Positions 1 to 64,000 of a stretch of DNA of 64,000 nucleotides are shown here, one piece after another. The DNA lies in NCBI GenBank assembly GCA_022539475.1, contig VCMS01000019.1, forward strand, positions 124,001-188,000, read 5' to 3'. Made by a program: the position numbers and the translations under genes. The notes under the pieces were generated by a model. That model saw only the letters and a program-made list of their open reading frames with translations, was not told where the DNA came from and ran no database searches. This DNA is from Gracilaria domingensis. Lineage: Eukaryota; Rhodophyta; Florideophyceae; Gracilariales; Gracilariaceae. Position 1 is the stretch's first letter, and each line of letters begins with the position of its first letter.

Positions 1-376
1 GTGTGACGTTGTTTTTGAGAGCGGCAGCTGTCTTGCACACGCGCTGCGTATCGAGCTGGCGGTCGAACCTGCTGAGTTCGAATGTTTTCAACCGTGCCCT
101 GTTTGGCCCTGTACGTTCGTACCAAGACTGCTCCTGCTGAAACCATTTGTGTCTCTCTAAATAGTTGGCGCAAACAGCGCCCTGCAATGGTGGTGGAAAA
201 CGTACTTCTTTATCGTTTGGATACGCAGAAGAATGAGCGAGTCCATGCACTCCACTGTCCAGATCCCTGGTGCCGTCGTTGCGTTTCTTGTTCCTCTCCG
301 ATCGTTCCCTTGCCTTGCCGCTCACCATGTTGTTCTCAGATGTCCGCTGTTAAACAGTTCCAGACCGGATCTATTT

Positions 377-530
377 AAGGGTCAGCCGCGCCAAACTGAA
401 TCGTCCGTACAACATCTGATCAAGCATAATCCACAGAACTTCATGGCCTTCCTAAAGAAAAAGCATTCTCTTATAGCTGTACCCTTGGTGTGGTTTAATG
501 ATAAGAAACAACCGTCCAAAACAAAGAACT
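377..530 (+). mobile_element. Old SINE-like retroposon copy (copy D)
   Basis: This stretch aligns base for base, with many substitutions, to the reverse complement of the element at 30020-30167. Shared blocks include CAGCC near the start, CCGTAC, CTGAT, CATAAT-CACAGAACTTC, TGGCCTT-CTAAAGA and a 3' stem-loop. The stem-loop is GTGGTTT (490-496), a 9-base loop, and AAACAAC (506-512), with six of seven pairs intact. The tail is eroded compared with the GAA-repeat tail of the younger copies, and no target duplication could be recognised, so this looks like the oldest of the four copies in the window. The 5' limit is approximate. Confidence 0.6.
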
Positions 531-929
531 TCTTTGTTTTGAAAGAAGAAAAGAGGTACCAATTCTGCCTTCGCACTATCGACGTTTTTCTTTTCTTCGC
601 AGCCTTCACTAAGTAAACAAACGTCTCTCTCATTGTCCAAAGTTTCAACGATGAGCGCTTGTCCTACACCATCATTTATGGTAAATAAAAGTTTGTCATC
701 CTGTGTCAATTTTACAATACACACGGTCTCGCAACCTTCAAACACGTAAGCAACACCGGCAAGCTGATGGTATAGACAATTACTAAGTGGTTTCCTACGT
801 TTCTCATGTTGATACCCTCCACAGCGATCCTACTGGGAGTCAAATAGACCCTCTACCATGGGAAAACGATAAATTCTCAAGAGCAGCTTTGCATTCTAGT
901 TTGAGCAAATCGAAATGAACTAATCAAAC

Positions 930-3026
930 CTACATGTACTCAAATTCATGACCGTAACTCCTGGATGAAACTCCGTTTGACATGGCAACCACTGGAACCT
1001 TTCCGTTTCCAGCGGGGGTAATGCATCGAACATGCTGATACTTGATGTCTACAATGTTCGTGCAAGCAACTCCACCAAAGGTGATTACTAGACTGGGGCT
1101 GTTTAAGAAGTGCCCGGTAATGAACACCTCTGTACCGCCAGTCTTAGGACCACGGGTTGGATGAACTGAGACGATCGAAATCGCTTTCGGCCCAGGTTCG
1201 TCCGCCTGCAGAGCTAGAACGCGGTACTTCTTCAGTTGAGGCATAACAAGCTCTCCGTACAGACCTTCAGTGAGTGACACACCACTCTGGTCAAAGAATC
1301 TATACGGTTGGCTCATCAGTGAATTTCCAGATGGATGCAGTTCCGCACGCCACACCAAACCATTAGCACCAAATGCAACCTTGCTCATCAACAGACTCGT
1401 CTTGAGAGCGCCATTGAATGTGTTCGATCGGTATTCAATCAGGCCATTTGTGGAAGACGTCATGATACCAATAGGCTTCAAGAAGCCATTGCCACTTGGT
1501 TGATCAAGATCTTTGTAGACACATTGTTTTGGATCGGTTCGACCTCGATTACGATTGGGGTGACCGTAATACGCCCCTGCAACTAACCTCAACAACTTGT
1601 CCTGCGACTCAGCGTCGGGTGCCTCCCCTGTGCAAGAGGTACTAGTAAGTCCAAATCCAGTGTTTGGACCGTTATCAGTGATGTAAGTTTGACCGTTGCT
1701 GTGTCGTACCATTCCAAAGCTGTTGCGGATACCAGTAACGTACGGTTCCACATCACCTGCGATCTTTCGAGCTACAGAAGGATCGTCATATTGGTCGTAC
1801 CGGATGTTGCCATTGAATCCTGGCTGAAGGTACGGGGCTCTAACTATTGCAGCGGAGAGCGGGTTCTCCGGAACGCCACCAATACCGTCTCCCGGTTTGC
1901 TCACTCCAGCGTTTGTAAATGAACCAATAGAAATAAGCATACTGCCATCCGCCAAGAACGCAATCGGACCTACTCCGTGATCATGATTTGATACGGGAAG
2001 ACCAGTGATGATTGTGGGTCCCTTCCTCGGACAACCGTTGCCCTCAATTTCAATCGACTCGATGTTGGCGTTATCCCATCTCATGCCCTTGTTTTCGTGA
2101 AAATGAGTGTTAACGGCGGCGAAAACCCGCGCATAAGGGTCAACAGGATTATAACCAATACCGGTAATGGAACGATCTTCTCCCATGTTGGCTCCCGTGC
2201 ACTTGGACTCAACGACCAAATCGCGGTTAACGAAGGCTACGGTGACCGTTCCAAGAAGGGAGCCCATATAGTATCGATGATCCCTTCCGAGGACAATGCA
2301 AGTGATCTCTTCAGCAATATATTCGGAGTTGTCCGGATTCTTCCATGCGTTGAGTTTGAAACGAATGGGAACATTATTTCCTTCCTGATAGGTGTAGGAT
2401 AGGCCATTCGACGTGCCCATAGAGCTTCGAACGGTGACAGTGACCGTTCCAGTTCCTCCCGGCGCCGTGCAGGTGATGCGACCACGATCGACATGCTCCA
2501 CTCCAAAAGCTTGCTGCGCTCCGAAAAACACTTGGGTGTCGCGGTAAAGATAGGCTCCGTCAATAGTAACAGTGTTACCTCCAGCAGCTGTTCCCTCTGC
2601 TGGGCCGAGAGCATCGATTCTGGGCGGCTCTGTAAGCGCGCTTCTCGGCAATACTGTTACCGACAAGGAGTCGGAGACGGTATCGCCGGTATTATCCACG
2701 ACAGTGAGCGAGACCTCTGTGGTTCCGACGGGGAGTTGCACGTCGCATTGCATAGTGTTACATACGACCTGGTTGGTGTCGACCCTCCGCCAGGTGAAGG
2801 TGGTAATTACACCGCTGACAATCGGCGGACCGGGTTCGAAGTAGTGCGAGTGCGAGCCGATGCCGTCTAGATGGACGGTTTCGAAGCCGGAGCCGTCAAT
2901 GTCGTACACGGTCTGGTCGAGACCGGGGACGGAATGGGCGCGATGGTCGAAGCCGCTATCATGGTGCTGCTGGGCGAAAGCGACGCCGAGCGCCGCGAAA
3001 AGAACAGCGAGTGTCAAATGATGCAT
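930..3026 (-). CDS. Secreted IPT/TIG and glucose/sorbosone dehydrogenase-like protein
   Basis: The 698-residue product starts with a clear signal peptide (hydrophobic 4-18, likely cut after AFA-Q). Seen domains in order: a beta-sandwich (PKD-like) region around 55-126; an IPT/TIG domain around 132-213; a beta-propeller region around 240-560 resembling soluble quinoprotein glucose/sorbosone dehydrogenases, with the SNHDHGVGPIAFLADGSMLI segment near 346-365 and the YVTGIRNSFGM segment in the middle; and a second IPT/TIG domain around 610-697 that runs to the stop. Cysteines are scattered as expected for an extracellular protein. The family oxidises sugars with PQQ in bacteria, but in eukaryotes (HHIP-like) many members are non-enzymatic binding proteins, so the substrate is unknown. 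The start codon gives the signal peptide directly. Domain family is fairly sure; activity is not. Confidence 0.85.
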   Translation of the reverse strand: MHHLTLAVLFAALGVAFAQQHHDSGFDHRAHSVPGLDQTVYDIDGSGFETVHLDGIGSHSHYFEPGPPIVSGVITTFTWRRVDTNQVVCNTMQCDVQLPVGTTEVSLTVVDNTGDTVSDSLSVTVLPRSALTEPPRIDALGPAEGTAAGGNTVTIDGAYLYRDTQVFFGAQQAFGVEHVDRGRITCTAPGGTGTVTVTVRSSMGTSNGLSYTYQEGNNVPIRFKLNAWKNPDNSEYIAEEITCIVLGRDHRYYMGSLLGTVTVAFVNRDLVVESKCTGANMGEDRSITGIGYNPVDPYARVFAAVNTHFHENKGMRWDNANIESIEIEGNGCPRKGPTIITGLPVSNHDHGVGPIAFLADGSMLISIGSFTNAGVSKPGDGIGGVPENPLSAAIVRAPYLQPGFNGNIRYDQYDDPSVARKIAGDVEPYVTGIRNSFGMVRHSNGQTYITDNGPNTGFGLTSTSCTGEAPDAESQDKLLRLVAGAYYGHPNRNRGRTDPKQCVYKDLDQPSGNGFLKPIGIMTSSTNGLIEYRSNTFNGALKTSLLMSKVAFGANGLVWRAELHPSGNSLMSQPYRFFDQSGVSLTEGLYGELVMPQLKKYRVLALQADEPGPKAISIVSVHPTRGPKTGGTEVFITGHFLNSPSLVITFGGVACTNIVDIKYQHVRCITPAGNGKVPVVAMSNGVSSRSYGHEFEYM

Positions 3027-3597
3027 GTACGAGCGGGCTTCACGGGCGCGAAGCGACGGAGCCGGGGCGAGTCAATTTGTGGAAAGTTAGAGGAGATGGA
3101 CTGAGTTAGTTATGGGGGGAGGGGGAGGGAGGAGGTTTGCTGTTTGGAATAAGCAGGAGGGAAGTAGGGGAGTGGTGGATGAAAAACATGAAGTGGGAAC
3201 GGAAGCACCGGGACAAACGTAACGAAGTGGCGCATACTGTAGTGCGAGCGAGTGATGCGGGAAGGACGGGGGCGGCGGGGCACGAGTGGGCTGGCATCTG
3301 GAGCGGCGCGGAAGGGGGAGGAAGACGGGCCTGCGGGGTGGCGGCGACGACGCGCGCGCAAAGGGGGGCGTGCGCAGACGCGCGATGTGCGCAACTGGGG
3401 CGGCGCGCGCGCGCGGCGGAGCGGCGCGGAGGTTGCAAGCCGCTGCGGTGTTTACTGTGGCGCGCGTGTGCACGTGGCGCGGGCGCGCTATTAATACGCG
3501 CTGAATTGCGCATGACGTAAGGCGGTGCGGCGCGTTTACAGCGCCGCGGGTGGACTAGGGCTATCCGGAGTGGACACGGCCGGTGGACAGCGCGCGC
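3027..3597. promoter_or_regulatory. GC-rich spacer upstream of the secreted IPT gene
   Basis: No convincing gene. The part next to the start of the minus-strand gene is purine-rich (GGGGGAGGGGG-type runs around 3114-3132). The rest is CpG-rich with alternating GCGC runs around 3350-3420. It presumably holds the promoter of the gene ending at 930 and the 3' end of the PH-domain gene. Confidence 0.4.
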
Positions 3598-3989
3598 TCA
3601 CGCGCGGCGCTTCCGTTCCAACGGCACGCCCGCCGACGCGCGCAGCAGCGCCGCCGCCCAGCGCCGCGCCGCCAGCTCGTCCAGCGCCCAGAACTGGATC
3701 ACCGGCGCCGCCTCCAGCTTCGACAGCACGATCTTGCACTGCGGCAGCTGCACGCGCACCCGCGCGCCCTCCACGCGCACGCGCCAGAACAGGCGGTCCG
3801 CCGCGTGGTCCAGGCACGACAGCTCGCGCCCCCGCAGCGCCAGCAGCCGCCCGTGCCGCAGCCCCAGCACCCACGGCACCTTGACGAAGCCGTGCAGCAG
3901 CCCGCGCGCCGCGTCGGCGCGGATGGTGGCGCGCAGGTGCCGCTCCATCGCGCGCGCGCGGCACAGCGCGCCGTTGCGCGCCGGCGCGC

Positions 3990-4020
<31 letters not shown>

Positions 4021-4284
4021 GCCCTGCGAGCTGGCCGCCACGGCGGTGGCCACCGTGAGCGCCATGCACGCCGTCTCCGCGCCGTGCTCGGTGAGCGACT
4101 GCACGCGCCGCATGCGCCGCGGCTCGCTGCGCTGGCTGCGCGGCGTGGACGGCGTGGAGGCGTTGGACAGCGTGTTGACGCTGGGCGTGAGCGACGTGGT
4201 GCTGCGCTTCGCCAGCGGCCAGACGTCGACGCTGGCGCGGTCGAACGGCGGTCGCAGCCGACGCAGCGATGGGAACGGCGCCAT
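3598..4284 (-). CDS. PH-domain protein
   Basis: The 228-residue product has a Ser/Thr/Arg-rich N-terminal half, a run of nine prolines at about 90-98, and a C-terminal pleckstrin-homology-like fold at about 129-217. The PH part shows the usual order: a first strand with HGFVKVP, a WVLGLRHGRLLAL hairpin, a strand ending in SCLDH, a QFWALDELAARRWAAALL helix as the closing alpha helix, and a basic tail. PH domains bind phosphoinositides or protein partners at membranes. It is divergent from a BAR-like gene across a 509-bp GC-rich spacer, so the two may be co-regulated membrane factors (inference). Codon use is extremely GC-rich. The lipid-binding basic motif is not obvious, so ligand binding is uncertain. 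Confidence 0.7.
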
Positions 4285-4793
4285 GGCGGGCGTGCGCGTG
4301 GTTTCTATGAGCCGTCGCAGCCGCGACGGGCGCGCCGCAAGCCGCGACCGCGAAGCGCGCCAGCTTTATGCGGCGCGCACGCACGCGCGTGCGCATGATG
4401 ATCATGCGCGTGCCGCCTTGCGCCACCCCTTTAATTTGTTCTCGCGCGCGCCGCATCATGTAAACTGTAAATGAGCGCGCGCCGAGCGCCGTGGCCGTGG
4501 CCGCGTGGCCACGCCCACACGCGTCCGAGCTGTGCCTTTGGCAACGACGAATCACCAAAAATCGGCGCCATGATGGAGCTGCGCGCGTGCACAGCATGTC
4601 GCCTTTCACGCGCCCGTTCGCGCATATCATATCCGCGCACCGCGCCCGCAGTAGAAATTCTCCGCTCTTGCCCACCGCGCTCCGCGCCCCCCCCCCCCCC
4701 CCCCCCCCCCGTCCGTCTGACGCGCTCTTCTGCTCTTCTTCGGTTCTGCGCCACGCCGTCTGCCGTCGTTTGCTGCGCATCTTGCCCGCCGTC
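4285..4793. promoter_or_regulatory. Divergent promoter between PH and BAR-like genes
   Basis: A 509-bp CpG-rich spacer separates two divergent start codons. It contains an uninterrupted run of 24 C at 4687-4710, about 85 bp upstream of the BAR-like start, which would be a G24 tract on the other strand. It also holds ATCAT/ATGATG-rich stretches near 4395-4410. No TATA box was seen. Confidence 0.5.
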
Positions 4794-5576
4794 ATGAATC
4801 CGCTGTCGTCCGCCTGGGTCAAGGACCTGCAGGACCGCGTCAAGCGCGCCTCCGTCGACGTCAACGTCGCGCTGCAGCCGCGTCTCACGCAGGCCAAGCG
4901 TTCCATCGAGCAGTCTATTCAGCAGTTCGGGCTGCGACCCAGTAAGGAGCTGTACGAGGCTGACTACGCTCTGTACGAGGTTCTTTGCGTGCTCGACGAT
5001 CTTCGAGACCTCGTCTCGGCGCTTGCGTCGCAGGCAGAGGCTCACAAGCGTTCTTTGCTGGAGCTCGCGCGCGTGGAAAAGCAGCTTTCGCACTCTCTTG
5101 CCCCTGATTCTCGTCTGGCTGATCTTCTTCAGGATTATGTGCCCAAGGAAGCTCTGTCCGCCCAGTTCTCTTTCGTACAGTCGCAGCAGTCTGCCGCTTC
5201 GTGCCTGCAGGCCTACGCAATGGATGTCTCTCCGCCTATCGTCGATCTGGCCAGGACCCTCGAAGAGTCCTACGCCGCCAAGATCGTTCCGCTGAGAAAG
5301 AGATACCTCGCTCAGAAGAACGAATGGAATCGCCTCAGAAGGCAGCCTGATACCGAAGGCTTTGAAGCTGTTATCGAGACCACAGCTGCTATGTGGCGAG
5401 CCACCAGCGAAACTCTGTCGGCCGAATGTAGGGGCCTCATTTTGTATTGCACTTCCAAGTTGGCGGACTGGACGCTCAACGTTGCTCAGGCAAAGGCTGA
5501 GACCTACACAAGAGCCGCTGCCTTGTATGAACAGCCGGCAAAACTTGCTGAGGATGCGCAAAATCTTTCATCATGA
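4794..5576 (+). CDS. BAR-like coiled-coil protein
   Basis: The frame is open from 4491, but the ATG at 4794 (in GTCATGAATCCG) is chosen because the upstream part is proline/arginine-rich out-of-frame-looking sequence that includes the C24 tract. The 260-residue product is nearly all helical: an amphipathic start (SAWVKDLQDRVKRASVDV), three long heptad-bearing helices with a conserved-looking YEADYALYEVLCVLDDLRDLV segment, and a C-terminal helix ending in AEDAQNLSS. Size and helix pattern fit the BAR/arfaptin-type fold that senses or bends membranes as a dimer. This is a fold-level call from pattern only; another cytoplasmic coiled-coil family is possible. Confidence 0.6.
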   Translation: MNPLSSAWVKDLQDRVKRASVDVNVALQPRLTQAKRSIEQSIQQFGLRPSKELYEADYALYEVLCVLDDLRDLVSALASQAEAHKRSLLELARVEKQLSHSLAPDSRLADLLQDYVPKEALSAQFSFVQSQQSAASCLQAYAMDVSPPIVDLARTLEESYAAKIVPLRKRYLAQKNEWNRLRRQPDTEGFEAVIETTAAMWRATSETLSAECRGLILYCTSKLADWTLNVAQAKAETYTRAAALYEQPAKLAEDAQNLSS

Positions 5577-7836
5577 GATCTCAACACGCCTGATTGCTTT
5601 CTGCCTTCGTCATGTCGCACTTGCTCTTACCTTCGTAATGCGTTCTGCAGCATTTATAGTATCTTCAACATTCTGGACAGCAATCTTCTCCTGCTACTCA
5701 CACTTTTAGGGGTTGAGTTCACTTCACCCTTTAGCTTACGTCATAATTCTGTCTACTACATCATTTCAGCCCCAGTGCGCTTTCTGTAACGCAATCGACA
5801 CTTCTTTTGGTGCCTCTGCAATGTAAAACAGTTTTAACTAACTTTCTCTACTGTATTTGGTCATGTTTCTACCCTTTGCAGCACTCCTTTCCATTGGAGC
5901 ATTTCTACCGAAGGTCGCATCATGCGCAACGCTTTTCTCTCCTGATCTGCGGTCAACAAAATGGTGACGTTTTTAGACGCAGCGGTTTCACTCTGTCTAC
6001 GTATTGCTCTGCTTATCTTGTAGTTTTGGTTCTGCAATCTCGCCATAAGCGATTACAGATTAAGGCAAGGAACTGCAGCTCTTCGCCTTCATAGAAGACA
6101 AAAGCAAAAGCGATTGTGACTGTAACCTACTGCATCTTCAGAAGTTTTGAAAATCACCAAACCTGGCCCAATCTATTTCCGAGAAATGCTTTGGGCGCTC
6201 TTCTTCCGTTTAGAGAAATTGACAGATGTAGGGAAACCATGAAACGTATCACGACAAGAGAAGAACTCGTGAGGCCGTCCACAGAAACCTCCAAGCGTAC
6301 AAAACTCTACATGCTCAGACCGGCGGATAAATTTAAGGCTATCTCGTACAACGCCTTTACATGGCTCTATGGAAAACTGCGACAACATGCACACCGTGTA
6401 AGAACTGTTATCGTTGTCATGGAACCACTTGTCCAACAGAGACGGCAACTGCGGTCTCAGCGGGCCCTTCGGAGTCCGGAAGGGTATTTGAGCTAAAGGG
6501 TATCCTTACATCTCCTTTTGTTCAGGCAAGCCAAATATCTGCGATTGCCAGCTCGCCTGCGTTCTCGCGCGAAGGCCACTTCCGTAACTTTTTAAGTCGC
6601 TGCTTGGTTCCACAATCTGTGCGGATGTGAATCGAATGACAATGTCGTGACACATCCCTACAAGAGGACAATCTACTTACACGTAACCCGAATGTGCACA
6701 TACATGTGTTCCAAATCTGAACAATTACACATTCGCATGTCCCTTCCTCTCCACATAAATGTTGGATCGCTGGCTTGTTATTGTTTTTGCTGGCGTCAGA
6801 GAAGGATAGCCCTCCCTCCCTCTAAATGTATAATGTGCCAAAAACAGAAATGAAAAACGGCCCGCTTGTATGAATGGTTCTTTACCCTTTCCTGGGTTTT
6901 CCGCGAAAGGTTTTATGGAGCTGAAGCCCAAGGCTTCAGCCAGGTGCTGCGACCGAAGAAGTCATTAGCCCTCTTAACCTTATCCCTCTTGATAACGCTA
7001 CCAAAGTGGCACGAGTTCGTGGACACTCTGTTACCGGGTATTGTCTTCAAGCATTATTCATTGACTGGGGATCTCCCACATTTGTCAACAAAACAGACAT
7101 ATAACAGTATCATACTTCTGATGTTGAGATCGCAAGGTTAAAAGGATATCATTACTGTCTGTACCTTTGTACCCTGTACATAAAGTTACGTTACCGTTGG
7201 TACCGTGGTACTGTAGAACCTCTAAAATTAACAGCTACCCCTGGTACCTTTGTAGATATCGTTTCAGCAAACAAGCAATCGATAACAAAAAAAATAAACG
7301 TTTTGCGTTCAACAAAACTTGTCCCCAATAATCCTTTAACATTTGTTCTCCCGTCTGAGATTAGATAGATTCTCCTCACTTCGAGTGTGAAGGGGAAGCC
7401 CTTTGGGTGGCTGTCGTCCGCAGTTTGCAGGAAGAAATCAGTCAGAGAGACGTTTTCGAAGGCAAAGTCCAGAAAAGCGCATTAAGGCAAACTGTTAAGC
7501 GGGATTATCCGTAAGAATATCCTTAGGATAACTCTGCTACCGTGACATCCACGCATGTAGGGTTATCGCAGTATCCCCGCTCTTATGCTCATACAAGGAG
7601 CTACAGTGCCGTCGTAATTGGAGCCATGCCCAGGATTTCGAAATAAATCTTCGGCCGTCTTTGACTGAAATCGTGAGAACCACTGAAGTCACCCCGCTTC
7701 TTTTCAGGGAAGACCGTCGTCCTGGTACTGAGACCACCGGCTGTCGAGGATATAATAAGCGTCTCGACGATGCTATGTCCACGAAGCGGAACTTTTTCCC
7801 CATTCCTGACTTGCACAGACTACAACTTCACACATC
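5577..7836. other. Intergenic, no gene recognised
   Basis: About 2.3 kb at lower GC than the flanking genes. Only short unsupported frames are present. Around 7160-7260 there is a cluster of GTACC-type palindromic motifs (GTACCTTTGTAC, GGTACCGTGGTAC, GGTACCTTTG) like those found elsewhere in the intergenic DNA of this window. Confidence 0.5.
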
Positions 7837-9378
7837 ATGGGAAGCCACACTGCGACTCACATCAACGGAGAATTATTCCATACGAAGCCAACAACATTTT
7901 ACGGATACAAGAAACACCGACACCGCTTCCTGATCATGCTCCCTTCCTTTGAACGAACACACACACTCGTCGAAAGTTTAGGTGACGGATCTGTCCGGTT
8001 ACCATTGCTTCCCACTTGTTCGTACCATTATTCGCGGCTCACTGTGGCTGATCTGGAGGAAAGCATTGAATCTTTGCTTGGCGTCAGCGTGCGGTTTGTC
8101 CGAGAATTGTGGGCGACACGTCAGGAGGGTAAGCATGTGTTGTGGGGGGACAGCTACGACATGATTGCCGTCATATTGGTAGAGTGGGCAGAAGCTGAGA
8201 AGAGCGTCGAGAGCGGCGGAACGATGAAATGGATGTCACACAGCGAACTGAACAAAGCCAACTGGGTTGAAACGGAGAAAGAGCTACAGCTCAATCTTCG
8301 TCAGGTGGTTTTGGATACTGTGAAAGAGATAAACGGAGAAGTGCACGTGTGGATCCCACAATGGCGTCGTATGGGGTGGTTTAGGAAGGTACTAACGTGG
8401 GTAAAGGAGGTGACCAAGACTGAAGTTGATGACCGTGAGCTATACAGCACGTTTATGAAGATTATGGATCATCATCATTCCGTTGTATGGCGATGTGAGT
8501 TGGACCTCTCGCGAACAAAGCATGCATCTGTCTCAAACGGTGAACCGGAGTATGTGTACATGAAGACTGCGATACCTATATTCCATGAGGCCAAGCGAAC
8601 AGCGACCATCGCAAAAGTGCTGGACAGGCTGAAGATTGTGCCACATATCATTGCAATACAGAATGAAGACTGTACATTTTTGCAGCGCGACGCGGGAAGC
8701 GCGGAGGGCGAAGAGAAAGACGCCAAGCTTTTGCTGGATACATTGAGAAGGATGCAACTTTTGTCAAGTGACCATCTGGATGAACTGCAAGCCGGGGGTC
8801 TGGAAGTGCGAGACAGCGAATGGCTTCTTTCTAACGTTCATCAACTTTTGTATCATAAGGGTCTGGAAAGAGCAGTAAAGGGCAGTGAAGAGCACGAGAT
8901 GATACTGCGAGACCTTCGGTGTCGAGAAAAGGAGGTCAAAGACGTGTGCAAGGAGATCTCCAGCTTCGGTATTCCAAATACACTAGTGCATGGTGATCTG
9001 TCACAGAATAATATGGGAAGTCGCAAGGTGCTCGGGGGCGCTGGTTATCAGTTTTTTGATTGGGGCCTGTCGCACATAGGACACCCGTTTATAGACGTTG
9101 ACGTGATCATAGATTTGTTTGCTGAAGACCAACCTGAGATCGAAAGATGGCGACATGAGTACTGGCAACATTGGAAATCGGTAGTGAGTGCAGAAGAGTT
9201 CTGGAAGCTTCTACGCCGAGTTCCACTAATTGGAGTATGCGCTGGACTGGACATGTTTCTGAGGGAATCTGAGTTTCACTGCGACGAATGGAATGGGTTG
9301 AGATGTCGCATTAGGCAGTACGCAGAATTTTTTCAACATGCCTTGATCACCATCAAGCATTCTAAATCGGTGAGCTAA
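7837..9378 (+). CDS. APH-fold phosphotransferase-like protein
   Basis: The 513-residue product has in its C-terminal half the signature of the aminoglycoside phosphotransferase/choline kinase fold: LVHGDLSQNN at about 383-392 (catalytic HGD with the metal-binding Asn) followed by FFDWGLSHIGHP at 406-417 (metal-binding Asp). The lysine/lobe region of a full kinase is not obvious. The first 120 residues (LGDGSVRLPLLP ... LLGVSVRFVRELWA ... DMIAVILVEWAE) resemble the strand-helix pattern of a Nudix-like domain, so it may be a two-domain protein. The first ATG is kept because the hydrophobic strand upstream of Met34 seems part of that domain. It faces the formin gene tail to tail. The substrate is unknown: small molecules such as sugars, choline or amino sugars are typical for the fold. 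Confidence 0.7.
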   Translation: MGSHTATHINGELFHTKPTTFYGYKKHRHRFLIMLPSFERTHTLVESLGDGSVRLPLLPTCSYHYSRLTVADLEESIESLLGVSVRFVRELWATRQEGKHVLWGDSYDMIAVILVEWAEAEKSVESGGTMKWMSHSELNKANWVETEKELQLNLRQVVLDTVKEINGEVHVWIPQWRRMGWFRKVLTWVKEVTKTEVDDRELYSTFMKIMDHHHSVVWRCELDLSRTKHASVSNGEPEYVYMKTAIPIFHEAKRTATIAKVLDRLKIVPHIIAIQNEDCTFLQRDAGSAEGEEKDAKLLLDTLRRMQLLSSDHLDELQAGGLEVRDSEWLLSNVHQLLYHKGLERAVKGSEEHEMILRDLRCREKEVKDVCKEISSFGIPNTLVHGDLSQNNMGSRKVLGGAGYQFFDWGLSHIGHPFIDVDVIIDLFAEDQPEIERWRHEYWQHWKSVVSAEEFWKLLRRVPLIGVCAGLDMFLRESEFHCDEWNGLRCRIRQYAEFFQHALITIKHSKSVS

Positions 9379-10989
9379 GGTAACGGGCGGTCCTCGGTAA
9401 GATGCAGAACCGATATGAGCGGTTCAGACAGCGATTCTGTACGAACTTGTGAACCTTTTATGATGGAAGATGATCAAATGGAAGGACTACCCCTGGTATA
9501 GAGCAGCAGGGATTCTTGAAGGCTTTGTTTTTGGAAAGTGTGAAACTCTCTTCAGTTCCTTGAATTCATTAACCAGACTTAACATTGCCTAACGATACAT
9601 ATTGCTCAGATCCGCTGAGAAAGCCTTGCCACGCTAATTAGAGTTCCAGGCTGCACTTTTCAAGAATCTTGTGAGCTGTACTGGATCTGAGATTTCCAGA
9701 AGCAAGACACGAACAAAGTTCATACCTACGACATTCTGTTATTTTCTTTGTTCTGGACTTCGTGTTCTATTGCTGAGCTGAAGGAACCAAGTTCTCATTT
9801 CGCTAGGAGGCCAAGAGCTTTTGTAATCACGCCTGACGAATCAAAATCTCGAAACGAATCACTACGTTGTTCTGCATACAGTAGCGGCTCTTCGCGTCGA
9901 GAAACACTGCTTACGGGGCATCGCAATAAGATTTGTAGTACTTCATTTACGCGACTTTGTCCTGTCTGTAACGACAAACGTTTGTCGCATGCAACGGCTC
10001 CAAGCGCGGTACGCATGAAGTTCATGGGTGAAACTGAGCAACACGCAAAGGGATTATGGGACATTGTTCACTACTGTTTATGACAGTGTCCCATGCTGCA
10101 CTAAATCTGTAAAATGTGTTTGGTCGGGAACTGGGATATACTTACTCAGAGTCGAGCACAATTTCGCATTAAAAACGCTGTTGTGGATCGCGATTTCTCC
10201 ATCTGTGGGTAATGCTGCCTTCATCGCACTCACAGCTGATCTTTTGTGTGTTCTTCTTTCTTGTAAATTGATGCATGGCGGATTTTGATTTCAGTTTGGT
10301 AGCTCCAAGTCAACTGCTAGGAGAAGGAATCATGTGAGCCACGTTCACCAAATGGTTATCGCTTCTTGCAGACTCCTTCCTACACACGGGCGACGACGAT
10401 TCTTCACTCAGTCTGGTGTCGGTACTTGTGAAGCAAATGAGGCCCTTTCGGTATACCCACCAGAAACAAGGAGTCCACGGTACGCGAACTTCATGAACGA
10501 AGTGACATCTTTGGTAGGACACCTGCATAGTACGCAGTGCACATCTACTTGTATCTTTGTGCAGTGTCCAGAACAAAGAAGACTGAAGTTTGATTTTTCG
10601 CCCTCCAAAAAGTTTTTCGATAACTCTGGCGGATGGGAACTGGGAACATGGAAAACTGTTTCCAATCTTCTGGGAGAAAAAGGTAGCCCTCTTACCCTTG
10701 GTATGATGCTGTATCAAGGGAACAGTACGGAGTTTCAGCATCTTCTGCGAATGGCAAGTGGACGTTGTAGACGAAGACAGTCTATACTTGTATGGATAAT
10801 TGCCAAGGCGTCTCGCAGAGACAGCTACGAAAGACATATCTAAGTCGACTTACGATAAATACTTCCCAAGTTAATCTCAGCAAGTACGTCTAGTGCCGTG
10901 CACAGCTTTTAGGATAAGTGAGGATCAGCGATATCTATCAATCGAGATGATCTGGATTGATATATATCGCTCAATTTGGCGTTGCGTCA
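9379..10989. other. Convergent spacer; two overlapping unsupported frames
   Basis: The spacer lies between the 3' ends of the APH-like and formin genes. Frames of about 170 codons are open on both strands at 10310-10843, but neither product has a recognisable domain or a clear composition bias, and they may simply lack stops by chance. Nothing else was recognised. Confidence 0.4.
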
Positions 10990-12990
10990 TTAGGCCTCGC
11001 CGCTGCCCATCGGGGTTGAGACTCTCTTTGCCAAAACGTTGTATCCCTCTTGGGGGGAGTCAGGCAATAATTCTGAGCCGTCCATCGCCCCTGAACTAGC
11101 CCTAGTGATATCGCCGGGGGTGCCACCTTCAGCCTTACCGATATCGCCAGCCTTGGCTGCTTTCTTCGCCTTTCGTTCAAATTTTTCTTCGTAGTTAGCA
11201 ATTCCTGTGAGTAGCTCGGCACAAAACTCTCTAAGCATTCGCAGAACGTCTTCCTGACGGCCTCTCGACGCTTTGTTTCGCTCTCCAAAATGTGCCATCA
11301 TCAGTTGAAGCTTCTCCATCATAAGGGCTCGAAGCGAAACAATTTCCTCCCGAACCTTATTTGCTTCCTCTGAAAAGGTTACCATTTCGGATTTGAAGCT
11401 GACCATGGACGGATCATCGCCAATTAGTTTGATTTGCTCAGCGACGTTCGTGACACTGTCTAAGAGGGCCTGCGTGTTTTCGCCGATGGCATCCAGGGAA
11501 ATAGTAGCACTCTTCTCCAGAGTCGGCATGTCGTCCAGCGGAAGCAAATGCGCATGATCTTGTTTCAGAATCTTGACAAGGTAGTCCAGCAGACTATCTC
11601 CTTTCGAGTCCTTAACAGTTGCGAGCATCGCGAGAGCTTCTAATTTGAATCCATGCGCACCCCCGCGACCAGTTCCAGAGTTCAGAAAGTTCCCCAATGC
11701 AAGGATCACTTCCAAAATCTTGTTTAGCTTCGGAGAGTTTTGAACTTCGATAGGAATCATTGCGAAGGTATCCATGTTTCTAATCAGGTCCACTGCCTCT
11801 TCATTAAAGGTCTTGGCAGCCAGTCCACACAGCACTTTCCCCCTCAGACCTGGAAGTTGTGCTAGTTCCATCATGAATCTATCGGTTTTGTCGACATCGT
11901 TCATGATATTCTGGTTTTGCATCAAAAGTTGTTCTTCCTCCTGAGTTGGACATATCATCAACAAGGCTTGCAAACTTCCTGACTCCATTTCCTTGTAGGT
12001 TGGAACTCTGACGACGTCTTTGATCTGTTCTGCACTCATTTTCAAATTGGCTAGAATGATGTTGACATTATGCTTTCGCTTATGCGGTAACACTTCAGGC
12101 TTTGCAACTTCGGCCTCTGCAATGAACTGGGGGGCGACATCTACACCAAACAACTCATCAATTTCGTCCTCCTTCAGTGGTATAGAACCGTCCTCCAGAG
12201 TAGTCCAGACTGTACCCTTCAGAAGATTCTTTGGCACTTTCGCCCAGTGCAATGGCTTTTTCTTCCGTCCTCTTGCTTCATTGGCTTTTGCTTGAAGATT
12301 TCCTACAGGTGGCTTTGGTACCGGTGGTTCTGACGGCTTGTCCGCATCTTTTTTTGAGTCGTCTCCCCCTTCTTTATTACCAGAAGTACCAGTGACTCCG
12401 GCAAGTGCCCTTCTTTCTGCGGCTTGCTTTGCCACCTCGGCGGCACTGGAAGGAGGCTTGGAGCCGGATTTACCTTCACTCTTTTTGTTTCCCGAAGAGC
12501 CTTTATCTCCTTTTCCCTCGTTACTCCCAGAACCAGCAACAGAACCTCCACCAGAACCTCCACCACCATTTCCGCTTCCGTCTCCTGTGCCGTCACCTCC
12601 ACCTGAACCAGTGCCATTGCCCTTTCCGCTGCCTTTCCCCTTACCTGTTCCGCCTGGTCCAGTTCCGTCACCATAACCATCAGGAATGTTGACAAGCTCT
12701 CCACCATCTGTTTTTGTGCCCTTATTCCTGTTATCAACTCCAATCCATGCGGTAATAATGTTTCCGTCTTTATCCACGCCCGCAACGACTTTCCTGCGAC
12801 GTCCTCTTCCCAAAGGACCAACTTGCCTCTGTCGTACAGCATACCGAGCAGGATCTATGAAGAAGCCGAATTGACCTCTTTCGAAGCGAACGAACTCGCC
12901 AGCCATCGTTTCCAATTTCTTAAGCACATCGGGGCCCAATCTGTCTTCTAGAGTAATCTGTGCGTCGCCCTTTCTGCTCTTTGGCGCCAT
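10990..12990 (-). CDS. Formin (FH2 domain) with a glycine-rich linker
   Basis: The 666-residue product carries a formin homology 2 domain at about 240-640: the lasso start KKKPLHWAKVP...GTVWTTLEDG, the knob/linker region, the conserved GNFLNSGTGRGGAHGFKLEAL segment, LLDYLVKIL, and a coiled-coil C-terminal part. FH2 dimers nucleate and processively cap actin filaments. The N-terminal 95 residues are unique. Where a proline-rich FH1 is expected there is a long Gly/Ser/Thr/Lys tract (about 104-172), and the only proline cluster is PPVPKPP near 222-228. No GBD/DID or PTEN-like/C2 module is visible, so this is a short formin. The start is the ATG just inside the promoter; the frame is uninterrupted. 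Confidence 0.95.
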   Translation of the reverse strand: MAPKSRKGDAQITLEDRLGPDVLKKLETMAGEFVRFERGQFGFFIDPARYAVRQRQVGPLGRGRRRKVVAGVDKDGNIITAWIGVDNRNKGTKTDGGELVNIPDGYGDGTGPGGTGKGKGSGKGNGTGSGGGDGTGDGSGNGGGGSGGGSVAGSGSNEGKGDKGSSGNKKSEGKSGSKPPSSAAEVAKQAAERRALAGVTGTSGNKEGGDDSKKDADKPSEPPVPKPPVGNLQAKANEARGRKKKPLHWAKVPKNLLKGTVWTTLEDGSIPLKEDEIDELFGVDVAPQFIAEAEVAKPEVLPHKRKHNVNIILANLKMSAEQIKDVVRVPTYKEMESGSLQALLMICPTQEEEQLLMQNQNIMNDVDKTDRFMMELAQLPGLRGKVLCGLAAKTFNEEAVDLIRNMDTFAMIPIEVQNSPKLNKILEVILALGNFLNSGTGRGGAHGFKLEALAMLATVKDSKGDSLLDYLVKILKQDHAHLLPLDDMPTLEKSATISLDAIGENTQALLDSVTNVAEQIKLIGDDPSMVSFKSEMVTFSEEANKVREEIVSLRALMMEKLQLMMAHFGERNKASRGRQEDVLRMLREFCAELLTGIANYEEKFERKAKKAAKAGDIGKAEGGTPGDITRASSGAMDGSELLPDSPQEGYNVLAKRVSTPMGSGEA

Positions 12991-14875
12991 ATGGAATGTA
13001 AGTAGTTGCTATACTTTGCTTTGATGCTTGATGAGCGTATTTCTCGTATCAGTTGTGATGGAGGTCAGCTCAAATTAAGACAATGAGTGCTTCTGTCAAC
13101 AGCAGTGTTCAAGACGTGGTTCCAAGAGTGTGTGATCAACAAAGTTTAAGAAAAGCCGTTCGCTAGGGGAAAAAGGGGACAAGAGGAAGCTGGAATCAAA
13201 GCTCGTCATGAAATTGTACCACTCAACGAAACAGTCTAAACCAATTCGTGGACCACCTACACTGACGAACAAAGACAGAAAGGTTGCGAGCCTCAGGACT
13301 ACCTCGCCGTGTCGACTGACATTTTTGCTCGTAAAGTAACGACAGCAAAGAACAAGTAACTTTTTCATTCTTTCATGTACTTTTTGCATTCATTCTGAGA
13401 ACAACTCTCTTCTCCGTGAGAAATTATATTATCAGATATTGGAAGACTGGTTCTGCTTTTTAAAGAACAAACCTTGGTATGCTGACAAGCATGACATTTA
13501 TGGACCTCCAAGGTCAGAGATCGACATGGTAGCTTCTCCACTTCCGGAATCGGATAGAGCCATCGATGGCTCTAAACCTGGATCTCGCCACTGCTGTTGA
13601 TTCCTTCATCCAGGGCGGTACAATTCCTTATTCTATGTCTGCACTGATATTCGCAGTGTGGGGGCCTCATGTTGCAGCCAAAAGCGTTCGAGGGTTTATT
13701 AATGAACTGGTTTTCTATGCTTTCACATATTCTTTTTCTGATCTCTCTCTTTCATACTCGGCATCCTCAACTTGGGAAAATGAGAAGAGAGCGAACGAAG
13801 TGTTTTGCTCGCACACTGTACCTAGAAGGATAGTTTAATGCTTTCCATGTAACGAAGGACAAGTAGGATTCCTATGATAGGAAGCAGCTTCTCATCGTAC
13901 GCAATCTAAGTTGCGGAAGATCATAGTTTACCTCAAACAATGTTGATAAAACAATCCAATATAAGCTATAGCCTATACAGTGTTGCAAAAATTGTCATGA
14001 GGTGTATGTGTGGCAGTTCTCGTCGAATTTCCCTCTCGCACAATACGTGGTAGTTCAGGACGAACATAGACAGTGAAAGAACGCCTCTGTCTGTCTGTCT
14101 GTCTCTCTCTTGTTCTGTTTATGGATATCTGTGATATCTGAGAAGACAAATCCATGATCCAAACTTAAGCCAAAACCTCATAGAATACTGATGGCTCTCC
14201 GGGAAGTCATCATCTGAAAGAAGGCTGTATGACATGCACAAGTCAATCTGGCGCAGTCCTACGCTACACGTAGCTAATGGCTACTAGCCATGTACCGACT
14301 TTGCAAGAAGTCGCCTCTTTCTTGAGAGATAAAACTTATCGCCGCTGGTGCAGAATGGACGTCCACTGCAAAGAAGGGTGTAGAGAACGATTGATTGAGC
14401 TACTCGCTCACAAAAGCCACCCAGCGAGAAGAGTGGCCACCACCGGAAGAACCACATAACTTGTTATCGTTTGTTGAGAGGTGTGATTCGACACCGAGCA
14501 CAGAAGTTCTTAGCCTTTCTAGGGAAAGATATCCTTTTCTCATGATAGTTCTGGCAAAGAGAGAATCCAAATCCGCAAAGGAGAACAAGAAGGAATGAAG
14601 TTTTACTATTTTCCTCCGTCATGGTTCGCGTCCCCTCAGCTGGATAAACGACGGAAGTGGGATTAGCGAGTTTGGAAAGCGTAAGCTCATGTACAATAAA
14701 AGAGGCCTGAAGTACAGAGGTACCTTCTAGTTTACACGCTTGTTCCTATTGTCGGTTGGCATGGTTATTGTGCTACTATCTATGAAGGCCTTAGTTGTGG
14801 TATGGGAAGAATTAGAGAGTTAGTCCACAAAGGAACATGATTGAGACTCTTTCTCAAGAAGAACACTCCCTTGTA
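12991..14875. other. Intergenic, with a small GTCT microsatellite
   Basis: This spacer lies upstream of the formin and downstream of the WD40 gene. A GTCT/TC repeat lies at about 14086-14111. Short frames of up to 97 codons have no support. One GGTACCTTC motif lies at about 14719. No RNA gene was recognised. Confidence 0.5.
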
Positions 14876-16465
14876 TCAGTTAGTGGCAATCATGGCGTCC
14901 AATCTTGCTTTGAGAGCACTCAGTTGGTCCGTCACCGCCCCAATCTTATTCACCGGTTCCTGATAATCGAGCGCGACATCTGCCTTTCTTGGATTTTGCT
15001 CGAGGAGATTTCGCACGTTTGCAGCTTGAAGTAGTCTTTTAGAAGAACTTAGTTCCCCTTGCAAGCGCGAAATGAGTAAATCCTTCTCTGCGACAGATTT
15101 GTTCAACTGCGCGATCTGAGTTTCTTTCATCCCTAAAGAACGCTCCGCTCGTTGAAGGGATTTTTCCAAGTTCTGTATTCGCTTCAGAGCATTAACTAGT
15201 TCGGCAGCTGACTTATCAAAACGAGGATCTTTCTGTGGCGTGGTCGCAACAGCTGTCTTCAGAGTATCGGTCTCTTGACTAGTGAGGGTAGTACTAGAAG
15301 ATTGCGAATTCTCTGCAGGCTTTTCGGAGGTCAGGACCTCGTTTTCGAAATGCTTCGGTGTTGTTGGAGAGGAGGTTGATGTCTCCGGTTCCGTGTGGAT
15401 CAGCAAGTTGCTCTCGTCTGCAATGGTTTCTCCCACACTCTTGTCCTCAACTGCAGCGCTAACGTTCTGTCTAGTCGAGGCGCTCAACAGCTCGCTGTTT
15501 GTGTACAGAAGCTCGGCATCAGTCGGTATGTCCAGAAGCCCGCGACAGTTCCAGCTGTATAGACTTCCGTCTTCGCAGCCGGAAATCACACAAGCCGGTG
15601 TTAGTGCTGCTACGGACAACACGCTATCCCTATGTCCCTCTAGTACCTGAGTGCGGCCTTCATCTTCGCCAAGCTTCCACAGTCTGACAGTGGCATCTGT
15701 ACTGCCACTAACAGCAAAGCGGCCATCCGGGGATATGGCAACGCTCCAAACACGATATTCGTGACCCCTGAACACCGCACGTTCTTTCATGGCTACAAGA
15801 TCCCACACACGGACGGTCTTATCTCCTGCACACGATACAAGCAAGGGGGTAGGATTGGCTGTCAACGCAACGCTATGGACCCAGCTGGTGTGTCCCTTGA
15901 AAGTATGAAGCTGTGTTGACGAATCGGTGCGAACGTCCCACAAGCGTATTGTCTTATCTCGTCCGCCCGACGCGATGACGGTGACTGGGCTGTCGTCAAC
16001 ATCGGAAGAAGCTGAGGCAGCGACTGAGCGCACTTCGTATCGGTGACCGGCCAATTTGGCTGTGCATTGGCGTGTTTCAGGGTCCCAGCAGCGTACGGCG
16101 CCATCCTTTCCGGCGGTGACGACCACGGAATGGGGTGAGGTAGCTGTTACGGAGGTGAGCTCATGTCCAGTATGCGCGGCGTCGACGCTATACTGAAGCG
16201 AAGGCGCATCAGCGAGCGCATGTCGATGGAAGGCGCCTCTGGAATCTGCATGGTACAGCACATGTTCGGAAGCCAGACACAAAGAGGCGAGCGAGGGGGC
16301 TGACCACGTATCGCGCGGGTGGAAGGCTTGCGGGCTGGAGGAGGGGGCGGCAATTTGCGCCAGCGAAAACGAGTTTGGCGTGGTCTGCGCGGCAAGCAGA
16401 TTGCTCTTGGGCGCCAGGGAGAGCGCCTGGACGGGGCTCTTGGCGAAGTCGGGCATGGCGGACAC
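14876..16465 (-). CDS. WD40-repeat protein with C-terminal coiled coil
   Basis: The 529-residue product has a seven-bladed-type WD40 propeller at about 60-310, with clear GH...WD repeats (GHELTSV...VRCWD, GHRYEVRSV...IRLWD, GHTSWVHSV...VRVWD, GHEYRVWSV...VRLWK, GHRDSVLSV...LYSW). A Ser/Thr-rich linker follows (about 320-410), then a coiled coil at about 418-480 (LVNALKRIQNLEKSLQRAERSLG...). WD40 propellers are scaffolds. The propeller plus coiled coil recalls POC1-type proteins, but red algae have no centrioles, so that role is not proposed. It is divergent from the BED-finger gene across 350 bp. Confidence 0.85.
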   Translation of the reverse strand: MSAMPDFAKSPVQALSLAPKSNLLAAQTTPNSFSLAQIAAPSSSPQAFHPRDTWSAPSLASLCLASEHVLYHADSRGAFHRHALADAPSLQYSVDAAHTGHELTSVTATSPHSVVVTAGKDGAVRCWDPETRQCTAKLAGHRYEVRSVAASASSDVDDSPVTVIASGGRDKTIRLWDVRTDSSTQLHTFKGHTSWVHSVALTANPTPLLVSCAGDKTVRVWDLVAMKERAVFRGHEYRVWSVAISPDGRFAVSGSTDATVRLWKLGEDEGRTQVLEGHRDSVLSVAALTPACVISGCEDGSLYSWNCRGLLDIPTDAELLYTNSELLSASTRQNVSAAVEDKSVGETIADESNLLIHTEPETSTSSPTTPKHFENEVLTSEKPAENSQSSSTTLTSQETDTLKTAVATTPQKDPRFDKSAAELVNALKRIQNLEKSLQRAERSLGMKETQIAQLNKSVAEKDLLISRLQGELSSSKRLLQAANVRNLLEQNPRKADVALDYQEPVNKIGAVTDQLSALKARLDAMIATN

Positions 16466-16815
16466 GCGGAGCTAGGGCGCGGGCGGCGACGACGGAGGGC
16501 GCAGCGGGGAGCGACGGGCAGCGCACGCGAGAGCGGCGCGCGGGCGTAAGGGCGAGGGGGGGGGCGGCGCGCGCCAAGTGCTGACGATCATTGGCGCGCG
16601 GCGGCACGCGCTCAACGCGACGTGAGCGCCGGCTGAGCGCAATTAAACGGCGGCGCCAAATTGGCAAACGGGCGAGTAATTCGCAGCGCTGTCGTCCGTC
16701 TCCCGCAGCCGATCGATCGCGCGCGCGCTGTGACCCATTACGTCTTCCTCGGGCCAATTCATCCCATTACACGCGCGACGTTGCCGAAACGCCCGCGCTT
16801 TGAGACGTTTACACG
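16466..16815. promoter_or_regulatory. Divergent promoter with CCAAT and E2F-like motifs
   Basis: A 350-bp CpG-rich spacer separates the WD40 and BED-finger start codons. Three ATTGG/CCAAT boxes can be read (near 16590, 16662 and 16753), together with a GGCGCCAAA motif near 16651-16659 that matches the E2F-type TTTGGCGCC consensus on the other strand. No TATA box was seen. Function is inferred from position. Confidence 0.5.
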
Positions 16816-19171
16816 ATGGCTGCCGCGTCCGAAGCGCCAAAGCCGCGCGTGCTGCCGCCCGTCAAGCCGCCGCGAATCATCGTCGAGCACTTCGATGTGT
16901 CTACGTACAAGGTCGATCAGGCGCATGGCTATGTCGAGGCCGCCTGTCGCCACTGCGGCGCCACCATCAAGGGCCAGAAGAACGTCACCAGCAACTTCAT
17001 TCAGCACATGCGCCGCCGCCACGCTGACGAGTACTCCAAGTTCAGCGCCGGCGCGCAGCCGCGCCAGAAGAGGCCGAGACTGTCCCACACGCAGCGTTCG
17101 GGCGCCGTAATCGGCGCCCCCGTGGCCGCCGTGGCTCCCAAGCCCTTCCAGACCGCCGACGTGCTACTAGAGACCGCCGTGATCTCTGCCACCTTTCGCG
17201 CGGCTGTGCGCACGCCATGCGACCTGATGGATGCGCTGTCGCAGCGGATCGCGTGCCCGCTTTTCATAAAGAGGGAGGATCTCCAAAAGGGCGGCTCATC
17301 GGTTTTTCGGGCCGCCTACAACCATATTTCGAACACGCCCATTGCCAAAGGCGGCGTCATGTGCAGGGGGGCCGACATGCTACCAGTAGCAATTGCGGCA
17401 CAGCAGCATGGAAAGCCGTGCGGCGTGCTGGTGAAGAAGAGTGTATCGATTGCTAGGCGACGGCAGCTAGGCGCTGCCGAAGCCAAAGTGCTTCATGTGT
17501 CGGACGATAGCATCGAAACTGCACAGCAGCTGGCTGCCGAGCAGAACCGCACTCTGGTGGAAGTGGCGGCGGTTCTACGCGATGGGTTGGATCATGCCAT
17601 CGCAGGCTACGCTACTCTAGGGCTGGAAATACTGCAGCAGTGCGCGCACGCGCACGGCATCTTCGTGAGGGCTGGCAATGCGCCGCTGTTCGCAGGGCTG
17701 GCGGCGGTGTTGCACAGGCTGGGGCGAGGCGTGAAGCTCATCGCAGTGGCTATGCAGGGAGTGAGGATGAACGAAGACTGGAGAGCGTTTGTGAATGAGG
17801 TGGTCAAGGTGTCGTACGCCGACACGTGCGATGCGGTGAAGGCGGTGTTCGACGACTGCGACGTGATGCTACAACCGGAGGGCGCAATGGCAGTGGCTGG
17901 GGCCGTGCGATACGCGAGGAATCACTCGCTGGTGCACCAACGACTGGTGTGTCTTGGCGACTGGCCGCTGCGCGACTTTACGCAGATGAGAAGGGTGGCG
18001 GATCTGGCAGAGGTTATGGACGGCAGCCAGTGCTTTCTGCAGGTGTCGGCCAGAGTGAGCGGACTGTGGTTGGAGGACTTGATGAGGGTGCTGGGAGCCG
18101 TTCAGGTGAAGCGCGTTCGGTACGGGGGCGACTGGCCAGCGACGATTGGAATGGAGTGCAACAGCGAGCGATCGAAGGAGAGCGTGATTGCGAGCGTGGT
18201 GGAGGCTGGGTTTGGGGTGAGAGACGTGGGTGGGTGCATGGCGGAAGAGGTGAACACCGTGGAGTGGGCGGCGGCAAGGGTGGAAGAGGGCAAGACGGCG
18301 GCGGTGATACAGGTGGAAATCGAGGAGAGCCGGGACGGGGTGCGCAAGCTGCTGGGCAGGCAGCGCGCGGGGGTGCGAGTGGAGCGGGTGTCGTACCGAT
18401 ACGACGGCAGCGAGGTGGGGACGATTGTGTTCGCGGTGCACGGGGAGGAGTGGCAGGTGGCCAAGCTGGAGAGCGAGCTGATGGGCGAGGCGCTGAGCGT
18501 GAAGAGGGTGAAGCAGCGCGACAACGCGGGGGTGCGGCTGCTGGGCTACACGCTGGAGGACGACGGGGAGCGGCGCGAGTCGGAGGTGGAGCGCGCGGCG
18601 AACGTGGTGCCGGACGTGAAGGTGTACGGCGCGGCGGAGGCGGCGGCGGCTGTGGCGGCGGCGGCGGCGGCGGCGGCGGGGGTGGCCGCAGGCGTGGCGG
18701 GGGGCGTGGCGGAGGGCGTGGCGGAGGGCGTGGCGGAGGGCGTGGCAGAAGGCGTTGCGGAGGCCGTAGTTGAGGGGGTGGCGGACGAGCGGATGGAGCT
18801 TGGAAACGACGGCGAGGGGGCGACGGGCGGGTCGACGGCGACGGCGGAGGCAGCGGCGGCGGCGGCGGCGGCGGGTGGCGGCGGTGACGGCGGCGACGAC
18901 GGTGGAAACGGCAGTGGAGGCGGCGGTGGAGGCGGCGGGGCCGGGGGCGGGGGCGGGGGCGGGGGCGGGGGTGGGGGCGGAGGGCGCGGTGGACGAGGAC
19001 GGCGGCATGGCAATGACGGCGGTGGAGGCGGGCGACGGCGTGGCGCTGGGCGGCGCGCACATGGACGCGGCGGCGATGGCGGCGGCGGCTGCGGCGGCGG
19101 CGGCGGCGGTGCAGGCGGTGCAGGCGGGCGAGTCGCACGGCGCGCACGGCGCGGCGCGCGACGCGCGCTGA
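16816..19171 (+). CDS. BED zinc finger fused to a threonine-deaminase-like pseudoenzyme with ACT-like regions
   Basis: Seen domains: a BED-type zinc finger at about 35-75 (C44-x2-C47...H64-x4-H69, with TSNFIQHMRRRHADEY); a basic linker; a fold-type II PLP-enzyme domain at about 112-395 alignable end to end with biosynthetic threonine deaminase (IKRED, RRRQLGA, IAGYATLGLEILQQ, QPEGAMAVAG); and two ACT-like regions at about 405-470 and 495-580, the second with VSYRYDGSEVGTIVFAV. All PLP contacts are replaced: the Schiff-base Lys of SFKLRGAY is Val163 in SSVFRAAY, SAGNHAQG is CRGADMLP, the GGGGL phosphate loop is GNAPL, and SGANVNF is LGDWPLR. The tail is Ala/Gly-rich with GVAE repeats. The original frame stays open to 19872 but becomes Gly/Arg noise after about 18880. 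The +1 frame from there gives an Ala/Val/Glu-rich end and a stop at 19171, so an indel in the GGC tract (real or assembly) is likely. Probably a nuclear regulator. Confidence 0.8.
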
Positions 19172-19291
19172 TTGGCGCGCGTGAGATACGCGCCGGGGGC
19201 GGCGCGGCGCGGCGCGGCGCGGCGCGCGCGCGCGCGCGGCCATGGGCGCGGCGCGCGGCGCAGCGGCGCGGCGCGCGCGGCGGCCGCAACG

Positions 19292-20893
19292 ATGCGCTTC
19301 CGCGTGCAGCGCCGGCTGCCGTTCGGCGATCAGCTGCTGCTGGTGGGCAGCGCGCGCGCGCTGGGGCGCTGGGACCCCGCCGCCGCGCGCGCGTGCGAGT
19401 GGACCAGCAACCATGTGTGGACCGTCGACGTGCCGCCGCCGCCGTTCGCCGCGCCCGCGCGCTTCGAGTTCAAGTTCTGCGTGCGCGCCGCCGACGGCGC
19501 GCTCGCGTGGGAGCCCGGCCCCAACCATGTCGCGCTGCTGCCGCTCGACCCGCCGCCTCGCGCCGCGCTCGACCTGCTCTGGGGCGCCGCCGCCGACCAC
19601 CGCGTGCCGCGCCGCGCCTCCAACGGCCACGCGCCCGCGCACTACGCCGTGCTCGCCGCCAGCCCGCCGCCCACCCCCGCGCGCTCCCCCCTCCGCGCCC
19701 CCGTCAGCGACCCGCTCTCCATCGCCGCCGCCAGGCTCGCGGCGCGCGCCTCCGACGGCCACCTCCCCCCGCCGCACCTCGAGCCGCTCACCTTCCGCGT
19801 CAAGTACCGCGTCGCCGACGGCGAGTCGCTCTTCATGCTCGGCAGCATCCCCGAGCTCGGCGAGTGGAATAAAATGCATTCGCCGCCCATGACCGCCGCC
19901 GGCAACGACCTGTTCGAGCTCGTCATGCGCATCCCGCGCGAGCGCCTGCCCGACAAGTTCGAGTACAAGTACTTCACCAGGCGCGCCGACGGCAGCCGCC
20001 GCTGGGAGGCCGGCGCCAATCGCGTCGCGTGCCCGGCCGACAAGCCGCTGCCGCGCGTGTGGGACGAGCGTTGGGAGAAGGTGTGCCTGCAGTTCAGCAT
20101 CTACTACCCCGCACCGGAGGAGGCCGTCATGCACGTCACGGGAGATCTGCCGCAGATCGGCGCTTGGTTCAAGCCGGGCCCCACGCGCATGCAGCTTGGC
20201 CCGGTCGAGATGCTTGAGACCGACGTCAAGGGCAGGAAGTGGAAGCTCAGCGTATGGCACGCCCCGCAGGTGCCGTCGTTTTCTTACAGGTACATCCTCG
20301 TCAATACGCAGACCAAACACGAACTGTGGGAGCGCGAGCCCAACCGCCGCGCGCCCTTTGAGCAGGACACCCCGCTTGTCAACAGTGAACGTGTGCTGCG
20401 TGACGTCAATTTTGTGTCCGACTTGTTGTTCGATGAGGTGCCACCCAGCATGTTTATCGGTCCGTATCCGCAGAGTGTGCACGACATCGATACCATGGCA
20501 CGCGCCGGCGTCACTGCTGTGTTCAACGTGCAGACCGATGAGGATTTTCAGCATCGCGCCATTCAGTGGCCCCTTTTGTTGGAACGATACGCTCAGCATG
20601 ACATTAAGGTTGTGCGCCATCAGATCCGCGACTTTGACCGTGACTCGCTCAGAGCCAGGTTGAAAAGCGCCACAAGGGCGTTGGAACGCTTGATAAACGA
20701 GGGCAGAAAGGTTTACATTCACTGCACGGCGGGCATGGGCAGAGCGCCGGCGTGCGCTGTGTCTTACTTGTGTTGGGTAAAAGGTATGGACCTGGAGGAT
20801 GCTGTTACCTTTGTCAAGAAGCACCGCACAGTTGCTGTGCCCAACGTTCCTGTCCTTCGGGACGCGCTCAAGGAGCCCTATGGACAGCGTTAG
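19292..20893 (+). CDS. Triple-CBM20 dual-specificity glucan phosphatase (SEX4/laforin type)
   Basis: The 533-residue product has three starch-binding CBM20-like modules, at about 1-86 (LLLVGSARALGRWDP), 165-250 (LFMLGSIPELGEWNKM) and 262-360 (MHVTGDLPQIGAWFK), then a dual-specificity phosphatase at about 365-533. The phosphatase has the P-loop HCTAGMGRAP (Cys478, Arg484), the CxAGxGR signature of glucan phosphatases, and a likely general acid in RDFDRDS (447-449). Such enzymes remove phosphate from starch or glycogen so that amylases can act. Laforin has one N-terminal CBM20; SEX4 has a C-terminal CBM48. Three N-terminal CBM20s is unusual. No transit peptide is seen, which suits cytosolic floridean starch. 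The ATG at 19292 is preferred to the upstream one at 19172, whose extension is Arg/Ala noise. Confidence 0.9.
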   Translation: MRFRVQRRLPFGDQLLLVGSARALGRWDPAAARACEWTSNHVWTVDVPPPPFAAPARFEFKFCVRAADGALAWEPGPNHVALLPLDPPPRAALDLLWGAAADHRVPRRASNGHAPAHYAVLAASPPPTPARSPLRAPVSDPLSIAAARLAARASDGHLPPPHLEPLTFRVKYRVADGESLFMLGSIPELGEWNKMHSPPMTAAGNDLFELVMRIPRERLPDKFEYKYFTRRADGSRRWEAGANRVACPADKPLPRVWDERWEKVCLQFSIYYPAPEEAVMHVTGDLPQIGAWFKPGPTRMQLGPVEMLETDVKGRKWKLSVWHAPQVPSFSYRYILVNTQTKHELWEREPNRRAPFEQDTPLVNSERVLRDVNFVSDLLFDEVPPSMFIGPYPQSVHDIDTMARAGVTAVFNVQTDEDFQHRAIQWPLLLERYAQHDIKVVRHQIRDFDRDSLRARLKSATRALERLINEGRKVYIHCTAGMGRAPACAVSYLCWVKGMDLEDAVTFVKKHRTVAVPNVPVLRDALKEPYGQR

Positions 20894-21298
20894 GCGCTCC
20901 TTGTTGCAACTAGCGTGGCAGTTTTGTTTGACATAGGAGAGATAGGGGTATGTACTGTTCTTTTTTTGCTGCTGAGCTACGGCAATTTGCAAACGTAGTT
21001 GTTGATAGTGAATGCAGTGTGAAATTTCTCGTCTTTGCTTCTTGTGCGTACGTTGAGTTGTAGACAACGCGCTCGCCGCATTGCTTGCGCCGGGCGGAAG
21101 GGAATAAGAGGGATCTCGTTTTGTTTGAAGGTTTTGACCCATACGCACCATGCTCAGTGGACACTAATCGTTTACATTTGGTCAGAAAGCTTGCTCTCAT
21201 CCTCTTTGAACGCTATGGCACGCACGGTGTAGGTGAACAATACGGTACAGCGTTACTGCTTTGAATGTAACGGCAGGGCTTGGCTTGGCCAAGTCACT
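20894..21298. other. Convergent spacer, no gene recognised
   Basis: 405 bp between the 3' ends of the glucan phosphatase and the DnaJ-type zinc-finger gene. GC falls sharply compared with the upstream coding region. No feature was recognised. Confidence 0.5.
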
Positions 21299-22139
21299 TC
21301 ATTGCGGTGAATGATCTGACGGGCGTTGCTGTTGGAGTTGAGTGTAGGACTTCTTCATTCCACTTTTACCGCTTCCGGCACATCTTTTGCATCTTTCACG
21401 TTTGTTCCCGTTGCAAGCGGGGCATACTCGCTGGAAGTAGGTAAGACCGACAAAAATGGCGCCCCGAGAGTTGCATACCTCGCAGCGCACGGTTCCAAAT
21501 CCGGAGCAGTACGCACATAGTTCATCGTCCGAAGGGCCTCTCTTGTTTGGTGGCAGGAATGTAATATGAGTGTCAGATGACGCGTTGGTCATAAATGGGC
21601 AATGTAGTTGCCTACAGTTAGATAAACTTACCCCTCTTCTTCGCTTTTGCATCACATTGAGCATATTTTCAAATGTGGCCGCAAGAATACCGATAGAGAC
21701 TACAAACGACGTAGGACAAGAGTGAAACGGGGCGTTAGAATGAAGACGATCGCTCGCAGGAGTACGAGAGACAACTGGAAACGTACCACCAGCGCTAATA
21801 ATACTACCGATGGGAAGGGCCGAAAAAGGCCAATCAACCACAGCAACGCAAGGTCTTCGCACACATACAACAGCAGAAGGCGTATGTGTCCAGCCAACAG
21901 GCAGAGGCGGCGCGCAGAAGGCGCGTCTTGGGGCGTGCCATGCGCCGCGAGGTGGCATGGCGCAATGAGCGCCCTGAGATGCGCGGCTGTTGGTTCGTTT
22001 ACCAGTTATCGCTGCTGGTGATGAAGACGGTAACGGACACCGTGATCGAGGGAGACGCGGGCTGCGCAGAGCGCGCCGGAGAGCTGGCCGTAAACGCTCC
22101 AAACTGCGTCGTGGTGCACGTGGATGCAAAATCTTTCAT
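21299..22139 (-). CDS. DnaJ-type zinc-finger protein, probably spliced
   Basis: The C-terminal part holds two CxxC pairs of DnaJ cysteine-rich type: CAYCSGFGTVRCEVC, then a loop, then CPACNGNKRERCKRC-AGSGKSG, ending near the stop. Small plant/algal proteins of this kind (BSD2/PSA2-like) are plastid or thylakoid chaperone factors. A continuous minus-strand frame exists from about 22129 but begins without an ATG and is Arg/Pro-rich. A better N-terminus starts at the ATG at 22139 in another frame (MKDFASTCTTTQFGAF..., Ser/Thr-rich, transit-peptide-like) and ends near a GTAAAC donor at about 21999. A TTTGTAG acceptor near 21690 then leads into the frame SIGILAATFENML. A second GTAAGT donor starts at 21631. 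The exon structure is a proposal; the zinc-finger identity is firm. Confidence 0.55.
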
Positions 22140-23239
22140 GCATTTTTTTGAAGCCGTCGGGCAAGATTCATCGATCGTGATTCTGATGCTCGTACCAAAG
22201 GTACTACGAGCCCGAGTAGATACCTGTAGTACCTTCGAAGATACCGTAATTATATCAGGATGCACGCGTGTCTCTAGTCTAGATTCCATACAAACCCTCT
22301 ACGCACTTCATGAAGGTGCAGTGCTCTACTTTTCCTTAACATGCCAATGGCAACACATAGTTTATGTCGCTTCGGGGAGGAAGAACAGGATAAGACTTTT
22401 CTGAAAACACCAGTCAGATCAAGCGAGCACAGGGCTGATTACTCGTCATGTATATAAGCATTGGACTTATATCGATCGTCAGATTACATTCTTATCCACT
22501 CTGGAAACCAGCTCTGATCACTCAAGCTCCCTGCAGTGTTGTCGACGGCCTTAGCAAACACCGCTACTAGAACTACGAACTCTTGCAGAGCGTTTTACAA
22601 GAATCGCTCTTTAACCAAGTAACCCCCGTCTTTCTTGGCGTCTGTCCTCAGGTTTTTCTCTTCTCGTATATGGGACCATCATCTCAACAAGCAGAAGTGA
22701 AAATCTTTTGTTATCTACTTCGTTACAAAATGTAGCGCGCCACAGAAAGCAACAAGATGCACTATCATCGAAATATAAAGCCGTACTTGTCGAGAGGATG
22801 TGAACGAGAGCAATCCCGTCAGAACCACCAACGACTTCCAGCTCAATCAGTTCTCACGTCAACCCATCCCGGAATTATGGCTCCCACAATTCTCAGCGAA
22901 GCACCGTGACCACAATGCTGTTGCAAACTGCTGGCGCCCTCCGTCAACGCAACATAGTTTCTATTAAAAACTTGATTCTCGACATGTTTCTTCTTCATTA
23001 ATGATTTATGCCCTAGTCCCAACGGTCGCGAGCGGACGCCTCTGACTCAAGTTCTTAACTCACGGACGCTCACGACAAATCTCAGTGTGCTTCACCTCAC
23101 TTCCAAAAGTCCTAATTCGCTCCCCGCGGTATATAAAGCTCAACTCTCAATATGGGTTTCGCACCCATGTCTTCCTTCTTCAGCTGTTCTTTCGATCTTG
23201 GCGCATTCCGTGCCGTCGCATGGTTTCAATCCAGGTCCA
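22140..23239. promoter_or_regulatory. Divergent spacer with hairpin and TATA box
   Basis: A 10-bp perfect inverted repeat (AAGGTACTAC at 22198-22207 and GTAGTACCTT at 22226-22235) is a member of the GTACC palindrome set. A TATATAAG at 22451 and a TATATAAAG at 23131 are seen. The latter lies 109 bp upstream of the chosen start of the secreted Lys/Cys-rich gene and is a convincing core promoter. Confidence 0.5.
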
Positions 23240-25087
23240 ATGATTTCCCGTACTGAAGCCTTCTTCTTTTTGTTCTGCTTCTATGTTATTGGTATTGTTC
23301 TAACGGGCTCTCGTCCTATAGCTCCCGACGCCGAAACATTGGCTGAATCGCGATACATTTCTCCGGTTTCGTCAAGTCTTCTTCCGCCCAGTCGATTCAA
23401 TCCAAAGCCAATCTACTCGTTGGATGCTGTTGCCAGGCTTCATAATTCATCAGCGACGCTTGATGAAGTGAGCGTTCATAAACAGAATCGCAAGAAGAAG
23501 TCGAAGAAGCAGAAAGGGAAGAACAAGAAGAACAAGAAGAACAAGAAGAGCAAGAAGAACAAGAAGAACAAGAAGAGAAAGAAGAAGGGCAATGGGAAAA
23601 AGAGGAGAAGTGCTTCGCCCGACAAAGGGAAAAGGAACAACGGGAAGCCCCGTAGACATCGCCCTCGAGCTCGAAAAAGGAGCAAGTCTTCGAATTTCAA
23701 GGCATGGAAAGGATGCACGACCAAGCGATATGCATGCGGCAAAGCATGCAACGGCCGCAAGAAGAATGGCAAATGTAAAGTGTCCACGTCCTCTCCAAAG
23801 TTGTGCACCAAGAACGTGACAGAGAAGTACGCGTGTGCTGGTCGAAGAGTTCCCATGTGTAACCGGGTTGAGAAGGAGCCGGCAATCTGTACCAGGATAG
23901 AGAGGAGGACCAAGCCATGTGACAAGAAGATGGCCAATCGCAAAGAAACGTGCAAGAAGAAGCGTGTCAAGGTGAAGTGCGTGCCAAAAATTTGTGCAGC
24001 TTATGATCGCATTCCGTGTCAATACGAAACAGTCAAGCAACCCTGCCAGCGTCCAACATGGAGATGCAACGACTGTGTCGGGAAATACAGACTGAGGCAA
24101 TGTTCTAGAATTCGCACGCGCCAAGTTGAAACCGAGTGTCCTCCAGACATTGAACGTAACCCCACCACATCACTTGGGAGTCAAAAATCTTCTCCAGCGA
24201 CTTCGCCAACTGTTCCCGTATCTCCTACACCGTCGCCGACGCCCAGGCCTTTCAAGGATAGCAATGTGTTTGCTAGTAACGCTCGATGTCTCGCTTCGCT
24301 GTTTGACGAACAGGAGTGTAGATACGCCGATGTGAATTGCCAATTGTTTTCCGATTTGTTTGATTCTACAACATGTGCTGTTCAAGTGTGCCACGATTGC
24401 CGACAACTCCGCTACATGCCTGTCTCACCGGGATTGAAGAGATATTGTTCTGAACTACTGCAGTCAAGCTGCAGAACACTCTACTCTATCCATCAAGTTC
24501 CGGTTTCCAGGGTTCAAGTGCCGGCCGACCCATCGTCGCTCTCTCCAACGGCGCGAACAGCAAACGTGACATTCAATGTTGATGACGGCAAATGCTACCA
24601 CATTGAGTCCAAAAATGTATCAGCCCCCTGCAACGTTCCACTGCCCTCCAGCAAGGCATGCCTTAATGGTTGCATAGTGGGCACTTGTGACAGGCGAGTC
24701 GTAAAGGGTGGCTACTGCAGAGATAAGCTCCCAGATGCATGCAAGAAGGCAAAGAACTGTCGAAAGAGGCAAACTGAATGCTCCTACGTTGAGGAGGAAG
24801 CTGGAATGTGCGAATATCAAGTTCCTGTCGAATACGTTTGCTACAAGAAGAAGAAAGTATCCCGTCCTTGTCTGTTGGGTTCTCGGTTTTCTCTCCCCGG
24901 AAATCCAGGGTCGCCCAAAAACATTGCTAAGGCACCAGCTAGGATACTGAGGAACTTTCCGAAACTTTGTTCACGAGTTGTGAAGAAGAAATATCCATGC
25001 GGCAGTACGAAGAAGGTGCAGTGGGCGCAGTGCAAACAGAAGGGCTGCAGGAAGAAGATGTGTACCAAGAAGGTATGCAAGAAGTAA
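23240..25087 (+). CDS. Secreted lysine- and cysteine-rich protein (possible matrix protein)
   Basis: The frame is open from 23087 but the ATG at 23240 is chosen: it starts a signal peptide (MISRTEAFFFLFCFYVIGIV) and lies 109 bp downstream of TATATAAAG. The 615-residue product has, after the signal peptide, a Ser-rich stretch, a polylysine-type segment of about 60 residues (about 80-140, mostly KK/KN/KS), a first Cys-rich block (about 155-310), a PTPSPTP linker, and a second Cys-rich block to the end (KKMCTKKVCKK). The Cys blocks repeat a loose module, [KE]-[KR]-Y-[AP]-C with another Cys 5-11 residues away (TKRYACGKAC, TEKYACAGRRVPMC, KKKYPCGSTKKVQWAQC, VEYVCYKKKKVSRPC). No known family was recognised. 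A highly basic disulfide-rich secreted protein could bind the sulfated galactans of a red-algal wall (inference). Confidence 0.75.
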   Translation: MISRTEAFFFLFCFYVIGIVLTGSRPIAPDAETLAESRYISPVSSSLLPPSRFNPKPIYSLDAVARLHNSSATLDEVSVHKQNRKKKSKKQKGKNKKNKKNKKSKKNKKNKKRKKKGNGKKRRSASPDKGKRNNGKPRRHRPRARKRSKSSNFKAWKGCTTKRYACGKACNGRKKNGKCKVSTSSPKLCTKNVTEKYACAGRRVPMCNRVEKEPAICTRIERRTKPCDKKMANRKETCKKKRVKVKCVPKICAAYDRIPCQYETVKQPCQRPTWRCNDCVGKYRLRQCSRIRTRQVETECPPDIERNPTTSLGSQKSSPATSPTVPVSPTPSPTPRPFKDSNVFASNARCLASLFDEQECRYADVNCQLFSDLFDSTTCAVQVCHDCRQLRYMPVSPGLKRYCSELLQSSCRTLYSIHQVPVSRVQVPADPSSLSPTARTANVTFNVDDGKCYHIESKNVSAPCNVPLPSSKACLNGCIVGTCDRRVVKGGYCRDKLPDACKKAKNCRKRQTECSYVEEEAGMCEYQVPVEYVCYKKKKVSRPCLLGSRFSLPGNPGSPKNIAKAPARILRNFPKLCSRVVKKKYPCGSTKKVQWAQCKQKGCRKKMCTKKVCKK

Positions 25088-25726
25088 GAACGTTCGTTCT
25101 AGAGTTGTGTCTGTATAAATACCAATCATCATTATTGCCACTGTCTCAGTTTTCAGTTTACCTTACCTGTCGCAATATATGTGAACGTAGAGCGCTGCTG
25201 CTCTCTTCGCTTGACGACAGATTCTGAACTTCAGAATCTGAAGTTGCTTGACAACATTGGTGAGCGCGCGTGTGATTTCATCGTGCGTCCGTGACACATG
25301 CTCTACCACTGCTTTTCTGCCAGGCAGAAGAGCATCTGCATCGAACTTTAGTGGATTCGTTCGACGATAGCTTGTCGCAGACGCTTTCCGTTCTTGGCAT
25401 CGATGGCATTCACAAATGTGGCACCCTTGATGGCGCGATTACCAAAGTATCTTTTCAAGGTACATATACAGGTTGCAAGGGTAGAGAAAATTTAAATTCC
25501 TGATCTGAGCTGCCGCTTCAAATTTGAAATTTCCGAGCCGCGGTTTTGCGAGATAGCCGCGCCACCACCACAACTGAGCAGACGAATTGAATCGAAAGCG
25601 ACTATGCGCGCACCTTGAGGTCGGTCCAGTTCGCCGAGCACGTTACATCTTCCTTTCGCTTCATTCTTTGCCTGCCGCTACGCTCACCCCCGTCGCTACA
25701 GTCACTGCGGGTCTCTCCCCATCATC
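25088..25726. other. Intergenic with 3' hairpin
   Basis: Downstream of the secreted protein gene a perfect inverted repeat, AACTTCAGA/TCTGAAGTT (about 25226-25244), could fold into a short hairpin. The rest holds the promoter of the next gene; no TATA box was recognised. Confidence 0.35.
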
Positions 25727-26614
25727 ATGAGGCCCCGTCAGTCAATCGACATTGGCGCCTTCCAGTTTCAGCGCACGAACAAGCGTCGAACATCCGCCCT
25801 CTCTGCGTCGTTCAAATCCTCGTTACCGCCACCCATCCCCCCGCTCCGCGAACGCACCAATCTCCTGCCCACAGTTCAGCGCGTGATTGAAAAGCCATGT
25901 CAAGCTCCACGTCCTCGCCCTTCAACCGCTAAGAGCACACGCGCCAGCAGCGTCACGGGAGCGAGGGTGCTTCGAGAACCGCTGCACAAACAAATCGACG
26001 TCAGCCTGTCTCAAGCGCAGAGAGCAGTGAAACTCGTCGAAATGGCTCTGGAGAAACAACTCGAAGCAAACTACGCAGGCAAACCAAGTGACGAGCGTGT
26101 TGAAGTTGAACGTACGAAAACACAAATAATTGAACGAGTGAACAATTTCGTGGAACAATGCAATGCCTCTGTCCATGACGAATGGAAACCAAATCCAGAG
26201 CAGACTGAAATAGAGAACCGCGCTCATCAAATGGAAGCACTTGAGCAAGCGTGTCAGGAAGAGCTCGAAGCATGGGACAAGATTGCTCCTCAAACTTCTC
26301 AACAAACTGAATGGCCTGTGTCCGCAGAACGAGCGACAGAACAATCACAGCCGAATGAGTTGGATGTAAACCAAATTTTGAGCCAGTCAGCGCAAGTTTT
26401 CGAGTCGTACATTTTGCAAGCTCGTCACATGCTGTCGACGGCGAATCGACTGAAGGGCATCAATCTGGAGACTCATTATCGTGTGCAGGTCATTGCCGCC
26501 GCCCTGAATGACAAGATCCTATCGCAGTTCAGCGGTCGACCGAGTGAAGTGCTAAAACCTCCGGATACATTGCATGTCTCAACTGCTAATGACAACCGCA
26601 GCCCTGGCTTGTAA
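25727..26614 (+). CDS. Hypothetical coiled-coil protein
   Basis: The 295-residue product is not recognised. The first 85 residues are basic, Pro/Ser/Thr-rich and probably disordered. From about 90 to 190 there is a strongly helical, charged segment (QIDVSLSQAQRAVKLVEMALEKQLEANY ... CQEELEAWDKIAPQ), then a second helical segment (VNQILSQSAQVFESYILQARHMLSTANRL, about 215-245) and a polar C-terminus. A disordered basic head plus helical tail is seen in structural and kinetochore proteins, but no motif decides it. Base composition and codon use look like the neighbouring genes, so it is probably real. Confidence 0.6.
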   Translation: MRPRQSIDIGAFQFQRTNKRRTSALSASFKSSLPPPIPPLRERTNLLPTVQRVIEKPCQAPRPRPSTAKSTRASSVTGARVLREPLHKQIDVSLSQAQRAVKLVEMALEKQLEANYAGKPSDERVEVERTKTQIIERVNNFVEQCNASVHDEWKPNPEQTEIENRAHQMEALEQACQEELEAWDKIAPQTSQQTEWPVSAERATEQSQPNELDVNQILSQSAQVFESYILQARHMLSTANRLKGINLETHYRVQVIAAALNDKILSQFSGRPSEVLKPPDTLHVSTANDNRSPGL

Positions 26615-26731
26615 TGCATTGTACGTCCTTCGTTTATGATTTGACACTAATCGTTAATGGACCCACCCCTGCTTGCTTCTTGTCCATGCCACGGCGACAA
26701 TACTGTTCGAGCACCATTGCCACTGTTGGAG

Positions 26732-26763
<32 letters not shown>

Positions 26764-27455
26764 TCCAACTCCCTTTAATTCGTGCCCATCTCGTCCACTC
26801 AGACTCTTTAAATTCCATCGTAGAGTGCAACATCCTCTGGCAATCACATTCTTCAACGTTTCATTTTTCGGTACCCTTGTACTTGGTACGGGACATCGAG
26901 CAGTTGATTGCGGCCAAGATTTTCATTAGGAATGGGTATTGAGATTGCCTGTATCCAATATACCACATTGTTTGCGATGCCCATGTCCTGGACCTGGATC
27001 GCCGACAGGAGCCCAACCCCATGCATTTTCAACAGCACTCACTGTGCGTGCTCCGAGTCTCTACGCTTCGAGCTATGCAAGTGCTGACATGAGGAGTAGG
27101 TCTGGCATCTCTAGAGTGCCGAATATTCTGTTTCTTCTGCTTATTTGGCTGTGTTTTGAAAACAGGAGCTTCAACTTAAACGTAGATGCGACAATAGCTT
27201 CGCGGTCGTAACTCAACATAAAGGGGTGAGGTCGGCAAGTGCAGTGAGTGCAAGGGAGCTTCAATCCGGCGAACAAATATCACGTCGTCGGTGAGATTTC
27301 TAACTGCAGCACAAACATCATATTCATGGTCACTGTCTTTGTCATGTTCAACATGCATCATCTGCCGTAGTGAGGCGGAAAGTTGACATATCTGCGAGTG
27401 CAATTTGCGAATCGTTTCGATTTTCGCATCAGAGCGTCTGGCGTCTGACTGCGGA
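26615..27455. repeat. Intergenic with TC microsatellite
   Basis: A (TC)n run lies at 26739-26763. A GGTACCCTTGTACTTGGTAC palindromic cluster lies at about 26870. Otherwise nothing was recognised between the two genes. Confidence 0.5.
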
Positions 27456-29579
27456 TTAAGAAGACATAAACTGGCTTCCGTAAAAGACTCGAGCTCCTGA
27501 AATGTTATAACCTGAGCGGGGCCGAGTAGGGAACAAAGAGATCATCCGATCTTTGGAAGGACATAGATCAGAGGCTGTCCATATGTTCCCATTTCCTTCC
27601 GGATCTTCTGGCGGAATAGCATAAACATTACCTACTGTGTTCGGCACGATCACTTCAACAAACCACGGATCCAATTTTGCTGCCCCTGTTAAGCCAATAA
27701 GTGACAATAGGAGAGCTGAACGCCTTTCATAATACTCTAAAGATCCCCGTGCATAATGCATCCGATTTCGTGAGGCAAACACAAAGTTTCGTTGATCAAT
27801 GAACCTCCGAGCACTTTGTGATCCGCTAGCCAAAACTGTTCGCTCTAAGTCATCGCTTTTTGATTTTCGTTGCTTGCACTTCTCTAGATCTCCCTCTTCT
27901 TTAACGGAGGAGGTGAAAAATGACAGAAGCGAACGTAAAGAGCGAAGTTCTGATTCTTGAACCAATGACCCATTAGAATCGATTCGCAGTTTTCCGAACT
28001 CTTCCTCATAGCATACAGCGAAACCTGCCTTACATTTCGCCCATCGAAGGTATGACAACCATTCCAATACTGCTCGTTGATTTGAGCCATTTTCTCTTAA
28101 GCATGAATCAACAAGAGTTGAAGCATCCAAGACGGAATGTCCACTGTTCAGAACTGCTTTTAGAAGTCGTTCTCTAGTAAGACCTCCTTCCGATATCCAC
28201 GACTTGTTGTTTGCTGGCATAAACTCGGCCCCTACAATTTTGTGTCTACAGGTCAGAATTAGACGGTAAAGTTGAAGCTCAGACACCTCTTGTGCATCAG
28301 TAACCGTTCTTGCAGACTTATTGGTCCTTTCAGCATGGCACGATGATGAGTCTTGTGTTACAAGCAGAGAAACATTCTGAAGCTCTAGGTAAAACATTTC
28401 TTTGTTCCGGTAAACTTTTCGTGAGAAGAGGAGAACGTCACTGAGATACACAACAACGCCGTGTAAATTAGTTCGGCGTTTCATAGCGGTAGCAAGGCAA
28501 ACGTTTTGCGTACTCATTGCACACTCGACGTTGATTGCCATGAGGACCTTCATCCATTTCCTATACAAAACAATACATAACAAAGAGATGCCAAGCAGTA
28601 TTGTGTGGAGAATGACATAAACAGCAGTGACGTGCGAAAAGAGATAGTAATTTAAACAAATCGAAGCACCACACAAAACGCAAACGAAGCACAGGATTAT
28701 AGCTTTGACAACTTCCAATAAGTGCAACTGTTCGCATTTGCCCTTGAGAAGTAAGAAACAACATTCGTGCAAAGATTTTCCTCTTTGTAGAATCACCCCC
28801 CTTGTGTTGAAAACCTTATGTGCTTCTATCTTCTTCTTTGAGGAAGGGAGCACAACGACCAAGCAAAGGTTCATCAGTAGGAAGGGTGCAACAAAAACTA
28901 TACAAAGATATGTATTGGAGAACGAAGCGAGTTCGGAAGATGTTGGGTTGTTACCCACCAACTTTTGTACCAGGAGCCATTCATACGAGAGTGACATGAT
29001 ACAGCACACTAACAAACAAAGAATGCGCAATAATCGGGCACCGAGTTTAAACTCGTTGGTTGGGGCGGCATATGCACCTTGTACGGAGTACGTTGAAGCA
29101 GAGGAGCGGTTGGAGCTGGAGAGTGAATTGGGTTCATGGCCTAAACACACCTCAATATTTTTGTCTCTTTGCTGATCCGATGCAAATTGGAACGATACGT
29201 TTCCCACATGTTTGGCCAACCAGGAATCGAAATTTTCGAAAACAGAAGCGTAGAGAAGGAGAACAATGTCTTGAAGCCACGACGCGATAGTTGCGATGGA
29301 GAGAAAGAAAATTGTGACAATGTGAAGAGATGGGGCAATCACAATCAACCTAATGATTAAGCTCACATTGTAACAAATAGATAAGATGAGGAGCCTTGTA
29401 AGAACGCCCGGAAAGAGGTTCGCAAGAAGAGAAGCAAGTGGGGTCGTAACGAAAGATGGCATCGTAGTGCGTTTCGAAGAACTATAACTGAAGAATGGAA
29501 GCTGTGGGTAACAGTTCTTGCAAGCAGAAGTGAGAAAACAGAGCTTTGGCCGGGATGGTGAATGCATCGAAAGAAGCAT
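27456..29579 (-). CDS. Hypothetical multi-pass membrane protein
   Basis: The 707-residue product is not recognised. About six hydrophobic helices are seen: near 60-82, 84-112, 183-205, 222-245, 295-315 and 318-342, grouped as three pairs in the first half. The second half is soluble, starting around 350, with a helical, Cys-containing region (LTRERLLKAVLNSGHSVLDASTLVDSCL near 465-492, resembling a helical-bundle module) and a C-terminal segment rich in Gly/Pro. Met40 (MPSFVTTPLA) may be the true start because the first 39 residues lack structure. The arrangement suggests a channel, transporter or receptor of an algal-specific family. Confidence 0.6.
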   Translation of the reverse strand: MLLSMHSPSRPKLCFLTSACKNCYPQLPFFSYSSSKRTTMPSFVTTPLASLLANLFPGVLTRLLILSICYNVSLIIRLIVIAPSLHIVTIFFLSIATIASWLQDIVLLLYASVFENFDSWLAKHVGNVSFQFASDQQRDKNIEVCLGHEPNSLSSSNRSSASTYSVQGAYAAPTNEFKLGARLLRILCLLVCCIMSLSYEWLLVQKLVGNNPTSSELASFSNTYLCIVFVAPFLLMNLCLVVVLPSSKKKIEAHKVFNTRGVILQRGKSLHECCFLLLKGKCEQLHLLEVVKAIILCFVCVLCGASICLNYYLFSHVTAVYVILHTILLGISLLCIVLYRKWMKVLMAINVECAMSTQNVCLATAMKRRTNLHGVVVYLSDVLLFSRKVYRNKEMFYLELQNVSLLVTQDSSSCHAERTNKSARTVTDAQEVSELQLYRLILTCRHKIVGAEFMPANNKSWISEGGLTRERLLKAVLNSGHSVLDASTLVDSCLRENGSNQRAVLEWLSYLRWAKCKAGFAVCYEEEFGKLRIDSNGSLVQESELRSLRSLLSFFTSSVKEEGDLEKCKQRKSKSDDLERTVLASGSQSARRFIDQRNFVFASRNRMHYARGSLEYYERRSALLLSLIGLTGAAKLDPWFVEVIVPNTVGNVYAIPPEDPEGNGNIWTASDLCPSKDRMISLFPTRPRSGYNISGARVFYGSQFMSS

Positions 29580-30019
29580 CTTGTGCTAAGATAGGGTACA
29601 CGTGCAATCCTTCGAAGAAGAAGTCAGGGCCAACTGGTAAGGCCAACAAAGCGAAATCTCACACATAAGTTAGCGAAGGTACAGCACCTTGATGTCATTT
29701 GGACATTTGGACACACTAGATCCGCCTTCTCGTGGTGTGTCTGACTTTCGATAAGAAAGCGAAACGGATCTAACTCTGGGACCCTGAAAGAGACCCATAT
29801 CTTTCAAGTCGGACAAGATGAAGATACTCTCACGTGAAAGCCTTGTAACGAGGATGAGCGCTGACCTTGTCTGAGAACGCCCCGAGGGCGTGACTCTGTT
29901 AGGGTGCGGGAAATGCTAGATACTGTAGCAACGAACATACGGCTGTGATGTGGAATCATGAATTTTCTTTTGAGATTCACGTTCGCCCATATCAAGATGG
30001 CATGCGCCGCATCCCATCC
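29580..30019. other. Intergenic, no gene recognised
   Basis: This spacer is upstream of the membrane-protein gene. It holds a CGAAGGTAC motif at about 29674 and nothing else recognisable. The first copy of a 13-bp target duplication, CCGCATCCCATCC, ends it at 30007-30019. Confidence 0.4.
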
Positions 30020-30167
30020 TTCTTCTTCTTTATTTTGGACAGTAGTTTCTTATTCCTAAACTACAGTAGAGCCTCATAGGAGGTTCTCTCTCTTTAGAAA
30101 GGCCAAGAAGTTCTGTGAATTATGTCTTATCAGGTACGGCACTGATGATTTGGCTTCGTGTGGCTGT
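30020..30167 (-). mobile_element. SINE-like non-LTR retroposon (copy A, longest clear copy)
   Basis: A 148-bp insertion on the minus strand is flanked by a perfect 13-bp target duplication, CCGCATCCCATCC (30007-30019 and 30168-30180). Read in its own direction it begins ACAGCCACACGAAGCC, and its 3' end has a stem-loop (paired bases 30042-30048 and 30058-30064, 9-base loop) followed by ATAAAGAAGAAGAA, a GAA-repeat tail. Variable-length target duplications, 5' truncation in other copies and a simple-repeat tail are hallmarks of LINE-mobilised elements. No tRNA-type A/B boxes were recognised, so it could be either a SINE or the 3' end of a LINE. Confidence 0.75.
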
Positions 30168-30855
30168 CCGCATCCCATCCGGAACTACGAAACGATGTCA
30201 CTTGGAATTGGACTAGTACCGACATGAGTCATCGGTCTGGAACCCCTACTATCGTGCTGAATGTTTATTCGAACGACTTCGTCGGGGCTCCAAGACGATT
30301 CAATTAAGCATACGAACGCAATTTACACGAAGGCTCTCTTTCTGTTTTCCTCTACAGTACGCCGCCTGCGAGTAAACCTTTTTGCCTTTTACGTACCCAA
30401 GTTCCGAACTTCCCACTGGGAAGGCTAAGGATACCGTCGGTACCTTCAATTCCGCGGATTTTCTTATGCAGCGATAGAGGTTCCTTTGCGTTCCCAGTTG
30501 CAAATTGCTTCAACACCACACAACGAAATGTCATTTCGTTGTGCCCTTGTGGCTTTGTGTTTCTCCACTCCGTACCTTCACACCTCCGTACCTTCGAAGG
30601 TAAAAGCGACTGGCGGGAGGATGCTTTTGCTGCTACTAAGTTGAATAGTGCTATTGATTCGGGACAGGGGGAATATCATGGCCCCCTATATTACATGTTT
30701 AAGTGACTATAAGAGTCGCAAAAGCAAAAGCTCTGAATCCCGTACATAGTTGACGTGGGACTGAAAACCCAAGAGAATCGCTGTGGACAGCTGCGATGAA
30801 GCCCTTTCTACTCTTCGCAGTCTTGCGAAATAGTTTCAAGGAGGGCTGAAAGAAA
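30168..30855. other. Intergenic spacer before the sulfotransferase-like gene
   Basis: It contains several GTACCTTC motifs, including a direct repeat CTCCGTACCTTC around 30570-30600 that ends in the palindrome CCTTCGAAGG. No TATA box was recognised upstream of 30856. Confidence 0.4.
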
Positions 30856-31740
30856 ATGAAACGGCGAGCCAAGACCAAGTCTTCAGTGACGGTGTTTTTG
30901 CCTGTGCTAACAATCCTAACGTGTTATACATCCGTATTCCAAACAGGAAGGAAAACGATTCCCAATAGATCCGTTGAAAACAGAAGTAGAGCGTCTGAAC
31001 GATCAAAATGCGTCCTTTACGATAGACCTCCCCGCACCGGTTCCACGACAATAGCAAGGGCTTTGAAAACCTGTCTGGACAACATGGGATTCGTTCAACA
31101 ACCGCTCCCGAACTGTAGGACTGGCAAGAGAAGAGCAACCGCGATTCAAAAGATGTTGAAGTCGAAAGTAAAGAGCAATCGACGAGCGCTGGTTACGAGA
31201 CATATTTATATAAGCGGCAAAGATGTGAAACTTATTCGTTCCAAATGTGATGATTTCTTGTACATTACATCTACTGCTCCCATCAAAGAACGATTATGGA
31301 GTGGCACAAAACATCTCTTGGCAAACCGCCACGGAAACACAACAAGGGACTCATTGGATATGGTAAAAGCGCTAGAAGTACTGAGGAATCAGAGATTTGA
31401 AAACGGCTCGTTAAGAAGTCTGGAGGAGCTCAACGCGTATCCGTACTTAACAGAAACGGGCGAGAGAGCAGAAGTGGGGAGGAAGCTAATTCCTGACTAT
31501 GTCATCCGGAAAGAGTCTCTGCGGCAAGATTTGCAAGCTTTGCTACGCGCATTTGGTTGTAAGGAATCGTTCAGTACACGAAACGTTCACGAAGACAACA
31601 TTCTATCCCTAGACGAACTATTCTCTGATTTGCCTTTCTCGGATGACGACCAGCTTTACAAATATCTTAGCAAAGTAGCCAAGATGAACAATGTCGGCGC
31701 GCTCGGGATGGTAAAAGCCTTCTTACTGGGAGACCGTTGA
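30856..31740 (+). CDS. Golgi-type sulfotransferase-like protein, possibly C-terminally interrupted
   Basis: The 294-residue product begins with a short basic tail and one hydrophobic helix (about 11-28), the layout of a type II Golgi enzyme. RPPRTGSTTIARAL near 57-70 matches the 5'-phosphosulfate loop of membrane carbohydrate sulfotransferases, and FLYITSTAPIKERLWSG near 134-150 fits the 3'-phosphate-binding strand-helix (usually R-P/D-P-xx-R-x-x-S), although the usual first Arg is Ser/Thr here. These enzymes move sulfate from PAPS to sugars; in a red alga, galactan sulfation is a natural role (inference). The same reading frame continues in coding-like fashion past the TGA at 31738 for about 100 codons, broken by a TAA at 31870 and ending at 32046. 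The gene may therefore be a decayed or shortened family member. Confidence 0.6.
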   Translation: MKRRAKTKSSVTVFLPVLTILTCYTSVFQTGRKTIPNRSVENRSRASERSKCVLYDRPPRTGSTTIARALKTCLDNMGFVQQPLPNCRTGKRRATAIQKMLKSKVKSNRRALVTRHIYISGKDVKLIRSKCDDFLYITSTAPIKERLWSGTKHLLANRHGNTTRDSLDMVKALEVLRNQRFENGSLRSLEELNAYPYLTETGERAEVGRKLIPDYVIRKESLRQDLQALLRAFGCKESFSTRNVHEDNILSLDELFSDLPFSDDDQLYKYLSKVAKMNNVGALGMVKAFLLGDR

Positions 31741-32211
31741 TACGAAGCAGGAGGATTTCAAAATGAACGCTTCGACGCTCTTGCAAAGAGCGGTGTTCGA
31801 ATTCTCTCAGAAACGAAGACACAAGTCGCAATCAACATGTTGGATGGGAAAGGAAGCCCGAAGGTCTCGTAAGCATTCAAACTGCTTCTGACAAGTGCGC
31901 CTGAATTCATACGAGACTCACAAATAGCAAAGAAAGAAAAGGTTTTTCTGGCTCAGTTCTACACCGGGGATGGGTCGTTTCTTCAATTCTGTAGCTTCCT
32001 ACAACCAGAAGAAGATACTGAGGTGAGACTATGGCATAAAAGTTAAGAAGAGCGCGGAACAATTCGTGTTCCGGTGCCCTCTGACCATCGCGTCAAAAAG
32101 CATGAAATGCCTGCATAGGAACCTCGCCGTGATTTAGACTTGCCGACGTTGTCAAGAGAGTATCCTCATTAATGAGAGTCCGGTGGGTATCCCTGACTTG
32201 TACATGGACAT
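31741..32211. other. Downstream spacer with coding-like remnant
   Basis: From 31741 to 32046 the frame of the sulfotransferase-like gene continues after its stop and looks like protein (for example FQNERFDALAKSGVRILSET and EKVFLAQFYTGDGSFLQFC), with one further stop at 31870. The first copy of the target duplication GTACATGGACAT follows at 32200-32211. Confidence 0.4.
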
Positions 32212-32254
32212 AGTTTAGGAATAAGAAACTACTGTCCAAAATAAAGAAGAAGAA
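32212..32254 (+). mobile_element. SINE-like retroposon, 5'-truncated (copy B)
   Basis: A 43-bp insertion is flanked by perfect 12-bp duplications, GTACATGGACAT (32200-32211 and 32255-32266). It is essentially identical to the last 43-45 bases of copy A in reverse orientation (TAGTTTAGGAATAAGAAACTA...ATAAAGAAGAAGAA). The severe 5' truncation and GAA tail fit target-primed reverse transcription. Confidence 0.8.
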
Positions 32255-32456
32255 GTACATGGACATGGGCATCCTGCCCACCGTGTTAAAACAGAAAACC
32301 GTAAAAAGTTCAGACTGGGATTTCTGGAGAGTCAGGCTCCGAATCAGTTTAAAACTCTCTGAATTTCAGAGGTCTTCGTTTTCTTCATTTGTCACGGTGA
32401 ACAGGCGTCTTTTTATTGCTTCTCGTAGTCTCTGCGCGTATCATAGATAGCTGTCT

Positions 32457-33791
32457 TCAGAACCCCATCATCGTTCGGCTCTGTCTCGATCGCTGCCGCC
32501 ACTCGCAAAAAGTCTTTGCCGAAACGACGGAAATACCGTCATGACCTTTTTTACCCATGCTTTTTAACCATCTTCTCAACGTGCTTGCCCTCGTTTTGCC
32601 TCGGTCACCCACCAAAAGAGCAACAAGGCCGGACACGAAAGGAGCGGCCATTGAAGTCCCAGAACTCACTCCATAGGCATCGTCTTCATCGGCAACTGCG
32701 CTCCACACCCGCACACCAGGAGCACCGACACTGACACAGGCTCCAGAGTTTGAGAATCCTGCTATATTACCCTTTCCGTCTACAGCTGCAACTGTGATCG
32801 CTTTTCGTGCTCTTCCCGGAGTGAAGGAGCATGCATTTGCACCAGCATTTCCTGCTGCCACAACGAAGCTTAGACCGGCTTTGGACGCCGTGTTCACTGC
32901 TGCGTCCAAAACAGTATATCTTTTCACGGCTCGGCCACCTAGGGAGATGGATATGATGCCTGGTCCGCGTTGCCCTCTGTGCATCCTTATCGCCAACTGT
33001 ACCCCGGCAACCACATCATGTGCGCTGCCCTCATTCCGTTCCGAAAGCGCTTTGATGCAAACCAGTTTCACTTGAGGCGCTATTCCAAAATCTCGTCCAC
33101 CAATGGTGGCGGCGACATGGGTCCCGTGCCCATGATCGTCCTCCCCAGATCGATACCGGCTGCCAGGGGCCACCAGTGTTCTCACTCGACCTCGCAGCTG
33201 TTCATGACTGCTCCGACAACCCGTATCAATCACGTACACAGTGACACCCAAACCCCCGTTGGCAGAACATTTACGCACAGTTCGTTGCGAAGATAGGTCT
33301 ACTGGGCTCCCATCCCAGGCAACTGCCTCAGTGCGATTTTCGTTGAACGACAACGCTGAGATCTTCTCGAACGATCGTTGTCGAGCTGGGGGGAGTTGTC
33401 TTGATTCACGGCCGGTGTCCCTCATGGTTTGTGCGCGCAGTGGAGTTGCCAGTCGGATTATCTGGTCTTGGTGAACAGCGATAAATCGCCGGCTTTGTCG
33501 GACCAGTTTAAGAGCTCGGCTTCCGCATTTGGCTTTTATCATTCTCAGATGGTTGAAGAGAAGCACATGCTTACATCCATTCCTTGTAAGGAATTGCACC
33601 CCTTTGCTTTGACAAAAGTCTGATTGACAAGCTCGTTGGAGTACAAAGAGGTGTGATTGCTCCGTTCTTCTAAATCGTTCCCGGTGTGTGCTGCGTCTAA
33701 CACGAAGGCGAGGTAACTCTTCAGAAGAAACGATGCTGGTGCCGAAGAGCACCAGGAGAATCAGCATATGGCGCTGACTGTGGAGCAGCAT
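32457..33791 (-). CDS. Secreted subtilisin-like serine protease (S8, proteinase K type)
   Basis: The 444-residue product has a signal peptide (MLLHSQRHMLILLVLFGTSIVSSEE), a basic propeptide of about 150 residues, and a subtilase domain with the full triad: Asp189 in YVIDTGC, His222 in DDHGHGTHVA and Ser380 in SGTSMAAPFVSG. The oxyanion Asn315 is in VAAGNAGANAC. The CxSxxxxAC-type Cys positions resemble the proteinase K clan. All catalytic residues are present, so it is likely active after prodomain removal. It would work outside the cell or in the vacuole. It is transcribed towards the sulfotransferase-like gene. Confidence 0.93.
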   Translation of the reverse strand: MLLHSQRHMLILLVLFGTSIVSSEELPRLRVRRSTHRERFRRTEQSHLFVLQRACQSDFCQSKGVQFLTRNGCKHVLLFNHLRMIKAKCGSRALKLVRQSRRFIAVHQDQIIRLATPLRAQTMRDTGRESRQLPPARQRSFEKISALSFNENRTEAVAWDGSPVDLSSQRTVRKCSANGGLGVTVYVIDTGCRSSHEQLRGRVRTLVAPGSRYRSGEDDHGHGTHVAATIGGRDFGIAPQVKLVCIKALSERNEGSAHDVVAGVQLAIRMHRGQRGPGIISISLGGRAVKRYTVLDAAVNTASKAGLSFVVAAGNAGANACSFTPGRARKAITVAAVDGKGNIAGFSNSGACVSVGAPGVRVWSAVADEDDAYGVSSGTSMAAPFVSGLVALLVGDRGKTRASTLRRWLKSMGKKGHDGISVVSAKTFCEWRQRSRQSRTMMGF

Positions 33792-36700
33792 CTCTCTCTT
33801 TAGTTCGTGGTTCGGGGCTCTAAAAGGCCGTCGTTAGAGGAATAGCAGAGACAAGAGTGCAAGGTGCAATCCTTTGTTCAGGAGTTCACTTCTTGACGAG
33901 GATGGATGGCGTTGATTTTCGGCGAAGGGTGGACTCTCGTCAAGGAGTTTGAGCTCCTCGAGCTTTATAAGCAGCTTATGGAACATGGAAATCTTGAATA
34001 TTGCACTGAGTAGAACAAGCGTTGGTGCTTGAAAGAGGGCAAGAAGGGGTTGCTTCTAATGCAGATTGTGCCGCGAGAGGGCAGTTGAACATTGCGCCAT
34101 GTTCCGAGATTGTGCCACTTTCTAAGCAGACTTAGAAGCACGGAGCTTGACTATGGTGCATTTCCCCCACGGTGCATTGCCTTTTAGATGAGCAGGAGGG
34201 AGCCAAAAAGCTGCTACTCTTGGTGCTCGCATAACAATATTTGCTATGATCGGGCGTTTCCAAAGACGAGCATCCAAATGCAAATAGGAAGGGCACTAGC
34301 TTTGTGGAACCCCTCGGGAAACAATTGATTATAGACATTCGCAGTTTTAATGTTTTATTCTTGGACAGAGAGGGGCTCCTAGGGGCTGTGCGATGTTGAG
34401 CAGGGGTATGAAGAGAGCAGGCCTTAGGCTGCTGATCGGATATGCTGCTGATGTGTTCGACCAAAGTGTATTGCGAAGCGCCTCATACGGCACTCAGACC
34501 CTGTTGACCCCTAACCTTTCCAACATGCTCAAAGGAAGTCTTTACTAACAACACAAGTTTGTTCATATTTGAAATCAACGCTGCTTTGTACATAAACTGA
34601 CAGCGGTTGATTGCTCTGCTCTTGTCTGGACGGATACCGAAAAGTCAAAGACTGACTACTTTGACAGTCTTAAACTTGTGGCACGGTACAGATGGTTTCG
34701 GTCACGTCACTTCCTCAAGCTTTCTTCCAAATGCCATAAGAACAAATCTGCTCTAAACTGAGGAGAAATGAAGAACTGCCTTCAGAAGCATCTTGAATCC
34801 GTACAGGCTCTTCGACGTTCTTATTGTCTCAAAAAGCACGAGAGCACATCTCGTTAGAAGGATCCTTTCTCAGACTGGAAACACGAGACAATCGAAAGAA
34901 TTGCGTTGAAGTTGGTCAAGCAACTTGCTTGACGCAAGGTTAGTTTCAGCCCCAACCAGGAATGCTGGTCACACCCAACATATTTATATTTATATTCTCT
35001 CGAAGAAGAAAGTGATTGCAGTCCACGCGGCGGTCAGATACGTGTACAGTAGTATCATCATCGCAAGTTCTCTTCGCGTGAAATACCAGGAACGGCATAT
35101 ACCCTTGTTCACATTATCTCCAAGCTTTTGCGTATTCTGTTTTGCAAACCCTTCGCGACCAAGGGTGGCCTATTCGAATGATCTGGCGAATACCCCTGAC
35201 ATGTTGTCATATTCACCTGATGCTCCCAATTGCTTCCCTTGAATACTGATTGCTTCTTCCACAGCGCTCCTTTGGATTGCTTGATTGACAGTCTTGCACG
35301 GAGATGCTCTGAAGTACTATCAGTTAGACCTTAACCTGCTGCTGACTAATCTGCATAGAACTCGAAGCCTTCTGAATGTTCGAGAAGGAAACATTACTGG
35401 CTCATATTTGAGGGAGCTGGTTCTCCCTCTTCTCTTCTCCTTGGTTCTTGGTTCTTCCGAGTAGGAGATCTGAAGGGTTGATGCAAGGCCAGTAAATTTC
35501 TTGCATAGGCTTTTGATACATGCCTTACTGTTAACGCAATCCGTCATCGAAGAAATCGAAACACCGGGCCATAACGATCCGCTCCGAACACGAACAAAGG
35601 TCACCCGTGCGCGGAACAGGTATGTTCCTTTGATCTAGAGGCGTGAAAGCCAAGAGCCTGCGTTTCGATTGCGTCGGTCAAAAGTTCTCACTGAAAAGGC
35701 TCTATTGGTCGCTCCCACACAGTGTGGTGTCTTGGCGTTTGTAACAGTATGCATCACTCCTCAAAGTTATCACAAGCTTCCAGCACGTACGTAACGGTTT
35801 AGTATGAGTCATACCGTGTGACGGATGCCAACGGCTTTATTCCGCGCTCATACAAATGTTCCATCTGCAGCATTTCTAAATTGTTGTCTGTTCCAAAACC
35901 TGCTGCGAGGACGATCCCTCACATCCTGACAGCCACACATCACGACGGTGTGGAAGACAGAGCAACCATTTGAACGTTGAAGTAAGAACGGGTAAGTTTG
36001 ATTAGATTAACGGGCTGAAACCGGTTACAAGGGACAGTTGAGAAGTACTCGTAACCCTGGCAATGTTGCGCGCAGAAACGCTGTCTCTAAGCAGCTTGTT
36101 TACCTGTACTTACTTGTAACATGATGTTATTGTCTGAATCCACCGATAAGCAATAAGATTCGTCATGCCGCATTGCTTCATGTATTTATGGGCCGATGAG
36201 TGGCGAGGAAGCCCTGTTTGGCAATTCTGTGTGGTTGTAGACCGCCTGATTCTGTATGCAGGAACACTGCGCAGATACCGTCTCCATTCTTCCGGTTCTG
36301 CTGTTGGGAGACAAGAAGTTGTATGTGTAATGCTCTCTAAACCTTTATCTTCACATCCCAGATCGCCATAAACTCCTGGTAGCCCTCCTAACTTGTACAG
36401 GACAACATAACACTACTGGACCCAGACCTCTATATTTGTGAACAGCTTACCAGGGCGGACTGACAGCAGTGCAGAGTACAAGCTACGTTCTCAAAGCAGG
36501 GGAGAGCTTTCAGGTGCTTGTACAATGCATCGAGGAGTATATCCGGAAACAAATCTTACGTTTTAACAGCTCTAATGAGGCCAAGCTTATTAAAGAAGAA
36601 GTATCCGAAATTATGGAACTGCGCACCATCGGCAGCGACGCAGACCTTTGTGCTTGTAAGCTACATCCATCCAAAATCACGTTTCAGCCACTAAGCAACA

Positions 36701-37766
36701 GCCTGGCGGACGTGATGATGGACAGCATGTTGGAAATACCTTCGTACATCTTGTAAGTTGCAATCGGAGAATAGGTGGGATGACGACAAAAGCAAGTCAT
36801 AACCATGATGATTTGGTGTGGCTCATAGGCAAAGGTGATACACATTCACCCCACATACCAATCTGATATGAGACAAACCCAGTTCATGAAAGTGTGTCAT
36901 AATTGGGCGAGGAGCAAGCGACGAGAGATTTGTATCCATGTTTAAAGCAAGCACACAAGTTGTCTTAATGTCACGCTGGCTGGCGACAGTACCATTCTCT
37001 CCAAAGCTCCAGTGAGCCAGCACATGCTCAGGACCCGCAAAAGCGATAGTCTTGGCCGCTTTCGCCTGGTCGCGGCGAAGTTCTTTCAGAAGCGCGCATA
37101 CGCTTGCTGTTTGTACAGGTTAAAGAATCCAACTCGTCTTTCAATTTATCGCTTTTAAACAACGCGCTGCCATCACGGCAGTTGTGCAAGGCAGCATTGA
37201 TGTAAATTAATCCGAAACCGGAGGAATACAGATAATAATCATACTATTGTGTATGTGTTATTACTGGTTGATATATGGCTGACGTAGGATGATTGTTGCA
37301 CCGGGAAGACTTTGGAGAGTTGGATAGTTTCTGGGCAGCATCAGCTCTCCCTTGTTCAACTGATAAAAAAGTGTTCGCTTCCAACATCATGCGCGATAAG
37401 TTAACAGACACAACTGTTGGAACACTTTATCGATGCGAATGCGAACTTAGATATTAAGGAGCTCGGGAACGAGATATCAGTGCGACAGCTGCGGCACAGC
37501 CGGGTGGAAGACAGCTAAGAGAAAGACGCTGTCGTTAAGACAGGGATGTGTATGTGTAAGTAAAAAAAATCAGGATTGTTACATACGTGCAGGGTTGCCG
37601 TTGGTTAAAGAGTCAACGTAACGTCCAGTTTGTCGTGGGGATTACACATGGAACTGCCAGAGAATCGTTAGTGGGTGACTTATACAGGGGGCGGCGGGAT
37701 GTGATACAATATCTGCCGACACAAAAGGATGTGCACGAAAAAGCACTCTAAGCACTGACAAGTCAG
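33792..37766. other. Gene-poor 4-kb spacer
   Basis: Lower GC, no recognised gene. One frame at 36442-36756 is coding-like and is listed separately. No TIR or LTR structure was recognised by eye. Confidence 0.5.
36442..36756 (+). CDS. Possible exon or short hypothetical ORF
   Basis: The frame has no ATG until far downstream but is open from a TGA at about 36439 to a TAA at 36754. Its composition is protein-like: helical LIKEEVSEIMELR, LADVMMDSMLEIPSYIL at the end. A TGACAGCAG sequence at 36460-36468 could be a splice acceptor. No family was recognised. It may be a terminal exon, a relic, or chance. Confidence 0.2.
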   Translation, partial: TAYQGGLTAVQSTSYVLKAGESFQVLVQCIEEYIRKQILRFNSSNEAKLIKEEVSEIMELRTIGSDADLCACKLHPSKITFQPLSNSLADVMMDSMLEIPSYIL

Positions 37767-38768
37767 TCAGTGAAGCAAGAGGACAGCTCCGACATCAACA
37801 CCTTGTTCCGCAGTTTGCAGGGCCGGTCCCCATTGTTTGATGCCAAAAGCAGGACCACTAGGCGCGCACAGTTGCAAGGTACGCAATAAACTCTTCGTAC
37901 TCTCCACTGCTTTTGAATCAATGCAACCTTCGATTCGACGAAGTGTTATGTTTTTCACGCGACACTTGTGGCGCACACGCCTCGCTTCCTTCTCACAAAC
38001 GCGCTCAGCAGCAGAGATGACACGAACGACGGTTCCATTTTTCTTGACAATGCGGCAAAGCTGTTCCAGTCTTCCCTCAACATCAAACGCAGCATCTATG
38101 CGAAGATTGCCAATTTTAGAAGTAACCTTTTCCGAGCTGCGATCCACAACAATATCAGCGTACTTGGAGGCAGCGCGGAGCTGAGCGGCGCCATGAACAC
38201 CCGCAACAACGCGCGCTCCATAAACCAGACGACATGTCTGCGCTATGAGTGCGCCCGGAGCAGTGAGCACACCGGCAACAGCGACAGTATCGCCAGCGCT
38301 GACGCCAGCGGCTCTGACGGCATGAAAGGCAGCAGAAGCAGCACCAGCGGTAGCAGCAGCGTCCGCAAATGACAAGTTAGTGGTCCAGCACTCCGACGGC
38401 TTCAAGGCAGCATACGTTCCGAAACCGCCTCCAAAGCGGGTGAGAGCCGCCACGCTCTGGCCGGGCTTGAAGTGCGACTGAGGCGGCGCTTGAACCACAA
38501 CGCCCGCCAGCGCGCAGCCCGGAACGGGCGCACGCAGCGCGTGACGCTTGCCCGGCAAGGCGCGGAACGAGCGACAAACGGCAATATCGCGGGCGCTGAC
38601 GGCGGCGGCCTTGACCTCCACGAGAAGGGCGTCTTTCGCAGTGGGCGGCACGGGCACAGCGCCAGCCAGCACGTTGAAGTGGCGCCTGTTATCCTTGGTG
38701 AGGAAGAGCGCGTTCATGGCGGACGGAAGCTCGGACGGAAGCTCGGACGGGTCGGGGCGGAGCGCCAT
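37767..38768 (-). CDS. MDR-family (zinc-independent alcohol dehydrogenase/quinone reductase-like) oxidoreductase
   Basis: The 333-residue product has the medium-chain reductase layout: a GroES-like N-terminal domain (LLVEVKAAAVSARDIAVC, then PGCALAGVVVQ, FKPGQSVAAL, GGGFGTYAAL) and a Rossmann domain from about 140 (AAFHAVRAAGVSAGDTVAVAG...). No catalytic or structural zinc cysteines are seen, so it resembles the quinone oxidoreductase branch using NADPH. The nucleotide loop GVLTAPGALIAQ is degenerate compared with GxxGxxG, so cofactor binding is not certain. Met18 (MNALFLTKDN, at 38717) is the likely conserved start; the extra N-terminal residues contain a SELP-SELP duplication from a 12-bp tandem repeat. 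It is divergent from the NADPH oxidase. Confidence 0.8.
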   Translation of the reverse strand: MALRPDPSELPSELPSAMNALFLTKDNRRHFNVLAGAVPVPPTAKDALLVEVKAAAVSARDIAVCRSFRALPGKRHALRAPVPGCALAGVVVQAPPQSHFKPGQSVAALTRFGGGFGTYAALKPSECWTTNLSFADAAATAGAASAAFHAVRAAGVSAGDTVAVAGVLTAPGALIAQTCRLVYGARVVAGVHGAAQLRAASKYADIVVDRSSEKVTSKIGNLRIDAAFDVEGRLEQLCRIVKKNGTVVRVISAAERVCEKEARRVRHKCRVKNITLRRIEGCIDSKAVESTKSLLRTLQLCAPSGPAFGIKQWGPALQTAEQGVDVGAVLLLH

Positions 38769-39673
38769 GGCGGAGACAGCGGAGACGGCGGAGACAGCGG
38801 GCGAGGGGGCGACGGGCAGGCGGGCGAGGGCGGCGCCATGACGGCGGGGGCGCGGGGCGCAAGCGCACGCGCAACTTTACGCGCGGAGGCGGCGGAGCAC
38901 GAACGGGAGCGGACGGCGGCGCAGCGGCGCAGGGCGGGCGCGGCGGCGGTGGCACCCGGTGCGCGGAGCGGGTGCCAAGAAGCGCCACCGGCGCGAGTGG
39001 AAGCGCGACCAAACGGCAGCGGCGGCCAAACAGCACGTGCGCCGCGGCGCGCATACAGGGGTACAGCGCTCCTCGCCGCGCCGCGCGCCGCGCGCCGCGC
39101 GCCGCGCGCCGCATGTCGTCATTGACACTTCGCCCTTCGGCGCGCCGCATGTCCCATCCGCCGCCGCGCGCGCGCGCGCCAATCGCGCGCGCACACGTCG
39201 CCACGCGGCGCGCGCGTGACATTCCCGCACCGGCGGCCACGTGCCGCGGCGCGGAGCAATTCGCCGCGGCGAGATCGCGCGCGCGCGCGCGCGCGCGCAT
39301 GGCGCCGCCACGTGGGGCGTGCTCCCGGCGTCACGCCGCGACCTGTCAGCATCGAAGCGTGGCGCGCACAATCGTACGCCCCGCTCCCGTGCCGCGCCGC
39401 ACAACCTTCGCACCCTCTCGCACCGCTTCCGACGGCTGCCCGCGCGCCCTCCCCTCCCCCCCCCCCCCCTCCAACTCCCCCCCCGCCGTCGCCGTTCTTG
39501 TCCCCGCTTCCAACCCCCTTTGCGACCTACATAATCCATAATCCACAATCCACACGCACTCGTATCTTCGCTTGTTGTCCTTGCGCCCCACACCCCCTTG
39601 TCCCCACGCCCCTACCCCCCAACCCGTGCCCCCCCCCCTCCACCCCCCCTCTCGTGCTCGTGCGATTCCCACC
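38769..39673. promoter_or_regulatory. GC-rich divergent promoter of MDR and NADPH oxidase genes
   Basis: A 905-bp spacer with extreme CpG density. It contains (GCC)/(GCGC) runs, an alternating CG tract at 39276-39298 (Z-DNA-prone), a 13-C run around 39460-39473, and C-rich pyrimidine tracts up to the oxidase start. Long frames here are low-complexity artefacts. Confidence 0.5.
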
Positions 39674-42600
39674 ATGCGCGGCTTCAGCGCTTCCGTCAAA
39701 CGCTCGCTCGCACGCGTGGAACCCGCCTTGCAGCACGATGGCTTTCAAATCACATTCATCTTCCTCTACATCCTCGTCAACATCATCTGCTTCTTCGCCA
39801 CCGCCGCCCCCGCCTGGCGCAAGGCCGCCGAAGCCGCCTTCCACGTGCAAGCCTCGTACGCCATAGCCCGAGGCGGTGGTGCCATGCTAAATCTTAACTC
39901 CGCCCTAATCATCTTCGTCGCCTCCCGCTCCCTCATGACTTTCCTCCGAGGCACCATTCTCAACATGATCGTCCCCTTCGACAAGGCCATGCCCGCCTTC
40001 CACTCCCTCGTCGGCAACGGACTAACCTGCGCCACCCTTCTGCATGTCCTCGGCCATGTTGTGCGCTACAGCGCGCTCGGCCTGTCCGGTCAGGGCTTCT
40101 ACGGCTACACCTCTCTCGCCGTCACCGGCTCCTTACTAACTGTCATCATGCTCGCCATGAAGTTCACGTCGCTCAAACGCGTGCGACGTCGAACCTTTGA
40201 GACATTCTACTGGGTCCACAGCATTGGTTTCATACTCTTCTTCTCGCTACTCATCATCCACGGCTCCCACAAGGCCACGCTTCGCTCGTGGATGTACATT
40301 ATCGCCCCACTAACCATTTACATTCTCGACCGCGCCTATCGCCTGTGGCGTGAGGAAGGATCGCGCCTGTCCATTGCGCGAGATTCCGCCGTCCTCAAGG
40401 GCTCGGACACTGTGTGTCTCCGCGTGCCGCGAACCTTCACTTACCTCGCCGGTCAGTACTGCGACATCAAGGTGCCACTCGTCAGCAACTTAGAGTGGCA
40501 CCCATTCACAATCGCCTCATCTCCACACGAGAACGAGATGCTTTTCTTCATCAAAGTCAACGGCGATTGGACCCGCAAGCTGTACGCTCTGTTCAAAGAG
40601 CGACAAGGTGGAAACTGGGAGGATGTACACATTCATCTTCGCGGTCCGTACGGCGCGCCCGCGCAACACGTCAATCAGTACGAGCACGTGGTTTGCATTA
40701 GTGGTGGAATCGGAGCCACGCCCTTTTCGTCCATCGTCAAGTACGCCCATTACTTGATTCTCAACCACACGCGGCGTGGCGCTGATTACTGTTCCAACTC
40801 TGTTTCGGCCGCCTTCACTCGCAATCAGAGCGTGCGCGGAACCCCGTCGGTGCCCGCCACACCGCCGCACAAATCAGGTTACACAAGCTCCCAGCAACGA
40901 TCGCGCGATGCCTCGAGACGCATATCGCGCAATCAGTCAACCTCAAACTTTCCAACTTTGGCACGTAACTTTTCGCGAGGCATGTCCAGAAGCGGGTCGA
41001 GGTCCATGTCGCGCTCTGCGTCTGGACGCCTTGCGCGATATGACTCTCGCGTCTCTGGTCCAGTTTCGCGCTCGGGATCGGGTCGCATAGAGCGATTCCA
41101 CTCGGGCACTCGATCCCCCTCCGCGCAGACCAATGATAGCGTTGGTGCGATAATCAAAGAACAGCGCACCAATCAACCATATGGACCAGCCATGGCGTCG
41201 ACTGCCAGCTCGTCGCAAGATTTGGATGCACTGTCGCCGACACTGTCGCCGACAGTCAACTCCTCGACCGGAAATAACTCGGCAAGCACATCTCGAGATA
41301 ACATAGCGCTTACGATTCCTGGCTCTGACGGCAGAAACGGCGACGACGATCTCAAGCGCTTCCTGGAGAGTGAGGAGGAAAGTATGTATGCGCGCCCGGA
41401 TGATTACGACGAAGAACTTGGTAACCCGGACGCGCCGATCCCTGACCGGAGGGCTACACCGGTTCAGGACGTTGCTGTCTCGCCGACCAGGAACCACCAG
41501 ACGTTCGAAATCGTCAAAGAGTACGACTCCAACCAGGGGTTGTTCGACGACGACGAGGAGGAAGTGACCAGTCCCGGCCTTGTTGAAGGTGTGGGCCGCG
41601 GCGTCGTGCATGACAACTTTGCGCTAGACCCCATGGACCTCGAAGCGGGCGAGTGGGACTACGAGAACGAGCTGATCGGAGAGGATCAGACTCCATCTAA
41701 CGCGCTCAATCTGCTTGGCATGAGCTTCGGCCCAGGGGCGATGATGAGGTACATGTATGCGGCGGAACAGAAGAAGTTGCGATCCAGCATGGCGAAGGCG
41801 TCGATGAACCTGATGGATGACGCAGTGGACGGGGCGTTCTGGCAGGATCGACTGTTATTCTATCTGCACACTGTAACGGTTAACTGGATGCTGCTCTGGG
41901 TGATGCTTGTGCGGTTTGCCATGGTTTGCATCGGTGCGATGAGTATGAACTTTCAGTTGAACCAGACAGGACTCGGGGTGTTCAAATCGCACTCTTTCAA
42001 CGTGGTTGATGTGATGTTGGCGCTGATCCTAGCGATTCCGGTGATTGGCGCGATCTTGCTTGAGATTTACATGCACGGATTGAGCAACTTCATCACGGAC
42101 GGACTTGGCAACTCGTTTGATCTGTTTGTGCTGCTACCGATTATGGCGGTGAGTGTGCTGTTGCACCTGCTGAACTTTGGCGGGGTTGGACAGGAAATCA
42201 GGCACATCTCGATGCTGCTGGTTCTGGTGGTGTGGCCGGTGCTGAGCCTGTTTCTGTTGTGGCGGATCGGACGCACGATCGGTTCTCGGGTGATTCTGGC
42301 GCAGTACTTCAAGCCGTCGCATGCGCGCACCAAGTCGCTGGACTTCATCTGGGTGAGCAAGACACACGAAGACGACACATGGTTAATCGACGAGCTGCTG
42401 CCGCTGACGGACTCGAACATTGTTCGGCTACACCGGTTCATCACGAGACATGGGGCCAAATACGAACCGTGGATGATGGACTACGAGAAGATCCCGCTGA
42501 AAACTACTTATCAACGACCGGATTGGGAGGAGGTGTTTTCCAACCTGGTGGAACGATCGAAGAGTGGTACGGTGATCGGGGTGTTCTTCTGCGGGCCGGA

Positions 42601-42862
42601 CGGGATGGCGCGCATGGTGCAGCAGGCGGCGCTGAACGCGATGCAGAAAAGCATCCAGAACGCGGTGCAGCGCGGGTACGACATGAAGCGCATGGCGCGC
42701 GACGAGGAGCCGTGCTTCGGGCGGACGCGGAGCGACCGCGGCGGGCGGCGCATGCACGGCGCGGCGTCGGGCGTGAACGCGGCGGCGGGCGACGAGCGGC
42801 AGGACCCGGCCGCTTACGGCTGCAGCGTGCGCATCTCGGTGCGCATCGAGAACTTCACTTGA
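39674..42862 (+). CDS. rboh: Respiratory burst NADPH oxidase of red-algal type
   Basis: The 1062-residue membrane protein transfers electrons from NADPH through FAD and two hemes to oxygen, producing superoxide in defence or signalling. Seen: a six-helix ferric reductase core (about 25-220) with heme-ligand histidines H110/H124 and H182/H196; the FAD motif HPFTIAS at 276-282; the first NADPH motif GGIGATPF at 344-351; a very long Ser/Asp-rich insert (about 365-715); about four extra transmembrane helices (about 730-880); then the remaining NADPH domain with FFCGPDGMARMV near the end and a C-terminal RIENFT like the usual ...NF terminus. The insertion of extra helices inside the NADPH domain is the reported peculiarity of red-algal Rboh. 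No EF-hands are seen. Upstream in-frame codons from 39572 are proline noise; the ATG at 39674 in ACCATGCGC starts the conserved part. Confidence 0.95.
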   Translation: MRGFSASVKRSLARVEPALQHDGFQITFIFLYILVNIICFFATAAPAWRKAAEAAFHVQASYAIARGGGAMLNLNSALIIFVASRSLMTFLRGTILNMIVPFDKAMPAFHSLVGNGLTCATLLHVLGHVVRYSALGLSGQGFYGYTSLAVTGSLLTVIMLAMKFTSLKRVRRRTFETFYWVHSIGFILFFSLLIIHGSHKATLRSWMYIIAPLTIYILDRAYRLWREEGSRLSIARDSAVLKGSDTVCLRVPRTFTYLAGQYCDIKVPLVSNLEWHPFTIASSPHENEMLFFIKVNGDWTRKLYALFKERQGGNWEDVHIHLRGPYGAPAQHVNQYEHVVCISGGIGATPFSSIVKYAHYLILNHTRRGADYCSNSVSAAFTRNQSVRGTPSVPATPPHKSGYTSSQQRSRDASRRISRNQSTSNFPTLARNFSRGMSRSGSRSMSRSASGRLARYDSRVSGPVSRSGSGRIERFHSGTRSPSAQTNDSVGAIIKEQRTNQPYGPAMASTASSSQDLDALSPTLSPTVNSSTGNNSASTSRDNIALTIPGSDGRNGDDDLKRFLESEEESMYARPDDYDEELGNPDAPIPDRRATPVQDVAVSPTRNHQTFEIVKEYDSNQGLFDDDEEEVTSPGLVEGVGRGVVHDNFALDPMDLEAGEWDYENELIGEDQTPSNALNLLGMSFGPGAMMRYMYAAEQKKLRSSMAKASMNLMDDAVDGAFWQDRLLFYLHTVTVNWMLLWVMLVRFAMVCIGAMSMNFQLNQTGLGVFKSHSFNVVDVMLALILAIPVIGAILLEIYMHGLSNFITDGLGNSFDLFVLLPIMAVSVLLHLLNFGGVGQEIRHISMLLVLVVWPVLSLFLLWRIGRTIGSRVILAQYFKPSHARTKSLDFIWVSKTHEDDTWLIDELLPLTDSNIVRLHRFITRHGAKYEPWMMDYEKIPLKTTYQRPDWEEVFSNLVERSKSGTVIGVFFCGPDGMARMVQQAALNAMQKSIQNAVQRGYDMKRMARDEEPCFGRTRSDRGGRRMHGAASGVNAAAGDERQDPAAYGCSVRISVRIENFT

Positions 42863-43673
42863 GCGGCACACGTGTGTACATAATGTAATTGAATTTGCAC
42901 CCAAGTAATTGCGCGCCACGCCGCGCGGAGCGTAGCACCGGGGCGCGGCGGCGCGCGAATAGGGCGCGCGGTCCGCGTGCACAGCGGCCGGCATCGGACC
43001 GCGGCGCGCGCCGCGCGCCGCCGCGCGCCACGCATGTGGTGAGCACGCACGTGCACATGAGCTCTTGAATTTGACGCCGCCGGCGCTGTTGGGGGCAAGT
43101 ATGCAATCTGTGCATACAGCGAGCAAAGCAGCACGCGCCCAAAACATACAGCGCGCGGAAATGTGAACTCGCCGCCATGTCCGGCGCGCCCGGCTCGCCG
43201 CCATCTTGGCGCGCCGCGCGCGCGTCAGACACCCCCGGCTGAGCGCAGCGGACTGCTGGCAGCAATCAATACACAAGTACCTTCGTGCGCGCGGCACATG
43301 ATTGAGCACCTTGATCGTCTTCTTCTTTTCTACAGCGCGCGCTGACTTTGAATGAGCGCGTTCGCCACAAAGGCGCGTCAAGCAATGCAACACGCGGCGC
43401 GTGTAGCCTGGAGGCTTTTCGCGACCTTCGCTGACGTTTCGCTTTTTTGCTCATTTTTTTGGCGCAGCAAATGTGCTGACGGTGCGTGTCGAATATGCAA
43501 GTGCGCCAGTTTCTTTCCCTTCTACAGTACCAACGCCCACCCGCGCTTAATATTGCCAACCGTATAATCATCAATGCGACATGTTTCAATTAGTTTTTAC
43601 AAAACGGCAAACTTCTACTACAGAGTTAGTGCGGTGGGAAAAAAAGAAAAAAAGTCCTCAACTCCCTCATCCT
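42863..43673. other. Convergent spacer, GC-rich patches, no gene recognised
   Basis: About 800 bp between the oxidase stop and the stop of the next minus-strand gene. GC-rich GCGC patches occur at 42910-43230. Long overlapping frames here have low-complexity products and no domain. Confidence 0.5.
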
Positions 43674-44387
43674 CTAGTCGCTAGGATTCAACAGCGATGT
43701 GATCGTCATCACCGACTTTGGCGATCGGAACGTCGCCGTGGTGCCCACACCACTGTCGCTGGTCTGCGCCCGATGCAACGAGCTGTTCGTCGATGTGGTC
43801 GGCGCGTAGTCCACCATGTGCGACGACGGCGCCACAATGGGCGGCACCGCGTCCACGCGCTGCGGCACTCTCATGGGCATCATGTTGTTCACCCGCACCT
43901 GCTCGTCAAACGTGCATTCATTCTTGTACGACACCACCGCCGCGCGCAACCTCTTGTTGCTCAGTCTCTTCTGCACGGCGTGCCGTTGCTTGCACTCGCG
44001 CTCCATCAACCGCTTCTTCCTGTGCGCCAGCCCACCCACGGTTCTGGCGCACCGCGAGGAGCAGAACCGCCCGGCGCCGAACGAGCCGTCGTGCGACGCG
44101 GAGCACGTCTCACAGCGTTTGTTGTAGTGCGCGTGCGACGAAGTTCGCGGCAGGATCGGAATGTAGCGTTCACCCATGTGCGCGGAGGCGTACGGGTCCA
44201 TGTCGCTCACGCGACACGACGACAGTTCGGTCATCTTGGTGCTGGTGTCCGAGAGCGAGCGCGCCGGCACAGGCGGCGGCGGCAGCGAGCGTGGGAAGCG
44301 TGGCGGCGGCAGGGGAGCCGGCAGAGCGGACGGCATGAGGCCGGCGTGCGAGCCGTAGGCGTCGGAGAAGCTGGGGAAGTGCGACAT
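43674..44387 (-). CDS. Putative transcription regulator with GSFGxGRFC zinc motif
   Basis: The 237-residue product has a Pro/Ser-rich N-terminus and then CETCSASHDGSFGAGRFCSS...C: Cys92-x2-Cys95-x13-Cys109-x3-Cys113. The C-x2-C...G-S/T-x-G-S/A-G-R-F-C-S-x2-C pattern occurs in fungal and protist proteins, often DNA-binding regulators. A very basic helix follows (AHRKKRLMERECKQRHAVQKRLSNKRLR, about 121-148, reported here in two parts: AHRKKRLMEREC and KQRHAVQKRLSNKRLR), which could bind DNA or act as a nuclear localisation signal. The extreme C-terminus is MTITSLLNPSD, resembling the short SLLNP-type motif at ends of some fungal and algal transcription factors. The role as transcription factor is inference. 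Confidence 0.65.
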   Translation of the reverse strand: MSHFPSFSDAYGSHAGLMPSALPAPLPPPRFPRSLPPPPVPARSLSDTSTKMTELSSCRVSDMDPYASAHMGERYIPILPRTSSHAHYNKRCETCSASHDGSFGAGRFCSSRCARTVGGLAHRKKRLMERECKQRHAVQKRLSNKRLRAAVVSYKNECTFDEQVRVNNMMPMRVPQRVDAVPPIVAPSSHMVDYAPTTSTNSSLHRAQTSDSGVGTTATFRSPKSVMTITSLLNPSD

Positions 44388-47299
44388 GTTCGGAGGGCGA
44401 CGGAGGGACGCGGGTGGGGGCGGAGGAGGGCGGGGTCAGCGCGGACGGCGGGCGAGCGAGTTAAGTAGCGTGGAGCACAGCGTTTGCGGCGCGCAGGCAG
44501 CGCGGCTGTGGTTGGCATTTCTTGCGCGCGCGGCACGCGCGCGTCACACGCGACGACCTTGCACGCCGCCAGCGCGTGCTGCTGGTCACGCCGCGCGTGG
44601 CCGTCGCGTGCCGCTGCGCGCGCTGAATTGGCGCGCCGCCGTCCCCGACCCCGCCGTCGTCTCGCGAGGCGCCGTTTGTCTAATGCAAGCAATTCACTTC
44701 TGTACGCCGCCGCCATCACGTCATGGTGCGCGCCGTCTCGCGCCTTCGCTACGTCATGCTGTGAGTGTCTGTCAGCCCCCGTCCCCGTCCTTCTGGCGCC
44801 GACACCCTCCATCCTGCCTGCACCCCGTCGTGCTTCTTGTCGCCGCCTTGCTTCTACGTCACCCACGTTCTCTCCATCCTTCCCCTTTGTCCTCCTGTTC
44901 TTCTTCGTCGACGTCGTCTCCAAAACTGACATCCCTATTGCTTCTGTCCAACGACAATTCACCCCCCGTCATATACTGCACGACTGCTTTCTTCCTCACC
45001 ACAGCATCGTTGCTGCTTTGATTTTTTTCACCATTCATCCTCTGCTTTCACAGACCGTTCACAAAATCAATACAGCAACCATACCATACCACTACCACCA
45101 TCAACCGTGCATCCCCTCAACACAAAATCAACAAACTCGATGCACAGCATCACTAGTAGTGGCACTACCAGCCGTGCAGAGCACGCTTTTTCCACAACCC
45201 GGCACCTACTAATGTTCCACTATCAATTGCCTCCCAGCAAATCACCAACTAGAACATCCTATCTACATCAGCTTTCGAACACAGCACACGCTGCACCTGT
45301 CACCTGCACGAAACGCTTCTCGTGTAAGACTGTAGCTCCAAATCAGTTCTTCTCCCGGAACAACACCTTAAGATTCAAAGGGTTATCTACGCTTATTATA
45401 AGGATATCCTCAAAAGTCAACATTTGTTCTTCACAAAGTGTTGACACTCCCTACTGTCTTCGGATTCAAAGCCTTAATCTGCTCCTCACATAGGGGCGAA
45501 CCCCGTGCTACAATCATTTTCCTCAGCCTGGTAACAAGCATCTGTCATCAGCATCCGCATGAACAATCCACCACCAGCCTAGGTCTGTCCACCAACTGCC
45601 CAGACTCGCTGTAGCGCAAGCTCCGTATGGGTCACACATTTCTCGGCATCTACGCATAGCAGCTCGAGGGCTCAAGCAAGAGCTCAAGATCTTGCAGAAG
45701 AGGAGAACATTCGAACGAAAACCTTCCGCTACCACTACACGCAAGGCTTGTTCTGTACCAAAGCAAACCTTACTACTTTACGTCAACGACTCTTGTGTTA
45801 AACACGTTTTCCGACCGTTTTCGTTTGACAGCTGCTATCAGAAACATACCTCCAGAGTTTTCCGCTCTCAGCGATTGCTGCAACCGGCCCTAATTGCGCA
45901 AGAACCTTGCAATACGAGTCACTTGTCTACCGCGACAGTCGTTAGAACTGATTCAAATGCTTCGTGCTAAGACACGATCACCCCCCACGTAAGCGCAGAG
46001 GATCCGATCCATCAATAGAACTGCATCCGTTCATCTTCTACACTTGCTCCCAACTACTCTTCAAAACTTACTGCGTGCATGCTTCGTGCCCTTACCACCA
46101 CAGATCTCATCACTCTTCGTTTCTATCATCCATGAAACTCATTTTTGTACAAATTCCTTCAACGGGCAAGTGGGCACTCTATACTGGCGAACACCGAGCT
46201 TATCGAATGTGTGATACGAATCCTATCTATTCAGCATTACGCAGACTCTCTCGGTACTGGAGTAATGCTTTATGTTTCGAAGGAGAAAACCAATTTTAAT
46301 TTGTATAACGAAAGATTAGCTATTCCGTTAGCAACGCTCGCACGGGTACAGTGCTTGATGCCCTTCTATAGCCTGTTTTTGTTCTTGAACGGGTCAATTA
46401 CATAGATTCGTATTGACACAAAGGTTGACTTTGCATCCATGATAGTGTCATTTCAAGTCGTGAGGCATTCTCACTTCTGCTCGGCTGACACCCATATATC
46501 ACATTCAGTACCGCTGACGTGTATGGTTCTAGTCGCCAATTCTTAGACACTACGAGAGGCTTTCCGAAACATATGGCTCTTAAGTCTGATTTGTCGTGCG
46601 GCAAAAGGCTCAAACAAGCGATGCAGTGCCGGTGCAGGGCGCAATAATTTGAAATTAAGCCCAACGGCCTCAATGGGGAGGAGGACTTTCCGCTGTTGGC
46701 GAAGTCATTCAAACATCAAATCGCAAGGCGAAAGTGGTCGACGAGGCAGAGCCTCCTGGGGCTTTTGCGCATTGCGTGATGCTTTTGCTCAGATCCGTTC
46801 ATACGCGATGAATACGTAGTGAGCCCAGCTTGAATGCTGAGAGACTAGATTGCGTGTGATTCAACGCCTCGTGGATACTTTCATAGATTATGCGACGATG
46901 GGAAACGAAGGCATGTACAGTACAACATTGCTTGCTCCAGGGTTTGTTTCGAATTGGTTTTTGAACAATTGTCAAGACTATACAACCGTTCGTAAAACGG
47001 CTGAATGGCTGCTGGCTGTGTTAAATGAACAAGTATCTGAGCTGACTTGGCCCAGAATAGATTGCTTGGAACAAATTTGGCGCGGGAGAACGGAACGTAT
47101 CGTTCGCACGTCAGCGAGCCATTCGAACGGCTTGTCTGAGGAGAGACGGGTCGCTGGTCAGAGACCATGGCTTGAATATGGTAGTCATATAGCGCCTCAC
47201 ACATCAGCAGCGGTTCATGGTAAGCTCATGTAAAGGTATGAACGTTACGGCGGTGCTGACGCAAGCCGAGACGTCGCACGCGAGGCAGCAAGAGAAAGG
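44388..47299. other. Upstream region of the zinc-motif gene and gene-poor DNA
   Basis: The first 300 bp are CpG-rich promoter of the minus-strand gene. From 44760 to 45130 the plus strand is pyrimidine-rich and leader-like. Frames at 44386-45212 are low-complexity, and a 128-codon frame at 45107-45493 has no recognised domain. From 45500 GC drops and nothing is recognised except a weak frame at 46898-47233. Confidence 0.4.
46898..47233 (+). CDS. Possible short hypothetical ORF or exon
   Basis: The 111-residue frame from the ATG at 46898 is protein-like in composition (MYSTTLLAPGFVSNWFLNNC, RKTAEWLLAVLNEQVSELTW) and the frame stays open upstream to a TGA at 46838. An AG at 46847-46848 could be a splice acceptor. 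No family is recognised; it may be a gene relic. Confidence 0.2.
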   Translation: MGNEGMYSTTLLAPGFVSNWFLNNCQDYTTVRKTAEWLLAVLNEQVSELTWPRIDCLEQIWRGRTERIVRTSASHSNGLSEERRVAGQRPWLEYGSHIAPHTSAAVHGKLM

Positions 47300-48800
47300 A
47301 TGCTAAATCAGAGACAGCAGAAGCGTGATAATTCAAAACAGAAGCGCACATGTGAGAGCGGAGACGCTGGGAGCCATCTCACACGAGCAAGCGTTACAGG
47401 CCGTTTGCGTGCGCTGGTATGAAGCTGCGCGAGCGGTCTGGAGAAGGATCGAGCAGCCCGACGGGTGTCTCGCTCGATAGCAGCAGCAGCACGGGTACGG
47501 GGGCGTGCACGAGGCGCGCCGTGAGCATCGCGCAGCTTGCTGAGCCTCTTCCCTTCAAAGCGCTTGAGCGTCGAAGCAGAGGGTGATTCGTGGGCGGCGT
47601 GCTGCCAGCTCATCGCTGTCATTGCTCACGAGAGGTGCATGACGTTTTTCGTTGCTATTTCTTCTTTTTTTTTTTTTTTCTCTTTTTTCGCTTTTGGAAA
47701 CGACCTCTGACGTGCAAAAGCGCGGAAAGCGGCCCCGGGCCGGGGCGTTGCAGCGCGGCGCGCGGCCGGGCACCGCGCGCAGGTGTAATTGCCAGGCGCC
47801 TTCTTTTGGCGGCCTCTTTTTGAAACGCGTGGGTGCGCCCAATGGCGCGCGCGCACCCACGCGCACATGCGCTTCCGTTACCGCTGTAGGATGCGCTCCC
47901 CTGCCAACTCTTCGCAGGGAACCCCGCCCTGAACTCCAGGCTGCGAGTGCTCTCTGCTGTTGGTAACGTTCGGCAGGCGCCACCTGCTTTTGCGCGCCAA
48001 GTCGTTTGGCCTCCGCTTCCTCCGCCCATCTCTGACCTTTGCCTGCCGGCAGCCTGTGCGGCGCTGCGTAGGGGGAGGCCACTGAGCAATGCTCATCGTT
48101 ACTGGGTAGCGCCAAGCCGCGGCAGCGGTGCGACACATCTGCTTGCGGTGGTTGATTTGTAAACTTACTGTATCGGTGATTGGATGGACAACGAGTGACC
48201 GGCAAGAGACTTGCCGTCCGACCACTGAGAATCGAACAAGCTGTCAGAGACTACACTTGGATCACCGCTTTTCGCTTCTTTCCTGCGGCTACGATTCTTT
48301 TTGCGCCAAAACCTCAAAATTTTGTAGTCCATCAAATCGTCGGCGTGCGAGACGTTTGAAACAAAGCTTTCGCCTCAGCTCAGTGAGCTTTCAGATAGAT
48401 TGACGTTCCAACTCTTCTTCATCAAACTTCTGGCGCTGTGCCATGCATCCATGGAATTTCATGTTGCGTCTGTATGTGAAACGCTTCCTCTGTCTGGATG
48501 GCGCGAAATCTTCCATTTTGCTTCAAGATTTGTTCTCCGGACGCCTACATGAACGCTTCTTGGCAAAAAATTGGCATATATCATGCGGGGGCCCGGAAGC
48601 GGTCGTCGTGGTTTCGGGGGTAGCGTCTTTCCGCAGTTTCATTCGGCCAAATCACATCTCATCGCTCACCAGAGTGCGCCATGGTGTCACTTGACAACTT
48701 CTTCTCGCTTGGGAGTTGCAAACCGAAAAGGAGGACGTTCTCACCCTCAACGGTCCATTCTTTCCCGGCATCAGTTGTTTCACTTCAAAAAAAAAAACTC
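47300..48800. other. Orphan GC-rich island
   Basis: In this genome GC-rich patches mark gene starts, yet this one (about 47400-48150) has no convincing gene next to it. It has a T15 run at about 47666, TTTGGCGGC at about 47813, TTGCGCGCCAA at 47990 and TTTTGCGCCAAAA at 48299, the last three resembling E2F sites. Frames of up to 216 codons on the minus strand are low-complexity. It may be the promoter of an unrecognised spliced or non-coding transcript. Confidence 0.35.
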
Positions 48801-51800
48801 ACCATCCATTTTTCATTCTCGTTATTCCAGCAAAGACATGTTGTAGACAATTCCTAACCTTGTGATGGCAAGTTGACTAAGACTCGACACTTGATCCACC
48901 TAGACACAATTTAACTAGGTACAAACACGTAGCAATATTGCGATGTCACCTAGCCTAATATAGTCAATATCAGAGGCTCACATGCACCAGATTGCAGAAT
49001 GAGATACGACGCGAAAAGCGCAATAAATCTTGTATCACGAATGAACCCACTCAAACCTTTTAAGCCATACATTTCTGACATTCTTGGAGGTCCATATCAG
49101 TTATATAACACAATCAAAATAATCTACGGCAGAAAAAAAAAAGACAAAATATGTTTCTAGTCACTGTGAACGTGAACAGTGCAAAGAGATTAGAAAGGCT
49201 TCCACTGGCATCTTAAGTTCACAGCTTGTCCTCAACCGCTTTCAGGACGAAGACAGAAGAAGCGCACAACGATGCTTCATGCAGCAATGCTCAATCAGTA
49301 TTACCGCAAGAACTCTTGAAATCTTCGGGCATCAAGTCTCTTGATTGCGTGACAGCAGAAGGGGCCATGTTTGGAATCCACTATTCTTCCAAAGGAACAT
49401 GGCAACACGGCATCTCGTAATCTTTAAAAGGCGGCTGTAAAATAGTATCGAAAGAACAAACCATCGTACTGTACCTGACAAAGACTAACATTTTTCTTTG
49501 TCATCAATTCAACAAGGGAGGACAGGTGTACCATGATTTCCAAGAATCAAAGACTGTGGTTGGCGGGGTTGTGTATCTGAGCAATATTATAGAAGCATCA
49601 CTCCATCGCAAATGAACAAACCATGTATTCGCCTACAGGTACAGGATACACTTCATCGAACTCTCAAGGATGCCAGTAGATGGGTTCCGACATCCCGATG
49701 GGATCAGCTTCAGTGAGCACGTCAGATGAGAAGCAATGTGCGACAATATGTTCGTATTTGTTTCAATTTATGGCATGGAAATATACGTAACATTCTACTG
49801 TCTGATCATGAAGCTTGTCTTGGACTAATGGAATTTTCTTTCGTATCTATTCTGATTACGATGTATCCACATTCATGTGTCAAGGCCATGTAGGCTTCAA
49901 TAAATTGAAGCTTGTGGAAGGTCTCTAGATATCGATAGCCAGACCTTTCAAACACAGTGTATTTATCTTCGAACGAAATATTTAGAGGTCAATTACGGCG
50001 AAAAAAAAGCGGCAAACAAAAGAGAGCTATCGTCCTTCTCTCAAAGTACTATTCAATTTCATTGTATTTGGGGGCAGTCGATGAGCGAGCAGAAAACTTT
50101 TAATTTCCGTACTTGTTACTATGGCAGATATTATTCTTTCCGTCCTTGTACTTACAGACCGTTTTGAGGGTTGCGGTGAGGTCCCTTGGTGTTCAACAAG
50201 CATCGTAGAATAGATTGGACTAGCCGTCATTTTTGTTGCATTGAGAGTATGGCAACAGCGCTGATCGACATCCAAAGCTAGGATTTAAAAGGCTGTCCTT
50301 GGACAAAGCTTGCTTACAGAAACATGGCTGTTGGTGACTCGTTTTTACTGCAAACAGTATGCCAACAGGCATCGAAGAAATGAGTAAGAAGGAAGCTATG
50401 AATTAGCCCACGGAGGAAGAGATCGGTTGATGGCAACCTTGCACCATTCTTCAGCTATGAAATACTGTACATCATAGTCTGTAACGCAACTTGAATGAAA
50501 TTGTTTGAAGGGTTGCTTGATTTCACACAGCAAGGACATTACTACTCGCATGGAAATTGGCCATTAAACTGCTTCGCTCAGCTAGCGACAATAATATTAT
50601 CTAGCTAATGAAAACGAATCCTGCGAAGATATGCGTCGGGCTACACGCCAAAGACGGGGCGCTTTGCTAGAAAATGTACAAAGAGTAATCAACACCTATA
50701 GCGAATGAAATACAGTGGCGAATTCATAGGCAGAGAACGAGGTGGGGAGGCATGCGAGTAGTCCTCGCCGAGGACACGCTACGCCGCAGTTGGTTGAAAA
50801 CAGAAGCAGCTGCGATCTCAGCAAGAGATACACCCACATGATAGTTCATCAGTCCTTCAATTGCGAAAGCATGAGCTACCGGGTATCCTTATGTCCCCAG
50901 AAGCCAAGTCGACATGCAAATGCGAAGCTGTACTGAATGGACCGCTCCTAGAAAGAGGGACCACTCCATTAAGGCGCGTTCCGCCGGGCCCACTCAGCGT
51001 ACACATACGGACAGTGCTCATACACGTACTGTAATGGCAGTTGCTGGGTTGTTATGACGTGCTCAAAGCTGAGAGCGAATTCAGCCGACTTACTAAACAA
51101 GCCTCAGCCGCCCCGCTTTCGGTTTAGACCTTGGCAATGCTTCAGAGCCCTGCTGTCTTTCGCGGTTACAATCGCCATGGACGACGAGTGACGACCTTTG
51201 GGGAGGGAAAGTCTGATATGCAAGTTATCTACGACGTGTTTCGGAGTAGGTGTTCACAGCGAGTATATGTCCGTTGTACGTACTTTTGGCATTTGTTAGA
51301 TTTCGTTGGCTGAGATCTAATAATATGAACTCTGCGATGAGTGGTGGATGACATGTTGTCGGTGACATGTTTGGCACCTGCCACCTGTTTGAACACTTAG
51401 CAGCAAGACACCCTTTGCGTGATGGATGATGCAACGTAAAGGCGTGGAGCCACTGTATTGGAACCCGCTCTGTGCACTTAGCATTGTTCCTGGCAGCGGG
51501 AGGCGTCGCCAGTCACATGCTGACCTTTCTTTTTCATATTTGCTCAATGTCGTTGAACTACACCAAAGGGGATAAAATTCGCGGTGCTAATTGTCCATCT
51601 TTACGCGAAGATGTTGATGTATGGCACCTGCGGGGCTGTGTAACAAACAACATCCGATAAACTACGCTCCCGATACGTTCCCAATCGGCAGGAAAAGTTG
51701 AGAAAAGCTTTAGTTGAAAGCTTTCTTGATTTCGAAAACTCCACGTACAAGATCAAGCATTCGATAACCCTAATTGCGAATCACTCTCGCAACAGAGCAT

Positions 51801-54800
51801 TCGAGGAAAACGCGAAGCGTATTGGATAATGCTCTTTCACCAGACATTAGGAGGCTCCGTTTGTGTCACGCTCAACTTGCATCAAGGAAAAGCTTGTGAT
51901 GGGCCAAAGCTTGCATGATTTGTCATCAGTGGTGGTATCATAACATATTATCTTCTTGATATTCGGTCCAAACAACTGCATGTGTAACTTAACTCTGCAG
52001 CCCAGCATTATACAGCTACATAGATCTGCTTGAAGTCCTTGTTTAGAATCTCCAATAACACGTGCATATGTTCCAAGTTTATCTGATTCCATAGAAGGCA
52101 GTGGCCAGGCCCACAGCTTCGACAGTTCAATGGCTCTTGACATGCACCGGTTTCAGCCAACGTTCATCGGAGCAGAAACAAATATCATGACAAGTGATTG
52201 ATAATATGTGCACTGTCGTCTCTTATATTGCTTCATAGAGATGTCATTTGCTTTCTCCAAGAAAAAAGTATGGGTGTATCTACCACAAGAAAGCAGGTGT
52301 GACTCAACGTTTAGTATACAACATAGATAAGGCGTGATGTTATCGTTTTGCTCTTGCCGAATCACGCAGTTGATATCGACAACTTGATCTAAAATTGTGG
52401 CGTTGTTGATGATGATGATCAGATCACGTTCTGAAGCGCTCCAATTGTGTCCGTTCGCGTTCAGAATCGTGTGCTAACCGCGGCTGTCCCATCAAAGATG
52501 CGGCACCGTCACACGCCTAGTGCGTCAGCACGTAGGGTTCGTCACTGTGTTGGCTGAATGGTTCATCTTGGATAGGGTATTGCTCTTATCACTTTGCTCC
52601 CAGGATGCTACGTTCTCTTCTATACTAAACTAATACTAAATCTACAGAGCATGAGAACCACGTGTCAGAAGAAACGAAAATGTGGGCAAAGAAATCTTGT
52701 GATACAGCCCCAAAACTGGTGCTGTGGGGTACCGACGGCACCATATATCCATCCCGCGTGCCTCGAAGGAAGCCTTTTCAAACGTATATGCCGATACGGC
52801 AGCTTCACCATGGGTGGTGCAGAGGAAAACGCGGATGAGGTGAACAATGTTTTGCATTTACTAAAACGACATGCTTGAGCTGTACGCGTGTAGGAGAATA
52901 CACCCCCTTCAAGGGAGGACAGTCAACGAGAAATACTGCTGAAAGGCAAGAATGCAACTTGGAATAAACGGCTGTGTATAATTGTTATTTTCGGCCGAAT
53001 CAATACAAGGTGAGTGCTATTCATTCACGCAAATATGTATAAAATGTTGTCGATTTTCATTCAAAGAGGCAAGCCTGTCACGCGATGTAAACTTTAACCC
53101 TATAAATCCGAACGAGCCCCCTTATGATCAGGTCCGTCACGCGCCCATACCGAAATCAAAGCCGTCATAGGTCAATCGATGTTTCCAAAAACTGTGTAAC
53201 ATTATTCATTTTTCCCTGCTTGTTAACTGTACAGAGTGAAGATTAGCAGCGTTGCCCCTTATTTCCCAAATTCTGAGAGAAAACGAAATCCACCAGTGAG
53301 TCTTCTTTGCGCCGAACGAAGCTCTTTTGCACAACGCGAAGCGTTCCCATTGGGCCAGTGCATGAGGCTCTGCTTTCTATTACTTCCAAGGAGTTGTCGT
53401 CACCAATACAGCCGAAATCCTACTATGCTCCTCGTTGATGCCAATGATAATCTGACATCAATTTCTGGAGCAATATCCGTATAAAGCCAAGTTACATTAA
53501 CTTCTCACTACTGGAGCCCCCTCTGGTCTACGTTGTACATAAATATACGCGACAAGCTTCTGTGCTTGCCAACCTGGATAGCGAAAGTTTGCCTTCTTCA
53601 CCTTAAAGAGCTACCTATGGAGTTGTAAACGAGACTGCCATAACATTTCCTGGAAGCAACAAAAACAGTGACAATGCGTAGAACAATTGCGCCTGATTCT
53701 CTTTTCGTCCACATGGACCAAAATAATGGTTCCTTGAGGGAAGCAAACGCCGCGTTTTTTCAACAGTTTGTCGGACATACTGCCGATTTATATCCACTTC
53801 GATCTCACTCTCAGAAGACGTTGTTCATGTTTAAAGCTCATCTGCCATACTGAATGATGTTAATCAATTTGTATTGATGAGATTATGCTGAAGTGGCCGC
53901 GAAAAAGTGATTGCTTCGTTGGCAAAAGAGCTTTTCATTCAACAGAGACGTTCTTCCCTTACCAGGGTAGTTTCAGTTGTGTGTCCAGGAAGGAGAGAGA
54001 GCACTTGATACATTATGACCTTCTACACCCACCTGAAAAATGTTGCTTATCTAGTGGTGAGACAACTTTCAGAAGATTCCTTCTGTGACAAGTTGCTAAA
54101 ACTTTCCACCGCTGTGACATTCTGATCACATCGCATTTGTGACACACATCAATTCAGTTTGGCTTGCAATGCCATCTGGACTGTAAGCACTCGCGGAAGT
54201 TTTTCAAGCTGTCACCACGTTTAACCACGTTAGTGTTATGAAGCTGAGAGGGATCCTGTCAGGATCCCCTACAAGTCGCTCGGAGCTTGAAAAAACAATG
54301 ACGCGACTCTCCTGAGCTTTTGCTTTCGTCACATATTCAACGCAAACTCCTGCTGAATGGCGCATAACAGCTGTCCTGCAAAACTTGCTCTGGGTCGGTC
54401 CGGTAATATAGAATAGTTAATGTCAGGAAAGGCCTGATGTGAGAGTGGGCAATTTCGTCAATTCATTTCCGTGCAGTAGTAACACTTGATCGGCTATGAA
54501 CATACCAATTCCAGCCGGGTAACAACCTGATGTCAGCATGCAAGATCGTCCTCTTCCCAGGACGCCAACTATATTCAAACAGCAAGACACGTTCGCAGAG
54601 GTTCTATAACTACCCTTACCGCCGTCCTCTCGGTTCTCTCTTTCAAAGTGAAAGGTAAGTAGTGCCTTCGCCGCAAAAGACAAGAGGGCTAAACTTTAAC
54701 TCCCTTAGTAATGTCCAAACATCAAAGATTGTTACGCAGAGCAAGAAGGCTACACTAGAACCATACTTTAAGACCACTACAGTTGGTGAACAAAAACGAA

Positions 54801-55160
54801 AAGAACGAAAAGAACACCAGAGAAAATAGCGTTGCGATTAAAAAGGATGGAATATCTCTGCATATAACCCGGAAAAGTCCTGGTGCTGAAATTGAACTAA
54901 ATTTAGACAGAAGTACCTTTGGTAGGAGCACCTTATCTTTACAGGGAGGGCTAGCCTTCTTTAAACAGTCATCAAAATGGTGAACTCACTATATAAAATA
55001 GAATAGAAAGGGAAACTATTTTGATTGAAGTGTCACTCTCAGTTTTGCCAATGCGCAGTGGCTTGCACCTATCAAGAGATGCATTGACCTGGGAGCTCAA
55101 GAGTCAACCCGGTCGAAAACAGCTACATGTCGGCACATTGTTACAGAACCTGGAACAAAT

Positions 55161-55231
55161 ACAAACTGTCTTCCACATTGTGATAGACAGTTTGTACTTG
55201 CATTGTGTGAGATGAAAGATTCATCTCACAC
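55161..55231. repeat. Two adjacent perfect hairpins
   Basis: The first hairpin has the 10-bp stem ACAAACTGTC (55161-55170) and GACAGTTTGT (55186-55195), with a further CACA/TGTG pairing inside the loop. The second has a 12-bp stem, GTGTGAGATGAA (55205-55216) and TTCATCTCACAC (55220-55231), with a 3-base loop. They could be a folded RNA, a MITE remnant, or chance. Confidence 0.5.
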
Positions 55232-57042
55232 GAGAGACAACTTTGAGTCTGTACATGTGTCTGAGAAGCGCAAAGGCGTTGCTTATCTCTCGGCGAATAA
55301 CAGTACGTCGATTCTTCAGATCCAATCACAAATGAGACCACGACACGCAGAACAATTCGACTACTAACCATGTGATGAAATGTTCTCTTTCTTAGACCAA
55401 AACGAGCAACCAAACATGCCCGGTGGAAGGAAATCTGTTTTCGCGAAGCCGTTCTCGTCACAGCTTGGCTTCTTTCGTTCACTTTCGTGAAGTCACGAGT
55501 CCAAATACTTCATGGTGGTCGAGAGACGTTTTCAAGTTTATAAACACGCATAGGTTGCGTTCTTTATGGGTAGATGTACATGAATAAACAGGAACTTCGA
55601 GTGAAGCAGGGTATGCTACAGTGACAAACAAAACTTTCGAAAGAGTGCAAGGTCCTCATGGGTCATGCGACACTACACTTCGGCAGCAGGTACCAATTTT
55701 CAAGTGTTTTGACGGTTCTCTTTTTCCCTGAGAGACAAACTTTCGACTTTTCTCTCAGATGTCTTGAGATCGAACGTGCAAATATTGCTCGGTCCCTTTC
55801 ATTATTACCTTCTTTGCCCCAAGCTGTTGTAAAGGGTACACTTAAACAATTCATAACTTTTCCGTTCCATTAACTCGTAATAGATGGAATCAATCCGAGA
55901 TCATCTCTGTAGCTTCGAACGTTGTGTGAACAACATTGAATAGAAGTATACAGCATGAGGCAAACGAGAATGGTGAACGTTTCTTTGGCTCTCCTGGCAT
56001 TCTAGAATGAGTTTGTGCTACAGTTCAGCATCTTTTCTTCCGTTTTTGCCTTACTTTGAGCCTGCCAGAGAGCAAGAAATTTTGAACAGCTCGATGGCTA
56101 CTCCAAGCAAGTGGTTACCCAGTTTCCTGATCGCCGTTTGCGGGTTTTGGTACTACGGGGCCAAATGATTAAGAAGTGCTCTTATCTGCAGCCGAGCAGT
56201 GGGTTAGGAAAAGAGGGCTAACTGAGTCGTTGATAATGAAAGAATGGATGAACTTGAGCGAATGGGTGTTTACTTCTGGTCTTCTATGCAAGTCTATCTA
56301 GGTGATCCCGTAGTCTACAACAGTAGGAACTAGCGGTCTTGTAGTCTACCTGTAGCGCACAGCCTGTGCATCACTGCAGTCACAGGATGCAGCCTGTGCT
56401 GCAGCCAGGTCGTAGTGTCAAACTCTGTGCACCAAACTCTAGCACAGTTGGCAGTCTGTGCATTCGCTACGATGACCTTGTACGGTATTCACATTATGTG
56501 ATTGTGATTTTCCCCAACGTGTTTGTCTGGGGTTTTACGTTTAGGTCCGACAACGTTGAGAGGTTACGAGCTGGTTCGTCAGAAGTTTGCCAGAAATCTC
56601 CGCATGATTAACTCTCGTCGCAGATTGGACGAAAAGACTGATGCTATAGTCTCGTAAGACAGGGCGCCGCTGCCCATGATGCATGAGGCTCGGGCCTTAT
56701 GTGTTTGGAAAGAGTCAATTAAGGGATATTAGGAGTAACAATCACAGCTTTTTGTTGTACATACCCCTTCTTCTCATCCTTTCGGCCCTCACCTGCTGAA
56801 GAAACGTATTGCTTGTCGCTGGAGATCAGGAGCCTTAAATGATGTTGAGCATTATCTGTTACACTGCCCGCTCAGAACACTATCAAGACGCCTTATTATG
56901 CCTCCCCCTGAGCGAACGTCGGGGTCTGTCTGTTAGTGATATTGTTCCCAAGTGGCCTGACAAAGTGTTTGCCTTTTTGATGAGGAAGCGCTTCTTTGAG
57001 GATCGCTCTGCATTTAGTTCTCGGTACGCTAGTGTGGCCATA

Positions 57043-57048
<6 letters not shown>

Positions 57049-57082
<34 letters not shown>
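57049..57082. repeat. (AG)n microsatellite
   Basis: Uninterrupted AG dinucleotide run; frames across it read Glu-Arg repeats and are not genes. Confidence 0.95.
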
Positions 57083-57085
<3 letters not shown>

Positions 57086-57523
57086 TAACAATGTATGAAC
57101 AGGCGATAACTCTCTGTAGCGGATGTTGACTCAGACTGAGATCACATTGACGACTGTTTTGTACACGTAGAGATGTCGAACAGCTTGTTCGGTCTTCAAC
57201 AAACTGACCTGTACGAGGAATTCAATTACTTCTGCCTCGTTATTGGGGGCAGATGACTATCAAGGAGAGAGAGAGGAATTCAAATTTTACTTTTGCAGGC
57301 GTCTCACATAAGTGCAAATGCATCTATAGCGTTCTTATTATGGCGATGTACGAAGGCCAGGCCTGTCGAATGTAGAAGGCCATAGAGCGTCAAACAGGTA
57401 ATTCTAGAGGTACGCGTTGTATACGAAAGCGTTATAGGTTGCTGGAGATACGGAGCACACCCCACTTGTTGCGACAAAAAGAGAGAGCATTCCTAAGGGA
57501 CAAAGGAGAAAGAGATATATGCA

Positions 57524-57559
57524 CAGAGAGAGAGAGAGTGAGAGAGGGAGAGAGAGAGT
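57524..57559. repeat. (AG)n microsatellite, imperfect
   Basis: AG repeat with two interruptions (GTGAG and GGG). Confidence 0.9.
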
Positions 57560-57680
57560 CGTTTGTTTTTAATGCACCAAGCCATTACATGTCCGGGACT
57601 ACGAAAACTCTGTTTTATACGATCTGGATAACTTAGAACTGACGGACCCCTTCTTTCGGTTCTCTTCTTTTCTGTGGTAG

Positions 57681-57968
57681 TACGAACTAACTTTGGAAGA
57701 AGCAACCACAATCCTAGAGGAGGTATCAGCATTGCTAACCTCCAGAACTTATGAATGGGTGTTCGAGGACAATTATAGACGGGCACAGAAGATTGAAGCA
57801 ATCGGTAAGCTGTATCACCAGAGAATATTTGGGCATGAAGGCGCACTACCGTACACATCTTTCTTTCCACTACGGCCCGTCCATCTCTTCATAACAGACT
57901 TGCAACTAAAGTCTGGGTTCGCACTGTTTAATTCCCTCAAACAAAAACTAGTAGGGGTCCTTGACTGA
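57681..57968 (+). CDS. Possible terminal exon of an unrecognised gene
   Basis: The frame reads YELTLEEATTILEEVSAL... to a TGA at 57966, about 95 residues with good protein composition but no ATG. Directly upstream is a pyrimidine-rich tract ending in TTTTCTGTGGTAG at 57680, a plausible splice acceptor. No upstream exon was identified and no family recognised. Confidence 0.25.
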   Translation, partial: YELTLEEATTILEEVSALLTSRTYEWVFEDNYRRAQKIEAIGKLYHQRIFGHEGALPYTSFFPLRPVHLFITDLQLKSGFALFNSLKQKLVGVLD

Positions 57969-58000
57969 GTGGAAGGGAAATTTCAAGCCCAAGAGTGAGC

Positions 58001-58098
58001 TTCTTCTTCTTTAATGCGAACAACATCCTCTAATTCCTAAGATGTAGTAAAACTATCCTTACAGAAAGTTTTCTCTCCTCAGAAAGGCCAACAATCTA
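58001..58098 (-). mobile_element. SINE-like retroposon, 5'-truncated (copy C)
   Basis: A 98-bp insertion is flanked by 10-bp duplications, AAGAGTGAGC (57991-58000 and 58099-58108). On the minus strand it has the same length and order as copy A from AGAAAGGCC to the GAA tail, but is about half diverged in the stem. The stem (58023-58029 with 58039-58045) is nevertheless fully paired, including one G-T pair, and the 9-base loop is conserved (CTAATTCCT versus CTTATTCCT on the plus strand). Confidence 0.75.
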
Positions 58099-58216
58099 AA
58101 GAGTGAGCTATTTTCCCTCGCTGCTCCGACCGCCTTTCCGGACTCGAGATGTCGCTAAACTCGACCAGGCGATCGGTCAACTCGCCGATCGCCCTCACGG
58201 ACCTGGGTGGTACGTA

Positions 58217-58739
58217 CAGGGGTTGGTTGCAATCGATTGATTGCGCAATCGAGTGCAATCAAAGAATTGCAATCACTGATTGCTTTTCGACAGTCTCATT
58301 GCAATCAGATTGCTCGGTAACGACCAGATTGCAATTCAATTCCAGTCAAAGCTCGTTTGAACGAGTCACAAAATCGTATGGAGACTACACTTCAACTTGT
58401 TGAAGCAGATTTGTTCTTAAGGGTCAATGAAAGGTTTTTGGACGCTGGGTTAGTTCAGAAAACTGTTCATCTGTTGAAGCATACTGATAAAAACGTTTCT
58501 GTTTAATATCGTAGTGATTATCATGAGCTGATTTTATAAACTGTGTTGCCGATTGTTTTTGATGTTCTTTGTTTGTGCGGATTGCAGTTTGGTTGCAGCT
58601 CGCAACTAAAATTGCAATCTGATTGCAGGACGCAGCTGAAATTGCAATTGCGATTGTGACGGAAGTCGATAATTGCAATCGGGATTGGGATCTTAAGGGG
58701 AGATTGCAATCGGCTGCAATCTGATTGAAACAACCCCTG
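58217..58739. mobile_element. hAT-type MITE
   Basis: A 523-bp element is bounded by inverted ends CAGGGGTTGGTTGCAATCG and (reverse complement of the right end) CAGGGGTTGTTTCAATCAG, and flanked by a perfect 8-bp duplication, GGTACGTA (58209-58216 and 58740-58747). Eight-bp duplications and CAGGG-type ends are the signature of the hAT superfamily. Both subterminal regions are packed with GATTGCAAT-type repeats in both orientations, like the transposase-binding repeats of Ac/Ds-type elements. There is no transposase frame, so it is non-autonomous. Confidence 0.85.
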
Positions 58740-58747
58740 GGTACGTA

Positions 58748-60254
58748 GTTAAACGTTTAACTAAAGGACCCCCGACTAGCTGGGCGCAAACAGCAGGCCA
58801 CGAGCTGACTATCGGGTAACTATTTTGCCGTTGTTTTCTCTGGCTCTACTCCCTTATGGAGTGAATACTCCAACGGAGGCAGCCATGTGGGGGTATTTTT
58901 CACAGTTTTCCTCGGAGATTCTGTTACGCGCCTGCCCAGGGTCGAAGAACGATGTGACGCGACTGGCTGTTCTTTCATCTGGTTTCGCCAATGAAATGAG
59001 GACTGAGGGAACGGATGCCGACATAACCTCTTGTAAGGCAAAGAGAGGTACGTGCTGATCGCCTTGTCGTGGTGTGCCCGTTAGCCGACGAGCTCAGAGA
59101 GGATGACTGAACTGGATAAGAGATGAAGCAAAAGATGAAACGGCGATAATCGACGGTGACGAAATGATCTGGCAGACGAGACAACCTTAGAGGTCTAATT
59201 CTTTTCCGGGAGACTAATGTAGTCATGAAGTGAGCGTTACATGGTTGGAAGTTTGCAGCCAGTGACTAGACGTTCCTTGAGACGTATTATAGGTTGCTGG
59301 GGGCTTGCTTGTTTCCCATTATAGCCCTTCGCGGTACGAGTAATTGATGTAACGCGCAAATAGTAGAGAAGAGGAAGAAGAAATTACTCGCTAACTCTTG
59401 ACAGTTTTTGTCTTTTATATAGAAAAGTTTTTGTTATCAGCGGTGAGGGGAATCGATTTGCGTCTACGGTACGAAGGTACGACGGTACTGTACCAAGGGT
59501 ACGAGGCTAGTCGTGCTAGAACACAGAGAAAGAAGTTTGTTTATCGCACGCTTGGCGCTCTTCTGCCCAGGGGCTTTGGTCCTGGTTCGTGGCTGTGTCA
59601 AGCAACCGTTAATGAACTGGTCGAAACTGGCATTGGGGCATAGAGTTTGGCGAAGGTTAGATGACATAACTGAAACTTGTGTTGGCCCGACAGTGTTGGG
59701 TTTCTTGGTGAGACAGCGTTTCTTTGATCTGCAACGCTCTAAACGCTGCAGTATCCTTAAGGATAGCCTTCTACCTTCGGTACAGTTGTAGACCTTCGTA
59801 CTACAACATCATGTTTCTTCTGCCTCATGATGTAGAAGTTATTGGATACAGAGTATTCTTATACAGGCAAACGAGAGAGGAACTGGCTAGCAGATTGGAC
59901 CAATCGTGAACAGACAGGGGCAGTTTGATGTTTGGAATTTGTAAGACGTATTTTCACGAATCTGTATTCTGTGCCAGAGGCAGGAGGCTATTTAAGAGCA
60001 GTCTGGTAGATACGAACACGATGTCGCCTTCTCATGTTCTAGTACAATGGTCGAGAACCGACACGACACGGGAATGCTGATGATCATAATCATGATGGCT
60101 ACCAAAGGAGTTGAGCGACAATAAAACTGTTCTGGGCTTAAACATTGTCTTCACCGCACTGATATCAGTGCCTGTGGGGCATGTCAACAACCTTGGTTTG
60201 AACTCATCGAACCGTCGACGATTCTTGAAGAGCTGCCTTCGTTAGTACAGAAGC
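58748..60254. repeat. Spacer with inverted GTAC-rich repeat
   Basis: Inverted, imperfect arms of about 35 bp (left 59466-59500, with GTACGAAGGTAC and ACTGTACC; right about 59776-59808) enclose some 270 bp, a possible small MITE without an identified duplication. A GAAGAAGAA tail-like stretch at about 59375 lies between inverted CGAGTAATT/AATTACTCG arms. No gene was recognised. Confidence 0.35.
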
Positions 60255-61957
60255 ATGGCATCGAGAGATGCTCCTGAAGGCCTTGAGGGTCCTAGCAAGA
60301 AAAGACCACGCACAAGCAAGTCTTTACAATGCAATAAAATTGGACAAGAGCACGGCGGCTTTCTTTCTCGATATAATTCTGAAAGACCGATCATTGTGGC
60401 CCTGAAGCCCATACGAAGGCTGCAGCAGAAAGTGATTGTTCGGAATTTGAGGCGAGCGGGTGCAAAGGTCCTCGATATTGAGGAAGCATGTGCACAGAGA
60501 AGGTTTCTCATAAACTCGGAGATAATCGTGGTGACTGAGGACCAGGGGAACGCACAGATTGCCGTAAGAGAAAAAATCGGTCTCATGGCAAATGCAGTCT
60601 ACGTCTCGAGAGAATGGGCAACCAAAGTTCTGACGGAGCAAGAATGGCGACCGGAAACGCAGTACATTCTGGAGCAAGCCCAAGAAGAAAGGAAACCTAC
60701 CCAGTTTTCAGCGAGTGACGAAACAGCTATTGACTTGACACACAGTGAAGGCGGACCATCAGAGGGTATACCTGTGTGGTGTCGCAGACGCCTGGACGAA
60801 AACATAGATCCAACAAAGAAGGCAGAGTTTCTGGCAAGCTTGCCGAAGTTTCTTTGCGAACGATGTACGATAACACAAGCAGTATACAAGGCACCCAACC
60901 ATCAAATCTGTGAGATTTTAGAGATTATCGCGAAGAAGAGGAGGCTGGAGCAGGCTGGCGGTTCTGTAGAATCGGCAGATATTCGCGGAAGAGCCTATCA
61001 AAGAGCCAGTGCCGCCCTCAAATGCGTTCCTTTCAAGCTGCGAACTGCTCAAGATGCGAAGACTTTGTACTCTCTTGGACCAAGAGTTCTGGCTACTGTG
61101 AAGGAATACTTGACAACTGGAGCTGTAAAAGAAGTACAGCTTATGGAAACAGATAGCAGATTGAAGGCGCTAGCAAAGTATCAGGGTGTATATGGTATAG
61201 GGTACGTAAAAGCAAGGAGATTTTACGATGAGTTGGGCGTAAGAAACATGAAACAGCTTGTTGACATGGAGACACAAGGTGATAAAGGAAAAGACAAAGC
61301 GGTTGTGTGCTATTTGAAATACGTGGAGCGTATTCAAAGCCTGTCTGCGCAAGATGCTGTCGCATTCAAGGATACCGTGTATGAGATTGCAAACAGTGGA
61401 GATGAAAATGACCTTCACCTTCGTTTCCAATTGTGCGGTGGATTTAGGCGCGAGAGAAAAACGGACACGATGTGGACATTCTGTATTGTCGACGTGAGGC
61501 GTATTCACACGATTGCAGCTCGGTGCTGAAGGAGCTTCTCACTCGACTTCAAAATGAAGGGGTAGTTGTCGAGGTGCTGAAGCAAAGCAGTGATGTTGAC
61601 GGGTGGAACGAAGTGCATTATCACTCGCAGTCATCTTCTGCAATCTTCCCTTACGCACATGACGTACTTCATGCAATTGCCAGATATAAAGGTCAGGTGT
61701 TCCGATTTGACCTAGTTGGGGTTCGAGATGCACGCGAATTCTGTTTCGCGACAATCGCATGGTCTGGTTCAACTCCATTTCAACGCGATTTGAGGTTGTG
61801 GTGCGAGCAGAAGAAGGGGTGGACGTTCAACGAGCATGGCGTATTTGAGCGTGAGAGTGGGCAAAGAGTTAAGTTAAAACCGGTACCACGCAGTGAAATG
61901 GATGTGTTTGCGGCGTTAGGATTGACGTATCGCGCTCCGTATGAGCGAAGTTGTTAA
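60255..61957 (+). CDS. Family X DNA polymerase (lambda/mu/TdT-like) with BRCT domain, frameshifted in this sequence
   Basis: The first frame (from 60255) encodes a basic N-terminus, a BRCT-like domain (about 43-140), a linker, the 8-kDa and helix-hairpin-helix parts of a Pol X enzyme (RGRAYQRASAALKCVPFKLR, YQGVYGIGYVKARRFYDELG), and GGFRRERK. It then runs out of frame at the A5 run 61457-61461. The +1 frame from there restores the catalytic NGHDVDIL motif (two metal-binding Asp) and continues with FRFDLVGV (third Asp), WSGSTPFQRDLR and FNEHGVF to a stop at 61957. One extra base in the A run would give one product of about 567 residues, so a sequencing error or a true loss-of-function allele are both possible. 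Such polymerases fill gaps in base-excision repair and end joining. The 3' end is 12 bp from the next gene's stop. Confidence 0.85.
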
Positions 61958-61969
61958 ATGCAGTATTGG

Positions 61970-62605
61970 TCATGCACCTCTACCAGACGCTTGCTCCCAT
62001 TGATGCCACCTAGTTCTCATGATGTTTGCGTCTCGCTTGTGCGAAAAAGCTAGTAAATGTTCACCACCGTTGACGAGAGCGGCCATAGCGGGAGCATCCA
62101 AGACACCGTTCTTGGTATCCACGAAGTAGTAAAAGGGTCTTCTTGACTTTGTGGAAGAAACTCCAAACGTCCAGTAACGTTCCTTGACACTATCTCGATG
62201 CGGGCCAGCAATCAATTGGTTCGGTTTAACAACAACGGGATCGGAAAGCATGCCACCAAAAGAATGGGCTGTAACTCGAATACAAGCGCCGTTAAGCAAA
62301 GCCACTTCGGCAACATTCCGACGCAAATACGCGCTGACCATGGCGGCAAAAGCAGCACTGAGGCCGAAGCCGGCAATTCCCCAGCCTGATGAAATCAAAG
62401 GCTCTGATGCCTGTTGCGCGAGCGTGGTGGCGGTGCCCCAGAAACCAGCCTGGCCAATGGCCAGAACTGTCATTCCTGCGGCGCGTAGACGACGCGGATT
62501 GCGATAGATGATGTGGGCGCTGGTATCGGCGTATGAGGCTGCGGAGAAGCTTCTAATCGCATTGCGGGTTATGGAGATAGTAGAAACGCCCACGACTGTC
62601 TGCAT
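61970..62605 (-). CDS. TMEM223-like mitochondrial membrane protein
   Basis: The 211-residue product begins with a presequence-like stretch (MQTVVGVSTISITRNAIRSF), then two hydrophobic helices (GMTVLAIGQAGFWGTATTLA near 44-63 and GWGIAGFGLSAAFAAMVSAY near 73-92), then a beta-rich domain (VALLNGACIRVTAHSFGG, PFYYFVDTKNGVLDAPAMAA). The order IGQ-x-x-FW...helix...VRVTTH-like strand...FY-x-x-x-D-x-x-G matches TMEM223, an inner-membrane factor tied to mitochondrial cytochrome oxidase biogenesis. Assignment is by pattern only. It is convergent with the polymerase gene, with a 12-bp gap. Confidence 0.55.
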   Translation of the reverse strand: MQTVVGVSTISITRNAIRSFSAASYADTSAHIIYRNPRRLRAAGMTVLAIGQAGFWGTATTLAQQASEPLISSGWGIAGFGLSAAFAAMVSAYLRRNVAEVALLNGACIRVTAHSFGGMLSDPVVVKPNQLIAGPHRDSVKERYWTFGVSSTKSRRPFYYFVDTKNGVLDAPAMAALVNGGEHLLAFSHKRDANIMRTRWHQWEQASGRGA

Positions 62606-62705
62606 CGGGCAAGATTGGATAGACCTGTGCGTGTGAACAGCTTCCCCGCGATCGCATTCCCCCTATTGATCAAGCGAGCAAAGAACAAGGCAGGAACTTC
62701 CTGCC
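62606..62705. promoter_or_regulatory. Short divergent spacer
   Basis: Only 100 bp separate the TMEM223-like start from an ATG on the plus strand. It contains GCGATCGC near 62650. It is presumably a compact bidirectional promoter if the plus-strand ORF is real. Confidence 0.3.
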
Positions 62706-62915
62706 ATGGCCAGGAAGGTGAAAGCAATCCAACAGAATGAGCCGATGAGAATTGATCAGAGGTTCAAAGTGAACAAAATTGGATCGGCTCTAAATGGGAG
62801 ACTACGCATTCCACGTGTACCCGTGTACATGTATGCTGTTGCCTATAGATCAGCGATCCTGTTCTTGCACATATGCATATCTACCTTCGTATCTTATCTG
62901 ATCTGCAATGGGTGA
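62706..62915 (+). CDS. Possible small basic protein or first exon
   Basis: The 69-residue frame starts MARKVKAIQQNEPMRIDQRF and is protein-like for about 35 residues. It then becomes hydrophobic and less convincing, so the real product may be spliced after exon 1. Its position 100 bp from a divergent start supports a real 5' end. No family was recognised. Confidence 0.3.
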   Translation: MARKVKAIQQNEPMRIDQRFKVNKIGSALNGRLRIPRVPVYMYAVAYRSAILFLHICISTFVSYLICNG

Positions 62916-64000
62916 GGCGCGGGTCCTCCACATTGTTCAAGTCTTTGGCAACATGCGAAGAACATCTTCATAGCGACAACCGGATACGCTCGCAATCCCG
63001 ATGATCACTGGGAGGCCTGGGCCTGATCGAACTCATGAAAAAATTCTCTTATAAAACGAAGAAAAAGCATAGTTGCAATGAGCAACAATAATTACGATAT
63101 CTGGTCACGGCTTTTCCTGTTTCGAAGTCCCTGAACGCAATACCCAGTACTGGACACACCAAATATAGGCCGCTATAGAGTCACGCAAATTGCGCACAGG
63201 GACGACGGTATCTTTGGTACGTAATTGGTCCAATATCGTGGAATGGATGCTTTTTGGCATGAATGCAGCAGACTGGGTTTCTTTACGTGTACTTCTTTGA
63301 ACTCTGATCGGCCGATAGCTCGGGCAGGAGGAGAGCGTTCTGTCCGATTGTTCTTCCTATTTGTACTCCCACCGGTACCACTCTCATCATCTTCCTTCTT
63401 TCCGTCTACAACGGCAACCCTAGTTCTACAGTTGTTGCCCGATACTGCGTCGCTCAGCAGCAGTTCTGGCACTCCTTCTCAATACCGCACCCTGCAACAC
63501 CATCGACACATTTCATACAGAGTCCAGTAGTCTGTCGATATGTCCACATTACTGTAGAGATAGTTACATGCGGTACTGAGCGACGCACGAATCTTCACTG
63601 TTGCAATGAACCTCAATTCTGAAGGCCTTAAAACCACGTTTCTTGAGCTATCGATCTCCGTCAAGGGCGTGTATGGTGGAATACGATGTTGGAAGACAAA
63701 AGAAACGGATGCACGGAGCTTTCAGTAGCATCAGGGACGATGAGAAAGAACACACTCTTTGGATACGTTTCTGGCTTTGCACAACGAGACCCAAGTTTAG
63801 ACGTACGCAACAAAGGCCAATGTAGAGGTACAATGGTCGGGCCCAAGGTGTTGTCAGTAAGATTGCAATACCATCAAAAAGTGCACGCAACAGGTTCATG
63901 CAACATAAACGGTTTGCTCCCGCATCTCTCGTGAGGTTGAACATTTGCAATCACATAAGAAGACCCAACTGTGGTCAAGCCGTCGCTGGCAAATCTTTGG
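62916..64000. other. Intergenic to window end, no gene recognised
   Basis: Only short overlapping frames on both strands. GTAC-type motifs occur at about 63208-63222 (GGTATCTTTGGTAC). Confidence 0.45.

Follow-up and report, generated by a model that had tools for sequence, protein, structure and literature searches.

In bacteria, the MocR/GabR regulators combine a PLP-enzyme-type domain with a DNA-binding domain. Their enzyme part is a fold type I aminotransferase that still binds PLP, and their DNA-binding part is a winged helix; they are a parallel to the fusion described here, and no homology is claimed. Eukaryotic BED-finger proteins such as the domesticated hAT transposases (e.g., DAYSLEEPER) and the BED-NLRs likewise carry the finger beside an unrelated partner domain. 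There the finger is paired with a transposase or an immune receptor, and in the present protein with a metabolic enzyme. The fungal repressors QutR/QA-1S, GaaX and TanX are reported to be related to AROM and are thought to be inactive, with the working hypothesis that the inducer is still bound (PMC10512348). In that account, a relative of an amino-acid-pathway enzyme has been reused in transcription control, and by analogy QutR, GaaX and TanX may be regarded as the nearest precedent in working for our protein. They differ from it in the enzyme concerned, and the model given for them has the repressor act on a Zn(II)2Cys6 activator that is a distinct protein (PMC10512348).

The likeness to IlvA, the biosynthetic threonine deaminase with two ACT-like domains (TIGR01124; structures 1tdj, 9d2q and 8y1j), consists of collinearity over ~460 residues and the same predicted fold. 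Unlike IlvA, the protein described here is without the Schiff-base lysine, has its PLP motifs replaced and a loop deleted, shows an eroded regulatory signature and has gained a BED finger. Its gene lies in a window of 64,000 nucleotides (the whole stretch of DNA that was analysed) from the red alga Gracilaria domingensis. We lean towards the view that the product is a dead threonine deaminase paralogue with a BED finger, which would act as a nuclear DNA-binding regulator with the IlvA body as its oligomer platform. The locus is laid out as follows.

16466..16815: G+C-rich spacer of 350 bp, common to the fusion gene and a divergent WD40-repeat gene (from coordinates)
16816..18597, plus strand: well-supported coding part, residues 1-594 (single open frame, third-position G+C bias)
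16939..17022, plus strand: BED zinc finger (residues 42-69 in the Pfam match to zf-BED; 32.6 bits, E 8.4e-8)
17023..17151, plus strand: linker, residues 70-112, with basic QKRPRL (read from the sequence)
17152..18543, plus strand: IlvA-like body, residues 113-576 (TIGR01124, 8y1j, 1tdj, PALP)
18598..19171, plus strand: Ala/Gly-rich low-complexity tail, in which the frame appears to change; probable end TGA 19169-19171 in frame +1

The start codon, ATG 16816, is bounded on the upstream side by an in-frame TGA (16801-16803), and in the ORF list frame 0 is open from 16816 up to 19872. Between 16816 and 18597 this frame has no stop, while base composition predicts ~18, so a chance ORF was ruled out; the five other frames have 29, 4, 8, 10 and 16 stops. 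The G+C content by codon position, determined in 150-base steps up to 18615, is 0.64-1.00 at the third position and 0.36-0.54 at the second, which is a gene-like pattern. Neutral drift was simulated from the present codons at 0.3 substitutions per site in 200 runs. It produced a mean of 6 stops, and the frame stayed free of stops in 0.5% of the runs. The 594 stop-free codons, the coding-type G+C bias and the drift simulation make a decaying pseudogene unlikely. Taken more broadly, the gene might be a functionless pseudogene or a recent chimera, as the apparent frame break in the tail and the strong divergence (22-28% identity to 51 IlvA) could suggest. We consider this very unlikely in view of the long open frame, the clear codon periodicity and a loss of residues that is uneven along the protein.

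The BED finger and the IlvA-like part are directly seen to be joined in one uninterrupted frame. The preliminary description had proposed a BED finger fused to a threonine deaminase relative, and this was confirmed, with the BED and PALP profiles both above their cut-offs, in the same frame and with no stop between them. Ahead of the IlvA-like part, Met codons occur only at M1 and M65. M138, which follows them, sits inside the PALP domain, and therefore a finger-less product started at an ATG would be truncated. An antisense ORF of 1045 aa (18014-21151) was dismissed as a gene by eye, being a G+C-rich mirror ORF. The WD40-repeat protein gene (14876-16465, minus strand) is divergent from the fusion gene, and the spacer at 16466..16815 is presumed to be a two-way promoter of both.

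Codon statistics indicated a switch from frame 0 to frame +1 in the tail, with the best position at 18874 and a range within 3 log units of 18850-18913. A single-switch model, in which the switch to frame +1 and not to +2 was considered, beat the no-switch model by 54 log units, a size which is rough because the base-by-position model was trained on 16816-18597 and the next gene. The region where the frame appears to change holds CGG-type repeats with periods of 3 and 12, and no splice donor or acceptor was found in the tail among the few consensus types scanned. An indel in the assembly or a small intron may account for the frame change, and the sequence after about residue 680 is uncertain. 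The gene end formerly placed at 19171 is retained in part: TGA 19169-19171 exists and is the probable end, but it lies in frame +1 and not in frame 0 from 16816. Given the switch at 18850-18913, the preliminary description therefore passed an indel or an intron of the G-rich tail without mentioning it.

Several other genes were noted in the window. At 120 bp past the presumed stop of the fusion gene begins a laforin/SEX4-like glucan phosphatase gene (19292-20893, plus strand), whose product combines a dual-specificity phosphatase (DSP) domain with three CBM20 stretches. SEX4/laforin proteins with several CBM20 are reported in red algae and also in ciliates and cryptophytes (PMC8703398), and laforin in protists has been tied to red-algal descent (PMC2714694). 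This neighbour thus supports a red alga as the likely source of the DNA. A ferric reductase/NADPH-oxidase-like protein is encoded at 39572-42862 (plus strand), with ~550 residues separating its FAD and NAD domains (Pfam). On the minus strand, 930-3026 contains two IPT/TIG stretches and a glucose/sorbosone dehydrogenase-like region, the latter at 20.7 bits and thus under the Pfam cut-off of 25. The ORF list alone points to a protein at 23087-25087 (plus strand) that is rich in Lys and further on in Cys, with recurring Cys pairs, and that is possibly secreted. Finally, a DNA polymerase X/lambda-like gene (60255-61957, plus strand) seems to be divided, by an intron or a frameshift, between two ORFs that overlap in different frames; in the first ORF, HHH_8 scores above and the lambda fingers below the Pfam cut-off. 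Rfam gave no match at gathering score and the tRNA search (bacterial code) no tRNA in the whole window.

The homology of the body to IlvA was observed directly and is nearly full-length. PALP (PF00291) matched residues 131-370 with E 4.8e-24 and 85.6 bits against a cut-off of 35, which assigns the protein to the fold-type II PLP family by descent. NCBIfam TIGR01124 (biosynthetic two-ACT threonine ammonia-lyase) matched with E 5.6e-37; the score of 127.5 bits does not reach the equivalog cut-off of 411.3 bits, so that the protein is a homologue and is not filed as an IlvA enzyme. With phmmer, the IlvA sequences of solved structures 8y1j, 1tdj and 9d2q gave two-piece alignments over about residues 121-540, and therefore the homology spans nearly the whole enzyme, beyond the catalytic domain. 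The collinearity with biosynthetic threonine deaminase claimed earlier is borne out by the 8y1j and 1tdj matches, which run through the regulatory half, and the threonine-deaminase homology on which that claim had been made to depend is present in the profile search. Of the three Pfam profiles named for this search, BED and PALP were found above their cut-offs, but Thr_dehydrat_C had no Pfam match at E up to 10, with HMMER filters that drop many weak matches.

Relatives were then sought in sequence collections. Among 29 stretches returned from the genome-contig collection by the IlvA-like part alone, none was related; the alignment found 550 related stretches there, the best 80 of which are bacterial by their titles. 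In viral contigs, three IlvA loci were present among the 59 stretches found with the alignment, and the single stretch found with the finger-including query was not an IlvA locus. The tblastn search of plasmids gave 90 records, all below 60% identity, and among the eight matches listed, three are annotated as ilvA and five have no feature under the match. No PHROGs family was matched, and tblastn revealed no second copy in the 64-kb window.

Residue conservation was assessed with 83 IlvA sequences, namely E. coli IlvA and 82 of the 83 recovered locus ORFs, one short ORF having been dropped. These contain 150 near-invariant columns (at least 95% conserved), of which the protein keeps 53. The changes around the cofactor site are located as follows.

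17302..17304, plus strand: Val163, where E. coli IlvA has the Schiff-base lysine K62 (present in 83/83 IlvA)
17362..17385, plus strand: CRGADMLP (183-190) in place of SAGNHAQG, 1/9 near-invariant columns kept
17674..17688, plus strand: GNAPL (287-291) in place of GGGGL, 2/5 near-invariant columns kept
17740..17745, plus strand: deletion site between residues 309 and 310, 7/7 near-invariant columns absent
17953..17973, plus strand: LGDWPLR (380-386) where IlvA has the SGANVN motif, 1/5 near-invariant columns (316-321) kept

The loss of the cofactor site is thus directly visible. It had been stated that all four PLP motifs are replaced, and the alignment gave the same result: K62 by V163, SAGNHAQG by the CRGADMLP region, GGGGL by GNAPL and SGANVNF by GDWPLRDF. 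The structural motifs described as kept were also recovered, that is, IKRED and, of IAGYATLGLEIL, the IAG, T and E. The loop deletion was absent from the preliminary description. It removes some 25-30 residues, corresponding to about 211-241 of E. coli IlvA, with an exact edge that varies with the alignment, and from its place we read the deleted stretch as the probable active-site loop.

The PLP motifs and the deleted loop together keep 6/32 near-invariant residues, compared with 35/66 elsewhere in the catalytic domain (Fisher p = 0.002); the contrast with the core weakens when the loop is left out (6/25, p = 0.018 vs 35/66) or counted among the other columns (6/25 vs 35/73, p = 0.059), and all these p-values are post hoc, because, although the preliminary description supplied the motifs, we drew their edges and defined the loop with the pattern of kept columns already in view. 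The argument for enzyme death relies on the missing lysine and the motifs more than on the conservation contrast. With Val163 at the position of the Schiff-base lysine, the protein is very probably a pseudoenzyme. A changed enzyme working without PLP would be in line with the partly conserved core of the catalytic domain (35/66 residues). We regard it as highly improbable, since the loop is deleted, the cofactor-motif residues are mostly replaced and no alternative catalytic set was recognised.

The structure was predicted with AlphaFold2 from an alignment whose rows were 50 of the 83 locus IlvA, none covering the BED region. With these 50 rows the mean pLDDT was 73.4; the prediction from the single sequence gave no usable fold, with a mean pLDDT of 33. 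In ten-residue blocks, residues 131-380 reached 84-98, with the exception of one block at 76. The linker at 471-490 had 47-58, and the BED region (41-70) had 41-45, which means that the finger is effectively unmodelled. The best PDB matches of the model were 8y1j, 9d2q and 1tdj (E 1e-32 to 6e-28, TM by target 0.64-0.68), a match to IlvA that is partly circular because the alignment rows are themselves IlvA. A structure prediction had been proposed earlier for residues 110-590; the present one returned an IlvA-like fold for the body, with support that is partly circular. The uneven loss of residues would fit a protein that has lost catalysis and retained its fold.

The regulatory half contains two ACT-like regions.

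18028..18225, plus strand: ACT-like region 1 (residues ~405-470), with Tyr436 among the 5/20 near-invariant residues kept; block pLDDT 75-92 (401-470)
18301..18495, plus strand: ACT-like region 2 (residues ~496-560), with Tyr527-Arg528 and Gly531 kept; 7/27 near-invariant residues kept, block pLDDT 66-82 (491-560)

Both regions had been said to remain. This is upheld for the fold, which is predicted to persist, but not for the residues, as 12/52 near-invariant ones survive (ACT1 5/20, linker 0/5, ACT2 7/27). Erosion has gone further in the regulatory half than in the catalytic domain outside the PLP motifs and the loop (12/52 vs 35/66, Fisher p = 0.001; p = 0.005 with the deleted loop counted in the catalytic rest). 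The ACT glycine loops (G350 to L417, G445 to D507), R362 (to V429; conserved in 89% of aligned IlvA) and the linker residues H418/R420 (to N480/V482) are lost. Kept residues include Tyr436 and Tyr527, the counterparts of E. coli Tyr369 and Tyr465 in the alignment, as well as R528, G531 and G535. By motif and spacing, these tyrosines match Tyr423 and Tyr526 of yeast Ilv1, and Ilv1 R416 and H480 map to E. coli R362 and H418. The yeast tyrosines are named as responsible for Ile recognition, and substitutions of R416 and H480 are reported to lower Ile control (PMC8904041).

On this basis, it can be asked whether the ACT-like half still binds isoleucine/valine and thereby makes DNA binding depend on the level of branched-chain amino acids. 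The tyrosines kept at the two effector sites, their neighbours R528, G531 and G535 and the reported role of the yeast counterparts speak for it. We nevertheless consider it unlikely, because few regulatory residues are kept and both Gly loops, R362 and H418/R420 are gone; moreover, at a keep rate of 12/52 both tyrosines would be retained by chance with a probability of ~5%. For the same losses, classical Ile/Val feedback binding appears doubtful, and an altered ligand for the IlvA-derived body is possible. The amino-acid sensor of the preliminary description is therefore weakly supported, by the two tyrosines, and amino-acid sensing as such is unproven and partly contradicted by the eroded residues.

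The N-terminal finger agrees with the textbook BED finger described before (C44, C47, H64, H69). Its zf-BED (PF02892) score of 32.6 bits exceeds the cut-off of 20.6, and the BED ligand pattern CX2C...HX3-5H is present as CRHC-X16-HMRRRH. The finger had no significant match among PDB sequences; the best was 2ct5, a BED protein, with E 0.42. BED fingers can serve protein contacts too. By the NLS consensus, the QKRPRL of the linker is a putative NLS-like stretch. Algal IlvA is expected in the plastid, and no transit peptide was apparent by eye at the N-terminus. The BED finger would occupy the spot where algal IlvA is expected to bear its transit peptide, and the finger with the basic stretch would stand in place of plastid targeting.

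A dead paralogue could also enter mixed oligomers and tune an active threonine deaminase, the finger being a protein-contact module. The predicted retention of the fold together with the loss of the cofactor site would suit such a role, and dead-subunit activators are known, as in the case of the trypanosomatid deoxyhypusine synthase paralogue (PMC3663545). We find this explanation quite improbable, as it leaves the finger and the basic linker without a clear role, and a transit peptide for reaching the plastid enzyme is not apparent.

In the regulator that we favour, the protein would most likely act in the nucleus and the BED finger would bind DNA. The IlvA-derived body would gather several fingers as an oligomer and might offer a reshaped pocket or surface to a ligand or partner, perhaps as a repurposed ligand module. 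Together, the lost catalysis, the retained fold of the catalytic domain and the DNA-binding module that precedes it are consistent with an enzyme-made regulator. From these sequence features we infer DNA binding, nuclear location, oligomerisation and regulation. We judge the architecture to be real and unusual and the death of the enzyme to be well supported, and the regulator is what these features suggest. A more specific form of this reading, which we put forward tentatively, is a eukaryotic zinc-finger transcription factor, here in an alga, whose ligand domain would be a complete allosteric biosynthetic enzyme that no longer catalyses its reaction, with an amino-acid-pathway metabolite acting directly on DNA binding.

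Literature on BED with threonine deaminase/dehydratase, on red algae and on pseudoenzyme regulators did not report the fusion, which is a weak absence as few subscription journals were covered. Regulators related to dead enzymes are already known; a BED finger and a complete allosteric amino-acid enzyme in a single chain were not met in the literature covered. If the protein is metabolite-responsive, it would offer a one-protein and directly testable path from amino-acid level to algal gene expression. It would also be a clear case of evolution from enzyme to regulator, in the course of which the protein may have moved from the plastid to the nucleus.
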